64,000 nucleotides of DNA from Clostridiales bacterium (GTDB lineage: Bacteria > Bacillota > Clostridia > Christensenellales > Aristaeellaceae). Each line of letters begins with the position of its first letter. Within the stretch, counting starts at the first letter, position 1. This document shows positions 1-64,000 of the stretch, one piece after another. The notes under the pieces were generated by a model. It saw nothing but the letters and a program-made list of their open reading frames with translations, was not told where the DNA came from and did no database searches. The DNA is taken from assembly GCA_022787165.1 (NCBI GenBank), contig JALFVL010000018.1, positions 1-64,000 on the forward strand. The letters run 5' to 3'. Made by a program: the position numbers and the translations under genes.

Positions 1-2805
1 CCGGCGCATATCCAGATGGAGGGCTACGGCGTGCCGCAATACGCGAACGTCCAGTACCCCTGGGACGGCTGGGAGGCCATCGAGCCGGGCGAGATCCCGC
101 AGGAATTCAATCCCGTCGCCTGCTATGTGAAGTACTTCGCGTTGCCGCAGGCCATGCGCGGCAAGCGCGTCTTCGTCTCCTTTCAGGGCGCGGAGAGCTG
201 TGTCGCCGTCTGGCTCAACGGGCATTACGTTGGCTTCTCCTCCGACTCCTTCACGCCGCATGACTTCGAGCTGACGCCCTACCTCGTCGAGGGGGAGAAC
301 AAGCTGGCCTGCCGCGTCGAGCGCTGGTGCTCCGGCAGCTGGCTCGAGGATCAGGATTTCTTCCGCTTCTCCGGCCTGTTCCGCGACGTCTTCCTCTACG
401 CGATTCCCGAGGTGCATCTCTTCGACCTGAAGGTCAAGACGCTGCTGGATGATGCGTATCGCGATGCCACGCTCGAGGTGCGCGCGCAGCTTGAGGGCAG
501 CGCGCCGGGCGCGAAGCTCCTGCTCGCGCTCAAGGATGGCGATCAGACCGTGCTGACCGCCGAGGCCCCCGCGCAGGGCGAGGCTGTCTTCGCGCTGCCC
601 GTCAAGGCGCCCCGCCTCTGGAGCAGCGAGCAGCCGAACCTCTACGACCTGGAGCTGACGCTCGCCGCTGCGGACGGCAGCGTGATTGAGGCCGTGCGCC
701 AGCGCGTCGGCTTCCGCCGCTTCGAAATCAAGGGCGGCGTCATGTGCCTCAACGGCGTGCGCATCGTCTTCAAGGGCACGGACAGGCATGACTTCTGCGC
801 CGAGACCGGCCGCGCGATCACGCCGGAGAAGATCCGCCGCGATCTGCTGACCATGAAGCGCAACAACATCAACGCCATCCGCACGAGCCATTACCCGAAC
901 CACAGCGCGCTCTACGCCCTGTGCGACGAGCTGGGCCTGTATGTGATCGACGAGAACAACATGGAGACGCATGGCGTCTGGGATCAGGTCATCCGCAAGG
1001 AGAAGCCCATCGAATACGCGCTGCCGGGCAACCAGACGGCCTGGCAGGATATCCTGCTTGACCGCGTCAACTCGACCTACCAGCGCGACAAGAACCACCC
1101 GAGCGTGCTGATCTGGAGCTGCGGCAACGAGTCCTTCGGCGGCAATGTCATCTACGAGATGAGCGCGCTCTTCCGCCGGCTCGACGACACGCGCCTGGTG
1201 CACTATGAGGGCGTCTTCAACGACCGCCGCCGCAACGAGACGAGCGACATGGAGAGCCAGATGTATACCTCCGTCGCCGATATCCGCAAGTTCCTCGCCG
1301 TGCACCGCGACAAGCCGTTCATCCTCTGCGAATATACGCACGCGATGGGCAACTCCAACGGCGCGATGCACAAGTACACCGAGTATGCCTACGAGGAGCC
1401 CCTCTACCAGGGCGGCTTCATCTGGGACTACATCGACCAGAGCATCGCGGAGAACGGCCGCTACGGCGGCACGCGCTATACCTATGGCGGCGACCACGGC
1501 GAGCGCCCGACCGACTACAACTTCAGCGGCAACGGCATCGCCTATGGCGACGGCAGCGAGAGCCCGAAGATGCAGGAGGTCAAGTACAACTATCAGAACA
1601 TCGTCGCGGAGGTCGGCAAAACGAGCGCGCTCATCCGCAACCGCAGCATGTTCACACGCACGAGCGCGTATGACTGCGTCGCGATCCTCGCGCGCGACGG
1701 CGTGGAGATCGAGCGCGCGGCGCTTGAGACCGACATTGCGCCGCTTTCCGAGCAGACGATTGCGCTGCCCTTTGCGGAGCAGACGCGCGGCGGCGAATAC
1801 GCCGTGACGCTCTCCTTCCGCGAGAAGAAGGAAACGCCCTGGGCGAGCGCCGGGCATGAGGTCGCCTTCGCGCAGGGCGTCTATCAGGTCGCGCGCGAGG
1901 CAAGGCGCGTCTGGCACAGGCCGCTGCGTGTCATTCGCGGCGCGGTGAACGTCGGCGTGAAGGGCGACCGGTTTGAGGTGCTCTTCTCCTTCCTCAATGG
2001 CGGCCTGGCCTCGTACCGTTGGGGCGGCCGGGAGATGTTCCGCTCGATTCCGATGCCCAACTTCTGGCGCGCGCCGATTGACAACGACATGGGCAGCATG
2101 ATGCCCGCGCGCTATGGCCAGTGGAAGCTCGCCTCGCTCTACGCGACGCACAAGCCGATTGACGGCGGCTTCCATTTCAACCGCCCCGCCGTCACGGAGC
2201 ATGAGGACGGCTCGGTCAGTATCGCCTATCTCTACAACCTGCCGACGACGCCGGCTGCGCAGTGCGACGTGACCTACACCGTCCATCCCTGCGGCAAGGT
2301 CGACGTGACGCTGGGCTATGACCCGGTCAAGGGCCTGAGCGAGATGCCGGAGTTCGGCATGATGATGAAGATGGACGCGGACTGCGACCGCGTGCGCTTC
2401 TACGGCTATGGCCCGGGCGAGAACTACGTCGACCGCCGCGAGGGCGCGAGGCTGGGCATCTTCACGACGACCCCGAGGGACAACGTCGCCCACTACCTCG
2501 TCCCGCAGGAATGCGGCAACCGCACCGGCGTGCGCTGGGCGGAGGTCAGCGACAGGCGCGGCCACGGCCTGCGCTTCGAGGGCGACGGCATGGAATTCTC
2601 CGCGCTGCCCTACACGCCGCACGAGCTGGAAAGCGCGCAGCATGAGGACGAGCTGCCGCCGGTGCATTACACCGTGATCCGCTGCATGAAGATGCAGATG
2701 GGCGTGGGCGGCGATAACAGCTGGGGCGCGAGGACGCACGAGGAATACCTGCTCGACGTGAGCAAGAGGATGGAGTTCACCTTCAGCTTCGTCGGCATGG
2801 AATAA
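1..2805 (+). CDS. lacZ: Beta-galactosidase, GH2 (LacZ type), 5'-truncated by window edge
   Basis: Hydrolyses terminal beta-D-galactosides. The reading frame is open from base 1 (the first codons read PAHIQ before the first ATG at 16), so the N-terminus lies outside the window; family members start several tens of residues earlier with the rest of the sugar-binding jelly roll. Visible in order are the N-terminal beta domain, the immunoglobulin-like domain, the TIM barrel with acid/base motif WSCGNESFG (about 1113-1140) and nucleophile motif ILCEYTHAMGNSNG (about 1321-1362, Glu of CEY), and the C-terminal Bgal small-chain domain ending near EFTFSFVGME. No signal peptide can be judged. A strong terminator follows directly. 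It could release galactose from pectic galactan fragments, but it is 40 kb from the rhamnogalacturonan locus. Confidence 0.95.
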   Translation, partial: PAHIQMEGYGVPQYANVQYPWDGWEAIEPGEIPQEFNPVACYVKYFALPQAMRGKRVFVSFQGAESCVAVWLNGHYVGFSSDSFTPHDFELTPYLVEGENKLACRVERWCSGSWLEDQDFFRFSGLFRDVFLYAIPEVHLFDLKVKTLLDDAYRDATLEVRAQLEGSAPGAKLLLALKDGDQTVLTAEAPAQGEAVFALPVKAPRLWSSEQPNLYDLELTLAAADGSVIEAVRQRVGFRRFEIKGGVMCLNGVRIVFKGTDRHDFCAETGRAITPEKIRRDLLTMKRNNINAIRTSHYPNHSALYALCDELGLYVIDENNMETHGVWDQVIRKEKPIEYALPGNQTAWQDILLDRVNSTYQRDKNHPSVLIWSCGNESFGGNVIYEMSALFRRLDDTRLVHYEGVFNDRRRNETSDMESQMYTSVADIRKFLAVHRDKPFILCEYTHAMGNSNGAMHKYTEYAYEEPLYQGGFIWDYIDQSIAENGRYGGTRYTYGGDHGERPTDYNFSGNGIAYGDGSESPKMQEVKYNYQNIVAEVGKTSALIRNRSMFTRTSAYDCVAILARDGVEIERAALETDIAPLSEQTIALPFAEQTRGGEYAVTLSFREKKETPWASAGHEVAFAQGVYQVAREARRVWHRPLRVIRGAVNVGVKGDRFEVLFSFLNGGLASYRWGGREMFRSIPMPNFWRAPIDNDMGSMMPARYGQWKLASLYATHKPIDGGFHFNRPAVTEHEDGSVSIAYLYNLPTTPAAQCDVTYTVHPCGKVDVTLGYDPVKGLSEMPEFGMMMKMDADCDRVRFYGYGPGENYVDRREGARLGIFTTTPRDNVAHYLVPQECGNRTGVRWAEVSDRRGHGLRFEGDGMEFSALPYTPHELESAQHEDELPPVHYTVIRCMKMQMGVGGDNSWGARTHEEYLLDVSKRMEFTFSFVGME

Positions 2806-2824
2806 ACCGCAAACAGCATAAAGA

Positions 2825-2857
2825 CCCCGCCGGAGCATTTTCCTCGCTCCGGCGGGG
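2825..2857 (+). terminator. Rho-independent terminator, convergent genes
   Basis: A perfect 12-bp GC-rich stem (CCCCGCCGGAGC and its complement) with a 9-nt loop is followed by a T-containing tail. It sits between the convergent beta-galactosidase and Abi-family genes. Confidence 0.85.
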
Positions 2858-2881
2858 CGCTTTGTTTTCTGCGCTTCGCGC

Positions 2882-3781
2882 TTATCGGTCAAGCAGCGCC
2901 GCCCATGCCTCCGGGAAGCCGCACAGCGCGAGGTCGGCCTCCGGGAAGTCCTCCGCGAGCTCGCCGATGCCGCGCACAAGCCTGCGCCAGACGATTTCGC
3001 GCCCGGCGACGGGGCGCAGCGCCAGCAGCAGCGGGAAGAGGCGGTCGCCGGCGTATTCGGCTTCCTCCGGCGGGAGCAGCGGCTGGTCTTCAAGCGCCTG
3101 GTTGTAGAGGCGGCTGTAATGCGCGCAGATGTTGCGCACGTCGACGGCGGCGGCGATCAGGCGGCTGAGCGCCTCGGGCGTCATGCCGTAATCCCGCGAG
3201 ATGGCCCATTGGTCGCCCTCCCTCATCAGGTCAAAGAGCTGGCCGAGCATGCCGAAGGTGAACAGCTCCACCGCGGCCCAGATCGGGAACTGCCCGCCGT
3301 ATTTCTCGTTGTGATGGCGAACGAAGGGCAGCGCGCCCTGCCGCTTGACCTCGGTTTTGAACTTGCCCACCAGCGCCTTGTGCGCGGAGGCGCCGTTGGC
3401 GAGCTTTTTGTCGGCAAAGTGCTCCGCCTCCAGAAAGCCCAGCGGCCCGTAGGTCATCGCGAGATGGTAGGCGATCTTCGCGCGCAGCTGCACCTCGAAA
3501 AACTCGAGCACGGGCAGCAGCAGGTGGCGCAGGCCCATGTCGAACTGATAGAGCGCGTAGAGCGTATCGAGCGACACGCCGGGCAGGAAGCGCTCGGGGT
3601 CGTCCGCGCGGCGCAGGTGCTTGCCATAGGTGGTCAGGCGGTAGTAGTTGACCGTGGAGAGAATGCGCCGGGCCTGCTGCGTATCGTCGATCGACAGACC
3701 ATGCGCGTCCATCAGGCGCTTGGCCTGCTCCTCGTAGCTGCGCGCGGGCTTGACGGGCGCGAAGGTTTTCTTTTTTGTCAT
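2882..3781 (-). CDS. Abi family protein (Abi_2/AbiD/F-like, HEPN type)
   Basis: 299 aa, probably cytoplasmic. The N-terminus (YEEQAKRLMDAHGLSI, then LSTVNYYRL) and the middle (YQFDMGLRHLLLPVLEFFEVQLRA, residues about 95-120) match the Abi_2 family of abortive-infection proteins. Near residue 215 the sequence RNICAHYSR gives an R-x4-H motif, which in HEPN domains marks a metal-independent RNase centre. The ATG at 3781 follows GGGAGG. No partner gene, methylase or nuclease is adjacent; it stands alone between a convergent beta-galactosidase and telA. Phage-defence function is inferred from family; many chromosomal Abi_2 proteins are uncharacterised. Confidence 0.85.
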   Translation of the reverse strand: MTKKKTFAPVKPARSYEEQAKRLMDAHGLSIDDTQQARRILSTVNYYRLTTYGKHLRRADDPERFLPGVSLDTLYALYQFDMGLRHLLLPVLEFFEVQLRAKIAYHLAMTYGPLGFLEAEHFADKKLANGASAHKALVGKFKTEVKRQGALPFVRHHNEKYGGQFPIWAAVELFTFGMLGQLFDLMREGDQWAISRDYGMTPEALSRLIAAAVDVRNICAHYSRLYNQALEDQPLLPPEEAEYAGDRLFPLLLALRPVAGREIVWRRLVRGIGELAEDFPEADLALCGFPEAWAALLDR

Positions 3782-3820
3782 AGAGCCTCCCAGAATACCC
3801 CAAAAAAAGAGGGGCGATAG

Positions 3821-3970
3821 GCGCGAAGCGAAGAAGGGTCAAGGGATGAAATCCCTTGTGGGGCTTGGAGCAACGCCCCAATCGTATCCAATCAGAATCA
3901 AGAAAAAGCAGTCTCAGAGCAGGCTGCGAAGCGGCCTACGATTGAGACGGGTTTCCTGCGCGAAGAAGGA
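3821..3970 (+). repeat. Interspersed intergenic repeat family 1, copy A
   Basis: The 320-bp gap 3782-4101 has no gene. It holds a composite element: GCGCGAAGCGAAGAAGGG, then hairpin CAAGGGAT-GAA-ATCCCTTG, then a second hairpin (TGGGGC...GCCCCA), then an about 85-bp tail containing AGTCTCA, GCAGGC and ACGGGTT motifs. The same order of modules recurs at 11081-11215, so this is one dispersed family. Confidence 0.8.
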
Positions 3971-4028
3971 ACTCGCCTGCAATCCTGCCCGCAGCAGAGA
4001 GGGCTTTCCTCCACCGATCTGCGCCAAC

Positions 4029-4061
4029 AAAAAGCGCGGCTCCCCGCCTGGGAGAGCCGCG
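4029..4061 (-). terminator. Rho-independent terminator of telA
   Basis: Read on the minus strand, an 8-bp stem (CGCGGCTC/GAGCCGCG) with extra G-C pairs in the loop is followed by a T run (A run at 4029-4033 on the plus strand), about 40 bp past the telA stop. Confidence 0.75.
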
Positions 4062-4101
4062 AAGGGTCGTATGCCTTTGGCCGGGCGCTGCGCCCCGCCG
4101 C

Positions 4102-5343
4102 TTACTTCTTGTTGATCTCGAGCACCTTGTCGCGAAGCTCCTTCTCGAGGCGGCCCAGCTCGATGGAGGCTTCCGCGCGCTTTTGCGCGCCCTCGCGCTG
4201 AATCTTCTGCACCTCGGTGAGCGTGTCGATGAGGGCGGTGTTGGCGACGCGGATGGTCTCGATGTCGATGACGCCGCGCTCGGCCTCCTTGGCCGTCTCG
4301 ATGGTGCCGACCTTGAGGCGCTCGGCGTTGGAGCGGAGCAGCTCGTTGGTCATATCGGTGACGGCCTTCTGCGCCTTGAGCGCGGTCTCGGCGTGCTGCA
4401 TGCCCAGGGCGATGACCATCTGGCTCTTCCAGAGCGGGATCGTGTTGACGATGGTCGACTGGATGCGCTCGGCGAGCACGTTGTCGTTCTGCTGCATCAG
4501 GCGGATCTGCGGGCCCATCTGCACGGAGACCATGCGCGTGAGCTTGAGGTCGTGGATGCGCTTTTCGAAGCGCTCGATGAGCTGCGCGAAGTCGTTGGCG
4601 GCCTGCGCGTCGGCGGGATCGGCGGTCTCCTGCGCCTTGGCCAGCAGCGGCGGCAGCTCCTCCTCGCGCAGGCGGCGCAGCTTGAGCTCGCCCGCGATGA
4701 TGTAGAGCGTCAGCTCGTGATAGTATTGCTCGTTCTGTGCGTAGAGCTCGTCGAGCATCTTCGCGTCGGAGATGAGCTGCTTTTGATGGCCTTGCAGCGT
4801 GGCGATGATCTCCGTCACATTCTGCTCGACCTTCTCAAACTTCGCCTTGAGCTGGGTGAGGGAGTTGCCGGCCTTCTTGAACAGCCCGAAGAGGCCGCCC
4901 TTCTTGCCCTCGTCCACATCAAAGCCCTTGAGCTCAGCAACCAGATCGGTCAGCATGTCGGAGATCGCGCCGGTGTCCTTCGTCTTGACGTCCTCCAGAA
5001 TCTTGTCGGAGAACTGGGAGATCTTCATCTGCGCGGCGTTGCCGTATTTGAGCACGGTTTCGCTGTCGCTGATGTCAATGCGCTCGACGAAGGCGAGCAC
5101 GGCGGCCTGCTCCTGCTCGGAGAGGTTGTCAAAATTCAGGGAATCGTCCTGGGCGGCGACGGGCTCGGCCTTCTCCTCGGCCTTGGGCACGGGCGCCGCC
5201 TGCACCGCGGCCTGCGCGGCAGGTGCGGCCTGCGCGGCAGGTGCGGCCTGAGCTTCCTGCGCCACAGGAGCCTCCTGGGCCGGATTCTCCTGCTTTTCGG
5301 GCTCGTCGCCCGGAAGCACCAGAGTCGGAATATTGTGATCCAT
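4102..5343 (-). CDS. telA: Toxic anion resistance protein TelA/KlaA family
   Basis: 413 aa, cytoplasmic. The first about 65 residues are low-complexity Ala/Gln/Pro with APAAQ repeats, followed by a long helical TelA domain (about 70-413) with the conserved NTIPLWKSQMVIALGMQHAE stretch and a coiled-coil C-terminus (EASIELGRLEKELRDKVLE). TelA proteins were named for plasmid tellurite resistance, but chromosomal copies in Bacillota are tied to envelope stress and their role is uncertain. The ATG at 5343 is preceded by GAGGAG. No terD-like genes are present. The gene has its own promoter-like sequence and terminator, so it is probably monocistronic. Confidence 0.9.
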   Translation of the reverse strand: MDHNIPTLVLPGDEPEKQENPAQEAPVAQEAQAAPAAQAAPAAQAAVQAAPVPKAEEKAEPVAAQDDSLNFDNLSEQEQAAVLAFVERIDISDSETVLKYGNAAQMKISQFSDKILEDVKTKDTGAISDMLTDLVAELKGFDVDEGKKGGLFGLFKKAGNSLTQLKAKFEKVEQNVTEIIATLQGHQKQLISDAKMLDELYAQNEQYYHELTLYIIAGELKLRRLREEELPPLLAKAQETADPADAQAANDFAQLIERFEKRIHDLKLTRMVSVQMGPQIRLMQQNDNVLAERIQSTIVNTIPLWKSQMVIALGMQHAETALKAQKAVTDMTNELLRSNAERLKVGTIETAKEAERGVIDIETIRVANTALIDTLTEVQKIQREGAQKRAEASIELGRLEKELRDKVLEINKK

Positions 5344-5517
5344 GAGCTTGCTCTCCTCTTTCTTTCCTGTTTCTTGCGTCCGGCTTGCGAGCGGGGGATG
5401 GCGGCGCGAAGCGCCGGAGCCGGGCGCGTGACTGCCGGGCTTGCCGGCAGATGGCTGGAAGGCCTGATCCTCTTTGGCATAGGCCTGCGGCGAAAGAAAC
5501 TACTCGCCCTTTTATCC

Positions 5518-5546
5518 ATGATACACCAAAAAGGAAGGCCTGTAAA
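5518..5546 (-). promoter_or_regulatory. Sigma-A-like promoter for telA
   Basis: On the minus strand TTTACA, 17 bp, TATCAT. It lies about 175 bp upstream of the telA ATG, leaving a long leader. Confidence 0.5.
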
Positions 5547-5630
5547 GCTTTTCTTTGTGTCAGTTTTATGGTAGAATAAGCGTCGATGCGCGTGCGTCGC
5601 GCCAATGGAATGCAAAGGATGGGAATATCC

Positions 5631-6503
5631 ATGACGAAAAAGGAGCTCTTTGCGGACGGCCTGCTGCTGCTCACGGCGCTGATTTGGGGCAGCGCGTTTG
5701 CCGTCGTCAAAAACACGCTGGACAGCTTTCCTCCGGCGGCGATCATCGCGATGCGCTACGCGATTGCGACGCTGCTGACCGCCGTCGCCTTCCGAAAGCA
5801 CCTGCGCGGCATGACGCGCGGGGATGTCGCGCGCGGCGCGATGGTCGGGCTGCTGCTGGCCGCGGCCTATATCGTGCAGACGATCGGGCTGCAGTTTACC
5901 ACGGCGGGCAAGAATGCCTTCCTGACGACGGTGTATGTGCTGCTGGTGCCGTTTGGCTGCCGCGTGCTCTTCGGGCAGCGGCTTCGGAGGGCAAATTATC
6001 TGGCCGCGGGGCTGATGCTCGCGGGCATCGGCCTGCTCTCGCTGGAGGGCGAGATCGGCGGGCTGAACGTCGGCGACGCGCTGACGGTTCTGTGCGGCGC
6101 GCTCTTTGCGGGGCATATCATCGCGGTGGAGCGCTGCCAGCGGGAGACGGACGTCTATGCGCTGATCGTGCTGCAATTCGGCTTCGCGGCGCTGTATGCG
6201 CTCGTCTACGCGCTGCTCCTTGAGCGCGGGCGGCCGCTCGACTTTAACGCAGGCTCCGTCGGCGGGCTGCTCTACCTGGCGATTTTCTCCACGACGATCG
6301 CGATGAGCCTGCAAAACATCGGCCAGAGCATGGCCCCGGCGTCGCATTCGGCGATTCTGCTGTCGCTTGAGTCGGTGTTCGGCGCGCTCTTTTCCTGCCT
6401 GCTGCTGGGCGAGCCGATGACGCCGAAGATTCTCGCCGGCTTTGCCGTGATCTTCGCCGCGCTGATGGTCAATGAGCTGGCGGGGAAGCCGGCGCAGGCC
6501 TGA
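5631..6503 (+). CDS. DMT-superfamily transporter, EamA family
   Basis: 290 aa, integral membrane, about ten transmembrane helices in two EamA repeats (ALIWGSAFAVVKNTLDS at the N-terminus; LYLAIFSTTIAMSLQNIGQ and SVFGALFSCLLLGE in the second half). EamA proteins export metabolites or amino acids; the substrate cannot be told from sequence. The ATG at 5631 (MTKKELF) was chosen over the upstream ATG at 5586 because an AAAGGA-type site lies just before it and the upstream residues (MRVRRANGMQRMGIS) are not membrane-protein-like. It is divergent from telA and convergent with the desulfhydrase-like gene. Confidence 0.88.
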   Translation: MTKKELFADGLLLLTALIWGSAFAVVKNTLDSFPPAAIIAMRYAIATLLTAVAFRKHLRGMTRGDVARGAMVGLLLAAAYIVQTIGLQFTTAGKNAFLTTVYVLLVPFGCRVLFGQRLRRANYLAAGLMLAGIGLLSLEGEIGGLNVGDALTVLCGALFAGHIIAVERCQRETDVYALIVLQFGFAALYALVYALLLERGRPLDFNAGSVGGLLYLAIFSTTIAMSLQNIGQSMAPASHSAILLSLESVFGALFSCLLLGEPMTPKILAGFAVIFAALMVNELAGKPAQA

Positions 6504-6541
6504 CCGCGGCGAATGAGCCCGGCGCAGGCTGTGAATCCAAA

Positions 6542-6634
6542 CCGGCATGATGCCGGTTGCAAGCCCTCCGAAGTGTTGTAAAGCCCGTTGCTTTGCGCCC
6601 GAGACCGGAGCTTTACAGAAGGATTTACAGAGTA
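6542..6634 (+). repeat. Interspersed intergenic repeat family 2, copy 1
   Basis: Begins with the palindrome CCGGCATGATGCCGG and contains the inverted pair TGTAAAGC / GCTTTACA. It aligns over about 93 bp with 9677-9770 in the same orientation. The two chance reading frames through the copies share LLCKSF and GIMP peptides, which confirms the relation. Confidence 0.8.
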
Positions 6635-6637
6635 ATG

Positions 6638-6681
6638 AAAAGGCCGCTCTCCTTCCCGGATGGGGAGGCAGAGCGGCTTTT
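6638..6681. terminator. Bidirectional terminator
   Basis: Stem GCCGCTCT/AGAGCGGC with inner CCTTCCC/GGGGAGG pairing, flanked by AAAA on the left and TTTT on the right. It serves the convergent EamA and desulfhydrase-like genes. Confidence 0.8.
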
Positions 6682-6696
6682 GCCGTGCGGTCGGGC

Positions 6697-7761
6697 TCAG
6701 AGGATATCCCCCAGAATCTCCCGCTCGGCGAACAGCGCCGTTGCGCCGCCGGTATGCCAGAAGACGACGGTGTCGCCCTGCGCGACGCGGCCCGTGCGGA
6801 TGTAGTCGAGCATGCCCGCGAAGGCCTTGCCGGTGTAGACCGGGTCAAGGAACAGGCCCTCCTCGCGCGCGAGCAGGCGGATGGCCTCGCTCGCGGCGGC
6901 GTTGGGCTGCTCGTAGCCGGGCAGGTAGTAGCTCGTGTCGACGCAAAGGTCGAGCTCCGGGTCGATGGAGAGCGTGCTGTCCAGCATGCGCAGCACGGCG
7001 TTGCCCAGCTCGGCCACCCTGCGCGGATAGGCGACGGGGTCCTTCGGGCTGGCGGAGATGGAGACGATCCTCGTGCCGTCGTAGAGCAGCTTGCGCCCCG
7101 CTGCCAGACCGGCGAGCGTGCCGCCCGTGCCGGTGGAGTGGAAGAGATAATCGGCGGTCACGCCCAGCGCGCCCAGCTGCTGCGCCAGCTCGACATAGCC
7201 CAGCGCAAAGCCCACGGAGCCGATGGGGGCTGCGCCGCCCATCGGGATGTCGATGCAGGGCCGCCCGCCAAGCGTCAGCTCCGCCGCGCGGGCCGCGCCC
7301 ATGACGAAGGAGCGCGCCTCGGCCTCGGCCTCCGTCTCGCCCGGCTCGATGGGCACGATGTGGATCTCCGCGTCGAGCATCCGATCCAGCAGCAGATTCG
7401 CGCGCACGTCCCGATCATCGGGCGGGACGACGGCGGTCAGGTAGAGGATCGGCTTCATGCCCAGACGGCGGCAGGCCGTCGCGGTCTCCATCGCGTGGTT
7501 GGACTGCGTCGCGCCGTAGGTGACCGCGTATTCGCAGCCGTTTTTCTTCGCCTCGCCCAGCAGAAACTCGAGCTTGCGCACCTTGTTGCCGCCAAAGAGG
7601 CTCATGCCGGTGAAGTCGTCGCGCTTGATGTACAGGCTCACGCCCAGCCTGTCGCTCAGCCGGTCGAGCCGCTGCAGCGGCGTGGGGAAAAAGCCGAGCG
7701 AAGCGCGCGGCAGCTTGTCAAAACGGGGAAGCACCTCGTCGATTCTATCGTTCATAAGCAT
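6697..7761 (-). CDS. D-cysteine desulfhydrase / ACC-deaminase family PLP enzyme
   Basis: 354 aa, cytoplasmic PLP enzyme of fold type II. LYIKRDDFTGMSLFGGNKVRKLEF contains the Schiff-base lysine (Lys60 of GGNKVRK), TYGATQSNHAMETA follows, and HSTGTGGTLAGLAAG is the phosphate-binding loop. The family includes D-cysteine desulfhydrase (D-Cys to pyruvate, H2S and ammonia) and ACC deaminase; D-cysteine desulfhydrase is the usual bacterial activity, but substrate is inferred. The start at 7761 overlaps the end of the upstream gene by 17 bp, and its AAGGAAAGG site lies inside that gene, so translation is coupled. The partner is a pyroglutamyl-peptidase-like protein, which suggests a role in peptide or amino-acid scavenging. 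Confidence 0.85.
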   Translation of the reverse strand: MLMNDRIDEVLPRFDKLPRASLGFFPTPLQRLDRLSDRLGVSLYIKRDDFTGMSLFGGNKVRKLEFLLGEAKKNGCEYAVTYGATQSNHAMETATACRRLGMKPILYLTAVVPPDDRDVRANLLLDRMLDAEIHIVPIEPGETEAEAEARSFVMGAARAAELTLGGRPCIDIPMGGAAPIGSVGFALGYVELAQQLGALGVTADYLFHSTGTGGTLAGLAAGRKLLYDGTRIVSISASPKDPVAYPRRVAELGNAVLRMLDSTLSIDPELDLCVDTSYYLPGYEQPNAAASEAIRLLAREEGLFLDPVYTGKAFAGMLDYIRTGRVAQGDTVVFWHTGGATALFAEREILGDIL

Positions 7762-8563
7762 TCATCCTTTCCTTAAATCCTAAAGTGCAAGCCTGCGCCT
7801 CACGCGCAGAAAAATGAATGATGGACAGGCAGGCGCCCAGCGCGACACGCACGCCCTCCACCATCTGCGCAAGCGTCATGGAGGCATAAATCGGCCGGGA
7901 GAGCGCCTCCGGCTCGGCTTCAAGGCGCCTCAGGCGGCGTGCCGCGGCATAGGCGGGCTGGTTGGGCACATGCATGAAGCCCGTGCGCACCGGGAAGGGC
8001 GCGGTCTTCGCAAAATGCGCGAGGCGGTAGGCCATCAGGTTGCACAGGTAGAGGCCGGTCGTGGCGCATTTCTCCATGGGCGCGCCCGGTTTGCTTTCCT
8101 GCAGGGAGCCCATGTAGGCGGGAATGCCCGCACGCAGCATCGCGCGCGTCATTGCCTCAAAGGGCAGCGTGCCGCGCAGCACCGGCTCGCCGCCGGGGAT
8201 GAGCTCGCCGCTGCGCTCGGCCTCCGCGCCGGGGTCGTCCGGCCGGGCGTCGCGCCCCTCGCACCAGTTGACCCCGTAGGGCTCCGGGCGCATCGCGGGC
8301 GAGGCCGCGTCCGTGCCCAGCGCGAGGATGATCTGCGGGCGCAGCGCGCGCGCCGCCGCCTCGACCGGGGCGAACGCGCCGTCCCAGGTCACAGGGGCGA
8401 TCAGGCTGTGAATCCTTCCGGCCGCGCCGCTGCCGTCCTGCGCAAAGAGGAATTCCCCGTCGAGCGCGCGGGCAATCGCCTCGGCGTTGTTGATCTCCCC
8501 CTCCGGGATGCCGCGGAACCAGCCGTAGCCAACGAGGAGAATTGTCGTTTCCGGATGCGTCAT
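7745..8563 (-). CDS. Pyroglutamyl-peptidase I-like protein (peptidase C15 fold)
   Basis: 272 aa, cytoplasmic. It resembles pyrrolidone-carboxylate peptidase, which removes N-terminal pyroglutamate. Candidate catalytic residues are Glu94 (MRPEPYGVN), Cys174 (GLYLCNLMAY) and His198 (TGFMHVPNQP), each in the family context. The N-terminal GYGWFRGIPEGEINNAEAIA replaces the usual GFEPFGG-type loop, and the protein is longer than the typical 200-215 aa, with an insert around 110-130 and a C-terminal extension. Substrate may therefore differ from classical PGP-I. It is the first gene of a two-gene minus-strand unit with the overlapping PLP enzyme. Confidence 0.75.
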   Translation of the reverse strand: MTHPETTILLVGYGWFRGIPEGEINNAEAIARALDGEFLFAQDGSGAAGRIHSLIAPVTWDGAFAPVEAAARALRPQIILALGTDAASPAMRPEPYGVNWCEGRDARPDDPGAEAERSGELIPGGEPVLRGTLPFEAMTRAMLRAGIPAYMGSLQESKPGAPMEKCATTGLYLCNLMAYRLAHFAKTAPFPVRTGFMHVPNQPAYAAARRLRRLEAEPEALSRPIYASMTLAQMVEGVRVALGACLSIIHFSAREAQACTLGFKERMNAYER

Positions 8564-8635
8564 GTTGTCCTCCTGACAGGCGGGAAATGGGCCCCGCGCA
8601 GTGCTCGGGCAAAGCCTGTCCAGAAGAGATTCAAG

Positions 8636-8675
8636 AAAAAAAGGCGTTTTCCTTCCTTGGCGGGAAAGAAAACGC
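8636..8675 (-). terminator. Rho-independent terminator of ldh
   Basis: On the minus strand, a stem with GCGTTTTC and GAAAACGC arms is followed by a seven-T run (A run 8636-8642). It lies just past the LDH stop and separates it from the downstream peptidase gene. Confidence 0.75.
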
Positions 8676-8690
8676 GGGTCAGGCGGTGCG

Positions 8691-9656
8691 TCAGGACAGG
8701 GGCGGCGCGTCGATTTGGCTGAGCACCTCGCGCAGCTGCGCAGCCGAATCGAGCAGGCGCTGGCGCTCGGATGTATCCAGCGGAATCTCGAGCACGGCCT
8801 CCACGCCCTGCCGCCCGACGACCGAGGGGATGCTCAGCGCGAGAGAGCGCAGGCCGTATTGGCCGCTGAGCGCCGTGGAGACGGGCAGCACGGCGTGCTC
8901 GTCGCGCACGATGGCGGCGGCGATGCGCGCGACGGCCATGGCGATGCCGTAATAGGTCGCGCCCTTGCGCTCGATGATCGCGTAGGCGCTCGTGCGCACA
9001 TCCTCCTCGATCTGCGCCAGCAGCGGCGCGCAGTCGGGCTGGCCGCGCAGCGCGAAGCAGTGCGCCAGGTCGATGCCCGAGACGTTCGCGCCGCTGAAGA
9101 CGGCCAGCTCGCTGTCGCCGTGTTCGCCGATGACGACCGCGTGAACGCTGCGGCTGTCCACGCGCAGCTGCTCGCCCAGCAGCTGCTTGAGGCGCGCGCT
9201 GTCGAGCACCGTGCCCGAGCCGATGACGCGCGCGGCCGGATAGCCGGACAGGCGCTGCGCCTCGCAGGTCAGAATGTCGACCGGGTTGGAGACGATCAGC
9301 AGGATGCCCGAAAAGGGCGTCGCGCGCAGTGAGGCGATGATGGAGGAGAGGATGCGCAGGTTTTTGCCGATGAGGTCAAGGCGCGTCTCGCCCTCCTTCT
9401 GGTTGGCGCCAGCGGTCACGATGATCAGCGCGCAGTCGCCGACGTCGCCGTAATCGCCCGCGCGGATGCGCATCGTCGCGGCGTAGGGCAGCCCGTGGGA
9501 GAGATCCATCGCCTCGCCCTGCGCGCGGCGCGTGTCGGCGTCGATGAGCACGAGCTCGGAAAACAGCGCCGTCTGCATCAGGCTGAAGGCGATGGAGGCG
9601 CCGACGTGGCCGCAGCCGATGATCGCGGCCTTTCCGGGATTCTCTGCATGGTTCAT
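8691..9656 (-). CDS. ldh: L-lactate dehydrogenase
   Basis: 321 aa, cytoplasmic, NAD-dependent: pyruvate to L-lactate. Rossmann motif GCGHVGASIA at residues 15-24, TAGANQKEGETR with Gln at the substrate-specificity position (Gln for LDH, Arg for malate dehydrogenase), VSNPVDILT, GSGTVLDSARLK with the substrate-binding Arg, and catalytic His in GEHGDSELAVFSGANVSG. The ATG at 9656 was chosen because AAGGGG lies 8-9 bp upstream; the open frame extends to 9884 but only through intergenic repeat sequence. Divergent from the aldo/keto reductase, with repeat family 2 copy 2 in between. Confidence 0.92.
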   Translation of the reverse strand: MNHAENPGKAAIIGCGHVGASIAFSLMQTALFSELVLIDADTRRAQGEAMDLSHGLPYAATMRIRAGDYGDVGDCALIIVTAGANQKEGETRLDLIGKNLRILSSIIASLRATPFSGILLIVSNPVDILTCEAQRLSGYPAARVIGSGTVLDSARLKQLLGEQLRVDSRSVHAVVIGEHGDSELAVFSGANVSGIDLAHCFALRGQPDCAPLLAQIEEDVRTSAYAIIERKGATYYGIAMAVARIAAAIVRDEHAVLPVSTALSGQYGLRSLALSIPSVVGRQGVEAVLEIPLDTSERQRLLDSAAQLREVLSQIDAPPLS

Positions 9657-9676
9657 GGAGCGTTGTCCCCTTTCTG

Positions 9677-9770
9677 CCGGCATGATGCCGGCCTCATTTC
9701 CGACGAAGCACTGTAAACCCCGCTGGTTTTGCGGGCGAGGCCGGGGCTTTGCAAAAGATTTGCAGAGCAG
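9677..9770 (+). repeat. Interspersed intergenic repeat family 2, copy 2
   Basis: Starts with CCGGCATGATGCCGG and continues with CGAAGCACTGTAAACCCC and CCGGGGCTTTGCA, aligning with 6542-6634. It lies just upstream of the ldh start codon, so it is probably transcribed as part of the ldh leader or covers its promoter. Confidence 0.8.
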
Positions 9771-9823
9771 AGAGACTGCCAGCCTCTTGTTTGCCCGGCG
9801 AGGCGGCGCTTTATGCGCGCCGG

Positions 9824-9853
9824 TTGACACGCGAGCGGCGAACGTGCTATGAT
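9824..9853 (+). promoter_or_regulatory. Promoter for aldo/keto reductase
   Basis: TTGACA, 18 bp, TATGAT on the plus strand, about 80 bp upstream of the ATG at 9935. Confidence 0.65.
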
Positions 9854-9934
9854 GAAAGCAAACCGAAGGAATACCGGAATCCATGAAGAAGAGAAAACGC
9901 GCCGCGGACAGGCTTGCGGCGGGGAGGAACGACG

Positions 9935-11056
9935 ATGCAGTATACGACGCTTGAAAAGCTGGGCGCGAGGCCGTCGAGGCTGGGCTTTGGCGGCATGCGC
10001 TTTCCGACGACGCCGGAGGGCGCCATCGACGAGCCGCGCGCGGCGGCGATGCTCGACAGGGCGTACAGGGCCGGGGTCAACTACTTCGACACCGCCTATT
10101 TTTACCATAACCATACCAGCGAGGCGTTTTTGGGCCGCGCGCTCAAGCGCTATCCCCGGGAGAGCTTCTATCTGGCGACCAAGCTGCCCATGGCGGTGAT
10201 CGATTCGCTTGAAAAGGCGAAGGAGATCTTCGAGGGCCAGTTCGCGTCCCTGCAAACGGAGTATTTCGACTTTTACCTGCTGCACGCGATGAATGGCGCG
10301 CGCTATGACCAGACGGTCGAGCTGGGCATCCTCGATTACCTGCTTGAGCAGCAGAAGGCCGGGCGCATCCGCTATCTCGGCTTTTCCTTCCACGACAGTT
10401 ACGAGGCGTTTGAGCGCATCCTGACCTCGCGGGAATGGGATTTCTGCCAGATTCAGTTCAACTATATGGATATCGATGTGCAGGCCGGCATGAAGGGCTA
10501 CGAGCTTGCCACCCGTCTGGGCGTCCCGCTTGTCATCATGGAGCCGGTCAAGGGCGGCAGCCTCGCCACGCTCAGCGACGAGATCACCGCGCCCTTGCGC
10601 GCGGCGCGGCCGGACAAGTCCGTCGCCTCCTGGGCGATGCGCTGGGTCGGCAGCCTGGAGAACTGCCGCGTCATCCTCTCGGGCATGTCCGACGAGGCGC
10701 AGGTGGAGGACAATCTCGCGACGTTTGAGACGTTTGAGCCGCTCTCCGCGCGGGAGCAGGAGATCGTGCGCGAGGTGCGCGAGGCGATCAGAAGCCGCAC
10801 GTTCGTCGGCTGCACGGGCTGCCGCTACTGCATGCCCTGCCCGTTTGGCGTCGACATCCCGCGTAACTTCCGCATGATGAACGAGCACGCGATGTACACC
10901 AACGACCGCCAGCGCATGGCGGTCTGGAAGGACATGGAGGCGGCCGAGCGCGCGGACAACTGCCGCCGCTGCGGAAAATGCGAGAAGGTCTGCCCGCAGG
11001 CGCTGCCCATCCGCGAGAAGCTCGCCGAGACCGCCGCGGTCATGGCGAAGGCGTGA
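9935..11056 (+). CDS. Aldo/keto reductase with C-terminal 4Fe-4S ferredoxin domain
   Basis: 373 aa. Residues about 1-260 form an AKR barrel (LGFGGMRFPTT; catalytic Tyr region in NYFDTAYFYHN; ATKLP lysine; FYLLHAMNG histidine; SWAMRWVGS). Residues about 285-365 carry cysteines in GCTGCRYCMPCPFGVDIP and CRRCGKCEKVCPQALPI, typical of COG1453 proteins that couple an AKR fold to iron-sulfur clusters. The substrate is unknown. The ATG at 9935 follows GGGGAGG; the upstream ATG at 9914 has no such site. Anaerobic redox housekeeping is likely. Divergent from ldh. Confidence 0.9.
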   Translation: MQYTTLEKLGARPSRLGFGGMRFPTTPEGAIDEPRAAAMLDRAYRAGVNYFDTAYFYHNHTSEAFLGRALKRYPRESFYLATKLPMAVIDSLEKAKEIFEGQFASLQTEYFDFYLLHAMNGARYDQTVELGILDYLLEQQKAGRIRYLGFSFHDSYEAFERILTSREWDFCQIQFNYMDIDVQAGMKGYELATRLGVPLVIMEPVKGGSLATLSDEITAPLRAARPDKSVASWAMRWVGSLENCRVILSGMSDEAQVEDNLATFETFEPLSAREQEIVREVREAIRSRTFVGCTGCRYCMPCPFGVDIPRNFRMMNEHAMYTNDRQRMAVWKDMEAAERADNCRRCGKCEKVCPQALPIREKLAETAAVMAKA

Positions 11057-11080
11057 TGCCATTCCGAATTGCTTTGGCAT

Positions 11081-11215
11081 GCGCGAAGCGAAGAAGGGAG
11101 TTTGAGGGATGAAATCCCTCAGGCGGGTCATAGGGCGGCAGCCCTATCGTACCCGATCAATCAAAAAACGTAGTCTCAATCGCAGGCCGCAAAGCGCCTG
11201 CAATGAAGACGGGTT
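11081..11215 (+). repeat. Interspersed intergenic repeat family 1, copy B
   Basis: GCGCGAAGCGAAGAAGGG, then TGAGGGAT-GAA-ATCCCTCA, then TAGGGC-GGCA-GCCCTA, then an about 80-bp tail with CGTAGTCTCA and CGCAGGCCGCAAAGCG. All modules match copy A at 3821-3970 in order and orientation. It fills most of the 200-bp gap before the next gene. Confidence 0.8.
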
Positions 11216-11257
11216 GGATTCGCAAAGCCAGAAACCAATCAAAAGGAGAGAATCAAC

Positions 11258-11545
11258 ATGGAAGAGATCGTTCGCAGCGAACATCGCGCGCTTGTTTTCA
11301 AGATGAACCGCAAGCAGGCGGCGGCCGTCGCCCGCTATCTCAAGGAGCATTCCGCCTCCCCGGAGACCATCTTCGCGGTGGATGTGGACACGAAGGAGCT
11401 GATCCTGCAGGCGAAGACCGCCCACGAGGACGACATCCTCGTGCTCGACGGCGAGGAGGACGTCTTCGAGGTCGAGGAGGAGATCGTCGAGGAGAACGAG
11501 GAGGTCTTCGTCGAGGAAACCGAAGACGGGGAGCCGCAGGGCTGA
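11258..11545 (+). CDS. Small acidic protein of unknown function
   Basis: 95 aa. I do not recognise the family. Residues 1-66 are mixed alpha/beta in character (MNRKQAAAVARYLKEH, then IFAVDVDTKELILQAK), and residues 67-95 are a run of Glu/Asp with Val/Ile, ending DGEPQG. A very good AAAAGGAGAG site precedes the ATG, and a terminator follows, so it is a real single gene. No signal peptide or transmembrane segment. The acidic tail could bind metal or a basic partner, but this is a guess. Confidence 0.7.
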   Translation: MEEIVRSEHRALVFKMNRKQAAAVARYLKEHSASPETIFAVDVDTKELILQAKTAHEDDILVLDGEEDVFEVEEEIVEENEEVFVEETEDGEPQG

Positions 11546-11578
11546 CCCGTGCGCCCCGGGCACACGCAAAGAAAGAGC

Positions 11579-11611
11579 AGGAGCTTCGCCGAAGGGCGGG
11601 GCTTCTGTTTT
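11579..11611 (+). terminator. Rho-independent terminator
   Basis: A 12-bp stem with G-T wobbles (AGGAGCTTCGCC paired with GGCGGGGCTTCT) around a GAAG loop, followed by GTTTT, 30 bp past the small acidic gene. Confidence 0.65.
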
Positions 11612-11684
11612 GCTTGGGCCGTGCAAAACCGCATAAATGCCTCCCAAAGCGGCCAAAGTAAGGCGCACAAGGAGGTTGATCCCA

Positions 11685-13187
11685 GTGAAAAAATGTTGCA
11701 TGATGGTCCTCGCGGCGCTGCTGGCGATTCTGCCGTCGGCCGTGGGCGCTCAGGGATTGCCTGGGCTGCTTCAGGCCGCGCAGGAGGGCGTCGGGGCAGG
11801 GCTGACGGAGGGCGTTCGCCAGGCGGGGCTGGCGCTTGACAGCGATCTTGCGCTGACGCTGACGGTGGGGGAGCCGCGCCTGATGGAGGGGCAGAGCCTC
11901 ACGCTGACCCTCACGGCCGAAAACCCGCGCCCCGTCGATACGCCCGTGACGATTGAGCTCAATGTGCCCCAGCGGCTGAGCATGGCGCAGCCGGCATCCT
12001 GGCAGGCCGTGCTTCCGGCGGCGGCGATTGACGCCGCGTCCGGCACGCTGACGCCCTCGGTCACGACGTTCACCCGTGAGCTGGCGCTGGCGCCCGGCGG
12101 CACGAGTGAGCAGGTCACGCTGGAGGCCGAGATGAGCCTGGGCACGCGCTTCTATCGCGCGCGCACGGCGCTGGCGCTCTGCGTCTCCGATGTTTCCGCG
12201 CAGGCGGCGCTTCTGGGCGGCGACGACGGACGCGCCCGCCCGGGCGAGGCGCTCGCCTATCGCGTTGAGGTGACCAACGCGGGCCTGGCGGATAAGGACG
12301 TGGCGGTCGAGCTGATCCTGCCCGAGGGCGTCACGCTCACGGGCGCGCTGCCGGAGGGCTTTTCCCGCGTGGGCAGCCGCGTGAGCGGTCAGGTCTGCGC
12401 GCAGGCGGCGCGGGTGGATGAGGCCGGCGCGGCAGCGAGCCTCGCCGCGCTCGAGTTCCCGGTGACGGTCGACGCGGACGCGCTCGAGGGCGATGAGGAC
12501 GCCACGCGCCTGTTGACCGGCTCGCTGCGCGTGGGCGGGGAGCGCGTCGCGCTGCCGCGCGTGCAGGTCTGCGCGCCGCAGGTGACGGCAAAGCTGATCG
12601 CCGATACCGACAGCCTGGAGGCGGGCGAGGCGGCGGAGCTGCGCATCATGGTCGTCAACACGGGCCTGGCCGACGCGGATGTGCGCCTGACCTGCGTGCT
12701 GCCCAAGGGGCTGACGCTCGCCGGGGAGGAGACCGAGGCGACGCCGGGCGAGCTGGCCGCGATAGCGCCCGAGGATGACGGCGGCGCGCCCGCCGCGCAG
12801 GCGCTCAGCCTGACGCAGACGGATGCGCCCAGGGCGCAGGCGGACGGCTCGCTCCTGTACACGCTGCATATCGACGCGGCCCGCGAGGAGGAGGGCGGCC
12901 TCTGCGCCGCGACGCGGACGATCCGCCTGCGCGTCGTCGCCGACGAGCCGCAAAACTTCAATGAACAGATTCTGGGCGCGTCGCTGGCCTGGAGCGCGGA
13001 TGGCGGGCAGACGCAGCTTGGCGAGGCCGTCGCCCTGCGTGTCAGCCGTCAGATGGCGCTGGGGCTGACCCGCGACGAGTGGAACGGCATCTTCTGGGCC
13101 GGTCTGCTGCTGACGGTGACAGTCGCCTGCCTCTGCGCGGCCGTCCATTCGGACAGCAAGCGGGAAGACTACTACCCCTGCGACTGA
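11685..13187 (+). CDS. Membrane-anchored surface protein with DUF11/CARDB-like beta repeats
   Basis: 500 aa. The GTG at 11685 (MKKCCMMVLAALLAILPSAVGA) sits after AAGGAGG and begins a clear signal peptide cleaved near residue 22; an upstream ATG at 11637 would put 16 charged residues before it. Three similar beta-rich modules follow, each with a phrase like GEALAYRVEVTNAGLADKDV or GEAAELRIMVVNTGLADADV, resembling DUF11/CARDB-type extracellular domains. A single transmembrane helix (IFWAGLLLTVTVACLCAAV) and a short charged tail end the protein, so it is a type I surface protein. Function unknown. It has its own terminator and lies before the giant Cys/His repeat protein. Confidence 0.75.
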   Translation: MKKCCMMVLAALLAILPSAVGAQGLPGLLQAAQEGVGAGLTEGVRQAGLALDSDLALTLTVGEPRLMEGQSLTLTLTAENPRPVDTPVTIELNVPQRLSMAQPASWQAVLPAAAIDAASGTLTPSVTTFTRELALAPGGTSEQVTLEAEMSLGTRFYRARTALALCVSDVSAQAALLGGDDGRARPGEALAYRVEVTNAGLADKDVAVELILPEGVTLTGALPEGFSRVGSRVSGQVCAQAARVDEAGAAASLAALEFPVTVDADALEGDEDATRLLTGSLRVGGERVALPRVQVCAPQVTAKLIADTDSLEAGEAAELRIMVVNTGLADADVRLTCVLPKGLTLAGEETEATPGELAAIAPEDDGGAPAAQALSLTQTDAPRAQADGSLLYTLHIDAAREEEGGLCAATRTIRLRVVADEPQNFNEQILGASLAWSADGGQTQLGEAVALRVSRQMALGLTRDEWNGIFWAGLLLTVTVACLCAAVHSDSKREDYYPCD

Positions 13188-13217
13188 CGCATGGGGGGAA
13201 GCTGCGCGTTCCCGGTT

Positions 13218-13254
13218 CAGGCCCGGTGCTGATGCACCGGGCCTGATCTGTTTT
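13218..13254 (+). terminator. Rho-independent terminator
   Basis: A perfect 12-bp stem CAGGCCCGGTGC / GCACCGGGCCTG with TGAT loop, followed by ATCTGTTTT. Confidence 0.85.
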
Positions 13255-13329
13255 GACCGGCGGACGGTGACAAAAAAAGACAAATTACTGCAAAAAAAGG
13301 GAAAATGCGAAGAAACGGCTCGCGAGGGA

Positions 13330-13358
13330 TTGACATATACAGACAGCTGATATACAAT
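13330..13358 (+). promoter_or_regulatory. Promoter for the Cys/His repeat protein
   Basis: TTGACA, 17 bp, TACAAT, about 60 bp upstream of the ATG at 13421. Confidence 0.75.
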
Positions 13359-13420
13359 CATTTTGATAAACTCCAAATGATATGCGTGGCAGGGCATCAA
13401 AAAAACGGGAGGATAAGAGG

Positions 13421-16400
13421 ATGAGGTTGCAAAAGACGATTCGCAGATTGACGGCCTGGCTGCTCAGCGCAGCCATGGTGCTTGGCGGCATGCCGGTGGC
13501 GCTGGCAGAGGAAGTGACGACGCCGGACGAGGCGCCTGCACTTGAGAAGACGGCCGCGCCTGAGGAGACGAGCGCGCCTGAGGAGACGAGCGCGCCTGAG
13601 GAGACGAGTGCGCCTGAGGAGACGAGCGCGCCTGAGGAGACGAGCGCGCCTGAGGAGACGAGTGCGCCTGAGGAGACGAGCGCGCCTGAGGAGACGAGCG
13701 CGCCGGAGGAGACGAGCGCGCCTGAGGAGACGAGCGCGCCGGAGGAGACGAGCGCACCGGAGGAGACGAGCGCGCCTGAGGAGACGGACGCGCCTGAGGA
13801 GACGCCTTCGCCTGACGTGACGACCGTGCCCGAGCCCTTGCCGACGGCCTGCCCGCATTCCTCCTGGTGTACCGAAGTGGAGGACATCGACGTACGCTTT
13901 GAATGGGTGGACGCGAGCACCGACCGCTATGTCTGCACGCGCGTGGAGAAGAAGATCTGTGATATTTGCGGCGAGATGTTTGAGCGCACGGAGACGCCCT
14001 ACCAGGATGAGCCGGAGGCGCATATCTGGAACACAAGCGGAAAGTGCTACAAGTGCTTTGAGATGAACCCCTGCGAGCACACGAGCGCGTATATTGTCTA
14101 CTCCGAGAAGAATGTGCAGTATACGCCCAATGAGGGCGGAACCCACACGAGGACGTTTGACCGCATGGCGCAGCAGAAGTGCCCGGACTGCGGCATGGAG
14201 TGGGAGGCGGTGCTCGACGCGGCGGGTCAAACCGCGACGGAGGGGCACAGCTATGGCTCAGATGGAATCTGCATGTACTGCCAGGCGGCCAGCACCGACT
14301 GTGCGCATGCGAACGTCTCGGTGTATGAATATCAGGTCAACCATCAGTACAGCGCCGACGACAACAGCACGCATACCGTGACCTACGACGTCATGCGCAC
14401 CAGCACCTGCCGGGACTGCGGCCTCTCGCTCGGCGAGGAAAAGGTGATCACTGGCAAGACCCGCACCGAGCGGCACTGCTGGAGCTCCGACGGCGTATGC
14501 GGCGCCTGCAATGCCCAGAATTCCTGCGAGCATGCGCGCATGATGAGCGCCGACGGTGACTCGATTGAGAGCTGGACGGACAATGGAGACGGCACGCACA
14601 CGGTGACCTATACCCTCATGCGGCAGAATCATTGCCCGGACTGCGACATGTGGTTTGCCAGCGAGACCGTCGCCAGCGGGCTGACCCGCAAGGAAAGCCA
14701 CAGCTGGAGCGCCGAGGGCCTCTGCTACCAGTGCCAGGCGGAGAACGACTGCGAGCACCGCAATGTCGAGATCAACGAGTACAGACGCCACATCAGCTCC
14801 AGCGACAACGGCGACGGCACGCACACGACGACCTACAACGTCGAGCGCGAAAAGCATTGCCTCGATTGCGGTCAGTATTATGCGAGCGAGGTGATTGCCG
14901 CCGGTCAGACCTGCGTGGAAAACCACAGCGACACCGGCTTTACCGGCGACAACCGCTGCGCGGGCTGCGGCGCGGAAAACCGCTGCGCGCATGAGAACAC
15001 GGAGGCCTTTATCCAGCAGGGCAACGCCGTCTACACGGACAATGGAGACGGCACGCACACCGTCACCTACGACAAGGGCACCCAGACGCACTGCCTGGAC
15101 TGCGGTTTCTGGTTTGACACGGTCTACACGGAGAAGGGCCTGCAGCGGACGGAGAAGCACAGCTGGAATGAGCAGGGCGTCTGCTGGGCCTGCAACGCGA
15201 AGAACACCTGTGCCCACGATCATACGGAGACGATTGAATGCTCGCGCAACTGGGAATATCGGGATAATGGGGACGGGAAGACCCATACGACGACCTATGA
15301 AAAGGGTACCCAGACGCATTGCCTGGACTGCGGCGCCTATTATGGTGAGGTCTGGGAGGGGGCCATCACGACCGAAACCGTGAACCACGACTGGTCGGAG
15401 AAGGGCATCTGCTGGAACTGCAACGCGAAGAACGCCTGTACCCACGATCATACGGAAACGATTGAATGCTCGCGCAACTGGGAATATCGGGATAATGGGG
15501 ACGGGAAGACCCATACGATGACCTATGAAAAGGGTACCCAGACGCACTGCCTGGACTGCGGCGCCTATTATGGTGAGGTCTGGGAGGGGGCCATCGCGAC
15601 CGAAACCGTGAACCACAATTGGAACAGCGAGGGCTTCTGCTGGGACTGCAACGCGAAGAACGCCTGTACCCACGAGCATACCCGCACGAAGTATGGCATC
15701 GAGGGCAAGCAGAGCGCCAAGGATAATGGCGATGGTACGCATCTTCTGACCTACAGCGTGGGCAATCAGACGCATTGCGAGGACTGCGGCTGGTATGATG
15801 AGGTCGTGTGGACGGAAAATGGCCTGACCAGAACGGAGAACCACGGCTGGACGGGGGAGGGCACCTGCTGGGCCTGCAACGCGAAGAACGCCTGTACCCA
15901 CGAGCATGCCCACACAGAGTATGGCATCGAGGGCAAGCAGAGCGCCAAGGATAATGGCGATGGTACGCATCTTCTGACCTACAGCGTGGGCAATCAGACG
16001 TATTGCGAGGACTGCGGCTGGTATGATGAGGTCGTGTGGACGGAAAATGGCCTGACCAGAACGGAGAACCACGGCTGGACGCCGGAGGGCACCTGCTGGG
16101 CCTGTAACGCGGTCAACCCGTGTACGCATGAAAACCGCAGGGTGGAGACCGTCATCGGCGGCGAGATCACCTATACCGACAACGAAAACGGCACGCATAC
16201 GATGCGCTTTGACCAGGGCCAGCAGGAGTTCTGCAGGAGCTGCCATCAGCCGTTGAGCGATGTCGAATGGACTGAGCTGGGCGCGACCCGCATTGAAAAC
16301 CATGACTGGGACGAAAGCGGCAGCTGCCGGGCGTGCGGCGCGGTCAACACCTGCCCGCATGAGAACACGCAAGTGGGTACCAACAGGGTCGCCAGCTCCT

Positions 16401-17989
16401 ACAAAGACAATAATGACGGCACCCACACCGAGACCTATGACACGGTCAAAGTGGTGTATTGCCGGGATTGCCATTCCGACGTCTCGAGGGAAACTCTGGA
16501 GACCGGCCTGACCCGAACCGTCAAGCACAGCTGGGACAATGAGGGCATCTGCTGGGCCTGCGGCGCCAAGAACACCTGCACGCACGCGAACAAGAAGACC
16601 GACGAAATTGGCCGCGACCACGTCTATGAGGACAACGGCGACAATACCCACAAGGTCACCTTTGAAAGGGGCACCGCGGAGCACTGCCTTGACTGCGATC
16701 AGTGGTTTGAGATGGTCTGGACGGGCGAAACCGTCACCGAGTACTGGCCGCATAACTGGGAGGACGAGGGCATCTGCTGGCACTGCGGCGCGAAGAACAC
16801 CTGCCCGCACGAGCATGTCGATGAGAACGACGGCTGGCGCTACGACGACGACACGGTCATCACGGACAATGGCGACGGCAAGACGCACACGATCACCGCG
16901 ATGACCATGATCGACCGGGTCTGCCGCGACTGCAACATGTGGCTCGGCGAGAAGGAAAATGGCGTCAAGACCTGGTCCGACATCCATGAATACGTGGAGG
17001 GCGGCACCCGCTGCGACTACTGTGGGTTCGTCAACACCTGCACCCATCCGTCGATGGCGCCCGAGGACCTCTGGTATGACGTCGTATGGACGGACAACGG
17101 CGACGGCAAGACGCATACCACCAGCTACGAGCTTTGGAGGGTGGATACCTGCCCGGACTGCGGCTGGATGAATTGGGACACGGAGACCTACGTCAAGGAT
17201 TGCACGGAAGTGCAGGAGCACTGGTTCGAGAATGGCCGCTGCCCCGACTGCTTCGCGGAGGCGCCCGAGGAGACGCCCGCGCCCGAGGAGACGCAGACGC
17301 CCGAGCCCGTGAAGACGGAGACCCCGGTCCCGACGGCGACCCCGGCTCCGACGGCGACCCCGGCGCCGGCGCAGACCGCTGCGCCCAGCAGCGGCGGCAA
17401 TGGCGGCGGCAATGGCGGAACGACGAACGCAGCGCAGCCGGACGCGGATATCGATTTTATCGCGACCCCGGAGCCCATGGCGACGGCAGCGCCGGAGATG
17501 GTCAGCACGCTGCTGGATACGGTCGCCCAGGCGGAGACCGAGGGCAGCGAGGTGAGCGTCGAGGTCGTCGGCGCGCAGGAGGTCTTCAGCGAGACGGAGT
17601 ATGAGCAGCTCAAGACCCTGCCGGCGCAGGAGCAGATGCTCGTGACGCTCGCGTCGATCGGCCTTGAGGATGTCGTGCAGTCGGCGCTCACGTCGATGGA
17701 TATGACGCTCTCTGCCGAGGCGGAGACGCTGACGGCGCAGGTCGCCGAGCGCTTCGCCGCGATGGGTGAGGAGGAGCGCGCGCAGGTCGAGGAGAAGCTG
17801 ACGCAGCTCTTCCCGAAGACCGAGGTGACCGTCGGCGGCGTGACGTATGAATACTTCGTCGTCGATCTGGAGATCACGGTGGATGGCAAGGTGCGCGTGG
17901 AGCGCTACGGCTTCCGCTACGACGAGGAGCTCGGCCAGTGGCTCTTTGAAAAGCTCGATCTGGTCGACATGTACGTCCAGGCGGCGTAA
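13421..17989 (+). CDS. Giant secreted protein with 15 Cys/His (zinc-ribbon-like) repeats
   Basis: 1522 aa. Signal peptide MRLQKTIRRLTAWLLSAAMV to about residue 35 (the ATG at 13421 follows GGGAGG). Residues 46-129 are 14 APEETx hexapeptides. Residues about 144-1277 are 15 units of about 75 aa with consensus DNGDGTHTxTY, CxDCG, then TExHxW, GxCWxC and NxCxH, giving two CxxC pairs plus a CxH per unit. A Pro/Thr linker (about 1280-1340), a Gly/Asn stretch and an about 150-aa C-terminal domain (VDLEITVDGKVRVERYG) follow. No LPXTG, SLH or C-terminal membrane helix is visible, so attachment is unclear. I know no named family for this repeat. Metal binding or disulfide cross-linking are both possible. 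It has its own promoter and terminator. Confidence 0.85.
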   Translation: MRLQKTIRRLTAWLLSAAMVLGGMPVALAEEVTTPDEAPALEKTAAPEETSAPEETSAPEETSAPEETSAPEETSAPEETSAPEETSAPEETSAPEETSAPEETSAPEETSAPEETSAPEETDAPEETPSPDVTTVPEPLPTACPHSSWCTEVEDIDVRFEWVDASTDRYVCTRVEKKICDICGEMFERTETPYQDEPEAHIWNTSGKCYKCFEMNPCEHTSAYIVYSEKNVQYTPNEGGTHTRTFDRMAQQKCPDCGMEWEAVLDAAGQTATEGHSYGSDGICMYCQAASTDCAHANVSVYEYQVNHQYSADDNSTHTVTYDVMRTSTCRDCGLSLGEEKVITGKTRTERHCWSSDGVCGACNAQNSCEHARMMSADGDSIESWTDNGDGTHTVTYTLMRQNHCPDCDMWFASETVASGLTRKESHSWSAEGLCYQCQAENDCEHRNVEINEYRRHISSSDNGDGTHTTTYNVEREKHCLDCGQYYASEVIAAGQTCVENHSDTGFTGDNRCAGCGAENRCAHENTEAFIQQGNAVYTDNGDGTHTVTYDKGTQTHCLDCGFWFDTVYTEKGLQRTEKHSWNEQGVCWACNAKNTCAHDHTETIECSRNWEYRDNGDGKTHTTTYEKGTQTHCLDCGAYYGEVWEGAITTETVNHDWSEKGICWNCNAKNACTHDHTETIECSRNWEYRDNGDGKTHTMTYEKGTQTHCLDCGAYYGEVWEGAIATETVNHNWNSEGFCWDCNAKNACTHEHTRTKYGIEGKQSAKDNGDGTHLLTYSVGNQTHCEDCGWYDEVVWTENGLTRTENHGWTGEGTCWACNAKNACTHEHAHTEYGIEGKQSAKDNGDGTHLLTYSVGNQTYCEDCGWYDEVVWTENGLTRTENHGWTPEGTCWACNAVNPCTHENRRVETVIGGEITYTDNENGTHTMRFDQGQQEFCRSCHQPLSDVEWTELGATRIENHDWDESGSCRACGAVNTCPHENTQVGTNRVASSYKDNNDGTHTETYDTVKVVYCRDCHSDVSRETLETGLTRTVKHSWDNEGICWACGAKNTCTHANKKTDEIGRDHVYEDNGDNTHKVTFERGTAEHCLDCDQWFEMVWTGETVTEYWPHNWEDEGICWHCGAKNTCPHEHVDENDGWRYDDDTVITDNGDGKTHTITAMTMIDRVCRDCNMWLGEKENGVKTWSDIHEYVEGGTRCDYCGFVNTCTHPSMAPEDLWYDVVWTDNGDGKTHTTSYELWRVDTCPDCGWMNWDTETYVKDCTEVQEHWFENGRCPDCFAEAPEETPAPEETQTPEPVKTETPVPTATPAPTATPAPAQTAAPSSGGNGGGNGGTTNAAQPDADIDFIATPEPMATAAPEMVSTLLDTVAQAETEGSEVSVEVVGAQEVFSETEYEQLKTLPAQEQMLVTLASIGLEDVVQSALTSMDMTLSAEAETLTAQVAERFAAMGEEERAQVEEKLTQLFPKTEVTVGGVTYEYFVVDLEITVDGKVRVERYGFRYDEELGQWLFEKLDLVDMYVQAA
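13556..13807 (+). repeat. 14 tandem 18-bp repeats coding APEETS
   Basis: Fourteen in-frame 18-bp units (GCGCCTGAGGAGACGAGC type, differing mainly at wobble positions) encode twelve APEETS, one APEETD and one APEETP. The array forms a stalk after the signal peptide and should change length by slippage without frameshift. Confidence 0.95.
15218..16129 (+). repeat. Four 228-bp tandem units, two recent duplications
   Basis: Units 7 and 8 (15218-15445, 15446-15673) are almost identical in DNA, and so are units 9 and 10 (15674-15901, 15902-16129). The pairs differ from each other and from the other units, so each pair comes from a separate recent duplication of exactly one 76-aa unit. Confidence 0.9.
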
Positions 17990-18014
17990 ACGGACAAAAA
18001 CAGGATATGCAAAC

Positions 18015-18047
18015 CCGGCCCGGTGCGAAAGCACCGGGCCGGACCTT
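18015..18047 (+). terminator. Rho-independent terminator
   Basis: A perfect 12-bp stem CCGGCCCGGTGC / GCACCGGGCCGG with GAAA tetraloop, followed by ACCTTTCT, 25 bp past the repeat-protein stop. Confidence 0.85.
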
Positions 18048-18065
18048 TCTCTGCCCGCCTTGCGA

Positions 18066-18094
18066 TTGAAGAATCGCGCGAAGCGTGCTATAAT
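18066..18094 (+). promoter_or_regulatory. Promoter for fucU
   Basis: TTGAAG, 17 bp, TATAAT, about 65 bp upstream of the ATG at 18160. Confidence 0.7.
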
Positions 18095-18159
18095 CGTGCC
18101 AGACAGGCGGAGCGGCGCGCGAAACAGGCCGCTTCCGCAGAGAAAGTGAGGCAGAAACC

Positions 18160-18594
18160 ATGCTGAAAGGAATTTCCCCGATTCTGAGCCCGGAGCTGCT
18201 CAAGATCATCGCCGAGATGGGCCATGGCGACGAGCTGGTGCTCGCCGACGGCAATTTCCCGGGCGCGTCGATCGGCAAGCGTTGCGTGCGCTGCGACGGG
18301 CACGGCTGCGCGGAGGTCATGCGCGCGATCGTGCAGCTCTTCCCGCTGGACGACTTCGTCGAGAAGCCGCTGGCCGTCATGCAGGTGCCGGCGGGCATGT
18401 TCCCCGGCGACCGTGCGCCGGTCTGGCAGGCCTTCCGCGAGGCGGCGGATACCGACCTGCCCACCGCGCAGTTTGACATGATGGAGCATGACGCCTTCAT
18501 GGAGCGCGCGAAAAACGCCTACGCCGTCGTGCAGACCGGCGAAACCGCGCTCTACGGCAACATCATCATCCGCAAGGGCGTCGTGCGGCTCTGA
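18160..18594 (+). CDS. fucU: L-fucose mutarotase (FucU/RbsD family)
   Basis: 144 aa, cytoplasmic. Interconverts alpha and beta anomers of L-fucose (RbsD relatives act on ribose). Family features: LLKIIAEMGHGDELVLADGNFPG with the catalytic His of GHGD near the N-terminus, and the C-terminal YAVVQTGETALYGNIIIRKGVV. The C-terminal Tyr-Gly-Asn favours FucU over RbsD. It is monocistronic here, with its own promoter and terminator and no fucIKA genes in the window. Confidence 0.9.
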   Translation: MLKGISPILSPELLKIIAEMGHGDELVLADGNFPGASIGKRCVRCDGHGCAEVMRAIVQLFPLDDFVEKPLAVMQVPAGMFPGDRAPVWQAFREAADTDLPTAQFDMMEHDAFMERAKNAYAVVQTGETALYGNIIIRKGVVRL

Positions 18595-18630
18595 TGGCCG
18601 CATGGGCCCCGAAACCCCAAAACAGAGAAA

Positions 18631-18662
18631 CCCCCGAAGGAGCTTCCTTCGGGGGCCTTTGC
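18631..18662. terminator. Bidirectional terminator
   Basis: A perfect 11-bp stem CCCCCGAAGGA / TCCTTCGGGGG with 3-nt loop, between the convergent fucU and glycogen phosphorylase genes. The T-rich tail is better on the plus side. Confidence 0.8.
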
Positions 18663-18688
18663 TGTTTTGGACGCTGCGGGGAGAAGGC

Positions 18689-21154
18689 TCAGTGCTTCTT
18701 CGTCAGCGGGGTCAGATGCCAGATCTGGTCGTTGTATTCCTTGATCGTGCGGTCGGAGGAGAAGATGCCGCTCTTGGCGACGTTGATGATCTCCTTGCGC
18801 GTCCAAGCCTTCTGGTTGAGGTAGTCGTTGCCCAGACGGGTCTGCGCCTGCTGGTAGGAGCCGAAGTCCTTGAGCACGAGGTAGGGATCGGCCATGCCGC
18901 CGTTGTCGGAGAAGACGAGCGCGCGATAGAGGCCCTCGAACATCTTCGGGTTGTCCGGTGTGAGGCTGCCGTCAAAGAGCATGTTGAGCGCGCGGCGCAG
19001 CTCGGCGTTCGTCTCGTAGATATCCAGAGAGCGATAGGTGCCGGCGGCGTAGATCGCCTCGACCTCCTTGGAGCGCATGCCGAAGATGTAGCAGTTGTCC
19101 TCGCCCACCAGCTCGGCGATTTCGACGTTCGCGCCGTCGAGCGTGCCGATGGTCACGGCGCCGTTCATCATGAACTTCATGTTGCCGGTGCCGCTGGCCT
19201 CCTTGGAGGCGGTGGAGAGCTGCTCGCTGACCTCGGAGGCCGGCATGAGCATCTCCGCGGTGGAGACGTTGTAGTTCTGCAGGAAGACGACCTTGATCAT
19301 CTTGCTCGCGCGCGGATGCTGCGCGATCTTCGCGGCGACGACGTTGATGAAGTGGATGATCTCCTTGGCGCGGCGGTAGCCCGGCGCGGCCTTCGCGCCG
19401 AAGATGAACGTGCGCGGCGCCATGGTGTAATTGGGATCGTCGCAGATGCGGTTGTAGAGCACGAGGATGTGCAGCGCGTTGAGCAGCTGGCGCTTGTACT
19501 CGTGCAGACGCTTGACCTGCACGTCGTACATCGTGTCCGGATCGAGCTCGAGGCCCTGATGGCGGTTGATCCAGCGGCTGAAGCGCGCCTTGTTCTCATG
19601 CTTGACCTTCGCGAATTTCTCGATGAAGGCGGCGTCGTCGGCGAACGGGAGCAGCTTCTCCAGCTCCATCGTGTCCTTGCGCCAGCCCTGGCCGATGGTC
19701 TCGTCGAGCAGGTCGGAGAGGGCCGGGTTCGCCAGCATCAGCCAGCGGCGCGGGGTGATGCCGTTGGTGATCGCCAGGAACTTCTCGGGCATGATCTTGT
19801 AATAGTCCGCAAACGTGGAGCGCTTGAGGATATCGCCGTGCAGCTGGGAGACGCCGTTGATCGCGTGGGAATACGCGATGCACATGTTCGCCATGTGCGC
19901 CTGATCGTAGGCGAGAATCGCCATGTGGCCGATGCGGTCCCACTCGCCGGGGAAGCGGTCAAACAGCTTCTGGCAGAGGCGGCGGTTGAGCTCCTGCATG
20001 ATCGAGTAGATGCGGGGCAGGGTCTCGCGCATCATGCTCTCCGGCCACTTCTCCAGGGCCTCGGCCATGATGGTGTGGTTGGTGTAGGCGACGGTGTTGC
20101 GGGTCAGGCGCTCCGCGGTCTCCCACGGCAGATGCTCCTCGTCCACGAGGATGCGCATGAGCTCCGGAATGACCAGCGCCGGATGCGTGTCGTTGATGTG
20201 GAAGGCGACCTTCTCGGGCAGATCCTCCATGTTTGTGCCGTAGACGCGCTTGAAGTCCTTGATGGCGTATTGCAGCGTCGCGCTGACGAGGAAGTACTCC
20301 TGCATCAGGCGCAGCTTCTTGCCGTTGTAGGTGTTGTCCTCCGGATAGAGCACCTTGGAAATCTGCGCGGCGATGGAGTCGCTCTCCTCGGTGGAGCCGT
20401 TGTAGTCGCCGGCGGAGAATTTTTCGAGGTTGAAGTTCCTGGGCAGCACGGCGCTCCACATGCGCAGGCGGTCGACGACGTCGCTGTCATAGCCGACGAT
20501 CGGCAGGTCATACGGAACGGCGATGACGTCCTCGGTGTTCTGCAGGGAGACGTAGTTCTTGTCGCCCATCCAGTTTTCGCTCACCTGGCCGCCAAAGCGG
20601 ACGGTCACGGCGTCGCGCTGGGTCGGAATCTCCCAGGAGTTGCCGTAGGTCAGCCACTCGTCCGGCACCTCGACCTGCTGGCCGTCAACGATGCGCTGGC
20701 GGAAGAGGCCGTATTCGTAGCGGATCGTGCAGCCCATCGCCGGGAGGTTGAGCGTCGCCAGCGAATCGAGGAAGCACGCGGCCAGACGGCCGAGACCGCC
20801 GTTGCCCAGCGCCGGTTCCGGCTCCTCGTGGAGCACGCCGCGCAGGGTCAGGCCCAGCTCCTTGAACGCCTCCTCATACTCCTTGGTCGAGCAGAGGTTG
20901 AGCAGGTTATTGTGCAGCCAGCGGCCGGTCAGAAATTCGATCGAGAGATAATACAGGCGCTTGGCTTTCTCGCTGCGGCGAGCTTCCTTTTCAAAGCGCC
21001 ACTTGAGCATGATCTGGTCGCGCACGGTGGAGGCCACGGCGGCGTAAATCTGCTTGGGCGTCGCTTCCTCGATGGTGCAGCCGTAATAGCGAAGCAGCTT
21101 GTTGAGAATGGACTCCTTGATGGTGTCTTTGGTGTATTCGTTCATGAGAGGCAT
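18689..21154 (-). CDS. glgP: Glycogen/alpha-glucan phosphorylase (GT35)
   Basis: 821 aa, cytoplasmic, PLP-dependent: alpha-1,4-glucan plus phosphate to glucose 1-phosphate. YYLSIEFLTGRWLHNNLLNL and EEPEPALGNGGLGRLAACFLDS near the N-terminus, KVAFHINDTHPAL mid-protein, and the PLP-lysine signature EASGTGNMKFMMNGAVTIGT near residue 650. Length fits GlgP/MalP. The start was set at 21154 (MPLMNEYTKDT), 11 bp after GGAGGG; the frame is open to 21343 but the upstream codons lie over the promoter. No other glycogen gene is nearby. Confidence 0.95.
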   Translation of the reverse strand: MPLMNEYTKDTIKESILNKLLRYYGCTIEEATPKQIYAAVASTVRDQIMLKWRFEKEARRSEKAKRLYYLSIEFLTGRWLHNNLLNLCSTKEYEEAFKELGLTLRGVLHEEPEPALGNGGLGRLAACFLDSLATLNLPAMGCTIRYEYGLFRQRIVDGQQVEVPDEWLTYGNSWEIPTQRDAVTVRFGGQVSENWMGDKNYVSLQNTEDVIAVPYDLPIVGYDSDVVDRLRMWSAVLPRNFNLEKFSAGDYNGSTEESDSIAAQISKVLYPEDNTYNGKKLRLMQEYFLVSATLQYAIKDFKRVYGTNMEDLPEKVAFHINDTHPALVIPELMRILVDEEHLPWETAERLTRNTVAYTNHTIMAEALEKWPESMMRETLPRIYSIMQELNRRLCQKLFDRFPGEWDRIGHMAILAYDQAHMANMCIAYSHAINGVSQLHGDILKRSTFADYYKIMPEKFLAITNGITPRRWLMLANPALSDLLDETIGQGWRKDTMELEKLLPFADDAAFIEKFAKVKHENKARFSRWINRHQGLELDPDTMYDVQVKRLHEYKRQLLNALHILVLYNRICDDPNYTMAPRTFIFGAKAAPGYRRAKEIIHFINVVAAKIAQHPRASKMIKVVFLQNYNVSTAEMLMPASEVSEQLSTASKEASGTGNMKFMMNGAVTIGTLDGANVEIAELVGEDNCYIFGMRSKEVEAIYAAGTYRSLDIYETNAELRRALNMLFDGSLTPDNPKMFEGLYRALVFSDNGGMADPYLVLKDFGSYQQAQTRLGNDYLNQKAWTRKEIINVAKSGIFSSDRTIKEYNDQIWHLTPLTKKH

Positions 21155-21256
21155 AAAAATGTAACCCTCCTGGCTTAGGTTCAGTCCGGATTCTGCCATC
21201 CGCACTTCGTGTCCGGCGTGCCGCTCCAGCACTTGGCGGAAGGACAGCCAATGGTC

Positions 21257-21285
21257 ATTATAACATAGTTGATACGGAGTGACAA
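21257..21285 (-). promoter_or_regulatory. Promoter for glgP
   Basis: On the minus strand TTGTCA, 17 bp, TATAAT, about 100 bp upstream of the chosen start. It argues against the longer open frame to 21343. Confidence 0.8.
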
Positions 21286-21317
21286 GGCAAAAAAGCCCGT
21301 CTTGTCTGCAATATTTG

Positions 21318-21346
21318 AAAAAAATGGCATGAAACCATGCCATTTT
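21318..21346 (-). terminator. Rho-independent terminator of murA
   Basis: An 11-bp stem AAAATGGCATG / CATGCCATTTT with a 4-nt loop, followed on the minus strand by a long T run. Confidence 0.85.
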
Positions 21347-21400
21347 GAGATTTTATATCCCTCATTTTACGAACAATAACGCTTGTCATTAACAAATGTA

Positions 21401-22672
21401 TCACTCCTGAGCGCGCCAGATCACCGCGCCGAGGCTGCTGAGTTTCTTTTCCAGATGCTCGTAGCCGCGGTCGATGAAGCAGGTGTTGCTGATCTCGGTC
21501 GTGCCCTGGGCCATGAGGCCCGCGATGACGAGCGCGGCGCCGGCGCGCAGGTCGGTGGCCTCGACGGCGGCGGCATGCAGCTGCGGCACGCCCTCGATGA
21601 CGGCGGTCTGCTCGAAGATGCGCACGCGCGCGCCCATGCGCTCCATCTCGGCGAGATGGCGGAAGCGCGACTCGAAGATATTCTCCACGACGGTGGAGGT
21701 GCCGGTCGCCGTACACAGCAGCGCGCTCATCGGCTGCTGCAGGTCGGTCGGGAAGCCGGGGTAGACCTGCGTCTTGAAGGTGACGGCCCGGTGCGCGCCG
21801 ATAGAGCGCACGCGGATGGCGTCGTCGCGCTCGTCCACCTTCGCGCCCATCTCCAGCAGCTTGGCGGTCAGGGCCTCCATGTGCGTGGGGATGCAGCCGC
21901 AGATGGTGACGTCGCCGTGGGTCGCGGCGGCGGCGATCATGAGCGTGCCGGTCTCGATCTGGTCGGGAATGACGGCGTAGGGGCGGCGGCTGGCGAGCTT
22001 CTGCACGCCGCGCACGCGGATGACGTCCGTGCCCGCGCCCTTGACGCGGCAGCCCATTGAGTTGAGGAAGTTCGCCAGGTCGACGATGTGCGGCTCCTTG
22101 GCGGCGTTGTAGATGGTCGTCGTGCCCTGCGCGCAGGCGGCGGCGAGCATGACGTTGATCGTGCCGCCGACGGTGACCATGTCCATGAAGACATCGCCGC
22201 CGGTGAGGCCGTCAGCCGTGGCGGTGACCAGGCCGTGCGCGGTTTCGACGCGCGCGCCCAGCGCGCGCATGCCCTTGATATGCTGGTCGATGGGGCGGCG
22301 GCCGATGTCGCAGCCGCCGGGCAGCGGCACCTGCGCCTGGCCAAAGCGCGCCAGCAGCGCGCCGATATAATAGGAGGAGGCGCGCATCCTGCGGCAGAGC
22401 TCCAGCGGCACGTCGGTGCGGCAGATGCTGCTGGCGTCGACCTCCATCGTGCCCAGGGCGGGATCCCAGTTGACGCGCGCGCCCAGGTGGCGCAGCGTCT
22501 CTACGGAGACATGCACGTCCTCGATGTCGGGCAGATTCTCGATGACACAGGGCGTCTGGCTCAGAATCGTGGCCGGAATGATGGCGACGGAGGTATTCTT
22601 GCCGCCGCTGACGCGGACGGTGCCCTCCAGCCGCTGCCCACCGGTGATGAGCATTCTCTCTTCTTGAGCCAT
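21401..22672 (-). CDS. murA: UDP-N-acetylglucosamine 1-carboxyvinyltransferase
   Basis: 423 aa, cytoplasmic. First committed step of peptidoglycan synthesis: enolpyruvyl transfer from PEP to UDP-GlcNAc. LEGTVRVSGGKNTSVAIIPA at the N-terminus carries the conserved Lys, RASSYYIGALLARFG follows, and LPGGCDIGRRPIDQHIKG has the catalytic Cys121 (fosfomycin-sensitive form; Asp here would give resistance). The C-terminal FIDRGYEHLEKKLSSLGA is typical. Bacillota often have two murA copies; which one this is cannot be told. It has its own promoter and terminator. Confidence 0.95.
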   Translation of the reverse strand: MAQEERMLITGGQRLEGTVRVSGGKNTSVAIIPATILSQTPCVIENLPDIEDVHVSVETLRHLGARVNWDPALGTMEVDASSICRTDVPLELCRRMRASSYYIGALLARFGQAQVPLPGGCDIGRRPIDQHIKGMRALGARVETAHGLVTATADGLTGGDVFMDMVTVGGTINVMLAAACAQGTTTIYNAAKEPHIVDLANFLNSMGCRVKGAGTDVIRVRGVQKLASRRPYAVIPDQIETGTLMIAAAATHGDVTICGCIPTHMEALTAKLLEMGAKVDERDDAIRVRSIGAHRAVTFKTQVYPGFPTDLQQPMSALLCTATGTSTVVENIFESRFRHLAEMERMGARVRIFEQTAVIEGVPQLHAAAVEATDLRAGAALVIAGLMAQGTTEISNTCFIDRGYEHLEKKLSSLGAVIWRAQE

Positions 22673-22725
22673 GCGTGTCCTCCTTGGCGCGGCCTTGCGC
22701 CGCTGTACAAATCTTCAATTTATAT

Positions 22726-22754
22726 ATTATACACGGCAGGGGGAGGTTTGGCAA
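22726..22754 (-). promoter_or_regulatory. Promoter for murA
   Basis: On the minus strand TTGCCA, 17 bp, TATAAT, about 55 bp upstream of the murA ATG, ending right at the preceding gene's stop. Confidence 0.75.
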
Positions 22755-22757
22755 GGC

Positions 22758-23303
22758 TTATTGATAGACGGCCCGGCTTCCACCGATATACGGCAGGCGC
22801 GAATAGGCGAGCACGAGGTTCGCCTCACCCACGCGGGTAAGGCCGATGCGCAGCGGCACGGCGACGGGACGCAGGTGCATGCCGATGAGCGTGTCGCCGA
22901 TGTCGATGCCGGCCTCGGCCTGCACGCGCAGCGCCAGCGCGGGCTTCTCCAGCAGCCTCCATGCGGCCGCAGGCACGCTGCCGCCCGCCTTGGGCTGGGG
23001 CACGGCGCAGACCTGCGTATAGCCCCTGCGGCGCAGCGCGTCCCGCTCCAGGACGACGGCGCGGTTGAGATGCTCGCAGCACTGGAACGCGGGCTCCATC
23101 TCTCGCGCGCGGCAGGCGTCGATCATCGCCCCGGCAACGACGGGGCCGAGCTCCGGCACGCTGGCCTTGCCGATGCGCCCGCCGGCGATCTCGCTGGTTG
23201 AGCAGCCCAGCACGATCAGGCTGCCCGGCTCCAGATGGGCGCACAGCGCCGAGACGGCCTCGTCAACGGCTGCGCGGATGTCTTCGCAATCAGCGGTGTT
23301 CAT
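22758..23303 (-). CDS. ywlG: YwlG/UPF0340 (TIGR01440) family protein
   Basis: 181 aa, predicted cytoplasmic, function unknown. Family features: SLIVLGCSTSEIAGGRIGK near residue 30, FQCCEHLNRAVVLER mid-protein, and GIDIGDTLIGMHLRPVAVP with the C-terminal RVGEANLVLAYSRLPYIGG. Length equals that of the family. AAAGGAAG precedes the ATG at 23303. It is the gene before murA, which however has its own promoter. Confidence 0.9.
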   Translation of the reverse strand: MNTADCEDIRAAVDEAVSALCAHLEPGSLIVLGCSTSEIAGGRIGKASVPELGPVVAGAMIDACRAREMEPAFQCCEHLNRAVVLERDALRRRGYTQVCAVPQPKAGGSVPAAAWRLLEKPALALRVQAEAGIDIGDTLIGMHLRPVAVPLRIGLTRVGEANLVLAYSRLPYIGGSRAVYQ

Positions 23304-23344
23304 GGTTTTCGCTTCCTTTCAAACCAGGTGGTGAATCAAACAGA

Positions 23345-23440
23345 TGACGTCAGGGCTGCCGCCCTGAAACCTGCCCGGGGCGCCGCCCCGGACCCCGCAA
23401 GGGGCATACCCCTTGATTCTTTTTTGCTTCGCGCAGAAAA
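23345..23440 (-). repeat. Interspersed hairpin repeat related to family 1, copy E
   Basis: On the minus strand: GCGCGAAGC, an A-rich spacer, CAAGGGG-TATG-CCCCTTG, then CCGGGGC-GGC-GCCCCGG and CAGGGC-GGCA-GCCCTG. The module order (GCGCGAAGC leader, GGG/CCC hairpin, GGGCGGCAGCCC hairpin) parallels copies A and B, but the sequence is more diverged. It fills the gap between ywlG and the ABC exporter end. Confidence 0.65.
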
Positions 23441-23447
23441 CAGCAGC

Positions 23448-25208
23448 TTATTCGAATTGAGCCCTGTACATGGCGTAGTAGAAGCCCTTCGCCTGCATCA
23501 GCTGGCTGTGAGTGCCGCGCTCGACGATCTCGCCGTGGTTGACGACGAGGATCTCGTCCGCGCTCTCGATGGTCGAGAGCCTGTGCGCGATGACGAAGCA
23601 GGTTTTGCCCGCCATCAGGCGGCGCATGGCCTGCTGAATCAGCCTTTCAATGCGCGTGTCGACGTTGCTGGTCGCCTCGTCGAGGATGACCATGCGGCTG
23701 TCGAGCAGCATGGCGCGCGCGATGGTCAGCAGCTGCTTTTGGCCCTTGGAGATGTTCGCGCCGTCGTCGGTCAGCACGGTGTCATAGCCGTTTGGCAGGC
23801 GGCGGATGAAGCTGTCGGCATGGGCGGCCTTCGCCGCGGCGATGACCTGCTCGCGCGTCGCGTGCTCGTTGGCATAGCGCAGGTTGTCGTAGACCGTGCC
23901 CTCGAAGAGCCAGGTCTCCTGGAGCACCATGGCGTAGGCGGCGCGCAGGCTGCGCATCGTGTAGCCCGTGACGTCGCCTTCGTCGACGCGGATGCGGCCG
24001 CTCTGCGCGTCGTAAAAGCGCATGAGCAGGGAGATGAGCGTCGTCTTGCCCGCGCCCGTCGGCCCGACGACGGCGATCAGCCGCCCAGGCTGCGCGTCGA
24101 CGGAGAAGTGCTTGAGGATCGGCTGAGCGGGGTCGTAGCCGAAGGTCACGTCCGCAAGCTCGACGTGACCGCGCGGCTCGCGCAGCGCCCGCGCACCGGG
24201 AGCGTCCTCCGGCTCGGCCGGCTCGTCGATCAGCGCGAAGACGCGCTCGGCGGCGGCCAGCGCGCTTTGCAGCTCGGCGAAGACGTTGGCGGCCTCGTTG
24301 ATCGGCCCGGAGAAGCGGCGAGAATAGAGGATGAAGGAGGAGATCGAGCCGATGCTCATCTGCCCGGCGCAGAAGAGCAGCGCGCCGAACGCGCTGACCA
24401 TCGCCAGGGAGAGGTTGTTGATGAAGTTGACGAGCGGGCCGATGACGCTGCCCTCGTATTCGCTTTGATAATATGCCTGCACGGCCTCCTCGTTGATGGC
24501 GTCAAAGCGCTCTATCGCGGCGTCCTCGCGGCAGTAGGCGCGCAGCGTCGTCAGGCCGGAGAGCTGCTCCTCCACGAAGCTGTTGAGCTCGCCGAGCTTG
24601 CGGCTGCGCGCGCGGAAGAGCGGCTTGGTGACGGTCGCGCGCCGCCGCCCCAGAATCAGCGAGAGCGGCACGGTCACGCAGAAGACCAGCAGCAGCCGGG
24701 GCGAGATCGTCGCCATGAAGAAGAGGGAGCCGGCGACGGTCACGACGGTCGAGAGGATCTGAACGATGTCGTTGGAGAGCGACTCGTTGACCGTCTCGAT
24801 GTCGTAGGAGATACGGCTGATGATGTCGCCGGAGGGATGCTCGTCAAAGAAGCGGACGGGCAGGCGCATCAGCCTGTCAAACGCCGCCTCGCGCATGCGG
24901 TAGACGACGCCCCGGCTGATGTGGATCATCAGCAGGGAGAGGCCGTAGGAGAGCAGCGCGCTGGAGGCGTAGCAGGCGAGCATCAGCGCGCATTTGCGCA
25001 GGATGACGGGCCACAAAATGGCGTCCGGCCCGATGGCGTCGATGGCCTCGCCGGCGAGCTTCGGCCCGGCGAGCGCGAGCAGGTTGCCCGCGACGGTCAG
25101 CGCGAGGGCGAGCGCGAAGAGCGCGCTCTCGCGGGTCATCGTGCGCAGCAGGCGCAGGATGGTGCCCTTCGTGTCGCGGGGCTTGGGGGCGGAAGAGGCG
25201 GGCTTCAT
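23448..25208 (-). CDS. Heterodimeric ABC exporter subunit, catalytic-site half
   Basis: 586 aa: six-helix transmembrane domain (residues about 20-320) fused to a nucleotide-binding domain. Walker A GPTGAGKTTLISLL, signature region ISKGQKQLLTIARAML (a degenerate LSGGQ), Walker B MVILDEATSNVDTR with the catalytic Glu, and the H-loop in FVIAHRLSTI. The start at 25208 overlaps the stop of the upstream subunit as ATGA. Resembles the partner with canonical Walker B in TM287/288-, BmrCD- and LmrCD-type exporters. The substrate (drug, lipid or peptide) is not evident. A long stretch after the transmembrane domain (PEDAPGARALREPRGH) links to the NBD. Confidence 0.9.
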   Translation of the reverse strand: MKPASSAPKPRDTKGTILRLLRTMTRESALFALALALTVAGNLLALAGPKLAGEAIDAIGPDAILWPVILRKCALMLACYASSALLSYGLSLLMIHISRGVVYRMREAAFDRLMRLPVRFFDEHPSGDIISRISYDIETVNESLSNDIVQILSTVVTVAGSLFFMATISPRLLLVFCVTVPLSLILGRRRATVTKPLFRARSRKLGELNSFVEEQLSGLTTLRAYCREDAAIERFDAINEEAVQAYYQSEYEGSVIGPLVNFINNLSLAMVSAFGALLFCAGQMSIGSISSFILYSRRFSGPINEAANVFAELQSALAAAERVFALIDEPAEPEDAPGARALREPRGHVELADVTFGYDPAQPILKHFSVDAQPGRLIAVVGPTGAGKTTLISLLMRFYDAQSGRIRVDEGDVTGYTMRSLRAAYAMVLQETWLFEGTVYDNLRYANEHATREQVIAAAKAAHADSFIRRLPNGYDTVLTDDGANISKGQKQLLTIARAMLLDSRMVILDEATSNVDTRIERLIQQAMRRLMAGKTCFVIAHRLSTIESADEILVVNHGEIVERGTHSQLMQAKGFYYAMYRAQFE

Positions 25209-26941
25209 GCGTCAAGACCTCCCATCTGCGAGGCGTAGAGCTCCTGATAGACGGCGCAGGAGGCGAGCAGCGTCTCATGCGTGCCGCGCGCGAGGATGCG
25301 CCCGCCGCTGAGCACGAGGATCAGGTCGGCCGAGGCGACGGAGGAGACGCGCTGGGCGACGAGCACCTTGGTGACCCCGGCGTAGCGCTCGCGAAGCGCC
25401 GCGCGCAGGGCGGCGTCCGTCCTGTAATCGAGCGCGCTGGAGGCGTCGTCGAGCACGAGGATATCCGGCGTGCCGCACAGGGCGCGCGCGATCATCACGC
25501 GCTGCTTCTGCCCGCCGGAGAGGTTGTTGCCGCGGATGGCGAGGCTCGTGTCAAAGCCCTGCTTGTCGTCCTGCACGAAGGCGTAGGCCTGCGCGTCGCG
25601 CGCGGCCTGCGTGACCTGCGCGTCCGTGAGCGGGCGGCCGAGGCGGATGTTTTCGGCGATGGTATCCTCAAAGAGCGTGTCGGACTGGAAGGCCGCGCCG
25701 AAGTGCGCGCGCAGCTGCTCGCGCGGGATCGTCCGCGCGTCCTGCCCGAAGAGGCGCACCTCGCCCTGCGTGGGGTCGTAAAAGCGCATGAGCAGGCGGA
25801 TGAGCGTGCTCTTGCCCGAGCCGGTCTCGCCGATGATGCCCAGCGTCTGCCCGCGCGCGAGGGAGAAGCTGATGTCCTCAAGCGCGGTTTCGCCGCTGCC
25901 GCCGTAGCGGAAACAGACGCCGTCAAACTCGATGGCTGGAGCGTCCTGCGCGGCAGGAGCGTTCTGCGCAGCCGGGGCGGGCAGCGTCAGCATGTCCTCG
26001 GGCAGGTCGATGACGGCCATGACGCGGTCGGCGGAGGCCGCAGCGCGCGAGAAGACGACGAACATCTTGGAGAGGTTGACGACGGCGTTGAGGATGATCG
26101 TGAAATAGGTCATGAAGGCGAGGATGCGGCCGACCTCGCAGTGTCCGCTCGCCACGCGCAGCGCGCCGACGAGGATCACGACGATCTGCGCGCCGTTGAG
26201 GAGCATGCTGGTCATCGGGCCGACGCGGGCCATCATGCCGCTGGCCTTCTTTTCCCTGCCGATCACCTCGCGGGAGACGGCGTCAAAGCGCGCGCGCTCC
26301 GCGTCCGTCTTGGAGAGCGCCTTGATGACGCGGATGCCGGCGGCGTCCTCGCGCACGAGGCGCACGAGCTGGTCGCTCGACTGCTGCACCTGATGGTAGA
26401 GCGGGATGCTCACGCGGGAGATCCGGATCGTCAGCAGCACGATCACCGGCAGCACGGCGACGAGCACCATCGAGAGCACGGGATCGAGCGTCAGCGTGAT
26501 GAGGATGCCGCCGACGGTCAGGATCGGCGCGCGCACGCCCAGCCGCTGGACGCGCCCGAGCATCTGGTTGATGTTGTAGGTGTCCGTCGTCAGGCGGGAG
26601 ATCAGCGAGGGCTTGGTCGCCGCGTCGGTCTGCGCGGCGGAGAGGGTCATGATCCGCGCGAAGAGGTCATGGCGGATGGCGCGGGTCGTGTCGCGCGCGA
26701 CGGCGCTGGCCATGCGGTTGGCGATGACGTTGAAGGAGAGCGCGCCGAACGCGCACAGCACCATCGCCAGCGCGCACAGCGCGATGCTCCGCCTGTCGCC
26801 CGTGGGCGCGACGTCGTCGATGATATAGGCGAGCAGCCAGGGCAGCAGCAGATCAAAGATCGTGCCGGTGAATTTGATGACGAAGCCGAACGCCATGCGC
26901 GCGTAGCAGGGGCGCAGGTAATGCGTCAGAACCTTTTTCAT
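25205..26941 (-). CDS. Heterodimeric ABC exporter subunit, degenerate-site half
   Basis: 578 aa. Transmembrane domain, an Ala/Pro-rich insert (APAAQNAPAAQDAPA) near residue 325, then NBD with Walker A GETGSGKSTLIRLL, intact signature NLSGGQKQRVMIARAL and Walker B ILVLDDASSALD, in which Asp replaces the catalytic Glu. The H-loop region reads VLVAQRVSSV, so the usual His is Gln. These losses mark the degenerate half-site subunit. Start at 26941 (MKKVLTHYLRP) follows AGGAGGGAGG; the open frame to 27037 reads through the promoter. First gene of a two-gene operon. Confidence 0.9.
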   Translation of the reverse strand: MKKVLTHYLRPCYARMAFGFVIKFTGTIFDLLLPWLLAYIIDDVAPTGDRRSIALCALAMVLCAFGALSFNVIANRMASAVARDTTRAIRHDLFARIMTLSAAQTDAATKPSLISRLTTDTYNINQMLGRVQRLGVRAPILTVGGILITLTLDPVLSMVLVAVLPVIVLLTIRISRVSIPLYHQVQQSSDQLVRLVREDAAGIRVIKALSKTDAERARFDAVSREVIGREKKASGMMARVGPMTSMLLNGAQIVVILVGALRVASGHCEVGRILAFMTYFTIILNAVVNLSKMFVVFSRAAASADRVMAVIDLPEDMLTLPAPAAQNAPAAQDAPAIEFDGVCFRYGGSGETALEDISFSLARGQTLGIIGETGSGKSTLIRLLMRFYDPTQGEVRLFGQDARTIPREQLRAHFGAAFQSDTLFEDTIAENIRLGRPLTDAQVTQAARDAQAYAFVQDDKQGFDTSLAIRGNNLSGGQKQRVMIARALCGTPDILVLDDASSALDYRTDAALRAALRERYAGVTKVLVAQRVSSVASADLILVLSGGRILARGTHETLLASCAVYQELYASQMGGLDA

Positions 26942-27008
26942 AACCGCCTCCCTCCTGATCGCAGGACGCGCCCGGATCGGATTCATTCGTTTCCATGCAT
27001 TGCCTTTC

Positions 27009-27037
27009 ATTATAGCACGATGGGGCAGCCTGTGCAA
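27009..27037 (-). promoter_or_regulatory. Promoter for ABC exporter operon
   Basis: On the minus strand TTGCAC, 17 bp, TATAAT, about 70 bp upstream of the first subunit. Confidence 0.75.
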
Positions 27038-27064
27038 AAACGGCGGCGGATTTCAGCGAAAAAA

Positions 27065-27093
27065 TTGAAGGATGGAGGCAGATATGGTACAAT
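27065..27093 (+). promoter_or_regulatory. Promoter for DHH-rsm22 unit
   Basis: TTGAAG, 17 bp, TACAAT, 28 bp before the ATG at 27121. It is back to back with the exporter promoter. Confidence 0.65.
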
Positions 27094-27120
27094 CAACGCG
27101 GAAAGACGGGAGGAATCGCC

Positions 27121-28056
27121 ATGAAGGAGACGAGTTTGCATCTGGAAGATGCGCTGCGGGGCGCCGCGGCGCAGGGAAAGCTGATCATCACGGGGCACGA
27201 CGCGCCGGACGTCGATTCCTGCCTGTCCTGCGCGATGCTGCTTATGCTCGCGCAATTCTGGGCCATCCCGGCGCGCATCGCGCTGCCCACGCCGCCCGAC
27301 GAGGCGGCCATGCGCGTGCTGCCGCGCCTGGGGCTTGACCCGGCGCCCTGGCGCGGGGACATCCATGAGGACGACTTCCTCGCGCTGGTCGATCACCATC
27401 AGCCGCTGCACGGAGGCCGCCTCGCCGCCGTGATCGACCATCATCCGACGGACTACCCGCCGCAGGCGCCGTTTGTCCTTATTTCGCCCTCCGGCGCCTG
27501 CGCGATGATGCTCTACCGCCTCATCCGCGCGGCGGGCATGCCGGACGAGGGGCAGCGCTTTGAGCGGATGGCCGTGACGGCGCTGTACCTTGACACGATG
27601 GCGCTGCGCAGCGCGAAGATCCCGACGCAGGAGGCGGCCTGGGCGAGGGCGCGCGCTCTCGCGCTCGGGATGGATGTGACGTGGCTGACCAGCGAGGGGC
27701 TGGGGCTGGAGAACATGCGCCGCCCGGCCCGCGAGCTGGCGCGGCTGAGCCTGAAGACCTATGACTTTGGGGGCGTGCGCGTCTGCTCGAGCTATGTGCA
27801 GACGGACGCGATGACGGAGGAAAAGCTCGGGGAAATCCTCGCCGAGGTGCGCGCGGCGCTTGAAGAGAGCGGCGCGGCGCGCTGGGTCTTCCTCGTGCAG
27901 GACCCCGTGCGCGCCAGGACGGAGGAAATCGACCTCACGCCGGACGGGAAGATGGAGCGCATCGGCTATGACTTCCTCGCCTCGCGGGGCAAGAACATCA
28001 TGCCGCGCGTGGAGCGGGAGATCCGGCAAGCGCAGAAGGGGGAAGGGGAGCCATGA
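27121..28056 (+). CDS. DHH-family phosphoesterase
   Basis: 311 aa, cytoplasmic, Mn-dependent. IITGHDAPDVDSCLSCAML (residues 21-39), ALVDHH near residue 90 and VIDHHPTD near residue 105 are the DHH-domain metal-binding motifs, and VTALYLDTMALRSAKIPT is the fourth. The DHHA1-like C-terminus reads SSYVQTDAMTEEKLGEILAE. Relatives are NrnA-type nanoRNases/pAp phosphatases and family II pyrophosphatases; the C-terminal region fits the first group somewhat better, but substrate is open. The stop overlaps the next gene as ATGA. Confidence 0.82.
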   Translation: MKETSLHLEDALRGAAAQGKLIITGHDAPDVDSCLSCAMLLMLAQFWAIPARIALPTPPDEAAMRVLPRLGLDPAPWRGDIHEDDFLALVDHHQPLHGGRLAAVIDHHPTDYPPQAPFVLISPSGACAMMLYRLIRAAGMPDEGQRFERMAVTALYLDTMALRSAKIPTQEAAWARARALALGMDVTWLTSEGLGLENMRRPARELARLSLKTYDFGGVRVCSSYVQTDAMTEEKLGEILAEVRAALEESGAARWVFLVQDPVRARTEEIDLTPDGKMERIGYDFLASRGKNIMPRVEREIRQAQKGEGEP

Positions 28057-29075
28057 ACGGCAGCCTTGAAGCGGCGCTTTCGGCGCTGGCGGCGCGCTAT
28101 GGCGGCGCTGCGCTCCAAAATGACGCGCAAGCGATCAGCGAGCGCTACCGGCTCAGGACGGGCACGGGCCAGCGCCTGCTGACACGGGAGCAGGAGGCGG
28201 CGGCCTACGCCCTCTCGCGCATGCCTGCGACCTTTGCCGCGGCGCGCGCGGCGCTTGCGTGGTCGCTTGAGGCCTCGGGGCTCTCGCCCCGAACGCTGCT
28301 TGACTGCGGCGCGGGGACGGGCGCGGCTTCGTTTGCCGCGGACAGCCTGCTTCATCTGGAGCGCATCACCTGCCTGGAGCGGGAGGCGGCGATGCGCGGG
28401 ACCGGCAGCGCGCTGATGCGCGAGGCCGGCGGGGCGCTCTCCTCGGCCGCCTGGCAGGAGGCCGATCTGACGGCGGGGACGCCGCTGCCCCGGGCGGAAC
28501 TGGCCGTCGAGGGCTACATGCTCGGCGAGCTGGCGCAGGACATGCGCCTTGCCGCCGCGCGGCGGATCTTCGAGGCGGCGGAGCAGATGGCCGTCTTCAT
28601 CGAGCCGGGCACGCCGCAGGGGTTTGCCAATCTGCGCGCCGTGCGGGAGGCGCTTGAGGCTCAGGGCGCGCATGTCGCCGCGCCCTGCCCGGCGGGCACG
28701 GGAAAATGCCCGATGGCGGGGGAGGACTGGTGCCACTTTGCCGTGCGCGTGCAGCGCTCGCGGCTGCACAAGGCGCTCAAGGGCGGCGAAGCGCCCTACG
28801 AGGACGAGAAATTCGCCTATCTCGCGCTGACGAGGATGCCGCCGAAAGCGCCCTGCGGCGCGCGCGTGCTGCGCCATCCGCAGATTGCGCCGGGGCGCAT
28901 CACGCTGACGCTGTGCGAGGGCGGGGAGAGGACGCAGCGCGCCGTCACAAAAAAAGACCCGCTTTGGAAGCGGGCCAGAAAGCTCGGCGCGGGCGAGGGG
29001 CTTACAGCTTTTCAAACAGCCCCGCGTGGCGCAGCGCCGGATGCAGCGCGGAATACAGAATCGGCGCGACGATGA
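28053..29075 (+). CDS. Rsm22-like rRNA methyltransferase family protein
   Basis: 340 aa. SAM-binding motif LLDCGAGTGAASFAA at about residue 85, and a Cys-rich C-terminal half (APCPAGTGKCPMAGEDWCHF, then EDEKFAYLALTRMP) typical of the Rsm22 family, which acts in small-subunit ribosome assembly (mitochondrial in eukaryotes) and has conserved cysteines thought to hold an iron-sulfur cluster. Translation is coupled to the DHH gene. The last about 25 codons overlap the 3' end of the convergent ECF gene, and that gene's terminator lies inside this CDS; the conserved part ends near KKDPLWKRARKLG, so the tail to 29075 is extra. Confidence 0.85.
   Translation: MNGSLEAALSALAARYGGAALQNDAQAISERYRLRTGTGQRLLTREQEAAAYALSRMPATFAAARAALAWSLEASGLSPRTLLDCGAGTGAASFAADSLLHLERITCLEREAAMRGTGSALMREAGGALSSAAWQEADLTAGTPLPRAELAVEGYMLGELAQDMRLAAARRIFEAAEQMAVFIEPGTPQGFANLRAVREALEAQGAHVAAPCPAGTGKCPMAGEDWCHFAVRVQRSRLHKALKGGEAPYEDEKFAYLALTRMPPKAPCGARVLRHPQIAPGRITLTLCEGGERTQRAVTKKDPLWKRARKLGAGEGLTAFQTAPRGAAPDAARNTESARR
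28949..28974 (-). terminator. Terminator of ECF S component gene, inside rsm22
   Basis: On the minus strand CCCGCTT-CCA-AAGCGGG is followed by TCTTTTTTT. The same bases encode TKKDPLWKR of the convergent Rsm22 protein. Confidence 0.8.
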
Positions 29076-29610
29076 AGGCGAAGGCGGCGTTGGTCAGGCT
29101 GGCGATGCCCTTGGTGGCCATCGTGGACCAGATGCCGCTGATCGTGACGCCGTCGATGCTCAGCGTGTCCTCGAAGGACAGGCCCTGCACGAAGCGCAGC
29201 TGGATGAAGGATTTGAGCAGATAGAGCGCGGTGTAGGTCAGCGCGCCGATGACGCAGCCGATGACGATGCGGACGTAGTCGGCCTTCTCGAGCTTTGTCT
29301 TGCGGGCGGTCTTGTAGGCGATCAGGCCGGTGACCAGCGCGATGGCGCCCTTATTGATGAAGGTGATGATGAACTCGAGGCCGTAGCCGCCGACGATGTC
29401 AAACAGGCCGTTGCCGATGCCGGCGGCCAGGAAGCCGGAGACCGGCCCGAGCAGCAGGCCGCAGAGCACGCAGACCGCGTTGCCGGCGTGGAAGCGCGAG
29501 GCGAAGAACGGAATGCTGATGTAGTTGGAGACGCAGGCGATCGCGGCCATCAGGCCGATGAAGCAGATCCTGAAGGTGCTGTCGCGGCGGGCAGAGCGGT
29601 TGGCTGTCAT
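29002..29610 (-). CDS. ECF transporter S component (substrate-binding subunit)
   Basis: 202 aa, integral membrane, about six helices, which is the size of ECF S subunits that capture vitamins for a shared energy-coupling module. ISIPFFASRFHAGNAVCVLC and LLLGPVSGFLAAGIGNGLFD resemble the conserved N-terminal core; INKGAIALVTGLIAYK follows. The vitamin cannot be told from sequence. The ATG at 29610 (MTANRSARRDS) follows AAAGGGG; the frame stays open to 29733 but runs over the promoter. No ecfAAT genes are adjacent, so it must use a module encoded elsewhere. A likely repressor site overlaps its promoter. Confidence 0.85.
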   Translation of the reverse strand: MTANRSARRDSTFRICFIGLMAAIACVSNYISIPFFASRFHAGNAVCVLCGLLLGPVSGFLAAGIGNGLFDIVGGYGLEFIITFINKGAIALVTGLIAYKTARKTKLEKADYVRIVIGCVIGALTYTALYLLKSFIQLRFVQGLSFEDTLSIDGVTISGIWSTMATKGIASLTNAAFAFIVAPILYSALHPALRHAGLFEKL

Positions 29611-29644
29611 GGGAAAGACCCCTTTCTTTGGATCGAATGACCGC

Positions 29645-29672
29645 ATTATAGCACAAACTGGCATGATGTAAA
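29645..29672 (-). promoter_or_regulatory. Promoter for ECF S component
   Basis: On the minus strand TTTACA, 16 bp, TATAAT. One arm of a 12-bp inverted repeat fills its spacer. Confidence 0.75.
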
Positions 29673-29707
29673 GGGCCAGTTTAGAAGAAAATGACCATGC
29701 CAGTTTG
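29654..29707. promoter_or_regulatory. Candidate operator, three copies of GCCAGTTT
   Basis: A perfect 12-bp inverted repeat, CAAACTGGCATG at 29654-29665 and CATGCCAGTTTG at 29696-29707, with a third half-site (GGCCAGTTTA, about 29674-29683) between. The left arm lies between the -10 and -35 boxes of the ECF gene, a classic repressor position. The right arm is just upstream of the divergent promoter at 29721. Confidence 0.7.
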
Positions 29708-29720
29708 CGGCCACGGGGCG

Positions 29721-29749
29721 TTGAGCCGGGCATAAAAATATGTTATAAT
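29721..29749 (+). promoter_or_regulatory. Promoter for membrane glycosyltransferase run
   Basis: TTGAGC, 17 bp, TATAAT on the plus strand, about 60 bp upstream of the ATG at 29811. Confidence 0.7.
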
Positions 29750-29810
29750 GAAAAGAAGGCTGTCCTTTCCCGCAGGAAGAGGGCAGGATGACAAGGATGT
29801 TGGAGGCACT

Positions 29811-31235
29811 ATGAACCTGAGCAGGCTGCGCCGTCCCGCTGCTGCGGTGGCCGGCATGACGCTGGCGCTCTTTGTGGCGCAGGCGCTTTTGATGCAGAGG
29901 ACGCTGCTGCATCTGTTGACTTCCTGGGACGCGTGGGCGCTCTCCGCGCTGTTTGCGCTGGTCTACGGCGCGGCGCTTTCGCTCATTGCCGCGCTGGAGC
30001 GCCCGAAAATGGGCGCGCTGCTCTTTGCGGGCGGCTTTCTGGCGCTGACGATGCTCGCGCGCGTCGCGATGCTCGACTTTGAGACGGCGGATTATGTCTC
30101 GTTTCTCTCGGGCTGGGTGCAGATGTTCCGGGAGGGCGGATTTGCGACGCTCTCGCAGAACGTGGGCGATTACAATCTGCTTTATCAGTATGTGCTGCTG
30201 CTGGTGTCCAGATCGTCCCTGTATGACCTGTACCTGATCAAGCTCTTCTCCGTCGCCGCGGATTACGCGCTGGCCGTCGTGATGATGCGCGCGGCGCGTC
30301 ATGTCGCAGGGGAGCGCGCGGCCATGCCCGCGCTGCTGCTGGTCAGCGCGCTGCCGACCGTGCTGCTGGACGGCGCCTGCTGGGGCCAGTGCGACGCGGT
30401 CTACGTCTCGCTGATCGTGCTGAGCCTGCTGCTGCTGGAGACGGGCAGGCCGACGCGCTCGGCGATGGCGCTGGCGGTGGCCTTCGCCTTCAAGCTGCAG
30501 ACGATCTTCTTCTTCCCGGTCGTGCTGCTGGCGTTGATTCACGGGAAATACAGGCCGCGTCACGCGCTCGCCTTCTTCGGCGCATATCTGGTGACGATGC
30601 TCCCCGCGCTGATCGCGGGGCGGCCGTTCCTTGACGCGCTGTCGGTCTACGCGAACCAGTCGATGGGCCAGTATTACGACCGGCTGACCTACAACGCGCC
30701 CAACCTCTACCTCTTCTTTCCGATGCTCGAGTTCGCTTCGAGCCAGGAATACACCTGGATGCGCTACATCGACGGCGTGGACAGCCTGGGCACCAACGCC
30801 TACCTGAACGCGGATCTGCTGCCGGCGCTGCAGAGCGCCGCGCTCTTTGCCTGCATCCTGCTGACGCTGATTGTCGTGATCTACTGGCTGATACACGCCA
30901 GAGAGATCACGCCGGAGATGACGCTGGAGCTTGCGCTGTTCTTTGCGATCTTCCTGCCGTTTGTGATGCCGAAGATTCACGAGCGATACTTCTACCTGGC
31001 GGACATGCTCTCCGTGCTCTACGCGATAAAGCGCAGCGACCGCCGGTTTGTGCCGCTGCTGGTCGTGACGGCGTCGGCGATGAGCTACGTGCCCTACCTC
31101 ATGCGCCAGCGGCCCATCGACGAGCGCTGGCTCGCGCTGATGATGCTCGCGGCGCTGGTCGTGGTTTCGCATGACCTGCTCGCGCGGATGCGGCAAAACC
31201 GCGCGGCGCTTGCAAAGGGAGGCGAGGCGGCATGA
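29811..31235 (+). CDS. GT-C-type membrane glycosyltransferase (GT87/DUF2029-like)
   Basis: 474 aa, about ten or more transmembrane helices. LDGACWGQCDAVYVSLIV corresponds to the WGQxD motif of GT-C transferases that use polyprenyl-phosphate sugars; an acidic residue in the first loop is expected near FETADYVSFLSGW, and MPKIHERYFYLADML near the C-terminus is a second conserved family phrase. The acceptor is unknown; cell-wall polymer or protein glycosylation are both possible. ATG at 29811 follows TTGGAGG. Stop overlaps the next gene as ATGA. Confidence 0.75.
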   Translation: MNLSRLRRPAAAVAGMTLALFVAQALLMQRTLLHLLTSWDAWALSALFALVYGAALSLIAALERPKMGALLFAGGFLALTMLARVAMLDFETADYVSFLSGWVQMFREGGFATLSQNVGDYNLLYQYVLLLVSRSSLYDLYLIKLFSVAADYALAVVMMRAARHVAGERAAMPALLLVSALPTVLLDGACWGQCDAVYVSLIVLSLLLLETGRPTRSAMALAVAFAFKLQTIFFFPVVLLALIHGKYRPRHALAFFGAYLVTMLPALIAGRPFLDALSVYANQSMGQYYDRLTYNAPNLYLFFPMLEFASSQEYTWMRYIDGVDSLGTNAYLNADLLPALQSAALFACILLTLIVVIYWLIHAREITPEMTLELALFFAIFLPFVMPKIHERYFYLADMLSVLYAIKRSDRRFVPLLVVTASAMSYVPYLMRQRPIDERWLALMMLAALVVVSHDLLARMRQNRAALAKGGEAA

Positions 31236-32689
31236 GGAACAGATTGCTTGAGACAGGACGCGCCTTTGTGCGCCGCGCCGATGAGATCATGACGCGCCTG
31301 CGCCTGCCGTTGGGCGCGGTGCTGGCGCTGCTGCTGGCGGCGCTGACGGCGGCGTTCAACGTGGAATCCGGCCCGCTTCGCAACCTCAACGATATCGGCG
31401 GCTGGAGCAACCGCCTGCTGTTTATCGCCCTGACGGCGGCCGTGCAGATGATGCTGCTGCTTGCCTGCGCGCTGCTGCACAGGGGGCGCTTTGCGCGCCT
31501 CGCGCTGAGGCAGGTGATCCTGACGGCGGGGCTGCTCATCGCGCTGATGGGCATCAACCAGAAGAGCTATGCCTATGTGACGCTGATCCAGCCCCTCGTG
31601 CGCGCGATGGACGAGGGCGGCCTCGCCGCCGCGCTGGCGATGGAGACGAACCTCTCCGCCCCTGCGCTCACGCTGCTCTACGCGATCACGCGCGGGCCTG
31701 TCTACGACATGTACCTCGCCAAGCTGTTTGCGATCACCTGCTTTTCGCTGACGGCGCTGCTGGCCGTGCGCGCGGCCGACCGGCGCGGCTTTGGCATCCG
31801 CGCGGAGGTGCTGCTGACGCTTATGATGATCCTGCCGCAGGCGTTTTTAAGCGCCGCCTGTGTGCCGCAGGTCGAGGGCTTCGCCGTGCTGCTGCTGGCG
31901 ATGTCCGCGACGGCGCTGGACGCGGAAAAGCCGCATCCCCTCGCGGCGGCGCTGTGCTTCGGCGGCGCGGCGGCCGTCAGCGGCGCGGCGCTGTATGCGC
32001 TGCCGCTCTACGGGCTGCTGGTGGCGAGGAAGCGGATGCAGGCGGCGCATCTGGCCGCCGCCGGGCTGCTGATGCTTGCCTGCCTGCTGCCCGCCATGAG
32101 CGCCGGCATGGCGCCGGGCGCGGCGCTTTCAAGCCTCGTGCGGGCAAACTTCGGTCTGCCGGACTACGCCGCGGGCAGCCCGACGATAATGAGCATCATT
32201 CCGCGCGCCAATCCGCTGGAGATGCCGGAGGCATTCCTGCTCGGGCATCTCGAGTCGCTTGACCTTCTCACCAACGATCAGCAGTTCTACACGCAGGCGC
32301 ATTTTGAGCAGGTCATGCGCGGGCTGTCGATTGCGGCGCTGGCCGTGTACGCGGGGCTGTGCGCGCTGGGCCTGCGCAAACGGGGCATCTCCCCGCTGCA
32401 TCGGGCGATGGCGCTGACGCTGGCGGCGCTGTATTGCTGCCCGGCGGCGAGCATGGGCGCGTGGCTGGCACTCGACGTGCTCTGCGTGATGGCGCTCGTC
32501 GGGGAGCCGGGGCTGCGCCTGCCCGCGTGCCTGCTGCTGTTTGCGACGGCGGGCGCGGGCTGCTATCCGCTGACGGCGGAGATTTTGCTGCCGGTGGCGG
32601 CGGCATGGGCGCTGTGCGGCGTGAGCCTGTGCATGCTGCTTGACGTGATCCCGATGCACAGAGGGACGGCGCGGAAGGAGGCATCCTGA
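31232..32689 (+). CDS. Multi-pass membrane protein, degenerate GT-C paralogue
   Basis: 485 aa, about ten or more transmembrane helices. It looks like a paralogue of the upstream transferase: YDMYLAKLFAITCF aligns with YDLYLIKLFSVAADY, and SAACVPQVEGFAVLLLAMSA aligns with the upstream LDGACWGQCDAVYVSLIVLS, but the WGQCD residues are VPQVE. The C-terminal HERY motif is also absent. It may be a non-catalytic partner or act on another substrate. Coupled to the upstream gene (ATGA) and to the downstream gene (TGATG). Confidence 0.65.
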   Translation: MRNRLLETGRAFVRRADEIMTRLRLPLGAVLALLLAALTAAFNVESGPLRNLNDIGGWSNRLLFIALTAAVQMMLLLACALLHRGRFARLALRQVILTAGLLIALMGINQKSYAYVTLIQPLVRAMDEGGLAAALAMETNLSAPALTLLYAITRGPVYDMYLAKLFAITCFSLTALLAVRAADRRGFGIRAEVLLTLMMILPQAFLSAACVPQVEGFAVLLLAMSATALDAEKPHPLAAALCFGGAAAVSGAALYALPLYGLLVARKRMQAAHLAAAGLLMLACLLPAMSAGMAPGAALSSLVRANFGLPDYAAGSPTIMSIIPRANPLEMPEAFLLGHLESLDLLTNDQQFYTQAHFEQVMRGLSIAALAVYAGLCALGLRKRGISPLHRAMALTLAALYCCPAASMGAWLALDVLCVMALVGEPGLRLPACLLLFATAGAGCYPLTAEILLPVAAAWALCGVSLCMLLDVIPMHRGTARKEAS

Positions 32690-33105
32690 TGGAGGAAAGA
32701 AACGCGCGGCTGAGGATCTGCTCGCGGATGCGCGAGCCGGACGGCGCGCTGCACGAGATCAAAAACGCGCGGCGGGGCGTCTTCCGTGAAGAGGGAAACG
32801 GCATCGCGCTCGAATATGACGACGAGCAGGACGGCGAACGCGCCCATATCCTGTTGACGGCGGATGCGCGGGGCGCGCAGATGGTCAGGCGCGGCATGAC
32901 GAGCGCGCGGCTGCGCTTCCTTCCCGGCGAACGGATCGCCAGCGCCTATGTGACGCCCTATGGCGAGATTCCCGTCGCGGTCGACACGCACGGCGTGTCC
33001 ATCGAGCGCGGGGAGAGCGGCGGCACGCTGCTGCTCGATTACGACGTCTATGTCGGCGGGGAGCGGACCACGTCGACGCAGCTGGAGGTCGCATGGCGGC
33101 TGTGA
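32689..33105 (+). CDS. DUF1934 (YwiB-like) beta-barrel protein
   Basis: 138 aa, predicted cytoplasmic, calycin-like barrel. DGALHEIKNARRGVFREEGNGIALEYDD and the C-terminal LLLDYDVYVGGERTTSTQLEV fit DUF1934. Function unknown. In Bacilli relatives lie near argS or rpoE; here it follows the two membrane transferase-like genes and overlaps both neighbours (TGATG start; 13-bp overlap with the next gene). Confidence 0.8.
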   Translation: MEERNARLRICSRMREPDGALHEIKNARRGVFREEGNGIALEYDDEQDGERAHILLTADARGAQMVRRGMTSARLRFLPGERIASAYVTPYGEIPVAVDTHGVSIERGESGGTLLLDYDVYVGGERTTSTQLEVAWRL

Positions 33106-33611
33106 GCGGCAACCCGGCGGTCGCGCTTCGGGATCGCGCGCGGGAGGCGATGCTCGCATCCGGTGGGCGCGGATTTGTCCGCTTTCTGCCGCCGGGCGGC
33201 GCGCTGCTGGCGACGGACGCGCTTGGCCGCGCCACGCAGGAGCAGGCGGAGGCAATCCGCGCCGCGCTGCGGGCGGCGGGCTTTGTCTGCGCGCAGTCGG
33301 GCGCGCTGCTGCTGCTGACGCCGCAGGACGCGCTGCTGGCGGCCGCGCCGGAGACGAAAACCGGCGTCGACTGGGCGGGCGAGGTCTATGCCGCGCAGGC
33401 GCTGGCCCGGCGCTGGCAGGCGCGGCCGCCCCTGCCGCTGACCCCGGCGGGACGGCAGCTCATATTGGAAACCCTGCGCCTGATCTGGCAGCCGCGCTCG
33501 CGCGTGCTCGGGGGGATCGATGCCTTGCGCGCCCGCGCGGCGGTCATGCTGCGCGGCGGCGACGCGAGCGGCCTGCATGAGGCGGGCGCGTATCTGGGCG
33601 CGGCACTCTGA
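33093..33611 (+). CDS. Hypothetical protein
   Basis: 172 aa, no recognised family. Ala/Arg-rich, no signal peptide or transmembrane helix. A beta-hairpin-like start (GGRGFVRFLPPGGALLATDA), a helix-rich middle and a C-terminal helical part (LETLRLIWQPRSRVL). It overlaps the DUF1934 gene by 13 bp and has codon use like its neighbours, so it is probably expressed. It may be specific to this lineage. Confidence 0.55.
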   Translation: MAAVSGNPAVALRDRAREAMLASGGRGFVRFLPPGGALLATDALGRATQEQAEAIRAALRAAGFVCAQSGALLLLTPQDALLAAAPETKTGVDWAGEVYAAQALARRWQARPPLPLTPAGRQLILETLRLIWQPRSRVLGGIDALRARAAVMLRGGDASGLHEAGAYLGAAL

Positions 33612-33643
33612 GCGCCGCGCGCAAGGAACGGGAGGAATACTTC

Positions 33644-34294
33644 ATGGAGCTTCAATGGATCGGCCACGCCTGCTTCCGCATGACGGCGCAGGATGGCACA
33701 GTCGTCATCACCGACCCCTATGACGAGAGCGTGGGCATCGCGATGCTGCCGCTTGAGGCGGACCTTATCACCATGAGCCACGGGCATCACGACCACTGCG
33801 AGACCTCGCAAATCATCGGAAATCCGACGATTCTGCGCGGGACGCAGGCGGGCGGCGCGGGCAGCGTGAAAACCCATGCCGTGATGAGCTTTCACGACGG
33901 CGCGCAGGGGCGAAAGCGCGGGGAGAACGCCATCCGCATCTTTGCAATCGATGGCCTCAAGGTTGTGCACATGGGCGATCAGGGCTGCATGCCCGCGCCG
34001 GAGGCGCTGGAGGCGATCCGCGGCGCGGACGTCATGATGATTCCCGCGGGCGGGACGTACACCGTCGACGCGGCGGGCGCGCGGGCGATCATCGAGGCGG
34101 CGAAGCCCCGCTGCGTCGTGCCGATGCACGTCAGGACGGCGAACTGCGGCTATCCCATCGCGCCGGTGGGCGAATTCCTCGCCTGCATGGGCGCACAGGA
34201 TGCCGCAGCGCAGGCGCGCGTCACGCTGCTGAGCGGGAAGATCCCGGAGGGCGTGCTGCTGCTGTCGCCGCTGGCGGATTCGCTGGCGCTGTAA
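33644..34294 (+). CDS. MBL-fold metal-dependent hydrolase (UPF0173-like)
   Basis: 216 aa, cytoplasmic. WIGHACFRM at the N-terminus, the zinc motif SHGHHDHC (residues 44-51), HMGDQG mid-protein and PMHVRT near residue 165 identify the metallo-beta-lactamase fold of the UlaG/UPF0173 type. Substrate unknown. It is the last gene of the run starting at 29811; repeat copy C and a terminator follow. Confidence 0.85.
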   Translation: MELQWIGHACFRMTAQDGTVVITDPYDESVGIAMLPLEADLITMSHGHHDHCETSQIIGNPTILRGTQAGGAGSVKTHAVMSFHDGAQGRKRGENAIRIFAIDGLKVVHMGDQGCMPAPEALEAIRGADVMMIPAGGTYTVDAAGARAIIEAAKPRCVVPMHVRTANCGYPIAPVGEFLACMGAQDAAAQARVTLLSGKIPEGVLLLSPLADSLAL

Positions 34295-34306
34295 CGGCTT
34301 GCCCTT

Positions 34307-34382
34307 GCGGGAAGCGAAGAAGGGGTTTGGGGATGAAATCCCCCAATGTTCCCAGATCGCGAAGCGAACCCCGACGGGGAAT
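34307..34382 (+). repeat. Interspersed intergenic repeat family 1, copy C
   Basis: GCGGGAAGCGAAGAAGGGG, then TTTGGGGAT-GAA-ATCCCCCAA, then a second module TCGCGAAGCGAACCCC shared with copy D at 56114. It lies in the 286-bp gap before ktrB, together with a terminator and a possible extended -10 promoter near 34540 (TGTGATAAT). Confidence 0.75.
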
Positions 34383-34428
34383 CGTCGCAGCGTTCAAATG
34401 AATTTGAGAATCGCATAAAAAGACAGCG

Positions 34429-34461
34429 CGGCTTCATCAAACCGGATGAGGCCGTTTTTTT
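34429..34461 (+). terminator. Rho-independent terminator
   Basis: A 10-bp stem CGGCTTCATC / GATGAGGCCG (one G-T pair) with 6-nt loop, followed by seven T. Confidence 0.85.
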
Positions 34462-34580
34462 GCGCCCGTTTTGACCGCTCTCCATTTGTGCGATTTTAAT
34501 CCCGTCCCATGGATTTTAATGCGGTTTTTATGCCTCCTGTGTGATAATAGCATTAAAGTCAGGAAAAAGGCAGGATTCAC

Positions 34581-35930
34581 ATGGACACACGCAAGGCCCG
34601 GTTTCATTTTACCTCGGCGCAGGTGATCATCGTCGGCTTTCTGAGCGTGATCCTGCTGGGCGCGCTGCTGCTGAGCCTGCCCTGCGCGACGCGCAGCGGC
34701 GAGCGCGCGCCGCTGCTTGACGCGCTGTTCACCTCGACCTCGGCCGTCTGCGTGACGGGCCTGGTCGTGCGCAACACGGCGACCTACTGGTCGCTCTTTG
34801 GGCAGGCGGTCATCCTCGTGCTCATCCAGATCGGCGGCATGGGCGTCGTGACCCTCGCCGTGACGATCACGATGATCTCCGGGCGCAAAATCGGCCTGAT
34901 GCAGCGCAGCACGCTGCAGGAGGCCATCTCGGCCCACCACGTCGGCGGCATCGTCAAGCTGACGGGCTTCATCCTGCGCACGACGCTGCTGCTGGAGCTT
35001 GCCGGCGCGGCGCTGCTGAGCATCCCCTTCTGCCGGGAGTTCGGCCCGGCGCGCGGGCTGTGGTATGGATTGTTCCACTCGGTTTCAGCGTTTTGCAACG
35101 CGGGGTTTGACCTGCTGGGCGACCCCATGCCCTACGCCTCGCTGACGGCCTACGCCGGCCGGCCCCTCGTCAATGTGACCGTCATGGCGCTGATCGTCAC
35201 CGGCGGCATCGGCTTTCTGACCTGGGAGGACATCGGCACCAACCGCTTTCACCTGCATGCCTACCGGATGCAGAGCAAGGTCATCCTGCTTTCTGCGCTG
35301 CTGCTGATCGCTCTGCCGGCGGCGTATCTGTACGCCTTTGAGCTTTCGAAGGGCGCCATGGCGGATATGCCCGCCGCAAAGCGCGCGCTCGCCGCGCTGT
35401 TTCAGTCCGTGACGACGAGAACGGCGGGCTTTAACACGATCGATCTGACCGCGCTGAGCGAGACGGGTCAGAGCGTGATGATCCTGCTGATGCTCATCGG
35501 CGGCGCGCCCGGCTCGACGGCAGGCGGCATGAAGACGACGACCGTCGCCGTGCTGCTGCTCTCCTCGGCAGCCGTATTCCGCCGGCGCGAGACGATCCGC
35601 TGCTTTGGCCGGCGCATCGAGGAGAGCGTCGTGCGCGACGCTGTTGCGATTTTGCTGATGTATCTGCTGCTGTTCTTCTTGGGCGCGCTGGCCATCAGCC
35701 ATCTGGAGGGGCTGCCGATGCTGGCCTGCCTGTTTGAGACGGCCTCGGCCATCGGCACCGTCGGCCTGACGCTTGGGCTGACGCCGGGGCTTTGCACGGC
35801 CTCCCGGGTGATTCTCATGGCGCTGATGTTCTTTGGGCGCGTGGGCGGGCTGACGCTGATCTTCGCGGCATTCTCCGGCACGCAGCATTATGCCGCGCGC
35901 CTGCCCCGGGAGAAGATAACCGTAGGATAA
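34581..35930 (+). CDS. ktrB: Potassium uptake channel subunit (TrkH/KtrB family)
   Basis: 449 aa, integral membrane with four M1-P-M2 repeats. Pore-loop segments are visible at TSTSAVCVTGLVVRN, HSVSAFCNAGFDLLG, SVTTRTAGFNTIDL and ETASAIGTVGLTLGLTP, each with the filter Gly. GGAPGSTAGGMKTTT is the gate-loop region between repeats. The length fits KtrB rather than longer TrkH. Forms a K+ uptake system with the KtrA gene 18 bp downstream. Confidence 0.93.
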   Translation: MDTRKARFHFTSAQVIIVGFLSVILLGALLLSLPCATRSGERAPLLDALFTSTSAVCVTGLVVRNTATYWSLFGQAVILVLIQIGGMGVVTLAVTITMISGRKIGLMQRSTLQEAISAHHVGGIVKLTGFILRTTLLLELAGAALLSIPFCREFGPARGLWYGLFHSVSAFCNAGFDLLGDPMPYASLTAYAGRPLVNVTVMALIVTGGIGFLTWEDIGTNRFHLHAYRMQSKVILLSALLLIALPAAYLYAFELSKGAMADMPAAKRALAALFQSVTTRTAGFNTIDLTALSETGQSVMILLMLIGGAPGSTAGGMKTTTVAVLLLSSAAVFRRRETIRCFGRRIEESVVRDAVAILLMYLLLFFLGALAISHLEGLPMLACLFETASAIGTVGLTLGLTPGLCTASRVILMALMFFGRVGGLTLIFAAFSGTQHYAARLPREKITVG

Positions 35931-35947
35931 CAAAGGAGAGAGACACC

Positions 35948-36595
35948 ATGAAATCCATTCTACTGATCGGCCTGGGGCGCTTTGGCCGCCACGTTGCCAT
36001 GAAGCTCAGCGAGCTGCATCATCAGGTGATGGCTGTCGACCAGAGCGAGGAGCGCGTGGAGGCTGCGCTGCCCTACGTCACCAGCGCGCAAATTGGCGAC
36101 AGCAAAAAGGCCGCGTTCCTGGAATCCCTGGGCGTGCGCAATTTCGACGTCTGCATCGTGGCCATCGGCGACGACTTCCAGAGCTCGCTGGAGACGACCT
36201 CGCTGCTCAAGGAGCTGGGCGCGCGCTTCGTCGTCGCCCGCGCCGCGCGGGATACGCACGCCAAGTTTCTGCTGCGCAACGGGGCCGACGAGGTCGTCTA
36301 CCCCGAAAAGCAGCTGGCGAACTGGACAGCCATCCGTTACAGCTCCGACCACATCCTCGACTACATCGAGCTGAGCCAGGAGAACGCGATCGTCGAGGTC
36401 TCCGTGCCGCCCGCGTGGATCGGCAGGAGCGTGGGCGAGCTGGACGTGCGCAGGAAGCACAGCATCAACCTGCTCGGCGTGCGCGCGGACGGAAAGCTGA
36501 ACATCAACGTGACGACGGATACCCGCTTCACGGGCAGGGAGACCGTGCTCGTGCTGGGCAGCAACCGCGCCATCCAGAAGTGTTTCCATACCTGA
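35948..36595 (+). CDS. ktrA: Potassium uptake regulatory subunit (KtrA/TrkA family)
   Basis: 215 aa, cytoplasmic ring protein. RCK_N Rossmann domain (LLIGLGRFGRHVAMKL, residues 4-19; FDVCIVAIGDDFQSS) binds ATP/ADP or NAD(H); RCK_C domain (about 135-215) begins VEVSVPPAWIGRSVGELD. Gates KtrB. The ATG at 35948 follows CAAAGGAGAG; the longer open frame starting at 35792 lies inside ktrB and is not used. Confidence 0.93.
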   Translation: MKSILLIGLGRFGRHVAMKLSELHHQVMAVDQSEERVEAALPYVTSAQIGDSKKAAFLESLGVRNFDVCIVAIGDDFQSSLETTSLLKELGARFVVARAARDTHAKFLLRNGADEVVYPEKQLANWTAIRYSSDHILDYIELSQENAIVEVSVPPAWIGRSVGELDVRRKHSINLLGVRADGKLNINVTTDTRFTGRETVLVLGSNRAIQKCFHT

Positions 36596-36631
36596 GAAAA
36601 TGACCCGGCCATTCAGAAAGAAGGAATTGCC

Positions 36632-36874
36632 GTGAGAGAACTGCTGCTGATTGCAAGCGCCGCCGCCGTCATGCTGGCGGGCTTCCCCATCATGAAGCGG
36701 GCGGATGACTTTATCGCCCGCTGGGCCCGCCGGGAGGACGGGGAGAGCGAGCCAGGCGCCGCCTCCGCCCCGGAAGCCGCGCCGCAGACGGGCCAAAAGG
36801 CGCCCTCGCCGCGCAGGCTGACGGGCGCGCGGGTGCGCCGCCGCATTGCGCCCAAGGCCTCCCACCCCGTTTGA
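36632..36874 (+). CDS. Small single-pass membrane protein between ktrA and kdpD
   Basis: 80 aa from a GTG at 36632 with GAAGGA 6-7 bp upstream. One N-terminal hydrophobic helix (LLLIASAAAVMLAGFPI), then a charged and Pro/Ala/Arg-rich cytoplasmic tail. No family recognised. Its position between the K+ transporter and a KdpD-type sensor suggests an accessory role, but nothing more can be shown. A poorly conserved reading frame remains possible. Confidence 0.5.
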   Translation: MRELLLIASAAAVMLAGFPIMKRADDFIARWARREDGESEPGAASAPEAAPQTGQKAPSPRRLTGARVRRRIAPKASHPV

Positions 36875-36913
36875 CAGCCATATTATAATGGAGGGGTAAG
36901 GGAGGGGGAAGCC

Positions 36914-39481
36914 ATGAAGCCGCGCGGAAAACTGACCATCTATTTCAGCTATGCCGACGGCGTCGGCAAGACCCGGGCCATGCTTGCCTCTGCGCAGGCG
37001 CAGCAGCGCGCGGGAAGGCGCGTGCTCGTGGGGGAGACGGACGGCGCAGTGCCGGACGCCGCCGCCCTGGGGCTGCCCTGCCTGCCGCCGCGCAGCGTCC
37101 GCGGCACATCCCTGCGCGAATTTGACCTCGATGCCGCGCTGGCGAGGCGGCCGGATGTGCTCGTGCTGCCCGGTCTGGCCCACGCCAACCCGGAGGGCTG
37201 CCGGCACGAAAAGCGCTATCAGGACGTGCAGGAGCTGCTGCGCGCGGGCATTGACGTCTATACGACGCTGCTCGTCGCCCAGCTGGAGGGGCAGCGCGAG
37301 GCGGCTGCCAGGCTGAATGGCAGGGAGGAGCGCGAGTGGATTCCCGACGCGCTGTTTGACGCCGCGGAAAGCGTGGAGTTTGTCGACCGCGAGCCCTCGG
37401 CGCTCTCGCCCCTGCCGCAGGGGCTTTCGCAATCCCAGCTGCTCGCCCTGCGGGCGCTGGCGCTGCGCCGCTGCGCGGACAGGCTCAGCCTCTCCCGTCA
37501 GACGCCCGACGGCCCGGCGGTCAGCGAGCACATCCTCGTCTGCCTCTCCGCCGCGCCCTCCAACGCGCGCGTGATCCGCATGGCCGTGCGCATGGCGAAT
37601 GCGTTCCGCTGTGCCTGTACGGCGGTGTTTGTGCGCAACCCGGGCGCAAAGGCGATGCCCGCGGCGGACAGGGAGCGCCTGAAGGCGAACATGAAGCTCG
37701 CGGAGCAGCTCGGCGCGCGGGTGGAGATCGTTCCCGGCGAGGATGTCGCCTTCCAGATCGCCGAATACGCGCGCCTGTGCGGCGCGACGAAGATCGTCCT
37801 GGGCCGAAGCATCGCCGCGCGGGGGCATTTGCTCAATCAGCCCTCCATCACGGACAGGCTCATCCAGCACGCGCCGGGAATCGAGATTCACATCCTGCCT
37901 GACGGCGAGGCCCAGAGGCGCCTTCAGCCGCGCCGCCTGCGCCTGCCGCACGTCTCGGTTTCGGACTTCGCCAAGACGCTCGTCATCCTCGCGCTGGCGA
38001 CTGCGCTGAGCCTCGTCTTCTACGAGATGGGCTTCAGCGAGGCCAACATCATCATGGCCTATATCCTGGGCGTGCTGCTGACGGCGGTGGTGACCAGCAA
38101 CAGGCTGTGCAGTAGCGCCACTTCCATCGCCAGCGTGTTCATCTTCAACTACCTGTTCACGGAGCCGCGCTTCACGCTGGAGGCCTACGACACGGGCTAC
38201 CCCGTGACGTTTCTGATCATGCTGCTGGCCGCGCTGATGACGGGCACGCTCGCCTCCCAGCTCAAGAACCACGCCCGGGAGGCCGCGCAAACCGCCTACC
38301 GCACGCGCGTGCTCTTTGACACCAATCAGCAGCTCAGCCAGGCGGCGGATGGGCGCGATATCCTCGCCCTGACGGCGCAGCAGCTGATCAAGCTCTTCAA
38401 GCGAGACGTCGTCATGTATCCCGTGCAGGCGGGCGAGCTGGGGGAGGGCGTCGCCTACCCCGCGCGCGGAGCGGGCGGGGTGGACGCGCTCATGGGCGAG
38501 CGCCGCGTCGCGCAATGGGTGCTGAGGAGCAACCGCCAGGCCGGCGCGACGACGGACACCTTTGCCCAGGCCAAAGGGCTTTATCTCGCTATCCGCATCA
38601 ACGAGAGCATCTACGGCGTCGCGGGCATCGCGATGGGCAGCCAGACGATGACCGACGCGGAGCATGGCATGCTGCTGGCCGTGCTGGGCGAGTGCGCGCT
38701 GGCGATGGAGAACGAGCGGAACGTGCGCGAGAAGGAGGCGGCCGCGATGCAGGCCCGCAGCGAACAGCTGCGCGCCGACCTGCTGCGGGCGATTTCCCAC
38801 GACCTGCGCACGCCGCTGACCGCCATTCTGGGCAACGCCAGCAACCTGATCGCTAACGGGCGCGAGCTGGGCGAGCAGACGCGCCAGCAGATCTACACCG
38901 ATATCCACGACGACGCGACCTGGCTGATCAACCTGGTCGAGAACCTGCTCTTCGTCACGCGCATCGAGGATGGGCGCATGAAGCTGCGCTGCTCCGTCGA
39001 GGTGATGGACGAGATCCTTCAGGAGGCGCTCAGCCACGAGAGCTGCAAGGGCCGAAACCACAGCATCGTGCTGCGCCGCAGCGAGGAGCTGCTCTTCGCG
39101 CGCATCGACGCGCGGCTCATCATCCAGGTGGTCATCAACCTGGTGGATAATGCGATCAAGTACACGCCGCCCGGCTCGCACATCGAGCTCTTCGCGCGCA
39201 GGGACGGCGATTTTATCCGCGTCAGCTGCGCTGACGACGGGCCGGGCATCGCGCCCGGGGACAGGGAGCATCTCTTTGAGATGTTTTACAGCGGAAAGAG
39301 CCGCCGGGCGGATGGGCGGCGCAGCCTGGGCCTGGGCCTGGGGCTGTGCAAATCCATCGTCAGCGCGCACGGGGGCACGATCTGCGCGCAGGACAATCAT
39401 CCCCGGGGCACGGTCTTTTCCTTCACCGTGCCCGCGCAGGAGGTCGATCTTGATGAACAAGCTGTTGATTCTGGTTGTTGA
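36914..39481 (+). CDS. kdpD: KdpD-type sensor histidine kinase
   Basis: 855 aa. N-terminal KdpD domain with ADGVGKTRAML (Walker A, residues about 14-24) and DVLVLPGLAHANPEG; universal-stress-like domain (about 190-320, HILVCLSAAPSNARVIRMA; IVLGRSIAARGHLLN); four transmembrane helices of DUF4118 type (about 355-455); a GAF-like region; HisKA with phospho-acceptor His629 in AISHDLRTPLTAILGN; HATPase with NLVDNAIKY and SLGLGLGLCKSIV. Senses K+ or turgor limitation in known systems. No kdpFABC is adjacent; the kinase follows ktrBA, so Ktr is the probable target. Its 3' end overlaps kdpE by 29 bp. Confidence 0.92.
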   Translation: MKPRGKLTIYFSYADGVGKTRAMLASAQAQQRAGRRVLVGETDGAVPDAAALGLPCLPPRSVRGTSLREFDLDAALARRPDVLVLPGLAHANPEGCRHEKRYQDVQELLRAGIDVYTTLLVAQLEGQREAAARLNGREEREWIPDALFDAAESVEFVDREPSALSPLPQGLSQSQLLALRALALRRCADRLSLSRQTPDGPAVSEHILVCLSAAPSNARVIRMAVRMANAFRCACTAVFVRNPGAKAMPAADRERLKANMKLAEQLGARVEIVPGEDVAFQIAEYARLCGATKIVLGRSIAARGHLLNQPSITDRLIQHAPGIEIHILPDGEAQRRLQPRRLRLPHVSVSDFAKTLVILALATALSLVFYEMGFSEANIIMAYILGVLLTAVVTSNRLCSSATSIASVFIFNYLFTEPRFTLEAYDTGYPVTFLIMLLAALMTGTLASQLKNHAREAAQTAYRTRVLFDTNQQLSQAADGRDILALTAQQLIKLFKRDVVMYPVQAGELGEGVAYPARGAGGVDALMGERRVAQWVLRSNRQAGATTDTFAQAKGLYLAIRINESIYGVAGIAMGSQTMTDAEHGMLLAVLGECALAMENERNVREKEAAAMQARSEQLRADLLRAISHDLRTPLTAILGNASNLIANGRELGEQTRQQIYTDIHDDATWLINLVENLLFVTRIEDGRMKLRCSVEVMDEILQEALSHESCKGRNHSIVLRRSEELLFARIDARLIIQVVINLVDNAIKYTPPGSHIELFARRDGDFIRVSCADDGPGIAPGDREHLFEMFYSGKSRRADGRRSLGLGLGLCKSIVSAHGGTICAQDNHPRGTVFSFTVPAQEVDLDEQAVDSGC

Positions 39482-40151
39482 GGACGACAAGTCCGTCCGC
39501 AACCTCATCGTCACCACGCTCAGAACGAACGGCTACCGCTTTACGGAGGCCCCGACAGGCGAGGAGGCGATCATCCAGGCCTCGTCCCACAACCCGGACG
39601 TGATCCTGCTGGATCTGGGCCTGCCGGATATGGAGGGCATCGACGTCATCCGCCGGGTGCGCGGCTGGTCGAACGTGCCCATCATCGTCATCAGCGCCCG
39701 CACCGAGGACGCCGACAAGATCAGCGCGCTCGACGCCGGCGCGGACGACTACCTGACCAAGCCGTTCTCCGTTGACGAGCTGATGGCCCGCCTGCGCGCG
39801 ACGCAGCGCCGCCTGGCCTATACCAACACGAGCGCGCCCGCCGATTCAGCCTTTGTCAACGGCGCGCTGCGCGTGGATTACGCCGCGAACACCGCCTCCG
39901 TCAACGGCGAGGAGCTGCGGCTGACGCCGATTGAATACAGGCTGCTGTGCCTGCTGGCGCAGAACGTGGGGAAGGTGCTCACGCACACGTTCATCACCCA
40001 GAAAATCTGGGGCAAGAGCATGGAGAGCGACATCGCCTCGCTGCGCGTATACATGGCGATGCTGCGCAGGAAGATCGAAAGCGCCTCCGGCAGCGAGACG
40101 CAGTACATTCAGACGCATATTGGCATCGGCTATCGGATGATCAAGCTCTGA
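39453..40151 (+). CDS. kdpE: KdpE-type response regulator (OmpR/PhoB family)
   Basis: 232 aa. Receiver domain with LVVEDDKSVRN, phospho-acceptor Asp54 in VILLDLGLPDMEG, and the KPFSVDEL lysine; C-terminal winged helix with LRLTPIEYRLLCLLAQNVGKV and IGIGYRMI. The ATG at 39453 follows CAGGAGG and lies inside the end of kdpD. DNA-binding output partner of the preceding kinase. Confidence 0.93.
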   Translation: MNKLLILVVEDDKSVRNLIVTTLRTNGYRFTEAPTGEEAIIQASSHNPDVILLDLGLPDMEGIDVIRRVRGWSNVPIIVISARTEDADKISALDAGADDYLTKPFSVDELMARLRATQRRLAYTNTSAPADSAFVNGALRVDYAANTASVNGEELRLTPIEYRLLCLLAQNVGKVLTHTFITQKIWGKSMESDIASLRVYMAMLRRKIESASGSETQYIQTHIGIGYRMIKL

Positions 40152-40243
40152 GGCGCCGGAGGCTGCTCCCCCTCCCCGGGGACAGCGTCGGGCCATGCGC
40201 CGCCGCCGCTTCGCCCTTCGCATTCCCCCTTTTTCGGGCATGG

Positions 40244-40306
40244 AAACGCTCCCTTTATGAGGGACAGTGATTTTGATTCGCACTGTCTGTCATAAAGGGA
40301 GCGTTT
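40244..40306. repeat. 63-bp near-perfect palindrome between convergent genes
   Basis: Outer arms AAACGCTCCCTTTATGA / TCATAAAGGGAGCGTTT are perfect over 17 bp. After one mismatch an inner 8-bp stem (GGACAGTG / CACTGTCT with one G-T) closes on an 11-nt loop. There is no T run. It lies in the 269-bp gap between kdpE and the minus-strand AraC gene and might act as a bidirectional terminator or RNA hairpin. Confidence 0.85.
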
Positions 40307-40420
40307 GATTGCCCGGAAACCAGGGGACTTTTTGTTTGGAGGGGCCGGCGGATGACGCCTGCGCGCAGCCGCTGAAGGCTTGCTGGCGTGAGCGCGGGCG
40401 TCTGATTCGGGAAGCGCGCC

Positions 40421-41356
40421 TTACAGGTTTTCGGGAAGCAGCCAGCCCTTGCAGGGGAGGATATACTGCTTCTGCCTGGCGGCGATATGCTTGTTGGACT
40501 GGCGGTATTGCTGCGGGGAGACGCTCATGATCTGCTGGAAGTTGCGGTTGAAGCTGGAGATGGAGGAGATGCCCACGGCCTGCGCAATGGCGGTGATGGG
40601 ATCGCTGGTGGTGTTCAGGCGGATGCAGGCCTGCCGGATGCGGATGTAGATGACGTATTGCAGGGGCGTGGTGCCCATGATGGAGAGAAACAGGCGGCGG
40701 AAATGTGTCTGGCTCAGGTGGCACAAGCCCGCCAGCTTTTCCACGTTGCAGGGCTCGACGTAGTGGTTGTTGATGTATTCCAGCGCAGGGCGCAGCACAA
40801 AGGCGCGGCTGTTGGCGTTGGGTTTGTGCGCCGTGGCGTTCAGCAGCAGGCGCAGCTCCGCGCTCAGCAGCAGGGAGTAGAGTGAAAACAGCGGGGAATC
40901 CGAATCATGACGGTCGCGCGCCTCCTCCAGAAGGCAATTCGCCAGAAAATAGATGCGGGGATGGCTGTCCCTGGTGATGTGCAGAAAGCTGCCCATGAGG
41001 CTGGAGAGCGTCGGCTGTTGGGGATTGCGCGCGCCGGAGAGCGTGCTCGCGTCCAGATCGACAAACAGGTAGTCCCACCGGCTGCGGCAGCCGGGCGCGG
41101 AACAGGTGGTGTGGGGCAAAAAGCGCGGGATGAGGAAGACGTCGCCCGCCTTAAAGGGATAGGTGACGCCGTTTTCAAAGCCGAGCAGGCCGCTGTCGGA
41201 GAGGCAAAAGCCGATTTCCAGACAGTTGTGAAAATGCAGCCGGTCGCTCATCACATCCGAAATCCGCCATTCCTCGCCGGAGAGGCACATGAACGGCATG
41301 TCCGGCTGAAGCTCATAGATCCGGTATTCGATGATATTTTTGGATTGACGGCCCAT
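40421..41356 (-). CDS. AraC-family transcriptional regulator
   Basis: 311 aa. N-terminal cupin sensor (about 25-110: LHFHNCLEIGFCLSDSG, YPFKAGDVFLIPRFLPH), C-terminal double helix-turn-helix (about 205-300: VEKLAGLCHLSQTHFRRLFL; IAQAVGISSISSFNRNFQQIM). Start at 41356 follows TAAGGAGGG; the much longer open frame upstream is a shadow of the permease genes. Divergent from the sugar ABC permeases, so it probably controls the rhamnogalacturonan oligosaccharide locus, sensing a pectin-derived sugar. Confidence 0.9.
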   Translation of the reverse strand: MGRQSKNIIEYRIYELQPDMPFMCLSGEEWRISDVMSDRLHFHNCLEIGFCLSDSGLLGFENGVTYPFKAGDVFLIPRFLPHTTCSAPGCRSRWDYLFVDLDASTLSGARNPQQPTLSSLMGSFLHITRDSHPRIYFLANCLLEEARDRHDSDSPLFSLYSLLLSAELRLLLNATAHKPNANSRAFVLRPALEYINNHYVEPCNVEKLAGLCHLSQTHFRRLFLSIMGTTPLQYVIYIRIRQACIRLNTTSDPITAIAQAVGISSISSFNRNFQQIMSVSPQQYRQSNKHIAARQKQYILPCKGWLLPENL

Positions 41357-41417
41357 ATTCACCCTCCTTAGGACGCTGTTTTTCGCGAAAATGGCATATT
41401 TGCATGGTTCACTTGAT

Positions 41418-41447
41418 AGTATACCACCAAATTTGCCCATAGGTAAA
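41418..41447 (-). promoter_or_regulatory. Possible promoter for the AraC regulator
   Basis: On the minus strand TTTACC, 18 bp, TATACT, about 60 bp upstream of the ATG. Convincing -35 and -10 boxes for the divergent permease gene were not found, as expected for an activator-dependent promoter. Confidence 0.5.
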
Positions 41448-41599
41448 GCGATTTGCTTTTCGATGATGGTTGAAAATGGGAGGTGTATGGTTGTTTTGTT
41501 GTAGAATGTGGAAGACAAAAAAATTATAATCAAGACAAAGAAATGGAATTGTGTACTTTGAACAGAAAACGGATGAAAGCTCAACGAGGAGGGGTTCCT

Positions 41600-42550
41600 G
41601 TGAACGGAAAGCGCGTCGAACGCGGCGATTTGCGCTGCGTCAATAGGATGCGGGTGTACCTGAAGAACAACTGGCAGCTCTACGCGCTGCTGGCGATTCC
41701 GATCGCCTTTGTCATCATCTTCAAGTACGCGGCCTATCCGGGCATGCGCATCGCCTTCATGAACTACAAGCCCGCAAAGGGCTTTGACGGAAGCCCCTGG
41801 GTCGGCATGGATACCTTTGTCAAGGTCTTCAAGGACAAGAGCTTCCACACGGCGCTCAAGAACTCCCTCATCTTCAACTTTCTGGATCTGATTATCGGCT
41901 TCCCGGTGCCGGTGATTCTGGCGCTGATGCTCAACGAGCTTCGCTTTGAGCGCTACAAGAAGGTTTCCCAGACGATTCTGTATCTGCCGCATTTTCTCTC
42001 CTGGCCGATCATCGCCTCCGTCATGCTGACGCTGTTCAAGCCGGAAACGGGCCTGGTCAACGTGACGCTGATGAATCTGGGCATCATCGACAAGGGTATT
42101 CCGTTCCTGACGGAAAAATGGCATTGGGCGGTCAGCTATCTGCTCATCGGCGTATGGCAGAACATGGGCTGGGGCTCGATCATCTATCTGGCCGCGATCA
42201 CCGGCATCGACGCCGAGCTTTACGAGGCGGCGACCATCGACGGCGCGGGACGCTGGCGCAAAATCTGGAATGTCACCCTCCCGTGCATCCGCGGCACGAT
42301 GGTCACGCTGCTGATCATGAATCTGGGCCGCGTGATGGGCTCCAACTTCGAGCGTCTGGATTCCTTTGGCAACGTGCAGGTCAAGGATTTCCAGTATCAG
42401 CTGGCCATCTACATCTATGAAAAGGGCCTTGCCGGCGGCAACTTCTCGCGCGCGACGGCGGTGGGCCTGTTCCAGTCCCTTGTCGGCCTGCTTCTGGTGC
42501 TCTCCTCGGACAGGGTGGCCAAGAAGCTCGGCGACGACGGCCTGCTCTAA
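41600..42550 (+). CDS. lplB: Oligosaccharide ABC transporter permease (LplB type)
   Basis: 316 aa, six transmembrane helices. LYALLAIPIAFVIIFKYAAYPG near the N-terminus and the EAA motif EAATIDGAGRWRKIWNVTLP (about 213-232) that contacts the ATPase. The GTG at 41600 is chosen because GAGGAGGGG lies directly upstream; upstream ATG codons at 41483 and 41543 lack such sites. Forms a CUT1 importer with LplC and the binding protein; the ATPase is probably an MsmX-like shared subunit encoded elsewhere. The family imports pectin-derived oligosaccharides in Bacillus (YtcQ-YteP-YtcP). Confidence 0.9.
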   Translation: MNGKRVERGDLRCVNRMRVYLKNNWQLYALLAIPIAFVIIFKYAAYPGMRIAFMNYKPAKGFDGSPWVGMDTFVKVFKDKSFHTALKNSLIFNFLDLIIGFPVPVILALMLNELRFERYKKVSQTILYLPHFLSWPIIASVMLTLFKPETGLVNVTLMNLGIIDKGIPFLTEKWHWAVSYLLIGVWQNMGWGSIIYLAAITGIDAELYEAATIDGAGRWRKIWNVTLPCIRGTMVTLLIMNLGRVMGSNFERLDSFGNVQVKDFQYQLAIYIYEKGLAGGNFSRATAVGLFQSLVGLLLVLSSDRVAKKLGDDGLL

Positions 42551-42568
42551 GCGGAAGGAGGGAATCTT

Positions 42569-43477
42569 ATGGCCAAGACAGCTCAGGAAAAGAAGGCTTC
42601 GCTCTGGAAGGGCGTCAACCGCGTGCGCATCAGCGATTTTGTGATTGCCCTTGTGATCCTCCTTCTTTCGCTGACGTGCATCCTCCCCTTCATTCATGTC
42701 ACCGCCAAGAGCGTGTCCTCCAATACGGCGGTCATGTCCAAGTCCGTGTATCTGTGGCCCAAGGGCTTCAATATCGACGCATACATCTCGATCTTCCGGG
42801 ACGGCCAGCTGACCCATTCGATGCTCTACACCATCTGGGTGACGCTGCTCTTCACCGTCATCGGCATGGCGATCACGATCTGCGCGGCCTATCCGCTGTC
42901 CATCAGGGGGCTCAAGGGCCGCCCGGTGTTCGCGTTCATTCTGATGTTCACGATGTATTTTTCCGCGGGTCTCATCCCGGAGTATCTGCTCTACAAGGAT
43001 CTGCGGCTGATCAATACCATGTGGGTGCTGGTGCTGCCGCTGTGCTTTGCGCCCTACAACATGCTGATCATGCGCTCGTTCCTCTCCTCCACCATACCGG
43101 ACAGCCTCTATGAGGCGGCGAAGCTGGATGGCGCGAGCCACTTCCAGACGCTGTTCAGGATTGTGCTTCCGCTCTCCAAGCCGATTCTCGCGACGCTTTC
43201 CCTGTTCTATGCGGTTGGCCGCTGGAACGCCTACGCCGACGCGAAATACTACATCACCACCAAATCGCTCCAGCCGCTGCAATACCTGCTCTCCAATATG
43301 GTGCTCAACTCCGGCAACGACGCGATCTCGCTGTCGGAATCCGCAGCCGCGGATACCACGCCGGAGGTTTTGCAGGCAGCGACGATCATGTTTGCCACCC
43401 TGCCCATCATCATGGTCTATCCCTTCGTGCAGAAGTATTTTGTCAAGGGAACGATGATCGGCGCGGTCAAGGGCTGA
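42569..43477 (+). CDS. lplC: Oligosaccharide ABC transporter permease (LplC type)
   Basis: 302 aa, six transmembrane helices, second permease of the CUT1 importer. SDFVIALVILLLSLTCILPF at the start, SSNTAVMSKSVYLWPKGFNIDAY typical of LplC/YtcP, EAA loop EAAKLDGASHFQTLFRIVLP (about 181-200), and the C-terminal YPFVQKYFVKGTMIGAVKG. 18 bp after LplB with a GGAAGGAGGG site. Confidence 0.92.
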   Translation: MAKTAQEKKASLWKGVNRVRISDFVIALVILLLSLTCILPFIHVTAKSVSSNTAVMSKSVYLWPKGFNIDAYISIFRDGQLTHSMLYTIWVTLLFTVIGMAITICAAYPLSIRGLKGRPVFAFILMFTMYFSAGLIPEYLLYKDLRLINTMWVLVLPLCFAPYNMLIMRSFLSSTIPDSLYEAAKLDGASHFQTLFRIVLPLSKPILATLSLFYAVGRWNAYADAKYYITTKSLQPLQYLLSNMVLNSGNDAISLSESAAADTTPEVLQAATIMFATLPIIMVYPFVQKYFVKGTMIGAVKG

Positions 43478-43536
43478 GTTTGGGATCATGACAGAGCATC
43501 CTGTCATACCATATATCAAAAGGAGGAAATGAATCT

Positions 43537-45159
43537 ATGAAGAAGCTGCTCTCTCTGGTGCTGGCGCTGGTTTTGGCGCTGTCCCTGGCGACTGCACTGG
43601 CGGAAACCCCGGCGTGGGAGCCGTTTGCGCAGACCGTCACCATCACGGTTCCGGTGTATGACCGCTCCAAGGTGGGCTACCCGGCCGTCGACGACAACTA
43701 CTGGACGCAGTACATCCAGAAGGAATTCGGCGACAAGTACAACATTGACGTCAACTATGTGGCCATCCCGCGCGGCGACGTGATGACCAAGTACTCCCTG
43801 CTCATCGCGGGCGAGGAGACCCCGACGATCATGATGGAGTACGACTATCCGAAGGTTGCGCAGTGGGCCACCGACGGCGCCATGCAGGTCATCGACCTGG
43901 AGAAGTTTGCCGAGGTCGCGCCGACCTACTACGGCAAGATGGTGGAGAACAACCAGCTGGGCTACACGGACATCAACGGCGAAACCTACTTCGTCCTCTC
44001 CGAGCGTCCCTACTACAACACCACCTACACCTACGCGACCTTTGTGCGCATGGACTGGCTGCGCGCTGTCGGCTATGACCATGTGCCCAAGAGCTACGAG
44101 GAGCAGGTCGACGCGATCAATAAGATCATCGAGGCTGGCCTGACCGATCAGGCGCCGCTGGGCCTGGGCATCCCGACCTCCGCGTATGTGCAGAACTTCG
44201 CGTACCGCGACATCCCGGTCGACGAGGCCGAGTGGGCGCAGCATTCCTCGCTGGGCACCGCGTCCCTGTCCTGGGAGCCGACGAAGGAATACCTCAAGCG
44301 CCTGAACAGCGAGTACCACATGGGCTGGTATTCCTCCGAGTTTGACCTGGAGAAGGATTCCAAGGGCGCCGCGACCGATCAGGCGCAGACGGACTTCATC
44401 AACGGCAAGACCTACCGCTACGGCGGCTACATGTCCGCCAACGTGTCCTGGCTGACCGCGTTCTTTGAGAACAACCCGGACGCCGAGCTGGCGATCGAGA
44501 GCAACTACGCCGGCGTGGACGGCACCGTGGTGCCCGATGCGCAGCTTCGCGCGGACAACCCCTTCGGCATGATCGTCGGCTTCTCCTCCTACGCGACCGA
44601 GGACCAGCTCAAGGCGGCCTGGATGCTCATGGAGTGGATGATTCAGCCGGAGAACCTCTTCGTGCTGGAGAACGGCGTCGAGGGCGTCACCTACACGATG
44701 GGTGAAAACGGCCTGCCGGTCGTCGTCGGCGATTACACCGGCCCCGAGATGCTCAACCACAACATGAACATCGACATGACCTGCCTCGTGCATGCCTCCA
44801 AGGTGGTCGGCACCATCGAGGACAGCCTCGCCGCCATCACCCCGCAGGGTGTGCCGCAGGACTTCTATCCGATGCTCAAGGCGAACTACGATGAGCTGGC
44901 CGAGATCGCCGCGAAGGGCAACGCCTATTCCGACCCGGTCTTTGCCGTGGCCATCGAGTCTGAATCCGAGTACAGCGCGTCCCTGCTGAGCCTGTATCAG
45001 GAGAGCTTCGCCAAGCTGGTCAAGTGCGACCCGGCCGAGTTTGACGCCCTGTATGAGCAGCTGAGCCAGGATTATCTGGACGCCGGCTACCAGGAGATCA
45101 TCGACGAGCGCCTCGCCGCCTATGAGGCCGGCCAGACGACCAAGCTGCCGCAGCGCTGA
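43537..45159 (+). CDS. Extracellular sugar-binding protein of ABC importer (LplA type)
   Basis: 540 aa. Sec signal peptide MKKLLSLVLALVLALSLATALA followed directly by ETPAWEP; there is no lipobox Cys, which is unusual for a Gram-positive binding protein. The mature part is a family-1-like solute-binding fold (YWTQYIQKEFGDKYNIDVNY; MEYDYPKVAQWATDG; AAWMLMEWMIQPENLF). Ligand probably a rhamnogalacturonan oligosaccharide judging from the neighbours. Third gene of the operon; a 15-bp-stem terminator follows. Confidence 0.9.
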   Translation: MKKLLSLVLALVLALSLATALAETPAWEPFAQTVTITVPVYDRSKVGYPAVDDNYWTQYIQKEFGDKYNIDVNYVAIPRGDVMTKYSLLIAGEETPTIMMEYDYPKVAQWATDGAMQVIDLEKFAEVAPTYYGKMVENNQLGYTDINGETYFVLSERPYYNTTYTYATFVRMDWLRAVGYDHVPKSYEEQVDAINKIIEAGLTDQAPLGLGIPTSAYVQNFAYRDIPVDEAEWAQHSSLGTASLSWEPTKEYLKRLNSEYHMGWYSSEFDLEKDSKGAATDQAQTDFINGKTYRYGGYMSANVSWLTAFFENNPDAELAIESNYAGVDGTVVPDAQLRADNPFGMIVGFSSYATEDQLKAAWMLMEWMIQPENLFVLENGVEGVTYTMGENGLPVVVGDYTGPEMLNHNMNIDMTCLVHASKVVGTIEDSLAAITPQGVPQDFYPMLKANYDELAEIAAKGNAYSDPVFAVAIESESEYSASLLSLYQESFAKLVKCDPAEFDALYEQLSQDYLDAGYQEIIDERLAAYEAGQTTKLPQR

Positions 45160-45236
45160 TTTCCGCCGAATCCCGAATCGTTAGTCCTTGTGTAGGCACA
45201 AAGGCCCCGCACAAGGGGAACATCCCATAGGACAAT

Positions 45237-45271
45237 GGACAGCCACAGCAGTCGCGCTGCTGTGGCTGTCC
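45237..45271. terminator. Strong terminator between convergent operons
   Basis: A perfect 15-bp stem GGACAGCCACAGCAG / CTGCTGTGGCTGTCC with loop TCGCG, followed by TTGTGCTTTAT. Confidence 0.85.
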
Positions 45272-45374
45272 TTGTGCTTTATCGCGTGAGGTGATCATAC
45301 TTGAATGCCCGGGGCGTTTTGCTGCGCGCACCGATGAAAAGCGCCCTCTCCGGCAGGCGGAGAGAGCGGGAAGA

Positions 45375-47507
45375 TTATAGCTGCATGATTCGGGTTTCCA
45401 GCGGCTTGAGCGACACATGGACATCGCCCTGCGGCGTGCGGATGGCGGCAGAGGTTTCTTCCTCCGCGTTGTTGAGCGCGACGAGGATGCGGTCGGCGGG
45501 ATAATAGGCCGTTTCAACCAGCGCGTTGTCGGAAAGATAGAGCGGATCAAGTCCGCAGCAGTACAGCATCGTCTCCAGCAGCATGCGCGTGGATTCCGGG
45601 GAAACGGTGAAGTGGCTCATGTACACGGCCTTGCCGCGGCCGAAGGCATGCAGGGTCATCTGCGGCACGCCGCCCTTTTCGCAGAGCACCTTCGTGTCGC
45701 CGCCGGTGAGCAGGATGTTCGGGTTGTTGCCCAGCGCATCCGCGCAGACGGCGATGGGCACGTCCCTGTCCACCTCAAATTGCCAACGCCCGTGGCAGAC
45801 GCGCTCCCCCTTGTCCACATCCACGCCCAGAACATGCGAAAGACGGAGCGTGTGGTCGTATCCGGCGACGGCGGAGGGCTCGCCCACGCCGATGAACGTG
45901 CCGCCCTCGTGGACAAAGCGCGTCAGCCCGGCAACCAGCGCGGGGTTCTTCCACGCGTCGCCGCCGCTCCAGGCATCGCCCATCCGCCCGGCGTTGATGA
46001 CCACGTCGCAGTCCCGCAGCGCGCCGCGCAGCACATCCTCAAAGCTGATGAACCGCACGTCGACGGGCAGGCCGGAAAGCGCCTCGTTGATGTGGATGAG
46101 CGCGTGGCGGTCCGTCTCGTGGAAATGGCCGGAGAGCGTCCAGGAGCGAAGGCTGCCCCATGTATGCAGCACGGCCACGCGGCAGGGCAGCGTATAGGGC
46201 GCGCCGCTGCCGTGCAGCGCCCGGATGCGGCGGAATTCGTCGGCAATCTCCGTGATGGCATCGACAAACTTCGGATAATCGAGTGTCAGATGCAGATACC
46301 CGCCCAGGCCGATGCGGTCGACCGGCTTGCGCACGAGCGCGCGGCGCACGCTGCGCCAGTAACGCAGCGCGTCCTTTTCCGGCTCGCCGCCTTCGCTGAA
46401 GGTGGGCAGGCCGCCAAGCCCCACCGGGAACAGGTACGGATGGAAGCGCAGTTCGTGAACGGGCACATCGGCGCACGCGCACAGGCGGCACTCGAAGCCG
46501 GAGAACACGCACTTGATCAGCCCATCGAAGCCGATGGAGGCAAAGCGTTTGCCGCAGGGCTCCATGCCCACCCAGCTGTCGTCATAGAAGACATAGGCCT
46601 GCTTGCCGTGCCTGTGGATGATCTCCACCAGCGCCCGGGCCTTTTGGGCGACAAACTCCTGAATGAACTCCATGTAGTCGCGCTTGGCGGGCGTGGGCGG
46701 CATGTGCGTCGGCTGATGCCTGCCGCCGTTGACGAAGTCCTCCGCGGTGAGCGCGTAGCCGTATTGCTGCCTGAAGGCATCCAGCGCGGCGGGGCTGACG
46801 GTAAAGTCATAGCTGGCCCAGTCTGTAAAGAGGTGGCGGTTGCGCAGATCCGCCCCCCAGATCCACACGAAGTTGTAAAACAGGCTGGTCAGGCGCACGA
46901 CGTCGGTCTGCGGGTTCTGGATGCACCAGTTTTCCAGCCAATCCTGCAGGAATTGCCATGCGGCGCCGTGGCGCGGGTCGAGCTGGCGCAGATGCTCGCT
47001 CGTCCAGCCGTTGGTCGTGTGGTTGTACATGTTGATCTCCTCCCAGACGCGGTAAGCGAGGAAGGAAACCGTGTACTGATGCCACGGCGTGACGCCCTGC
47101 ACCCGCACGGCGCCATCCGCATAGGTGATGCCGCGGGTGACCTCGACATTTTCGGTGCGGTCATAGACCTGCATGTAACGCAGCGCATCCGGCGATTCGT
47201 TGATCACCAGCTGCTCCGTGAAATAGCCGTCCATGAGGGGGATCACGACGCTTGTGCCCTCGGCGGTGACAGCCCTGGAGCACAGGAACGTCTGCTGCTG
47301 CGCATCGGGATGCTCCAGCGCGAAGGCATTGTGCTCGCGAATGACGCACAGGGTGGAGTAAATGCGGTAGCCTGCCCCGGTGATCTCGGGGGAGAGCTTG
47401 GTGCCGTCGCTGTCGCGGATGACATCCGCGCCCCAGCGCCCGGCCAGCTCAAGGGTCAGGGCTTCATAGCCGGCTTCCCCGGGAAGCGTAAATCCGTCTC
47501 GCTTCAT
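45375..47507 (-). CDS. GH112 phosphorylase, candidate galactosyl-L-rhamnose phosphorylase
   Basis: 710 aa, cytoplasmic. The start (FTLPGEAGYEALTLELAGRWGADVIRDSDGT) and WHQYTVSFLAYRVWEEINMYNH match GH112, which phosphorolyses beta-galactosyl-1,3-HexNAc or beta-1,4-galactosyl-L-rhamnose to galactose 1-phosphate. Since the flanking genes degrade rhamnogalacturonan-I and catabolise rhamnose, the second activity is favoured; this rests on context. The C-terminus has a reductase-like glutamine-amidotransferase-fold region (RMGDAWSGGDAWKNPALVAG). ATG 47507 is preferred over 47513 because AAGGAG lies 7 bp upstream; that site overlaps the GH105 stop. Confidence 0.88.
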   Translation of the reverse strand: MKRDGFTLPGEAGYEALTLELAGRWGADVIRDSDGTKLSPEITGAGYRIYSTLCVIREHNAFALEHPDAQQQTFLCSRAVTAEGTSVVIPLMDGYFTEQLVINESPDALRYMQVYDRTENVEVTRGITYADGAVRVQGVTPWHQYTVSFLAYRVWEEINMYNHTTNGWTSEHLRQLDPRHGAAWQFLQDWLENWCIQNPQTDVVRLTSLFYNFVWIWGADLRNRHLFTDWASYDFTVSPAALDAFRQQYGYALTAEDFVNGGRHQPTHMPPTPAKRDYMEFIQEFVAQKARALVEIIHRHGKQAYVFYDDSWVGMEPCGKRFASIGFDGLIKCVFSGFECRLCACADVPVHELRFHPYLFPVGLGGLPTFSEGGEPEKDALRYWRSVRRALVRKPVDRIGLGGYLHLTLDYPKFVDAITEIADEFRRIRALHGSGAPYTLPCRVAVLHTWGSLRSWTLSGHFHETDRHALIHINEALSGLPVDVRFISFEDVLRGALRDCDVVINAGRMGDAWSGGDAWKNPALVAGLTRFVHEGGTFIGVGEPSAVAGYDHTLRLSHVLGVDVDKGERVCHGRWQFEVDRDVPIAVCADALGNNPNILLTGGDTKVLCEKGGVPQMTLHAFGRGKAVYMSHFTVSPESTRMLLETMLYCCGLDPLYLSDNALVETAYYPADRILVALNNAEEETSAAIRTPQGDVHVSLKPLETRIMQL

Positions 47508-47519
47508 CGTCATTCTCCT

Positions 47520-48569
47520 TTACAGCGCGCCGTCCACGGTGCGGCTCCCGGCCTCCAGCACGGCGGCGAGGAACGCGAGCGCGAGGCCCTGGCCCCAGCC
47601 CTGCGTCCATTTGCGGGGAATGCCCATGTAGCCCTCGCGGTCGCGCATGACGGCGGTGCCGGCGGATACGTTTTTGACGCGCCCCTCGGGCGTCACGTTG
47701 GCCAGAATGCCCTCTACCGCCCGGTCGATGTATTTGAGGTGCAGCGGGTTTCCCTTGATGACCATGGCGGCAGCGATGCCCGCCGACGCGGAAACCTCCT
47801 CATAGCTCTCCGCGTCGTCAAGAATGGTGCGCCACAGGCCGTTTTCCGTTTGCAGAAGCTTGAGCGCCGCCAGCTGCTCGGCCAGCGAGCCCGCGATTTC
47901 CAGATATTTGGGATAGAGATAGCACTGCGGCAGCGTGCGGCCGACCTGGCTCATGGTGTAGGCCGCCCACGCGTTGGCACGGCCCCAGTAGAAGCCGGAG
48001 AGATGCGTCTTGCTCACATGGCTGTAGCCGTGGTACCACAGGCCGGTGGTCTCGTCCTGAAGGTACTGGATGTGCCAGTAATACTGGCTCAGCGCGTCGT
48101 CGATGAGCGCTTCATCCTTGAGCATCACGCCGGCGCGCAGCATGAAGTAGGCGGCCATGAACAGCGTATCTGCCCAGCACTGCTCCGGAAAGTCGTTTTT
48201 GTCCGAAACGGTATGCTGGAGCACGCCGTCGCCAAAGCGCAGCGCACGGTGGCGCAGGTAGTCAAGCTTGCTCAGCGCGATTTGAAGGTACTTCTCCTCG
48301 CCCGTCACCTCGTAGAGCGTGAGCATCGTGTGGCCCATCGCGCAGGTGTTCACCGTCCAGCCGGGAAGCCCCAGGCCGATGTATTCGTCCACGCGGTTGC
48401 GCAGCAGCTCGAGGTATTCCTGCTTCTGCGTCACGCGGTAGGCCTCGCAGATCCCCAGATACGCCACGCCGCAGGGCCAGTCCCACATCATGTCCATGTT
48501 CATGGTCCGGCGGACGATGGCATCCATAGCGGAAAGCACGCGTTCCTGGTCAAAATGGATGTTAGCCAT
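47520..48569 (-). CDS. Unsaturated rhamnogalacturonyl hydrolase (GH105)
   Basis: 349 aa, (alpha/alpha)6 barrel, no signal peptide. Removes the unsaturated galacturonyl residue that RG lyases leave on rhamnogalacturonan oligosaccharides. DWPCGVAYLGICEAY near residue 30, QCWADTLFMAAYFMLR with the catalytic Asp near residue 130, YHGYSHVSKTHLSGFYWGRANAW, and the C-terminal GWGQGLALAFLAAVLEA. ATG at 48569 follows AGGAGG; the upstream ATG at 48611 lies in the leader. First gene of the minus-strand pair with GH112. Confidence 0.92.
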   Translation of the reverse strand: MANIHFDQERVLSAMDAIVRRTMNMDMMWDWPCGVAYLGICEAYRVTQKQEYLELLRNRVDEYIGLGLPGWTVNTCAMGHTMLTLYEVTGEEKYLQIALSKLDYLRHRALRFGDGVLQHTVSDKNDFPEQCWADTLFMAAYFMLRAGVMLKDEALIDDALSQYYWHIQYLQDETTGLWYHGYSHVSKTHLSGFYWGRANAWAAYTMSQVGRTLPQCYLYPKYLEIAGSLAEQLAALKLLQTENGLWRTILDDAESYEEVSASAGIAAAMVIKGNPLHLKYIDRAVEGILANVTPEGRVKNVSAGTAVMRDREGYMGIPRKWTQGWGQGLALAFLAAVLEAGSRTVDGAL

Positions 48570-48625
48570 AGCGGTCTTCCTCCTGCCAATCAGATCAGAA
48601 ATCATTCCCATGTTTTGATGAATTG

Positions 48626-48654
48626 ATTATATCAGAACGACAACTTGAATTCAA
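48626..48654 (-). promoter_or_regulatory. Promoter for GH105-GH112 operon
   Basis: On the minus strand TTGAAT, 17 bp, TATAAT, 55-60 bp upstream of the GH105 start. The -35 box lies in a short repeat (TTGAATTTGAATTC on the minus strand) that may also be a regulator site. Confidence 0.75.
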
Positions 48655-48783
48655 ATTCAAAGCCGCCGAAGACTGCACAGATTCGGCCTAAAACTATTCA
48701 AATTTGTCCATATTGCATGATCGCTGCTGCGAATTTTGCCTGATTGAGATAAAATACAGATGGATGGCAGGAGGTGCGAACAG

Positions 48784-50244
48784 ATGGAGAACCGGCAGCT
48801 GCACGATGCCGCATGGCCGTGCGCAGGGTTTGAAACGGGTGCGTTTGCGCAGGGGGCGGGCCGCGTCGCGCCGCGCTGCGCGCGCATCCCCGCGCCGCAG
48901 GGACGGCTGCGCCTGGAGGTGACGGTCGCTGCCTCGCAGGATACCGAGGAGGCGCTGCTCTTTTCCAATCACCGCCGCCTGCTCTGGCGGGGCGCGCTGC
49001 GCGCAGGAGAGCGCCGCCGCGTGTCCGCGCTGATCATGACGCATCCCTTTCTCCCGGAGGACGGGACAACGCCCGTGCCCTGCGGGGCTGTCGAGCTGGC
49101 CCTGTGCGCGCCGGGCGCGGTCATCGACGATGTCTGCGCCGGGCCCGTCTGCGCGCCTGCCGTGCTGCTGATGGGCGATTCCACGGTGACGGATCAGGGC
49201 GCGTTGGCCCCTTATGCGCCGGGCGCGACCTACTGCGGCTGGGGGCAGATGCTGACGCCCTTCCTGAATGAGGCGGCGTGCGTGGGCAACTTCGCGCGCT
49301 CGGGCATGACGGCGGCGTCCCTGCGCGAATCGGGGCTTTATGACCTGCTCTGTGGTCAGATTCGCGCAGGCGATCTGGTGCTCATGCAGTTCGGTCACAA
49401 CGATCAGAAGCGCCCGCAGCTTCAGGCGGACGGCGGCTACGCGGACGCGCTGAGAACGTACATCGACGAGCTGCGCGCAAGGGGCGCGCGGCCGGTGATG
49501 GTCACGCCGCTGGCGCGCAACAGCTGGTGGAACGCGCGCGAATACAACGACCTGCTCGCGGCGTTTGCGGCGTCCGCCGCGCGCGTCGCGCAGGAAAAGG
49601 GCGTTCCCGTGATCGACCTGCACGGCTTTATGCGGGAGGTGATTGTCAACAGGGGCCGGGAGGCGGTCAAGCCCCTGTTCCATGTGGGCGATTACACGCA
49701 TACCAACGACTTTGGCGCCTGCCTCGCGGCAGGGCATGTGGCCGGGGAGCTGGGACGGCTGGGGCTGTTGCCCGTCCGCGCGCTGCCGCCATGGATGCCG
49801 CATGGGCCGTATGACGTGCCGGCCTGCGATCAGGGTGACGAATCCCTGCCGCCCACGGGGTTGGAGGCGCTCTATCGCCGCTATGAGACGGAAAACGGCG
49901 GCGCGGCGCTTGACCGCTCCGGCGCGCTGGAGCTGATCTGCCGGACCTGCGGCCTGTTTGCGGTCAACGAGCCTGTCCCTCTGCCCGCCGATGTGCAGAT
50001 GGACGACGCCTGCGCCGGCGATGTGCGCTGCGCGCTGCAAAGCAGGCTGATTCTGCCGGGCATGCTGGAGGGCGGCTGTCTGCGTCCGCGCGAGCCGGTG
50101 CGCAGGCAGGACTTTCTGACCATGCTCTCGCGCGGCTACGCCATGCGCTGCGCGCCGGTCGATTTTGCGCGGCAGGCGGACAGCGAGGAAACCATCATCA
50201 CGCGCCGGGAGGCGGCAGTGCTCTGCCGCCAGGCGAAGATCTAG
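48784..50244 (+). CDS. SGNH-hydrolase, rhamnogalacturonan acetylesterase-like (CE12)
   Basis: 486 aa. A 120-residue N-terminal beta domain is followed by an SGNH core: LLMGDSTVTDQG with nucleophile Ser133, the GNFARSGM Gly block, MQFGHNDQK (Asn), and YTHTNDFGA with the Asp-x-x-His-like pair. This matches CE12 enzymes that deacetylate rhamnogalacturonan. The last about 90 residues (EPVRRQDFLTMLSRGYAM; ITRREAAVLCRQA) resemble one or two S-layer-homology motifs although there is no signal peptide. ATG 48784 follows AGGAGG by 9 bp. First gene of the plus-strand catabolic operon. Confidence 0.85.
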   Translation: MENRQLHDAAWPCAGFETGAFAQGAGRVAPRCARIPAPQGRLRLEVTVAASQDTEEALLFSNHRRLLWRGALRAGERRRVSALIMTHPFLPEDGTTPVPCGAVELALCAPGAVIDDVCAGPVCAPAVLLMGDSTVTDQGALAPYAPGATYCGWGQMLTPFLNEAACVGNFARSGMTAASLRESGLYDLLCGQIRAGDLVLMQFGHNDQKRPQLQADGGYADALRTYIDELRARGARPVMVTPLARNSWWNAREYNDLLAAFAASAARVAQEKGVPVIDLHGFMREVIVNRGREAVKPLFHVGDYTHTNDFGACLAAGHVAGELGRLGLLPVRALPPWMPHGPYDVPACDQGDESLPPTGLEALYRRYETENGGAALDRSGALELICRTCGLFAVNEPVPLPADVQMDDACAGDVRCALQSRLILPGMLEGGCLRPREPVRRQDFLTMLSRGYAMRCAPVDFARQADSEETIITRREAAVLCRQAKI

Positions 50245-50259
50245 ACACAGGAGGAACGT

Positions 50260-51744
50260 ATGGAAAGGATCATCATCAACGCGTTGCGCTCCCGGGGGAC
50301 GATCAACCGGAACATCTACGGGCATTTTGCCGAGCATCTGGGCCGCTGCATCTACGGCGGGCTGTATGTGGGCGAGGATTCGGAAATCCCGAATGTCAAC
50401 GGCATGCGCGCGGACGTCGTGCAGGCGCTCAAAAGGCTTCGCATCCCCGTGCTCCGCTGGCCGGGCGGCTGCTTTGCAGATACGTATCACTGGCGCGACG
50501 GCATCGGCCCGCGGGAAGGACGCGCCTCCATCGTCAACACCAACTGGGGCGGCGTCACGGAGGACAACAGCTTTGGCACGCACGAGTTCATGGAGCTTTG
50601 CCGCCAGCTGGGCTGCGAGGCGTATATCTCCGGCAATGTGGGCTCCGGCACGGTGCAGGAGCTGAGCGACTGGATTGAATACTGCAACATGGGCGGCATA
50701 TCGCCTATGGCCGCGCTGCGCAGGCTTCATGGGCAGGATACGCCCTGGCATGTGCGATACTGGGGCATTGGCAACGAGGCGTGGGGCTGCGGCGGCAATA
50801 TGGACGCGGCGTATTACGCCAACATCTGCCGCCAGTACGCCACCTACATGCGCGATTACGACGGGGAACACCGGATCGTGAAGATCGCCTGCGGCGCGAA
50901 CAGCGACGATTACCACTGGACGAAGACCGTTGCCGAGCGCGCGGGTCATGCCGTCGATGCCATCAGCCTGCACTATTACACGGTTCCCACCGGGGAATGG
51001 AGCCACAAGGGCGCGGCGACGCAGTTTGACAGCGCCGAGTATTTTGAGACGCTTTCAAGGACGCTGAAAATGGAGGAGCTGGTGGAAAACCACAGCCGCG
51101 TGCTGCGCGCGGTGGGCAAGGGCAGAACGCTCGGCCTCGTCGTGGACGAGTGGGGCACCTGGTATGACGTCGAGGAGGGAACCCACCCTGGCTTCCTCTA
51201 CCAGCAGAACGCCATGCGCGACGCCCTCGTGGCGGCCATCAACCTCAACATCTTCAACAACCACTGCGACAGCGTGATCATGGCGAATATCGCGCAGACG
51301 GTCAACGTGCTTCAGGCGATGGTGCTCACGGAGGGCGACCGCATGCTGCTCACGCCGACCTATCACGTCTTTGAGATGTACAAGGGCCATCAGGGAGCGC
51401 AGCAGCTGGAATGCTACGCGCAGACGGGGCTCATCGGCGGGCAGCAGGTGCCGCAGCTGCACGCCAGCGCCAGCCGCGACGCGCAGGGAAGCCTGCTGCT
51501 GACCGTCGCCAACCTGAGCGAGCGCGACAGCTGCCCGGTCACCTGCATGATCGAGGGGGCGGAGGTTCGCGCGGTCAGGGCGCGCGTGCTCAGCGGGGAT
51601 GCCCATGCGCACAACACGTTTGACGCCCCGCGCGCCGTGGAGCCGCGGGCGCTTGACGCGCAGCTTGCGGGCGGCGTGCTGACGGCCGTGCTGCCGCCGT
51701 GCAGCGTATGCGCCTTCACGCTTTCGGATCATGCAGGCGCGTAA
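50260..51744 (+). CDS. Alpha-L-arabinofuranosidase (GH51)
   Basis: 494 aa, cytoplasmic. Removes alpha-L-arabinofuranosyl groups, here probably from arabinan or arabinogalactan side-chain fragments of RG-I. NRNIYGHFAEHLGRCIYGGL at the N-terminus, LRWPGGCFADTYHWRDGIGP, acid/base Glu173 in WGIGNEAWGCGG, nucleophile Glu297 in LVVDEWGTWYDVE, then a C-terminal beta domain. 16 bp after the CE12 gene; the stop overlaps the next small gene by 14 bp. Confidence 0.93.
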   Translation: MERIIINALRSRGTINRNIYGHFAEHLGRCIYGGLYVGEDSEIPNVNGMRADVVQALKRLRIPVLRWPGGCFADTYHWRDGIGPREGRASIVNTNWGGVTEDNSFGTHEFMELCRQLGCEAYISGNVGSGTVQELSDWIEYCNMGGISPMAALRRLHGQDTPWHVRYWGIGNEAWGCGGNMDAAYYANICRQYATYMRDYDGEHRIVKIACGANSDDYHWTKTVAERAGHAVDAISLHYYTVPTGEWSHKGAATQFDSAEYFETLSRTLKMEELVENHSRVLRAVGKGRTLGLVVDEWGTWYDVEEGTHPGFLYQQNAMRDALVAAINLNIFNNHCDSVIMANIAQTVNVLQAMVLTEGDRMLLTPTYHVFEMYKGHQGAQQLECYAQTGLIGGQQVPQLHASASRDAQGSLLLTVANLSERDSCPVTCMIEGAEVRAVRARVLSGDAHAHNTFDAPRAVEPRALDAQLAGGVLTAVLPPCSVCAFTLSDHAGA

Positions 51745-51994
51745 GACGGCATGCAGGCAGTGCCTGCTGCGGGATATGCTGGATCGGGCGGAATACGAGC
51801 GGACGCTCGAGCGCGCGCGCCGGCTGCTTCATGACAGGGTGCGCACGCCGGAGGCTCAGTATGAGGCGCGGCTCGCGCTGTGCGCCGCGTGCGACCAGCT
51901 GGAAAACGGCACCTGCATGCGCTGCGGCTGTATGGTGGAAATGCGCGCCATGCGCAGGGACATGCACTGTCCGCCGCCCAGAAGCCGCTGGTAA
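51731..51994 (+). CDS. DUF6171-like small zinc-ribbon protein
   Basis: 87 aa. Cysteine pairs in CRQCLLRDM, CAACDQLENGTCMRCGCMVE and the terminal MHCPPPRSRW fit a small conserved clostridial family (I assign DUF6171 from the NGTCxxCGCxVExRA pattern). Probably one or two zinc sites. Function unknown. It overlaps GH51 and lies before GH28 in the operon; relatives are commonly found outside sugar loci, so its presence here may be chance. Confidence 0.65.
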   Translation: MQARKTACRQCLLRDMLDRAEYERTLERARRLLHDRVRTPEAQYEARLALCAACDQLENGTCMRCGCMVEMRAMRRDMHCPPPRSRW

Positions 51995-52016
51995 GCCCGG
52001 CGAGGAGGAACAAGCG

Positions 52017-53522
52017 ATGAACGAGCTCTTTGTGCTCTCTACGGACAGCGCCTTTACGCTGTATTGGGACAAGCCAGAGGCCGCGAAGCGCGGCCAGACC
52101 TATGACGTCTGGGTGAACGGCGGAAAGGCGGCGACGGTTTCCCGCACGCACGTCACGCTCGAGGGCTTTGCCCCGCTGACGGAGGCGGAATTCACCGTGA
52201 CCTGCGCGCTGGAGGGCGGAATGCTTCGCCTGCAGGCGCGGGGCAAAACGCGCGCGGCGCGGCGGAGGATCGACGTGACGAAGGCGCCGTATCTGGCCGT
52301 GGGCGACGGCGCGGCGCTCAACACGGCGGCGCTGCAAAGGGCGTTTGACGACTGCACGGCGGAGGATTGCCTCTATTTCCCTGCCGGGGTGTATCTGACC
52401 GGCGCGCTGCGCGGTCACAGCGACATGGAGATTGTTCTTGACGAGGGCGCCGTGCTCCAGGGAACCGCCGAAATCGGGGACTACCTGCCCAGAATCAGGA
52501 GCCGGTTTGAGGGCATCGAGCAGATGTGCTATTCAAGCCTGCTGAACTTCGGCACGCTCGATCACGCCAGCGGCCCGAACTGCCGCAACATCCTCATCCA
52601 CGGCAGGGGCAAAATCGCCAGCGGCGGGCAGACGCTCGCCTGGCGCATCATCGAGGACGAGCGCGAGCGGCTCAAGGCCTATCTCCAGGAAAACGCCGCG
52701 CTGGTGGCGACGTGCGAAAACGACCACACCATTCCCGGACGCGTGCGCCCGAGGCTCATCAACCTGAGCAACTGCGAGAATGTGCGCATCAGCGGCCTCA
52801 CGCTGGAAAACGGCGCGAGCTGGAATGTACACATGGTATACAGCCGGGGCGTCGTGACCGACCACTGCGTGTTCCGCTCGCAGGGCGTGTGGAATGGCGA
52901 CGGCTGGGACCCGGATTCCAGCGAGGACTGCGCGCTGTTCGCCTCCCAATTCTACACGGAGGATGACGCGGTTGCCATCAAGTCCGGCAAGAACCCGGAG
53001 GGCAACGCGATTGCCCGCCCTACGCGCGGCATCCGCGTGTTCGACTGCTACAGCGCGTATGGGCACGGCGTGGTCATCGGCAGCGAGATGAGCGGCGGCG
53101 TCGAGGATGTGCGAATCTGGGATTGTGACCTGCGCGTGTCCATGAGCGGCTTTGAGATCAAGGCGACGAAGAAGCGCGGCGGCCATGTGCGAAATGTCTC
53201 CGTGCGGGACTGCGTGCTCCCGCGCGTGATGATGCACGCCGTGACCTACAACGACGACGGCGAGGGCGCGCCCATGCCGCCGATGCTTTCCGACTGTCTG
53301 TTTGAGCGCCTGACGCTCACGGGCATGTATCAGGCCACGCAGGGCGGGGGCGAGCTGCTGCCCTGCGCGCCGGTTGAGCTGACCGGCTTTGACGTGCCGG
53401 GCTACGAGGTCAGGAACATCGTGTTCAGGGATGTGACGATCGCGGACGGCTGTCCGGGCATCGTCGTGCGGCGGGCGAAAAACATCACGCTTGAGCGCAT
53501 CGAATCCATTGAGGAGGTGTAG
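52017..53522 (+). CDS. GH28 glycoside hydrolase (polygalacturonase / RG hydrolase family)
   Basis: 501 aa, no signal peptide. An N-terminal fibronectin-like domain (residues 1-85) precedes a right-handed beta-helix. GH28 catalytic aspartates are visible: Asp298/Asp300 region in GWDPDSSEDC, Asp316-Asp317 in TEDDAVAIKSG, His350 in YGHGVVIGSE, and FEIKATKKRGG in place of the RIK motif. It may act as an exo-galacturonidase or rhamnogalacturonan hydrolase on imported fragments. ATG 52017 follows GAGGAGG; the frame open to 51699 overlaps GH51 and the DUF6171 gene. Confidence 0.9.
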   Translation: MNELFVLSTDSAFTLYWDKPEAAKRGQTYDVWVNGGKAATVSRTHVTLEGFAPLTEAEFTVTCALEGGMLRLQARGKTRAARRRIDVTKAPYLAVGDGAALNTAALQRAFDDCTAEDCLYFPAGVYLTGALRGHSDMEIVLDEGAVLQGTAEIGDYLPRIRSRFEGIEQMCYSSLLNFGTLDHASGPNCRNILIHGRGKIASGGQTLAWRIIEDERERLKAYLQENAALVATCENDHTIPGRVRPRLINLSNCENVRISGLTLENGASWNVHMVYSRGVVTDHCVFRSQGVWNGDGWDPDSSEDCALFASQFYTEDDAVAIKSGKNPEGNAIARPTRGIRVFDCYSAYGHGVVIGSEMSGGVEDVRIWDCDLRVSMSGFEIKATKKRGGHVRNVSVRDCVLPRVMMHAVTYNDDGEGAPMPPMLSDCLFERLTLTGMYQATQGGGELLPCAPVELTGFDVPGYEVRNIVFRDVTIADGCPGIVVRRAKNITLERIESIEEV

Positions 53523-53526
53523 GCAA

Positions 53527-54834
53527 ATGGCACAGGGCAAGCGCTGCCTCGCCGTGGACATCGGCGCATCCAGCGGGCGGCACATCGTCGGCTGGATGGA
53601 GGAGGGAGAGCTTCAAACGCGGGAGGTCTATCGCTTCCCCAACGGCGTCATGGAGCGGGATGGGCATCTGACCTGGGATATGGAAAGCCTCTTTGCGCAT
53701 GTGGTCAGGGGCATGGAGCGGGCGCTTGCGGCGTACCCGGACATCGCGACGATGTCCATCGACACATGGGGCGTTGATTACGTGCTGCTTCGGGATGGGG
53801 AAGAGGTTTCCCCCTGCCATGCCTACCGGGATCACAGGACGGAGGCCGTGATTCCTCAAACCCATGCGCTCGTCCCCTTTGAGACGCTGTATGCGCACAC
53901 CGGCTGCCAGTTTCAGCCGTTCAACACGATCTATCAGCTGATGGACGATCTGAAACGCGGACGGCTTGAAGGCGTGACCGGCATGCTGATGATACCGGAA
54001 TACCTGATGTACCGGCTCACCGGCGTCATGGCGCGGGAATACACCAACGCCACCACGACGGGCCTGGTCGACGCGAAGACGGGCGAATTTGACCTGGCGC
54101 TGACGGACAGGCTCGGCCTGCCGCGCGCGCTCTTCCCCGCGCTGTCCGGGCCGGGCACGGCGCTCGGAGCGCTGAAGGAGGACATCGCGCAGCGCATCGG
54201 CGGCAGCCTCACCGTTGTGCTCTGCGCGACGCACGACACCGGCTCGGCGGTGGAGGGCATCCCGATGGAGGGCAACCAGCCGTACATCTCCTCGGGCACA
54301 TGGTCGCTGCTGGGCGTCAAGACGGAGCGCCCGCTCACGGACAGCGGCAGCATGGCCGCCAACTACTCCAACGAGGGCGGCGTGGGCTACAACCGCTACC
54401 AGAAGAACATCATGGGCATGTGGCTGGTCAACGAGCTGCGCCGCGACCTCTGCCCGGACGCGCCGTTTGGCGAGATCGTGGCGTCGGCGCAGGCGAGCGA
54501 CTGCGCGCTGCTCGTCGACGCGAACGCGCCGGCATTCCTCGCTCCAAAGAGCATGAAGGCGGCGTTTGACGCGGCGACGGGCAACCGGCTGCGCACGCCG
54601 GGCGACTACTTCTGCTGCGCATACCGCAGCCTTGCGGCAAGCTACCGGGACGCGCTTGATGAGCTGGAGCGCAACACGGGCAAGACCTATGACAGGCTGT
54701 ACATCGTCGGCGGCGGGGCGAAGAACGAATTCCTCAACCAGCTGACGCAGGAGGCAACCGGCAAGCAGGTCGTCGCCCTGCCGATTGAGGCGACGGCGCT
54801 TGGAAATCTGAAAATCCAAATGGAGGTTACGTGA
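53527..54834 (+). CDS. rhaB: Rhamnulokinase
   Basis: 435 aa, FGGY kinase: L-rhamnulose plus ATP to L-rhamnulose 1-phosphate. AVDIGASSGRHIVGWMEEG (N-terminal phosphate loop), SIDTWGVDYVLLRDGE, CHAYRDHRT, ATHDTGSAVEGIP and ISSGTWSLLGVKTERP are typical RhaB segments, and YIVGGGAKNEFLNQLT closes the C-terminal domain. Somewhat shorter than E. coli RhaB. Starts 5 bp after the GH28 stop, with GAGGAGG inside that gene. Confidence 0.95.
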   Translation: MAQGKRCLAVDIGASSGRHIVGWMEEGELQTREVYRFPNGVMERDGHLTWDMESLFAHVVRGMERALAAYPDIATMSIDTWGVDYVLLRDGEEVSPCHAYRDHRTEAVIPQTHALVPFETLYAHTGCQFQPFNTIYQLMDDLKRGRLEGVTGMLMIPEYLMYRLTGVMAREYTNATTTGLVDAKTGEFDLALTDRLGLPRALFPALSGPGTALGALKEDIAQRIGGSLTVVLCATHDTGSAVEGIPMEGNQPYISSGTWSLLGVKTERPLTDSGSMAANYSNEGGVGYNRYQKNIMGMWLVNELRRDLCPDAPFGEIVASAQASDCALLVDANAPAFLAPKSMKAAFDAATGNRLRTPGDYFCCAYRSLAASYRDALDELERNTGKTYDRLYIVGGGAKNEFLNQLTQEATGKQVVALPIEATALGNLKIQMEVT

Positions 54835-54835
54835 T

Positions 54836-56092
54836 ATGGGCTACATGGAAGCAAAAGAGCGGTATGCCGCGCTTAGCGTCGATACCGACGCGGCGCTTCA
54901 CAAGCTGGCGGCGGTGCCGGTGTCCATCCACTGCTGGCAGGGCGACGACGTGCGCGGCTTTGACACCGATCCCAGCAAGCCGCTGACCGGCGGCATCCAG
55001 ACCACGGGCAACTACCCGGGCCGCGCGCGCACGCCGGAGGAGCTGATGGCGGACTTTGACGAAATGCTGCGCCTGTGCCCCGGCACGAAGAAGCTCAACC
55101 TGCACGCCAGCTATGCCATCTTTGAGGAGGGCGAGTGGGCCGACCGCGACAGGCTCGAGCCGAAGCACTTCAAAAAATGGGTCGAGTTCTGCAAGGCGCG
55201 GGGCCTGGGCGCGGACTTCAACCCGACGTTCTTCTCCCATCCCAAGTGCGATCCGCTGACGCTGTCCTCCCCGAACGAGGAGACCCGCCGCTTCTGGATC
55301 GAGCACGGCAAGGCGTGCATCCGCATCAGCAGCTACCTGGCGGAGGAGCTGGGCCAGCCCTGCGTCATGAACATCTGGACGGGCGACGGCTTCAAGGATA
55401 TCCCCGCCGACCGCATGGGCCCGCGCGTGCGCTATCGCGAGGCGATTGACGAGATTCTCTCCGAGCCGTATGATTTTGCGAAGGTCAAGCCCTGTATCGA
55501 GAGCAAGGTCTTCGGCATCGGCGTGGAGGCATACACCGTCGGCAGCGCGGAGTTTGCGCTCAGCTACGCCGCCGCGAACATGGACAAGTGCATTCCGCTG
55601 ATGGACAACGGGCACTATCACCCGACCGAGGTCGTCAGCGACAAGATTCCCGCGCTGCTGACGTTCTTCCCGGAGATCGCGCTGCACATCACGCGCCCCA
55701 TCCGCTGGGACAGTGACCACGTCGTGCTCTTTGACGACGAGACGCGCGAAATCTGCAAGGAGATCGTCCGCTGCGGCGGGCTGGATGGGCGGGTGAACAT
55801 CGCGCTTGACTACTTCGACGCGAGCATCAACCGCGTCGCCGCGTGGACGGTCGGCGTGCGCAACCTCCAGAAGGCGCTGCTCTACGCGCTGCTCACGCCG
55901 AACGACGCCCTGAAGCGGCTTCAGGATGAGGGCGACTTCACCGCGCTGCTCGTTAAGCAGGAGGAAATGAAGACCCTGCCGTTCGGCGAGGTGTGGGACG
56001 CATATTGCGAGAGGGCGGGCGTCCCGAAGGATGGCGAGTGGTTTGATGAAGTCAAGCGCTATGAGCAGGACGTTTTGAGTAAGAGAAATTGA
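54836..56092 (+). CDS. rhaA: L-rhamnose isomerase
   Basis: 418 aa, cytoplasmic metal-dependent TIM barrel: L-rhamnose to L-rhamnulose. PVSIHCWQGDDVRGFD near residue 28, KKLNLHASYAIFEEGEWADRD, FNPTFFSHPKCDPLTLSSP, VMNIWTGDGFKDIPADR, and HITRPIRWDSDHVVLFDD carry the conserved metal and substrate residues. Starts one base after the rhaB stop (gap TGA-T-ATG). Length matches the family. Confidence 0.96.
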   Translation: MGYMEAKERYAALSVDTDAALHKLAAVPVSIHCWQGDDVRGFDTDPSKPLTGGIQTTGNYPGRARTPEELMADFDEMLRLCPGTKKLNLHASYAIFEEGEWADRDRLEPKHFKKWVEFCKARGLGADFNPTFFSHPKCDPLTLSSPNEETRRFWIEHGKACIRISSYLAEELGQPCVMNIWTGDGFKDIPADRMGPRVRYREAIDEILSEPYDFAKVKPCIESKVFGIGVEAYTVGSAEFALSYAAANMDKCIPLMDNGHYHPTEVVSDKIPALLTFFPEIALHITRPIRWDSDHVVLFDDETREICKEIVRCGGLDGRVNIALDYFDASINRVAAWTVGVRNLQKALLYALLTPNDALKRLQDEGDFTALLVKQEEMKTLPFGEVWDAYCERAGVPKDGEWFDEVKRYEQDVLSKRN

Positions 56093-56113
56093 TACTGAAA
56101 TCTTCAATAGAAT

Positions 56114-56210
56114 GCGCGAAGCGAAGAAGGGGTCTGGGGACTGGTCCCCGGGCTAGGGGTTTGGGGGGTGAAATCCCCCAACATCCCCCCGTCGCGAGGC
56201 AAACCCAAAA
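56114..56210 (+). repeat. Interspersed intergenic repeat family 1, copy D, inside the rha operon
   Basis: GCGCGAAGCGAAGAAGGGG, a hairpin GGGGACTGGTCCCC, then TTGGGGGGT-GAA-ATCCCCCAA, then GTCGCGAGGCAAACCC, matching copy C. It fills the 133-bp gap between rhaA and rhaD, so it is transcribed within the operon. Confidence 0.75.
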
Positions 56211-56225
56211 AACGGAGGCATTCAT

Positions 56226-57047
56226 ATGGGCATGCTCGATTTGACCGTGATGAAGAACTACATCCGCATGGCGGACGACGGCTGGCAGCAGGGCTGGCAT
56301 GAGCGCAACGGCGGCAACCTCACCTATCGCCTGACGAAGGACGAGGTCGCGCAGATGCGCCCCTTCTTTGATGACAATCCGCGCGAGTGGGTGAACATGG
56401 GCGTCGCCGGCAAGAACCTCGCGGGCGAGTACTTCATCTCCACCGGCTCTGGCAAGTACATGCGCAACGTCATCCTCGACCCGGAGGACTGCCTGTGCGT
56501 CGTGGAGATCAACGAGGCGGGCGACAGCTACCGCATCGTCTGGGGCCTCAAAAACGGCGGACGCCCCACCAGCGAGTTCCCCAGCCACTTCATGAACCAC
56601 TCCGTGCGCGTCGATGCGACGGACGGCGCCTGCCGCGTGATCTATCACGCGCACCCGGCGAACGTCATCGCGCTGACGTACGTTCTTCCGCTGACCGATC
56701 GTGACTTCTCCCGTGCGCTGTGGAAGAGCGCGACGGAGTGCCCGGTCGTGTTCCCGGGCGGCGTGGGCGTGGTGCCATGGATGGTGCCCGGCGGCGCGGA
56801 TATCGCGCTGGCGACCTGCGAGAAGATGAAGGACTACGAGGCCGCCGTCTGGGCGCATCACGGCCTGTTCGTCTCCGGCCCGGACTTTGACACGACCTTC
56901 GGCCTCATGCACACGATTGAAAAGTCTGCGCAGATCTGGGTGCTCGCGCATTCCTGCGGGCAGGAGCGCCAGACCATCACTGACGACGACCTGCGCGCCA
57001 TCGCAAAGGAGTTCGGCGTGACGCTGCGCGAGGAATTTCTTAACTGA
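56226..57047 (+). CDS. rhaD: Rhamnulose-1-phosphate aldolase
   Basis: 273 aa, class II Zn aldolase: L-rhamnulose 1-phosphate to DHAP plus L-lactaldehyde. NGGNLTYRLTKDEV near residue 28, ISTGSGKYMRNV, RPTSEFPSHFMNH (Glu), VIYHAHPANVIALT (two zinc His) and AAVWAHHGLFVSGPD (third zinc His). Length fits E. coli RhaD. ATG 56226 follows ACGGAGG. Fate of lactaldehyde is not encoded nearby. Confidence 0.95.
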   Translation: MGMLDLTVMKNYIRMADDGWQQGWHERNGGNLTYRLTKDEVAQMRPFFDDNPREWVNMGVAGKNLAGEYFISTGSGKYMRNVILDPEDCLCVVEINEAGDSYRIVWGLKNGGRPTSEFPSHFMNHSVRVDATDGACRVIYHAHPANVIALTYVLPLTDRDFSRALWKSATECPVVFPGGVGVVPWMVPGGADIALATCEKMKDYEAAVWAHHGLFVSGPDFDTTFGLMHTIEKSAQIWVLAHSCGQERQTITDDDLRAIAKEFGVTLREEFLN

Positions 57048-57062
57048 CAGGAGGAAAAACGG

Positions 57063-57380
57063 ATGGAACGCATGGCCTGGAAGGGACGCATCAAGCCCGG
57101 CTGCAAGGCGGAGTATATCCGCCGCCATGACGCAATCTGGCCGGAGATGAAGCAGCTGCTCAAGGACGCGGGCATCTGCAACTATACGATCTTTGCCAAC
57201 GGCGAGGAGCTGTTCGGCTACTACGAGTGCGAAAAGGGGATTGCCTTTGCGGAGCGGACGCAGGCGCAAAGCCCCATCGTCGACCGCTGGAATGCCTACA
57301 TGGAGGATATTCTGGAGCTGGAGATGGACCCGGTGACCGGCGCGCAGCCCAAGCTCGAGCCGGTGTTCCGGCTGGACTGA
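57063..57380 (+). CDS. rhaM: L-rhamnose mutarotase
   Basis: 105 aa, cytoplasmic. Interconverts L-rhamnose anomers for RhaA. GRIKPGCKAEYIRRHDAIWPEM contains the catalytic His, ICNYTIFANGEELFGYYEC the conserved Tyr/Phe, and the C-terminal LEPVFRLD is typical. Last gene of the operon; GACAGGAGG site; a terminator follows. Confidence 0.95.
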   Translation: MERMAWKGRIKPGCKAEYIRRHDAIWPEMKQLLKDAGICNYTIFANGEELFGYYECEKGIAFAERTQAQSPIVDRWNAYMEDILELEMDPVTGAQPKLEPVFRLD

Positions 57381-57404
57381 TCGCCGCAAAACAAACTCAT
57401 GAAG

Positions 57405-57447
57405 AAAACCGCTTCCGTGGGGCAGGGCCTTGCGGAAACGGTTTTTT
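57405..57447 (+). terminator. Rho-independent terminator of rha operon
   Basis: AAACCG-C-TTCCG pairs with CGGAA-A-CGGTTT around a 17-nt loop, ending in six T. Confidence 0.8.
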
Positions 57448-57459
57448 CCTTATGGGCTT

Positions 57460-57600
57460 TCAGCGAAGCAGCTGAAGAATCAGCCTGGCTGCCAGGTCGA
57501 CCTGCTGGGGAATCAGCGCGATGTTGGCCCGCTCGCGGAGGGTGTGCATGCCCTCGCCCTGAAGACCGAGGCCGTCAAGCCCGAGGCCCGTCCATTCGCC
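57460..57600 (-). pseudogene. M20-family peptidase, C-terminal remnant
   Basis: On the minus strand, about 45 codons read EWTGLGLDGLGLQGEGMHTLRERANIALIPQQ..., ending in LILQLLR and a stop. The GxxxxGLQGxxMHTLRExxNI pattern is the C-terminus of M20/M42-type dipeptidases. The catalytic domain is missing; upstream lies an unrelated Cys-rich gene. It is too short to be functional. Confidence 0.65.
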
Positions 57601-57610
57601 GCGCCTTTGA

Positions 57611-57937
57611 TCACGTCTTGCGCAGGATTTCCCTGGGCGGCTCGATTTCATGGGCCAGGGTATGCTCGGTCAGCTCCGAAAGGAGCCGGAGCTTCCGGTT
57701 GAGCATGGGCCTCATGCAGTTGGGAACATGCTCCTGATGCGCTCGATGGATCGCGACGCATTCCCTGCAGTTGCCGTGATACCGGCAGGCCTTCAGGCAG
57801 GGGCAATGATCCCACCCGGCGTATTCCTGCCTGAATTGGGCGACGAATTCCTCCTGAAGCGCAAGCCCCTCCGCCCGGTCTCCCCGGTGAAAGGCGGCCA
57901 TCGCTTCCTTTTCCTTTTCGTTGTCATCGATTTTCAT
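57611..57937 (-). CDS. Small Cys-rich conserved protein
   Basis: 108 aa. An acidic, helical N-terminal half (MKIDDNEKEKEAMAAFHRGD) is followed by CPCLKACRYHGNCRECVAIH and VPNCMRPM, a C-x-C/C/C-x2-C/H/C set that fits a small zinc-binding domain seen in clostridial hypothetical proteins. ATG 57937 follows GAGGTG; an open frame to 58057 overlaps the liv remnant and is less likely. Function unknown. It lies between two decayed genes and may itself be in a relict region. Confidence 0.6.
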   Translation of the reverse strand: MKIDDNEKEKEAMAAFHRGDRAEGLALQEEFVAQFRQEYAGWDHCPCLKACRYHGNCRECVAIHRAHQEHVPNCMRPMLNRKLRLLSELTEHTLAHEIEPPREILRKT

Positions 57938-57992
57938 CGTCAACACCTCGCTGCCGGACCGGCCATGGCGGCCGTTTCCCGGAAAACTGTCA

Positions 57993-58457
57993 TTACATGC
58001 CCAGATATGCGCTGCGGACAGCCTCGCTGCTGAGCATGCTCTCTCCTGTGCCGTCAATCACGGTCTTCCCGTTCTTGATGACATAGGCGTAATCGCACAT
58101 TTCAAGCGTCTGCGTCACGTTCTGCTCCACGATGATGATGGTGATGCCCATTTGGTTGATCTCGCGGACAAAGTCAAAGACCTCCTCCACCAGCTTGGGC
58201 ATCAGGCCGAGGCTGGGCTCATCCAGAATGAGCAGCCGCGGCTCGCTCATCAGCCCCCGCGCAATGGCGACCATCTGCTGCTCTCCGCCGGAGAGGGAAT
58301 TGAACAGCGTCGTCTTTCCCGCGCCGTTCGGGCCCACCACGCCGACGATTTCGCCTTCTCTGGCCTCAAAGCTGATATCCTCGTTGGCGACAAGGCCGCC
58401 AAATGCCTTTGTCGCGTGCTCCACGCTCAAGATGGGCTTCGCGCCTTGAATGGTCAT
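57993..58457 (-). pseudogene. livG/livF: LivG-LivF chimera (branched-chain amino-acid ABC ATPase), internal deletion
   Basis: 154 aa in an open frame. Residues 1-55 read like LivG (LSVEHATKAFGGLVANEDIS; Walker A GPNGAGKTTLFNSLSG). Residues about 56-154 read like LivF from its signature motif on (SGGEQQMVAIARGLM, LLILDEPSLGLMPKLV, GITIIIVEQNV, DYAYVIKNGKTVIDG). The Q-loop and helical subdomain, about 90 residues, are missing, and two 235-255-aa proteins have become one of 154 aa. ATP hydrolysis is not expected. The junction is near 58285-58300. The start still overlaps the upstream gene as ATGA, as in intact liv operons. Confidence 0.85.
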
Positions 58458-59137
58458 GCCGCAGGCACCTCCTTTTTGGCAAAACGCTTTTTCAGCCTTC
58501 CAGGGATCGACAGTACCCCGTTGGGCAGGAAGAGAACAACCAGAATCACCAGCGCGCCGTAGATGATCAGGTCGATGCCCGTTCCCGTGCCGCCGAACCA
58601 GACGCGCGTATTCTGGGAGATATACGTCAGCACGGTTGCCCCGACGATCGGCCCGAACACCGTTCCGCAGCCGCCCATGACCGTGACCAGACAGATCATC
58701 AGCGAGATGGACAGCGTGCTGGAGGTATAGGGATCCACATACTGAATGTACTGCACGTACAGACTGCCTGCCAGGGAGGTGACCATGGCGCTCAGCGCAA
58801 AAGCCAGTGCCTTCGTGCGCGCCGTGTCGATGCCCACGCTCTCCGCCGCGTGCTCATTGCCGGAGATGGTGCGCAGCGCATAGCCGAAGCGGGAGGCGTC
58901 CAGCCACAGGGTAAACGCGATCAGCGCCACCACCACCGCCAGAACAATGTAGTAATAGATCACCTTGTCGCTGTTGGCGGAGAGCTGCAAATACATCCCT
59001 ATCATCAGGAATTCGCCCTGAGCAAAGCAAAGCAGCCCCATCACGCCCCAGATCAACGCAATTCCGATGGCGACCAGCGCGATACTGGAGCCATTGATAC
59101 ATCCCTCCACAAGGATTTGAGCAAGCTGAGTCCCCAT
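58454..59137 (-). pseudogene. livH/livM: LivH-LivM chimera (branched-chain amino-acid ABC permease)
   Basis: 227 aa. The first about 50 residues are LivH-like (LVEGCINGSSIALVAIGIAL, GLLCFAQGEFLMIGMYL). From about residue 60 the sequence is LivM-like (YYYIVLAVVVALIAFTLWLD, SRFGYALRTISGNEHAAES, QYVDPYTSSTLSISLMICLV, then a charged RLKKRFAKKEVP tail). Each parent has about 290-330 aa, so the second half of LivH and the first part of LivM have been lost with the frame kept. Junction near 58960-58990. A working liv permease needs both subunits, so it is probably inactive. Confidence 0.8.
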
Positions 59138-59245
59138 CCCGATTCGCCTCCTGATTGACTGTGCAAATCCCTCCGCAAAGCTCCGGTCTCGGATGCGAAG
59201 CGGCGGGATTTACCACATTTCGCCGGTCATGCCGGTCAGATGAAA

Positions 59246-59280
59246 GAAAACTGCCGCGTGCGGGCCTCCGCGCGCGGCAG
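59246..59280 (-). terminator. Hairpin after the liv binding-protein gene
   Basis: CTGCCGCG / CGCGGCAG stem with 14-nt loop, followed on the minus strand by TTTTC. It lies 10 bp past the stop of the binding protein and would reduce downstream expression, as is common after binding-protein genes. Confidence 0.65.
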
Positions 59281-59290
59281 ACCGTTGTGT

Positions 59291-60580
59291 TTACCGCTCA
59301 GACCAGGGGGTGTAGGGATAGACCACCTCGGCAGCGGCGCTTTCAAACGGATACACCGTCACAAACGCGCCGTCGATCAGCTGCGTGATGATGCCGCCCG
59401 CCAGCACGTTCTGGCCGGATTCGTCAAAGCGGATGCCGTTCCAGGGAACGATCAGCTGTCCCTCGTTGGCGACGTCCAGATTCTGAAGCGCTTCCTGAAC
59501 GGCGTAATTCTCGGTCGATCCGGCCGCGTCAAGCGCGTAGGCCAGAGCGAAGACCGCCGTGAAGGCCCGCGCGTAAGCGTCGTTCATGTCGGCGCCGGAG
59601 GCCACGTCGGAGACAAAGCCCTTCGATACCTGATACTCCTTGAACATGTCGTTCACGATCTTCACGTTAGGGTTGGTCACGCTCAGATCCAGCGCAAAGA
59701 GGTTGGTCGACAGGGTGTCGTTCATGTTGACCGCGCCGACGGTTTCCACGGTTTCGGTTGCGGTGAAGCCGGCGCGCTGGCCGATGAGCAGCTTTGGCGT
59801 CCAGTTCTGCTCCTTCATGGTGCGGTACAACAAGATGGCATCCGAGTTATAGCTGCCGCACATCAGAACATCCGCGTTGGCTTCCTTCAGCTTCATCACC
59901 TCTGCGGAGAGGTTCGTCGCGTTCTGGCTGTAGGAGATGTTTTCGACGATCTCAAAGCCGTATGCCGGCGCCTGCTCTTCAATCTGGACGCGCAGCTTCG
60001 CGCCGTATTCGGTATCCTCGTGGAACAGCGCCAGCGTGTGGATGTCAAGCCCCTTTTCATCCCGCAGGCTCGCCAGGAATTTGAACGTATCCTCGATAAA
60101 CGTTCCGTCGTGCGGCGTGGTGCGGAAGAACCACTCATAGCCGCGCTCCGTCAGATCCACGGAGGTGGAATCCGCGTTGATGAAGGGAATTTCGCTGCGC
60201 TCCGCCACGGTCGAGGCCGTCTTGGTGACAGCCGAATTGTAGGCGCCGATGATGACGTCCACGCCGACCTCCTCGATCAGGCGCTCCGCTTCAGACTGGC
60301 CAATCTCGGCGTTGCCCTGCGTGTCCGAAACGGTCAGCAGCAGCTTTCCGCCGTCAAGACCGGGGATGCCCACCCCGGCGGCAAAGGGAAGATCCAGCTC
60401 CGGATGCTCGTTGTTGATGATGTCCGTTGCCAGCTCGATGGCGAGCACATCCAGCTAGCCGATGGTGGCGACGTTACCGCTGAGCGGATAGAGAATGCCC
60501 ACCTGACAGTCTGCGGCCAGCGCCATGCACGGGGCGAGCAGCATGACCAATACCAGCAGCGAGGAGTACAGCTTCTTCAT
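59291..60580 (-). pseudogene. livJ: Liv-type amino-acid binding protein with in-frame amber codon
   Basis: Periplasmic-type leucine/isoleucine/valine binding protein (Peripla_BP_6). ATG at 60580 begins MKKLYSSLLVLVMLLAPCMA and continues CQVGILYPLSGNVATIG, then TAG at 60457-60455 (codon 42) where relatives usually have Gln or another residue, then LDVLAIELATDIIN in the same frame to the stop at 59291 (429 aa if read through). The remainder is well conserved (IGAYNSAVTKTASTVAERS; FINADSTSVDLT). A restart at the GTG at 60448 would lack the signal peptide. It is the first gene of the decayed liv operon. Confidence 0.85.
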
Positions 60581-60632
60581 GGGGATAACCGCCTTTCTCT
60601 TCCCTTCATCCATGATGAGCGAAGGTAAAATG

Positions 60633-60671
60633 AAAAAGCAATGAGGCGAAAATTCATTTCAACCTCATTGC
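60633..60671 (-). promoter_or_regulatory. Leader hairpin with T run (possible attenuator) of liv operon
   Basis: On the minus strand GCAATGAGG and CCTCATTGC (perfect 9 bp, 16-nt loop) are followed by TTTTT. The hairpin lies between the promoter at 60683 and the start codon at 60580, so it can end transcription early. No leader peptide rich in Leu/Ile/Val codons was identified. Confidence 0.6.
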
Positions 60672-60682
60672 TGTTGTCGGGC

Positions 60683-60711
60683 ATTATATCATCCCTTTGC
60701 GGGCCTGTCAA
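60683..60711 (-). promoter_or_regulatory. Consensus sigma-A promoter of liv operon
   Basis: TTGACA, 17 bp, TATAAT on the minus strand, a perfect match to the consensus, although the operon it drives is broken. Confidence 0.85.
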
Positions 60712-61082
60712 CACGGCTTTCTGACGGGCAGAAATTCAATTATACATGCCGACTTTATCAAAACAATATTTTTATGCAATATGATGTTTTTGGGGGTTGA
60801 TTTGAGAAATCGAACGAAATATTTCGTTCAATTTTTGACCGAAGAGCTTTGGAAAAAGCCCGCGAACGAAAAGCCTGATTAAAAGCGAATGAATATTGCA
60901 ATTTCTAAAATTTCATTATTGCGAAATCGAGCGGTTTCGCCGCGGGCTGCCCGGAAAGTGCAGCCCCTGGGGAAGGGCCGTCTGCGCCGTGTCCGGTTCA
61001 CGGGCAGTCCTCCATGGAATCAAGCGCAAGGGTCAGCTCGCAGTGAGCGCGCGCATGAGGCCCGGGGGCATATGAAGGCCAT
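60712..61082. other. Intergenic region, AT-rich, no gene seen
   Basis: The first about 210 bp (60720-60930) are markedly richer in A+T than the rest of the window and hold an 18-bp palindrome. The part from 60940 to 61082 is GC-rich with no open frame of note. No RNA gene or transposon end was recognised. Confidence 0.6.
60812..60829. promoter_or_regulatory. Candidate operator, 18-bp perfect palindrome
   Basis: GAACGAAATATTTCGTTC, perfect dyad without spacer. Partial copies (GAACGAAAAG at about 60863 and GCGAATGAA) lie within 60 bp. It is about 100 bp upstream of the liv -35 box. Confidence 0.65.
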
Positions 61083-61733
61083 TCAGCATCGATTGGCGCC
61101 GACAACCCTGAGAAATTGCTTGGCGATGTACATGCAGCCCGTCTGGTTGGGGTGGATGCGGTCCCACGCGATGTTGCAGGGATGCATGTGCGCAAACAGC
61201 GCGTCCCATGCCGCCTGCAAATCGACGAAGACAAGGCCGTATTGCCCGGCAAGCCTGCGCGTGATGGCGCCATATTCGTCCATGCGCGCGCGCATGGGAT
61301 CGAGCCGGTTTGGCTCCATGAAATAGGGCGACATGAGGATCATGCCCTTCACGTGGGGCAGCGTGCGCTCAATCAGCCGGGCATAGGTTTTTTCAAATTC
61401 CTCCGGCGGGACGTGCGTTTCGGGCATATACGGGCAGTCAAATTGCCGCCAGACGTCGTTGATGCCGATCAGCACGCTCACCCAGTCGGGCTTGCGCGCC
61501 ATCACATCCGTCTCCCAGCGCGCCTGAAGATCGCGCACCTGATTGCCGCTGATGCCCATGTTGACAATGCGAAGAGCGAGCTCCGGATACATGCACCCGA
61601 GCAGCGCACCCACGTCCGCGACATAGCTGCGCCCCCAGGCGTCGGATAAGCCCTCTCCCACCGGGCGGGCACGCTCGTAATCCGAAATGGAATCGCCGAT
61701 AAACAGCACGGTCTGACCTTTTTCAAACAGCAT
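61083..61733 (-). CDS. SGNH/GDSL-family hydrolase
   Basis: 216 aa, cytoplasmic. LFIGDSISDYERARP holds the nucleophile Ser near residue 15, NMGISGNQVRDL the Gly block, LIGINDVWRQFD the Asn, and WDRIHPNQTGCMYIA the Asp-x-x-His pair. Close in style to acetylxylan/oligosaccharide deacetylases found in plant-glycan loci. Last gene of the three-gene minus-strand pentulose operon (kinase, AraD, esterase), which suggests removal of acetyl groups from imported arabinose- or xylose-containing oligosaccharides. ATG 61733 follows AGGAGG. Confidence 0.85.
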   Translation of the reverse strand: MLFEKGQTVLFIGDSISDYERARPVGEGLSDAWGRSYVADVGALLGCMYPELALRIVNMGISGNQVRDLQARWETDVMARKPDWVSVLIGINDVWRQFDCPYMPETHVPPEEFEKTYARLIERTLPHVKGMILMSPYFMEPNRLDPMRARMDEYGAITRRLAGQYGLVFVDLQAAWDALFAHMHPCNIAWDRIHPNQTGCMYIAKQFLRVVGANRC

Positions 61734-61753
61734 TTGCGTCTCCTCCTGCGCGG

Positions 61754-62452
61754 TTATCCCTGCCCATAATAGGCGTTTTTGCCGTGCTTTCGCAGGTAGT
61801 GCCTGTCAAGCAGCTCCTGCTGCATCGGGGAAATCTGGGGATTGAGCATGGCCGCGTGGAAGGCCATGAAGGCCAGCTCCTCCAAAACCACGGCATTGTG
61901 TACGGCGTTGCGCGGGTCCGTGCCCCAGGCAAACGGGCCGTGAGCCTGCACCAGTACGGCGGGAACCTGGGCAGGATCGATGGAGCGTGAATGGAATGTC
62001 TCCACAATCACGTTTCCGGTTTCCCGCTCATAGGCCCCTGTGATTTCCTCCGGGGTCATCTGCCGCGTGCAGGGAATTTCCCCGTAGAAGTAATCGCCGT
62101 GCGTGGTGCCGTAGGCGGGAATGCCACGCCCCGCCTGCGCCCAGCTGGTCGCCCAGCGGGAATGGGTGTGGACGATGCCGCCGCAATCCGCGAAGGCGCT
62201 GTACAGCGCCAAATGGGTGGGCGTATCGGAGGAGGGCTTCCATTTGCCCTCGACCCGTTCCCCGGAGGTCAGGGAGACGACCACCATGTCATCCGGGGTC
62301 ATGTGGTCATAGTCCACTCCGGAGGGCTTGATGACCACCAGGCCGCTTTCCCGGTCGATACCGGACACATTGCCCCAGGTAAAGGTCACCAGGCCGTGCC
62401 CGGGCAGCAGCAGGTTTGCCGCGCACACCTGCTCCTTCAGCGCTTCCAGCAT
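61754..62452 (-). CDS. araD: L-ribulose-5-phosphate 4-epimerase
   Basis: 232 aa, class II aldolase-type Zn enzyme: L-ribulose 5-phosphate to D-xylulose 5-phosphate. [70 protein letters not shown] (zinc His pair), [15 protein letters not shown], and [14 protein letters not shown] 62452 is preferred over the GTG at 62455 because GGAGG lies 7 bp upstream. Its start overlaps the kinase stop by one base (TGATG). Confidence 0.94.
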
Positions 62453-63987
62453 CACAGCACCTCCAAGGCTGCCCGCTCCACCCGGAGCAGGCTTTTGTAT
62501 TCTCTGATATAGGCGTTGAAGCCGTCCACATCTGCGGGGTCGGGGGCCAGCGTTGTTCCACTCACGCCGTTGAACACGCGGGTGTCCAGATAGTGCTCCA
62601 GCGTCTCATCTGCACGCTTTTTGAGCATGTATGCCGCCAGAAGCGCCATGCCGTACGGGCCGCCCTCGCCCGCCGTTTCCATGCAGGTCACCGGAGCGTT
62701 GCATGCGGCGGCCAGGTATTTCTGCCCCACCAGGGGCGTCTTGAACAGCCCGCCGTGGCCGGTGAGGCTGTCGATCGCCACGCCCTCGTCTGCCAGAATG
62801 TCCATGCCGATCTTGAGCGTCGCCATGGAGGCATAGAGCTGCGCCCGCAGGAAGTTGGCCAGGGTAAACCGGGCATCCGGACGGCGAAGCACAAGCGGCC
62901 TGCCCGCATCCATGTGGGTCACGCCCTCGCCCGCCAGATAGTTGCACACCAGCACGCCTCCGCAGTCGGGATCGCCCTCCAGGGACTTCTGATACAGCCC
63001 TGTGTACAGTTTCCCGGCATCAGGCCTTGCCCCAAACAGCCCCGCGGCTTCCGACAGAATGCCCGCCCAGGCGTTGGAATCGCCGGTGCAGTTATTGCAA
63101 TGCACCATGGCGACCGGTTTGCCGGTGGGGGTGGTCACCAGATCGATCTCCTCATAAACCCTTTTCAGCGGCTGCTCCAGAACCACCATGGAGAAGATGG
63201 AGGTTCCGGCGGACACATTGCCCGTTCTGGGCGCGACGGCGTTGGTCGCGGTCATGCCGGTGCCCGCGTCCCCCTCGGCCGGGGCGAAGGGAATGCCGGG
63301 CGCCAGCAGGCCATCGAGCAGCGCCGCGCCCCGCTGCGTCAGGAAGCCGGCGTTCTCGCCCGCCGGCAAAACCCGGGGCAGAATATCCTTCAGCGTCCAG
63401 GGAAGTCCCCGCCCTGCGATCAGACAGTCGAACTTTTTCAGCATTTCCGCGTCGTAGCACAGGCTTTTGCTGTCGATGGGGAACATGCCGCTGGCCTCGC
63501 CCACGCCCACGGCGTTGACGCCCGTGAGCATGTAGTGAACATAGCCCGCCAGGGTGGTGATGTGGGCAATCCGATGGACATGCGCCTCGCCGTTCAGGAT
63601 GGCCTGATACAGGTGGGCGATGCTCCACCGCTGGGGGATGTTGAAGCCCAAGAGCGCCGTGAGCTCCGATGCCGCCGGGCCGGTGACGGTGTTCTGCCAG
63701 GTGCGGAAGGGGGCCAGCAGGTTCCAGTCCGCGTCAAAGGCCAGATATCCGTGCATCATGCCGGAAATGCCCATGGCGGCGATGCGCTCCCGATGCCCGA
63801 CGCCTGCCAAAGCGGCCTTCAGGCCCGCAAAGACCTCGTCAAGCGAATAGGTCCAGATGCCGTTTTCAAGGGTGCTGGCCCATGTGTAATCTCCGGCGGA
63901 GACGGGAATGTGGCGCTCGTCAATGGTCACCGCCTTGATGCGCGTGGAGCCAAATTCGATGCCGAGATACGTCTTCTTACATTCCAT
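62452..63987 (-). CDS. FGGY-family pentulose kinase (L-ribulokinase-like)
   Basis: 511 aa, cytoplasmic. [17 protein letters not shown] at the N-terminus, [49 protein letters not shown] and the C-terminal [18 protein letters not shown] are FGGY kinase segments. Pairing with araD makes L-ribulose the likely substrate, although the sequence style is also close to xylulokinases, so the symbol is left out. ATG 63987 follows AGGGAG; the gene is complete, ending in the araD overlap. No araA isomerase lies in the window; it may be just outside. Confidence 0.85.
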
Positions 63988-64000
63988 AGCTCCCTCACTT

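Follow-up and report, generated by a model that had tools for sequence, protein, structure and literature searches.

An amber codon and two in-frame gene fusions in a probably recently inactivated Liv-type importer operon of a Clostridiales bacterium

Here we describe the remnant of a Liv-type importer operon, an ABC importer that we take to belong to the HAAT family, on the minus strand of a 64,000-nucleotide window of a Clostridiales genome (positions 1 to 64,000 of contig JALFVL010000018.1, assembly GCA_022787165.1). The sequence and its list of open frames reveal three lesions relative to intact homologues: an amber codon in the gene for the binding protein and two pairs of fused genes. 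Most probably this is a recently inactivated accessory operon, an ordinary young pseudogene operon. Inactivation is supported, at the level of sequence, by fusion halves that come from different families, an intact five-gene order elsewhere, the existence of other Liv-type operons and a neighbouring gene remnant. Against it stand the scarcity of other damage and the need for three lesions with only slight drift to have arisen in quick succession or under selection against a partial transporter. All of the lesions are known from one assembly, a draft of 42 contigs that is 90% complete and was probably derived from a metagenome. The locus would provide a clean, young example of operon death through in-frame internal deletion, and it carries a caution: automatic annotation would label the two fusions as short permease and ATPase genes.

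Gene content and lesions

Judged from its sequence, the operon is arranged as livK-livH-livM-livG-livF and is placed between rhamnose genes and an arabinose-type operon (Table 1). A first-pass annotation of this DNA had described the three lesions and offered an interpretation; the observation as a whole is confirmed and the interpretation is partly supported. To these features we add a hydrolase remnant downstream and two hairpins.

Table 1 Features of the Liv-type operon remnant and its immediate surroundings
Feature	Position in window	Strand	Basis
Sigma-70-type promoter, TTGACA-17-TATAAT, TG before second hexamer	60683..60711	-	12/12 consensus
Terminator-like leader hairpin and U run	60637..60672	-	Leader z-score -4.0; inverted repeat I2
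livK-type binding-protein gene with amber codon	59291..60613	-	Frames, PF13458, tblastn
Hairpin with U-rich tail between livK and permease fusion	59252..59279	-	z-score -2.6 (66-nt stretch)
livH'-'livM fusion, 227 aa	58454..59137	-	PF02653 search, tblastn, alignment
livG'-'livF fusion, 154 aa	57993..58457	-	Family models, tblastn, alignment
108-aa open frame between fusions and hydrolase remnant	57611..57937	-	No Pfam or NCBIfam match
M20-type hydrolase 3' remnant, last 40-odd codons	57460..57592	-	Matches hydrolase open over 410 aa in a congener (G026:C3:170-1402)

The amber codon previously assigned to the binding protein is an in-frame TAG at 60455–60457 (minus strand), codon 53 of livK, with open frame on both sides: 52 codons upstream (60458–60613) and a 385-codon piece downstream that ends at 59291. 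The Pfam model PF13458 (periplasmic binding proteins) covers residues 25–328 of this 385-aa piece. A full-length secreted binding protein is not encoded; the open 3' piece begins past the leader region.

The permease genes had been described as joined in one 227-aa frame, and its halves match different families. Residues 1–49 align with LivH and residues 50 onward with the C-terminal half of LivM, the join falling directly after the LivH motif GEFLMIGMY. A tblastn search against the closest intact operon that we found (L035, see below) places residues 3–57 on LivH (56%) and 56–217 on LivM (57%). In Pfam the frame is BPD_transp_2 in two stretches, and in a PF02653 search of its own genome it appears as two pieces at profile positions 3–66 and 134–269. 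The losses comprise the greater part of LivH and the N-terminal half of LivM, leaving the operon without two full-length permeases.

The ATPase genes, likewise reported as joined in a 154-aa frame, form a protein that aligns with LivG, through Walker A, from residue 1 to about 55 and with LivF, from the signature motif, over the remainder; on L035, tblastn places residues 9–59 on LivG (69%) and 51–154 on LivF (63%). The alignment sets the join between Walker A plus LFNS, on the LivG side, and SGGEQQ, on the LivF side, and Pfam matches the frame as ABC_tran in two stretches. Motifs that we take to be Walker A, signature and Walker B are present, the segment separating Walker A from the signature motif is gone, and two complete ABC ATPases are not found. 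The first-pass annotation had allowed that either protein might align along its full length to one known family; neither does. Both fusions retain their reading frame and, as it had noted, an ATGA coupling, an overlap at 58457–58454 of the permease fusion's stop with the start of the ATPase fusion.

Measured against the intact L035 operon, about 1.2 kb is missing at the livH/livM join and about 1.0 kb at the livG/livF join; these lengths are approximate because an intact copy of this very operon was not found.

Downstream, the hydrolase remnant matches its open counterpart in the congener at 74% over 42 residues and at about 80% over 134 bases of DNA, and family models match it below their cut-offs. 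That open gene adjoins a putative polar amino-acid ABC transporter, a label given by eye from the frames. The 108-aa frame encodes several cysteines and has partial matches only, in its own genome and in four congeners, one of them at a contig end.

Relatives and distribution

The operon in L035 (JAQZBD010000092.1, a Herbinix metagenome-assembled genome) has five full frames in the order K-H-M-G-F, of 441, 283, 334, 240 and 235 aa. It shares with the window the gene order, the strand and all five families; the remnants of H, M, G and F are 54–66% identical to it, and K is 40% identical. The window departs from it in the amber codon of K and in having a single fused frame for each of the pairs H/M and G/F.

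Of the 154 encoding stretches found by scanning GTDB genomes, the best 80 were retained. By a strict rule, under which a gene was counted as present if a frame covered more than 80% of the L035 protein, all five genes occur in 44 of these 80 loci and the other 36 miss at least one, which agrees with the earlier statement that five genes are the norm. Separate H, M, G and F frames were seen in 12 of the 13 loci inspected; the thirteenth (L122) has only a piece of K. The genome studied here itself encodes a second five-gene Liv-type operon (L144; K, H, M, G, F) and a further locus (L143) with H, M, G and F and no K within the 12 kb taken.

Some match to the 227-aa protein exists in all 29 genomes of the genus, its own included, and in the 28 others no close relative was found, the best match by E-value being 35% identical. 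At E ≤ 1e-30, matches within the family are confined to 2 of 300 genomes: its own and G079 (37%), in which H, M, G and F are each separate and full. At E ≤ 1e-50, the binding protein matches in 2 of 396 genomes of the order, one being its own. For this patchy spread, horizontal gain appears to be the simpler reading, with repeated loss as the alternative. The first-pass annotation had suggested looking for an intact operon in close relatives: none was found beside rhaM in the 8 congeners (of 16 with rhaM) from which about 4 kb or more downstream was taken, and the rhaM flank of one relative (L136) gave a weak ABC ATPase match only.

The earlier label of a branched-chain amino-acid transporter holds as far as 'Liv-type'. 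The named substrate is too strong, as no Liv model reached its curated cut-off: the LivK, LivH, LivM, LivG and LivF models match far below those cut-offs, which broken frames could hardly reach, and the intact L035 binding protein also falls below the curated LivK cut-off.

Integrity of the assembly

An assembly error, in which the genome would contain an intact operon and the assembler would have dropped the two missing stretches, is in our view unlikely. The draft, probably metagenomic state of the assembly leaves room for such an error, and the two losses are similar in size and each lies between paralogous genes. The joins, however, are at non-equivalent positions of the paralogues (from PF02653 position 66 to 134, and from Walker A to the signature motif), and comparison with relatives suggests that few bases would be shared at the joins, which would be short for k-mer collapse. 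A search of the genome with the L035 stretches that correspond to the lost parts of LivH and LivG did not find those parts; the best matches, at 31% and 45%, lie in the genome's two further Liv-type operons. The other 12 PF02653 matches in the genome each cover nearly the whole profile, and the amber codon would require a separate error.

Other frames of the window that were compared with Pfam also argue against an artefact. Among 33 such frames scanned outside the operon, at least 80% of one or more Pfam families is covered in 29, so no general loss is seen; one covers a family in part and three have no match, among the latter the two short frames next to the fusions. Near full-length family matches were obtained for rhaB, rhaA, an aldolase gene and rhaM on one side and for GDSL hydrolase, aldolase and kinase genes on the other, with an L-arabinose isomerase at the edge of the window. 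The neighbouring loci had been called active sugar loci; their frames are intact, and 'active' is more than sequence can support.

Age and origin of the lesions

For a comparison of conservation, L035 served as the intact reference, and the outgroups were ten further operons, or nine in the case of K; the alignment of the ATPase halves leaves out row L042_42_905. Similarity to the outgroups is about the same for the remnants as for L035, with differences in both directions. K of the window is lower against L036–L038 and L144 and higher against L039, L040 and L042, and the LivM part is lower for 9 of the 10 outgroups (for example, 61/172 against L040, compared with 73/172 for L035). Sites that are invariant among the outgroups are kept in the window at 17 of 17 positions in K, 6 of 8 in H, 12 of 15 in M (two of the three misses fall in a junction stretch that is misaligned in this comparison), 16 of 17 in G and 23 of 23 in F; intact L035 keeps 14, 5, 15, 16 and 23 of the same sites. 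The clearly lost residues are an E to Q at residue 175 in the LivM part and an I to V at residue 41 in the LivG part, and the LivH part has lost two invariant residues.

No second stop occurs in the 820 other codons of the remnants. With transitions weighted 2:1, this absence limits neutral change since inactivation to roughly 0.05 substitutions per site (95% bound). Clear excess divergence of the remnants was not observed, which fits recent inactivation without amounting to a sign of relaxed selection. Because conservation of the remnants is close to that of an intact orthologue, the decay seems recent, and the lesions would be young relative to the divergence of the operons; very recent decay was one of two options that the first-pass annotation had raised. 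It had also found it surprising that both frames were kept. They are, but the surprise is weaker than stated: both deletions would keep the frame with a chance of 1 in 9, so selection for the fusions is not required, and little elapsed time would account for the open frame across each join.

We suggest that the operon was acquired by horizontal transfer and that livK was inactivated by a point mutation, with internal deletions at two places (about 1.2 and 1.0 kb), each extending from the front part of one gene to the back part of its neighbour, both keeping the frame by chance; the lesions may have arisen in any order. The deletions may have formed between short chance repeats. Homeologous recombination between paralogues (H with M, and G with F) was considered and rejected, as the joins are at non-equivalent positions. 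Together, the lesions would abolish transport.

ABC nutrient importers also carry pseudogenes in Brucella, where all 29 pseudogenes of the BO inventory are in nutrient importers (PMC2821768). The likeness is that nutrient importers collect inactivating lesions; the difference is that the part of that report used here describes frame shifts and premature stops and mentions no pair of in-frame fusions. Among the records listed, titles and abstract openings on pseudogenes with fusions, liv genes and pseudogene decay gave no mention of this pair of fusions, which is no proof of absence in print.

Expression and possible function of the remnants

The promoter upstream of livK is, as had been claimed, a perfect consensus. 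The leader hairpin starts 10 bases past the -10 hexamer and ends in a U run, its z-score being that of the whole 97-nt leader. After livK, the minimum-energy structure of the second hairpin closes further pairs around its U-rich tail. Both hairpins look like terminators or attenuators in these structure predictions, and neither is listed by a simple terminator scan (5 sites listed compared with 3.7 expected). With hairpins after both the promoter and livK, the promoter alone says little about expression of the fusions, and the earlier hint that the remnants are expressed keeps its promoter and is weakened by the hairpins. Pseudogenes can be transcribed, for example in Sodalis (PMC7067036). A known riboswitch or leader RNA was rejected, the single Rfam match being far below the gathering score and on the opposite strand.

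It is very unlikely that the two fusion proteins are produced and function, whether as a reduced importer or otherwise. Their frames and translational coupling are kept, as are the three ATPase motifs, and AlphaFold2 models the 154-aa fusion with a mean pLDDT of 84 and a pTM of 0.80, albeit from an alignment of 15 full-length homologues. In the model the two parts resemble their parents, which is no demonstration that the fusion folds, and pLDDT drops below 50 at residues 54–57, the join. In ABC ATPases, the Q-loop and the permease-contacting part lie between Walker A and the signature motif, in the region lost here. Moreover, the binding protein is broken, hairpins lie upstream of the fusions and the only other match in the family, in G079, belongs to a locus with separate and full genes.

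Scarcely credible to us is a more specific form of this proposal, in which the coupled fusions would be expressed and kept, either as a minimal membrane ATPase of two proteins or as partners, dominant-negative or regulatory, of the genome's other Liv-type importers. If selection did keep the fusions, the minimum parts of an ABC importer would need rethinking; nothing here points that way.

Decoding of the amber codon to give full-length LivK is an exceedingly improbable reading, which we reject: TAG terminates only 1 of 38 window genes counted and the remainder of livK is open with its invariant sites kept, but none of the 48 tRNA matches in the assembly (ARAGORN, 31 loci; assembly 90% complete) has a CUA anticodon, so nothing seen reads amber, and the two fusions would stay unmended even if an unusual pyrrolysine tRNA had escaped the tRNA model or the incomplete assembly.

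Other remnants and the upstream spacer

Inactivation by partial gene loss, as favoured above, has parallels nearby. On the same contig, about 11 kb past the window, a gene for a KdpD-type sensor kinase is seemingly cut to a C-terminal piece (C2:74736–75203; L156 937–1404) that overlaps a TrkA-type gene on the opposite strand. Taken with the hydrolase tail, this piece indicates that genes other than those of the transporter have also lost parts. About 14 kb beyond the window lies a 577-aa frame (C2:77905–79638; L156 4106–5839), the start of which resembles what we take to be a serine recombinase.

The AT-rich spacer at 60590–61080 was considered as a repeated element and rejected: it has no second copy in the genome, its only further match there being an internal palindrome, and one congener contains a 30-base match. 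This spacer, upstream of the operon, includes a 28-bp near-perfect palindrome at 60807–60834, a possible operator.
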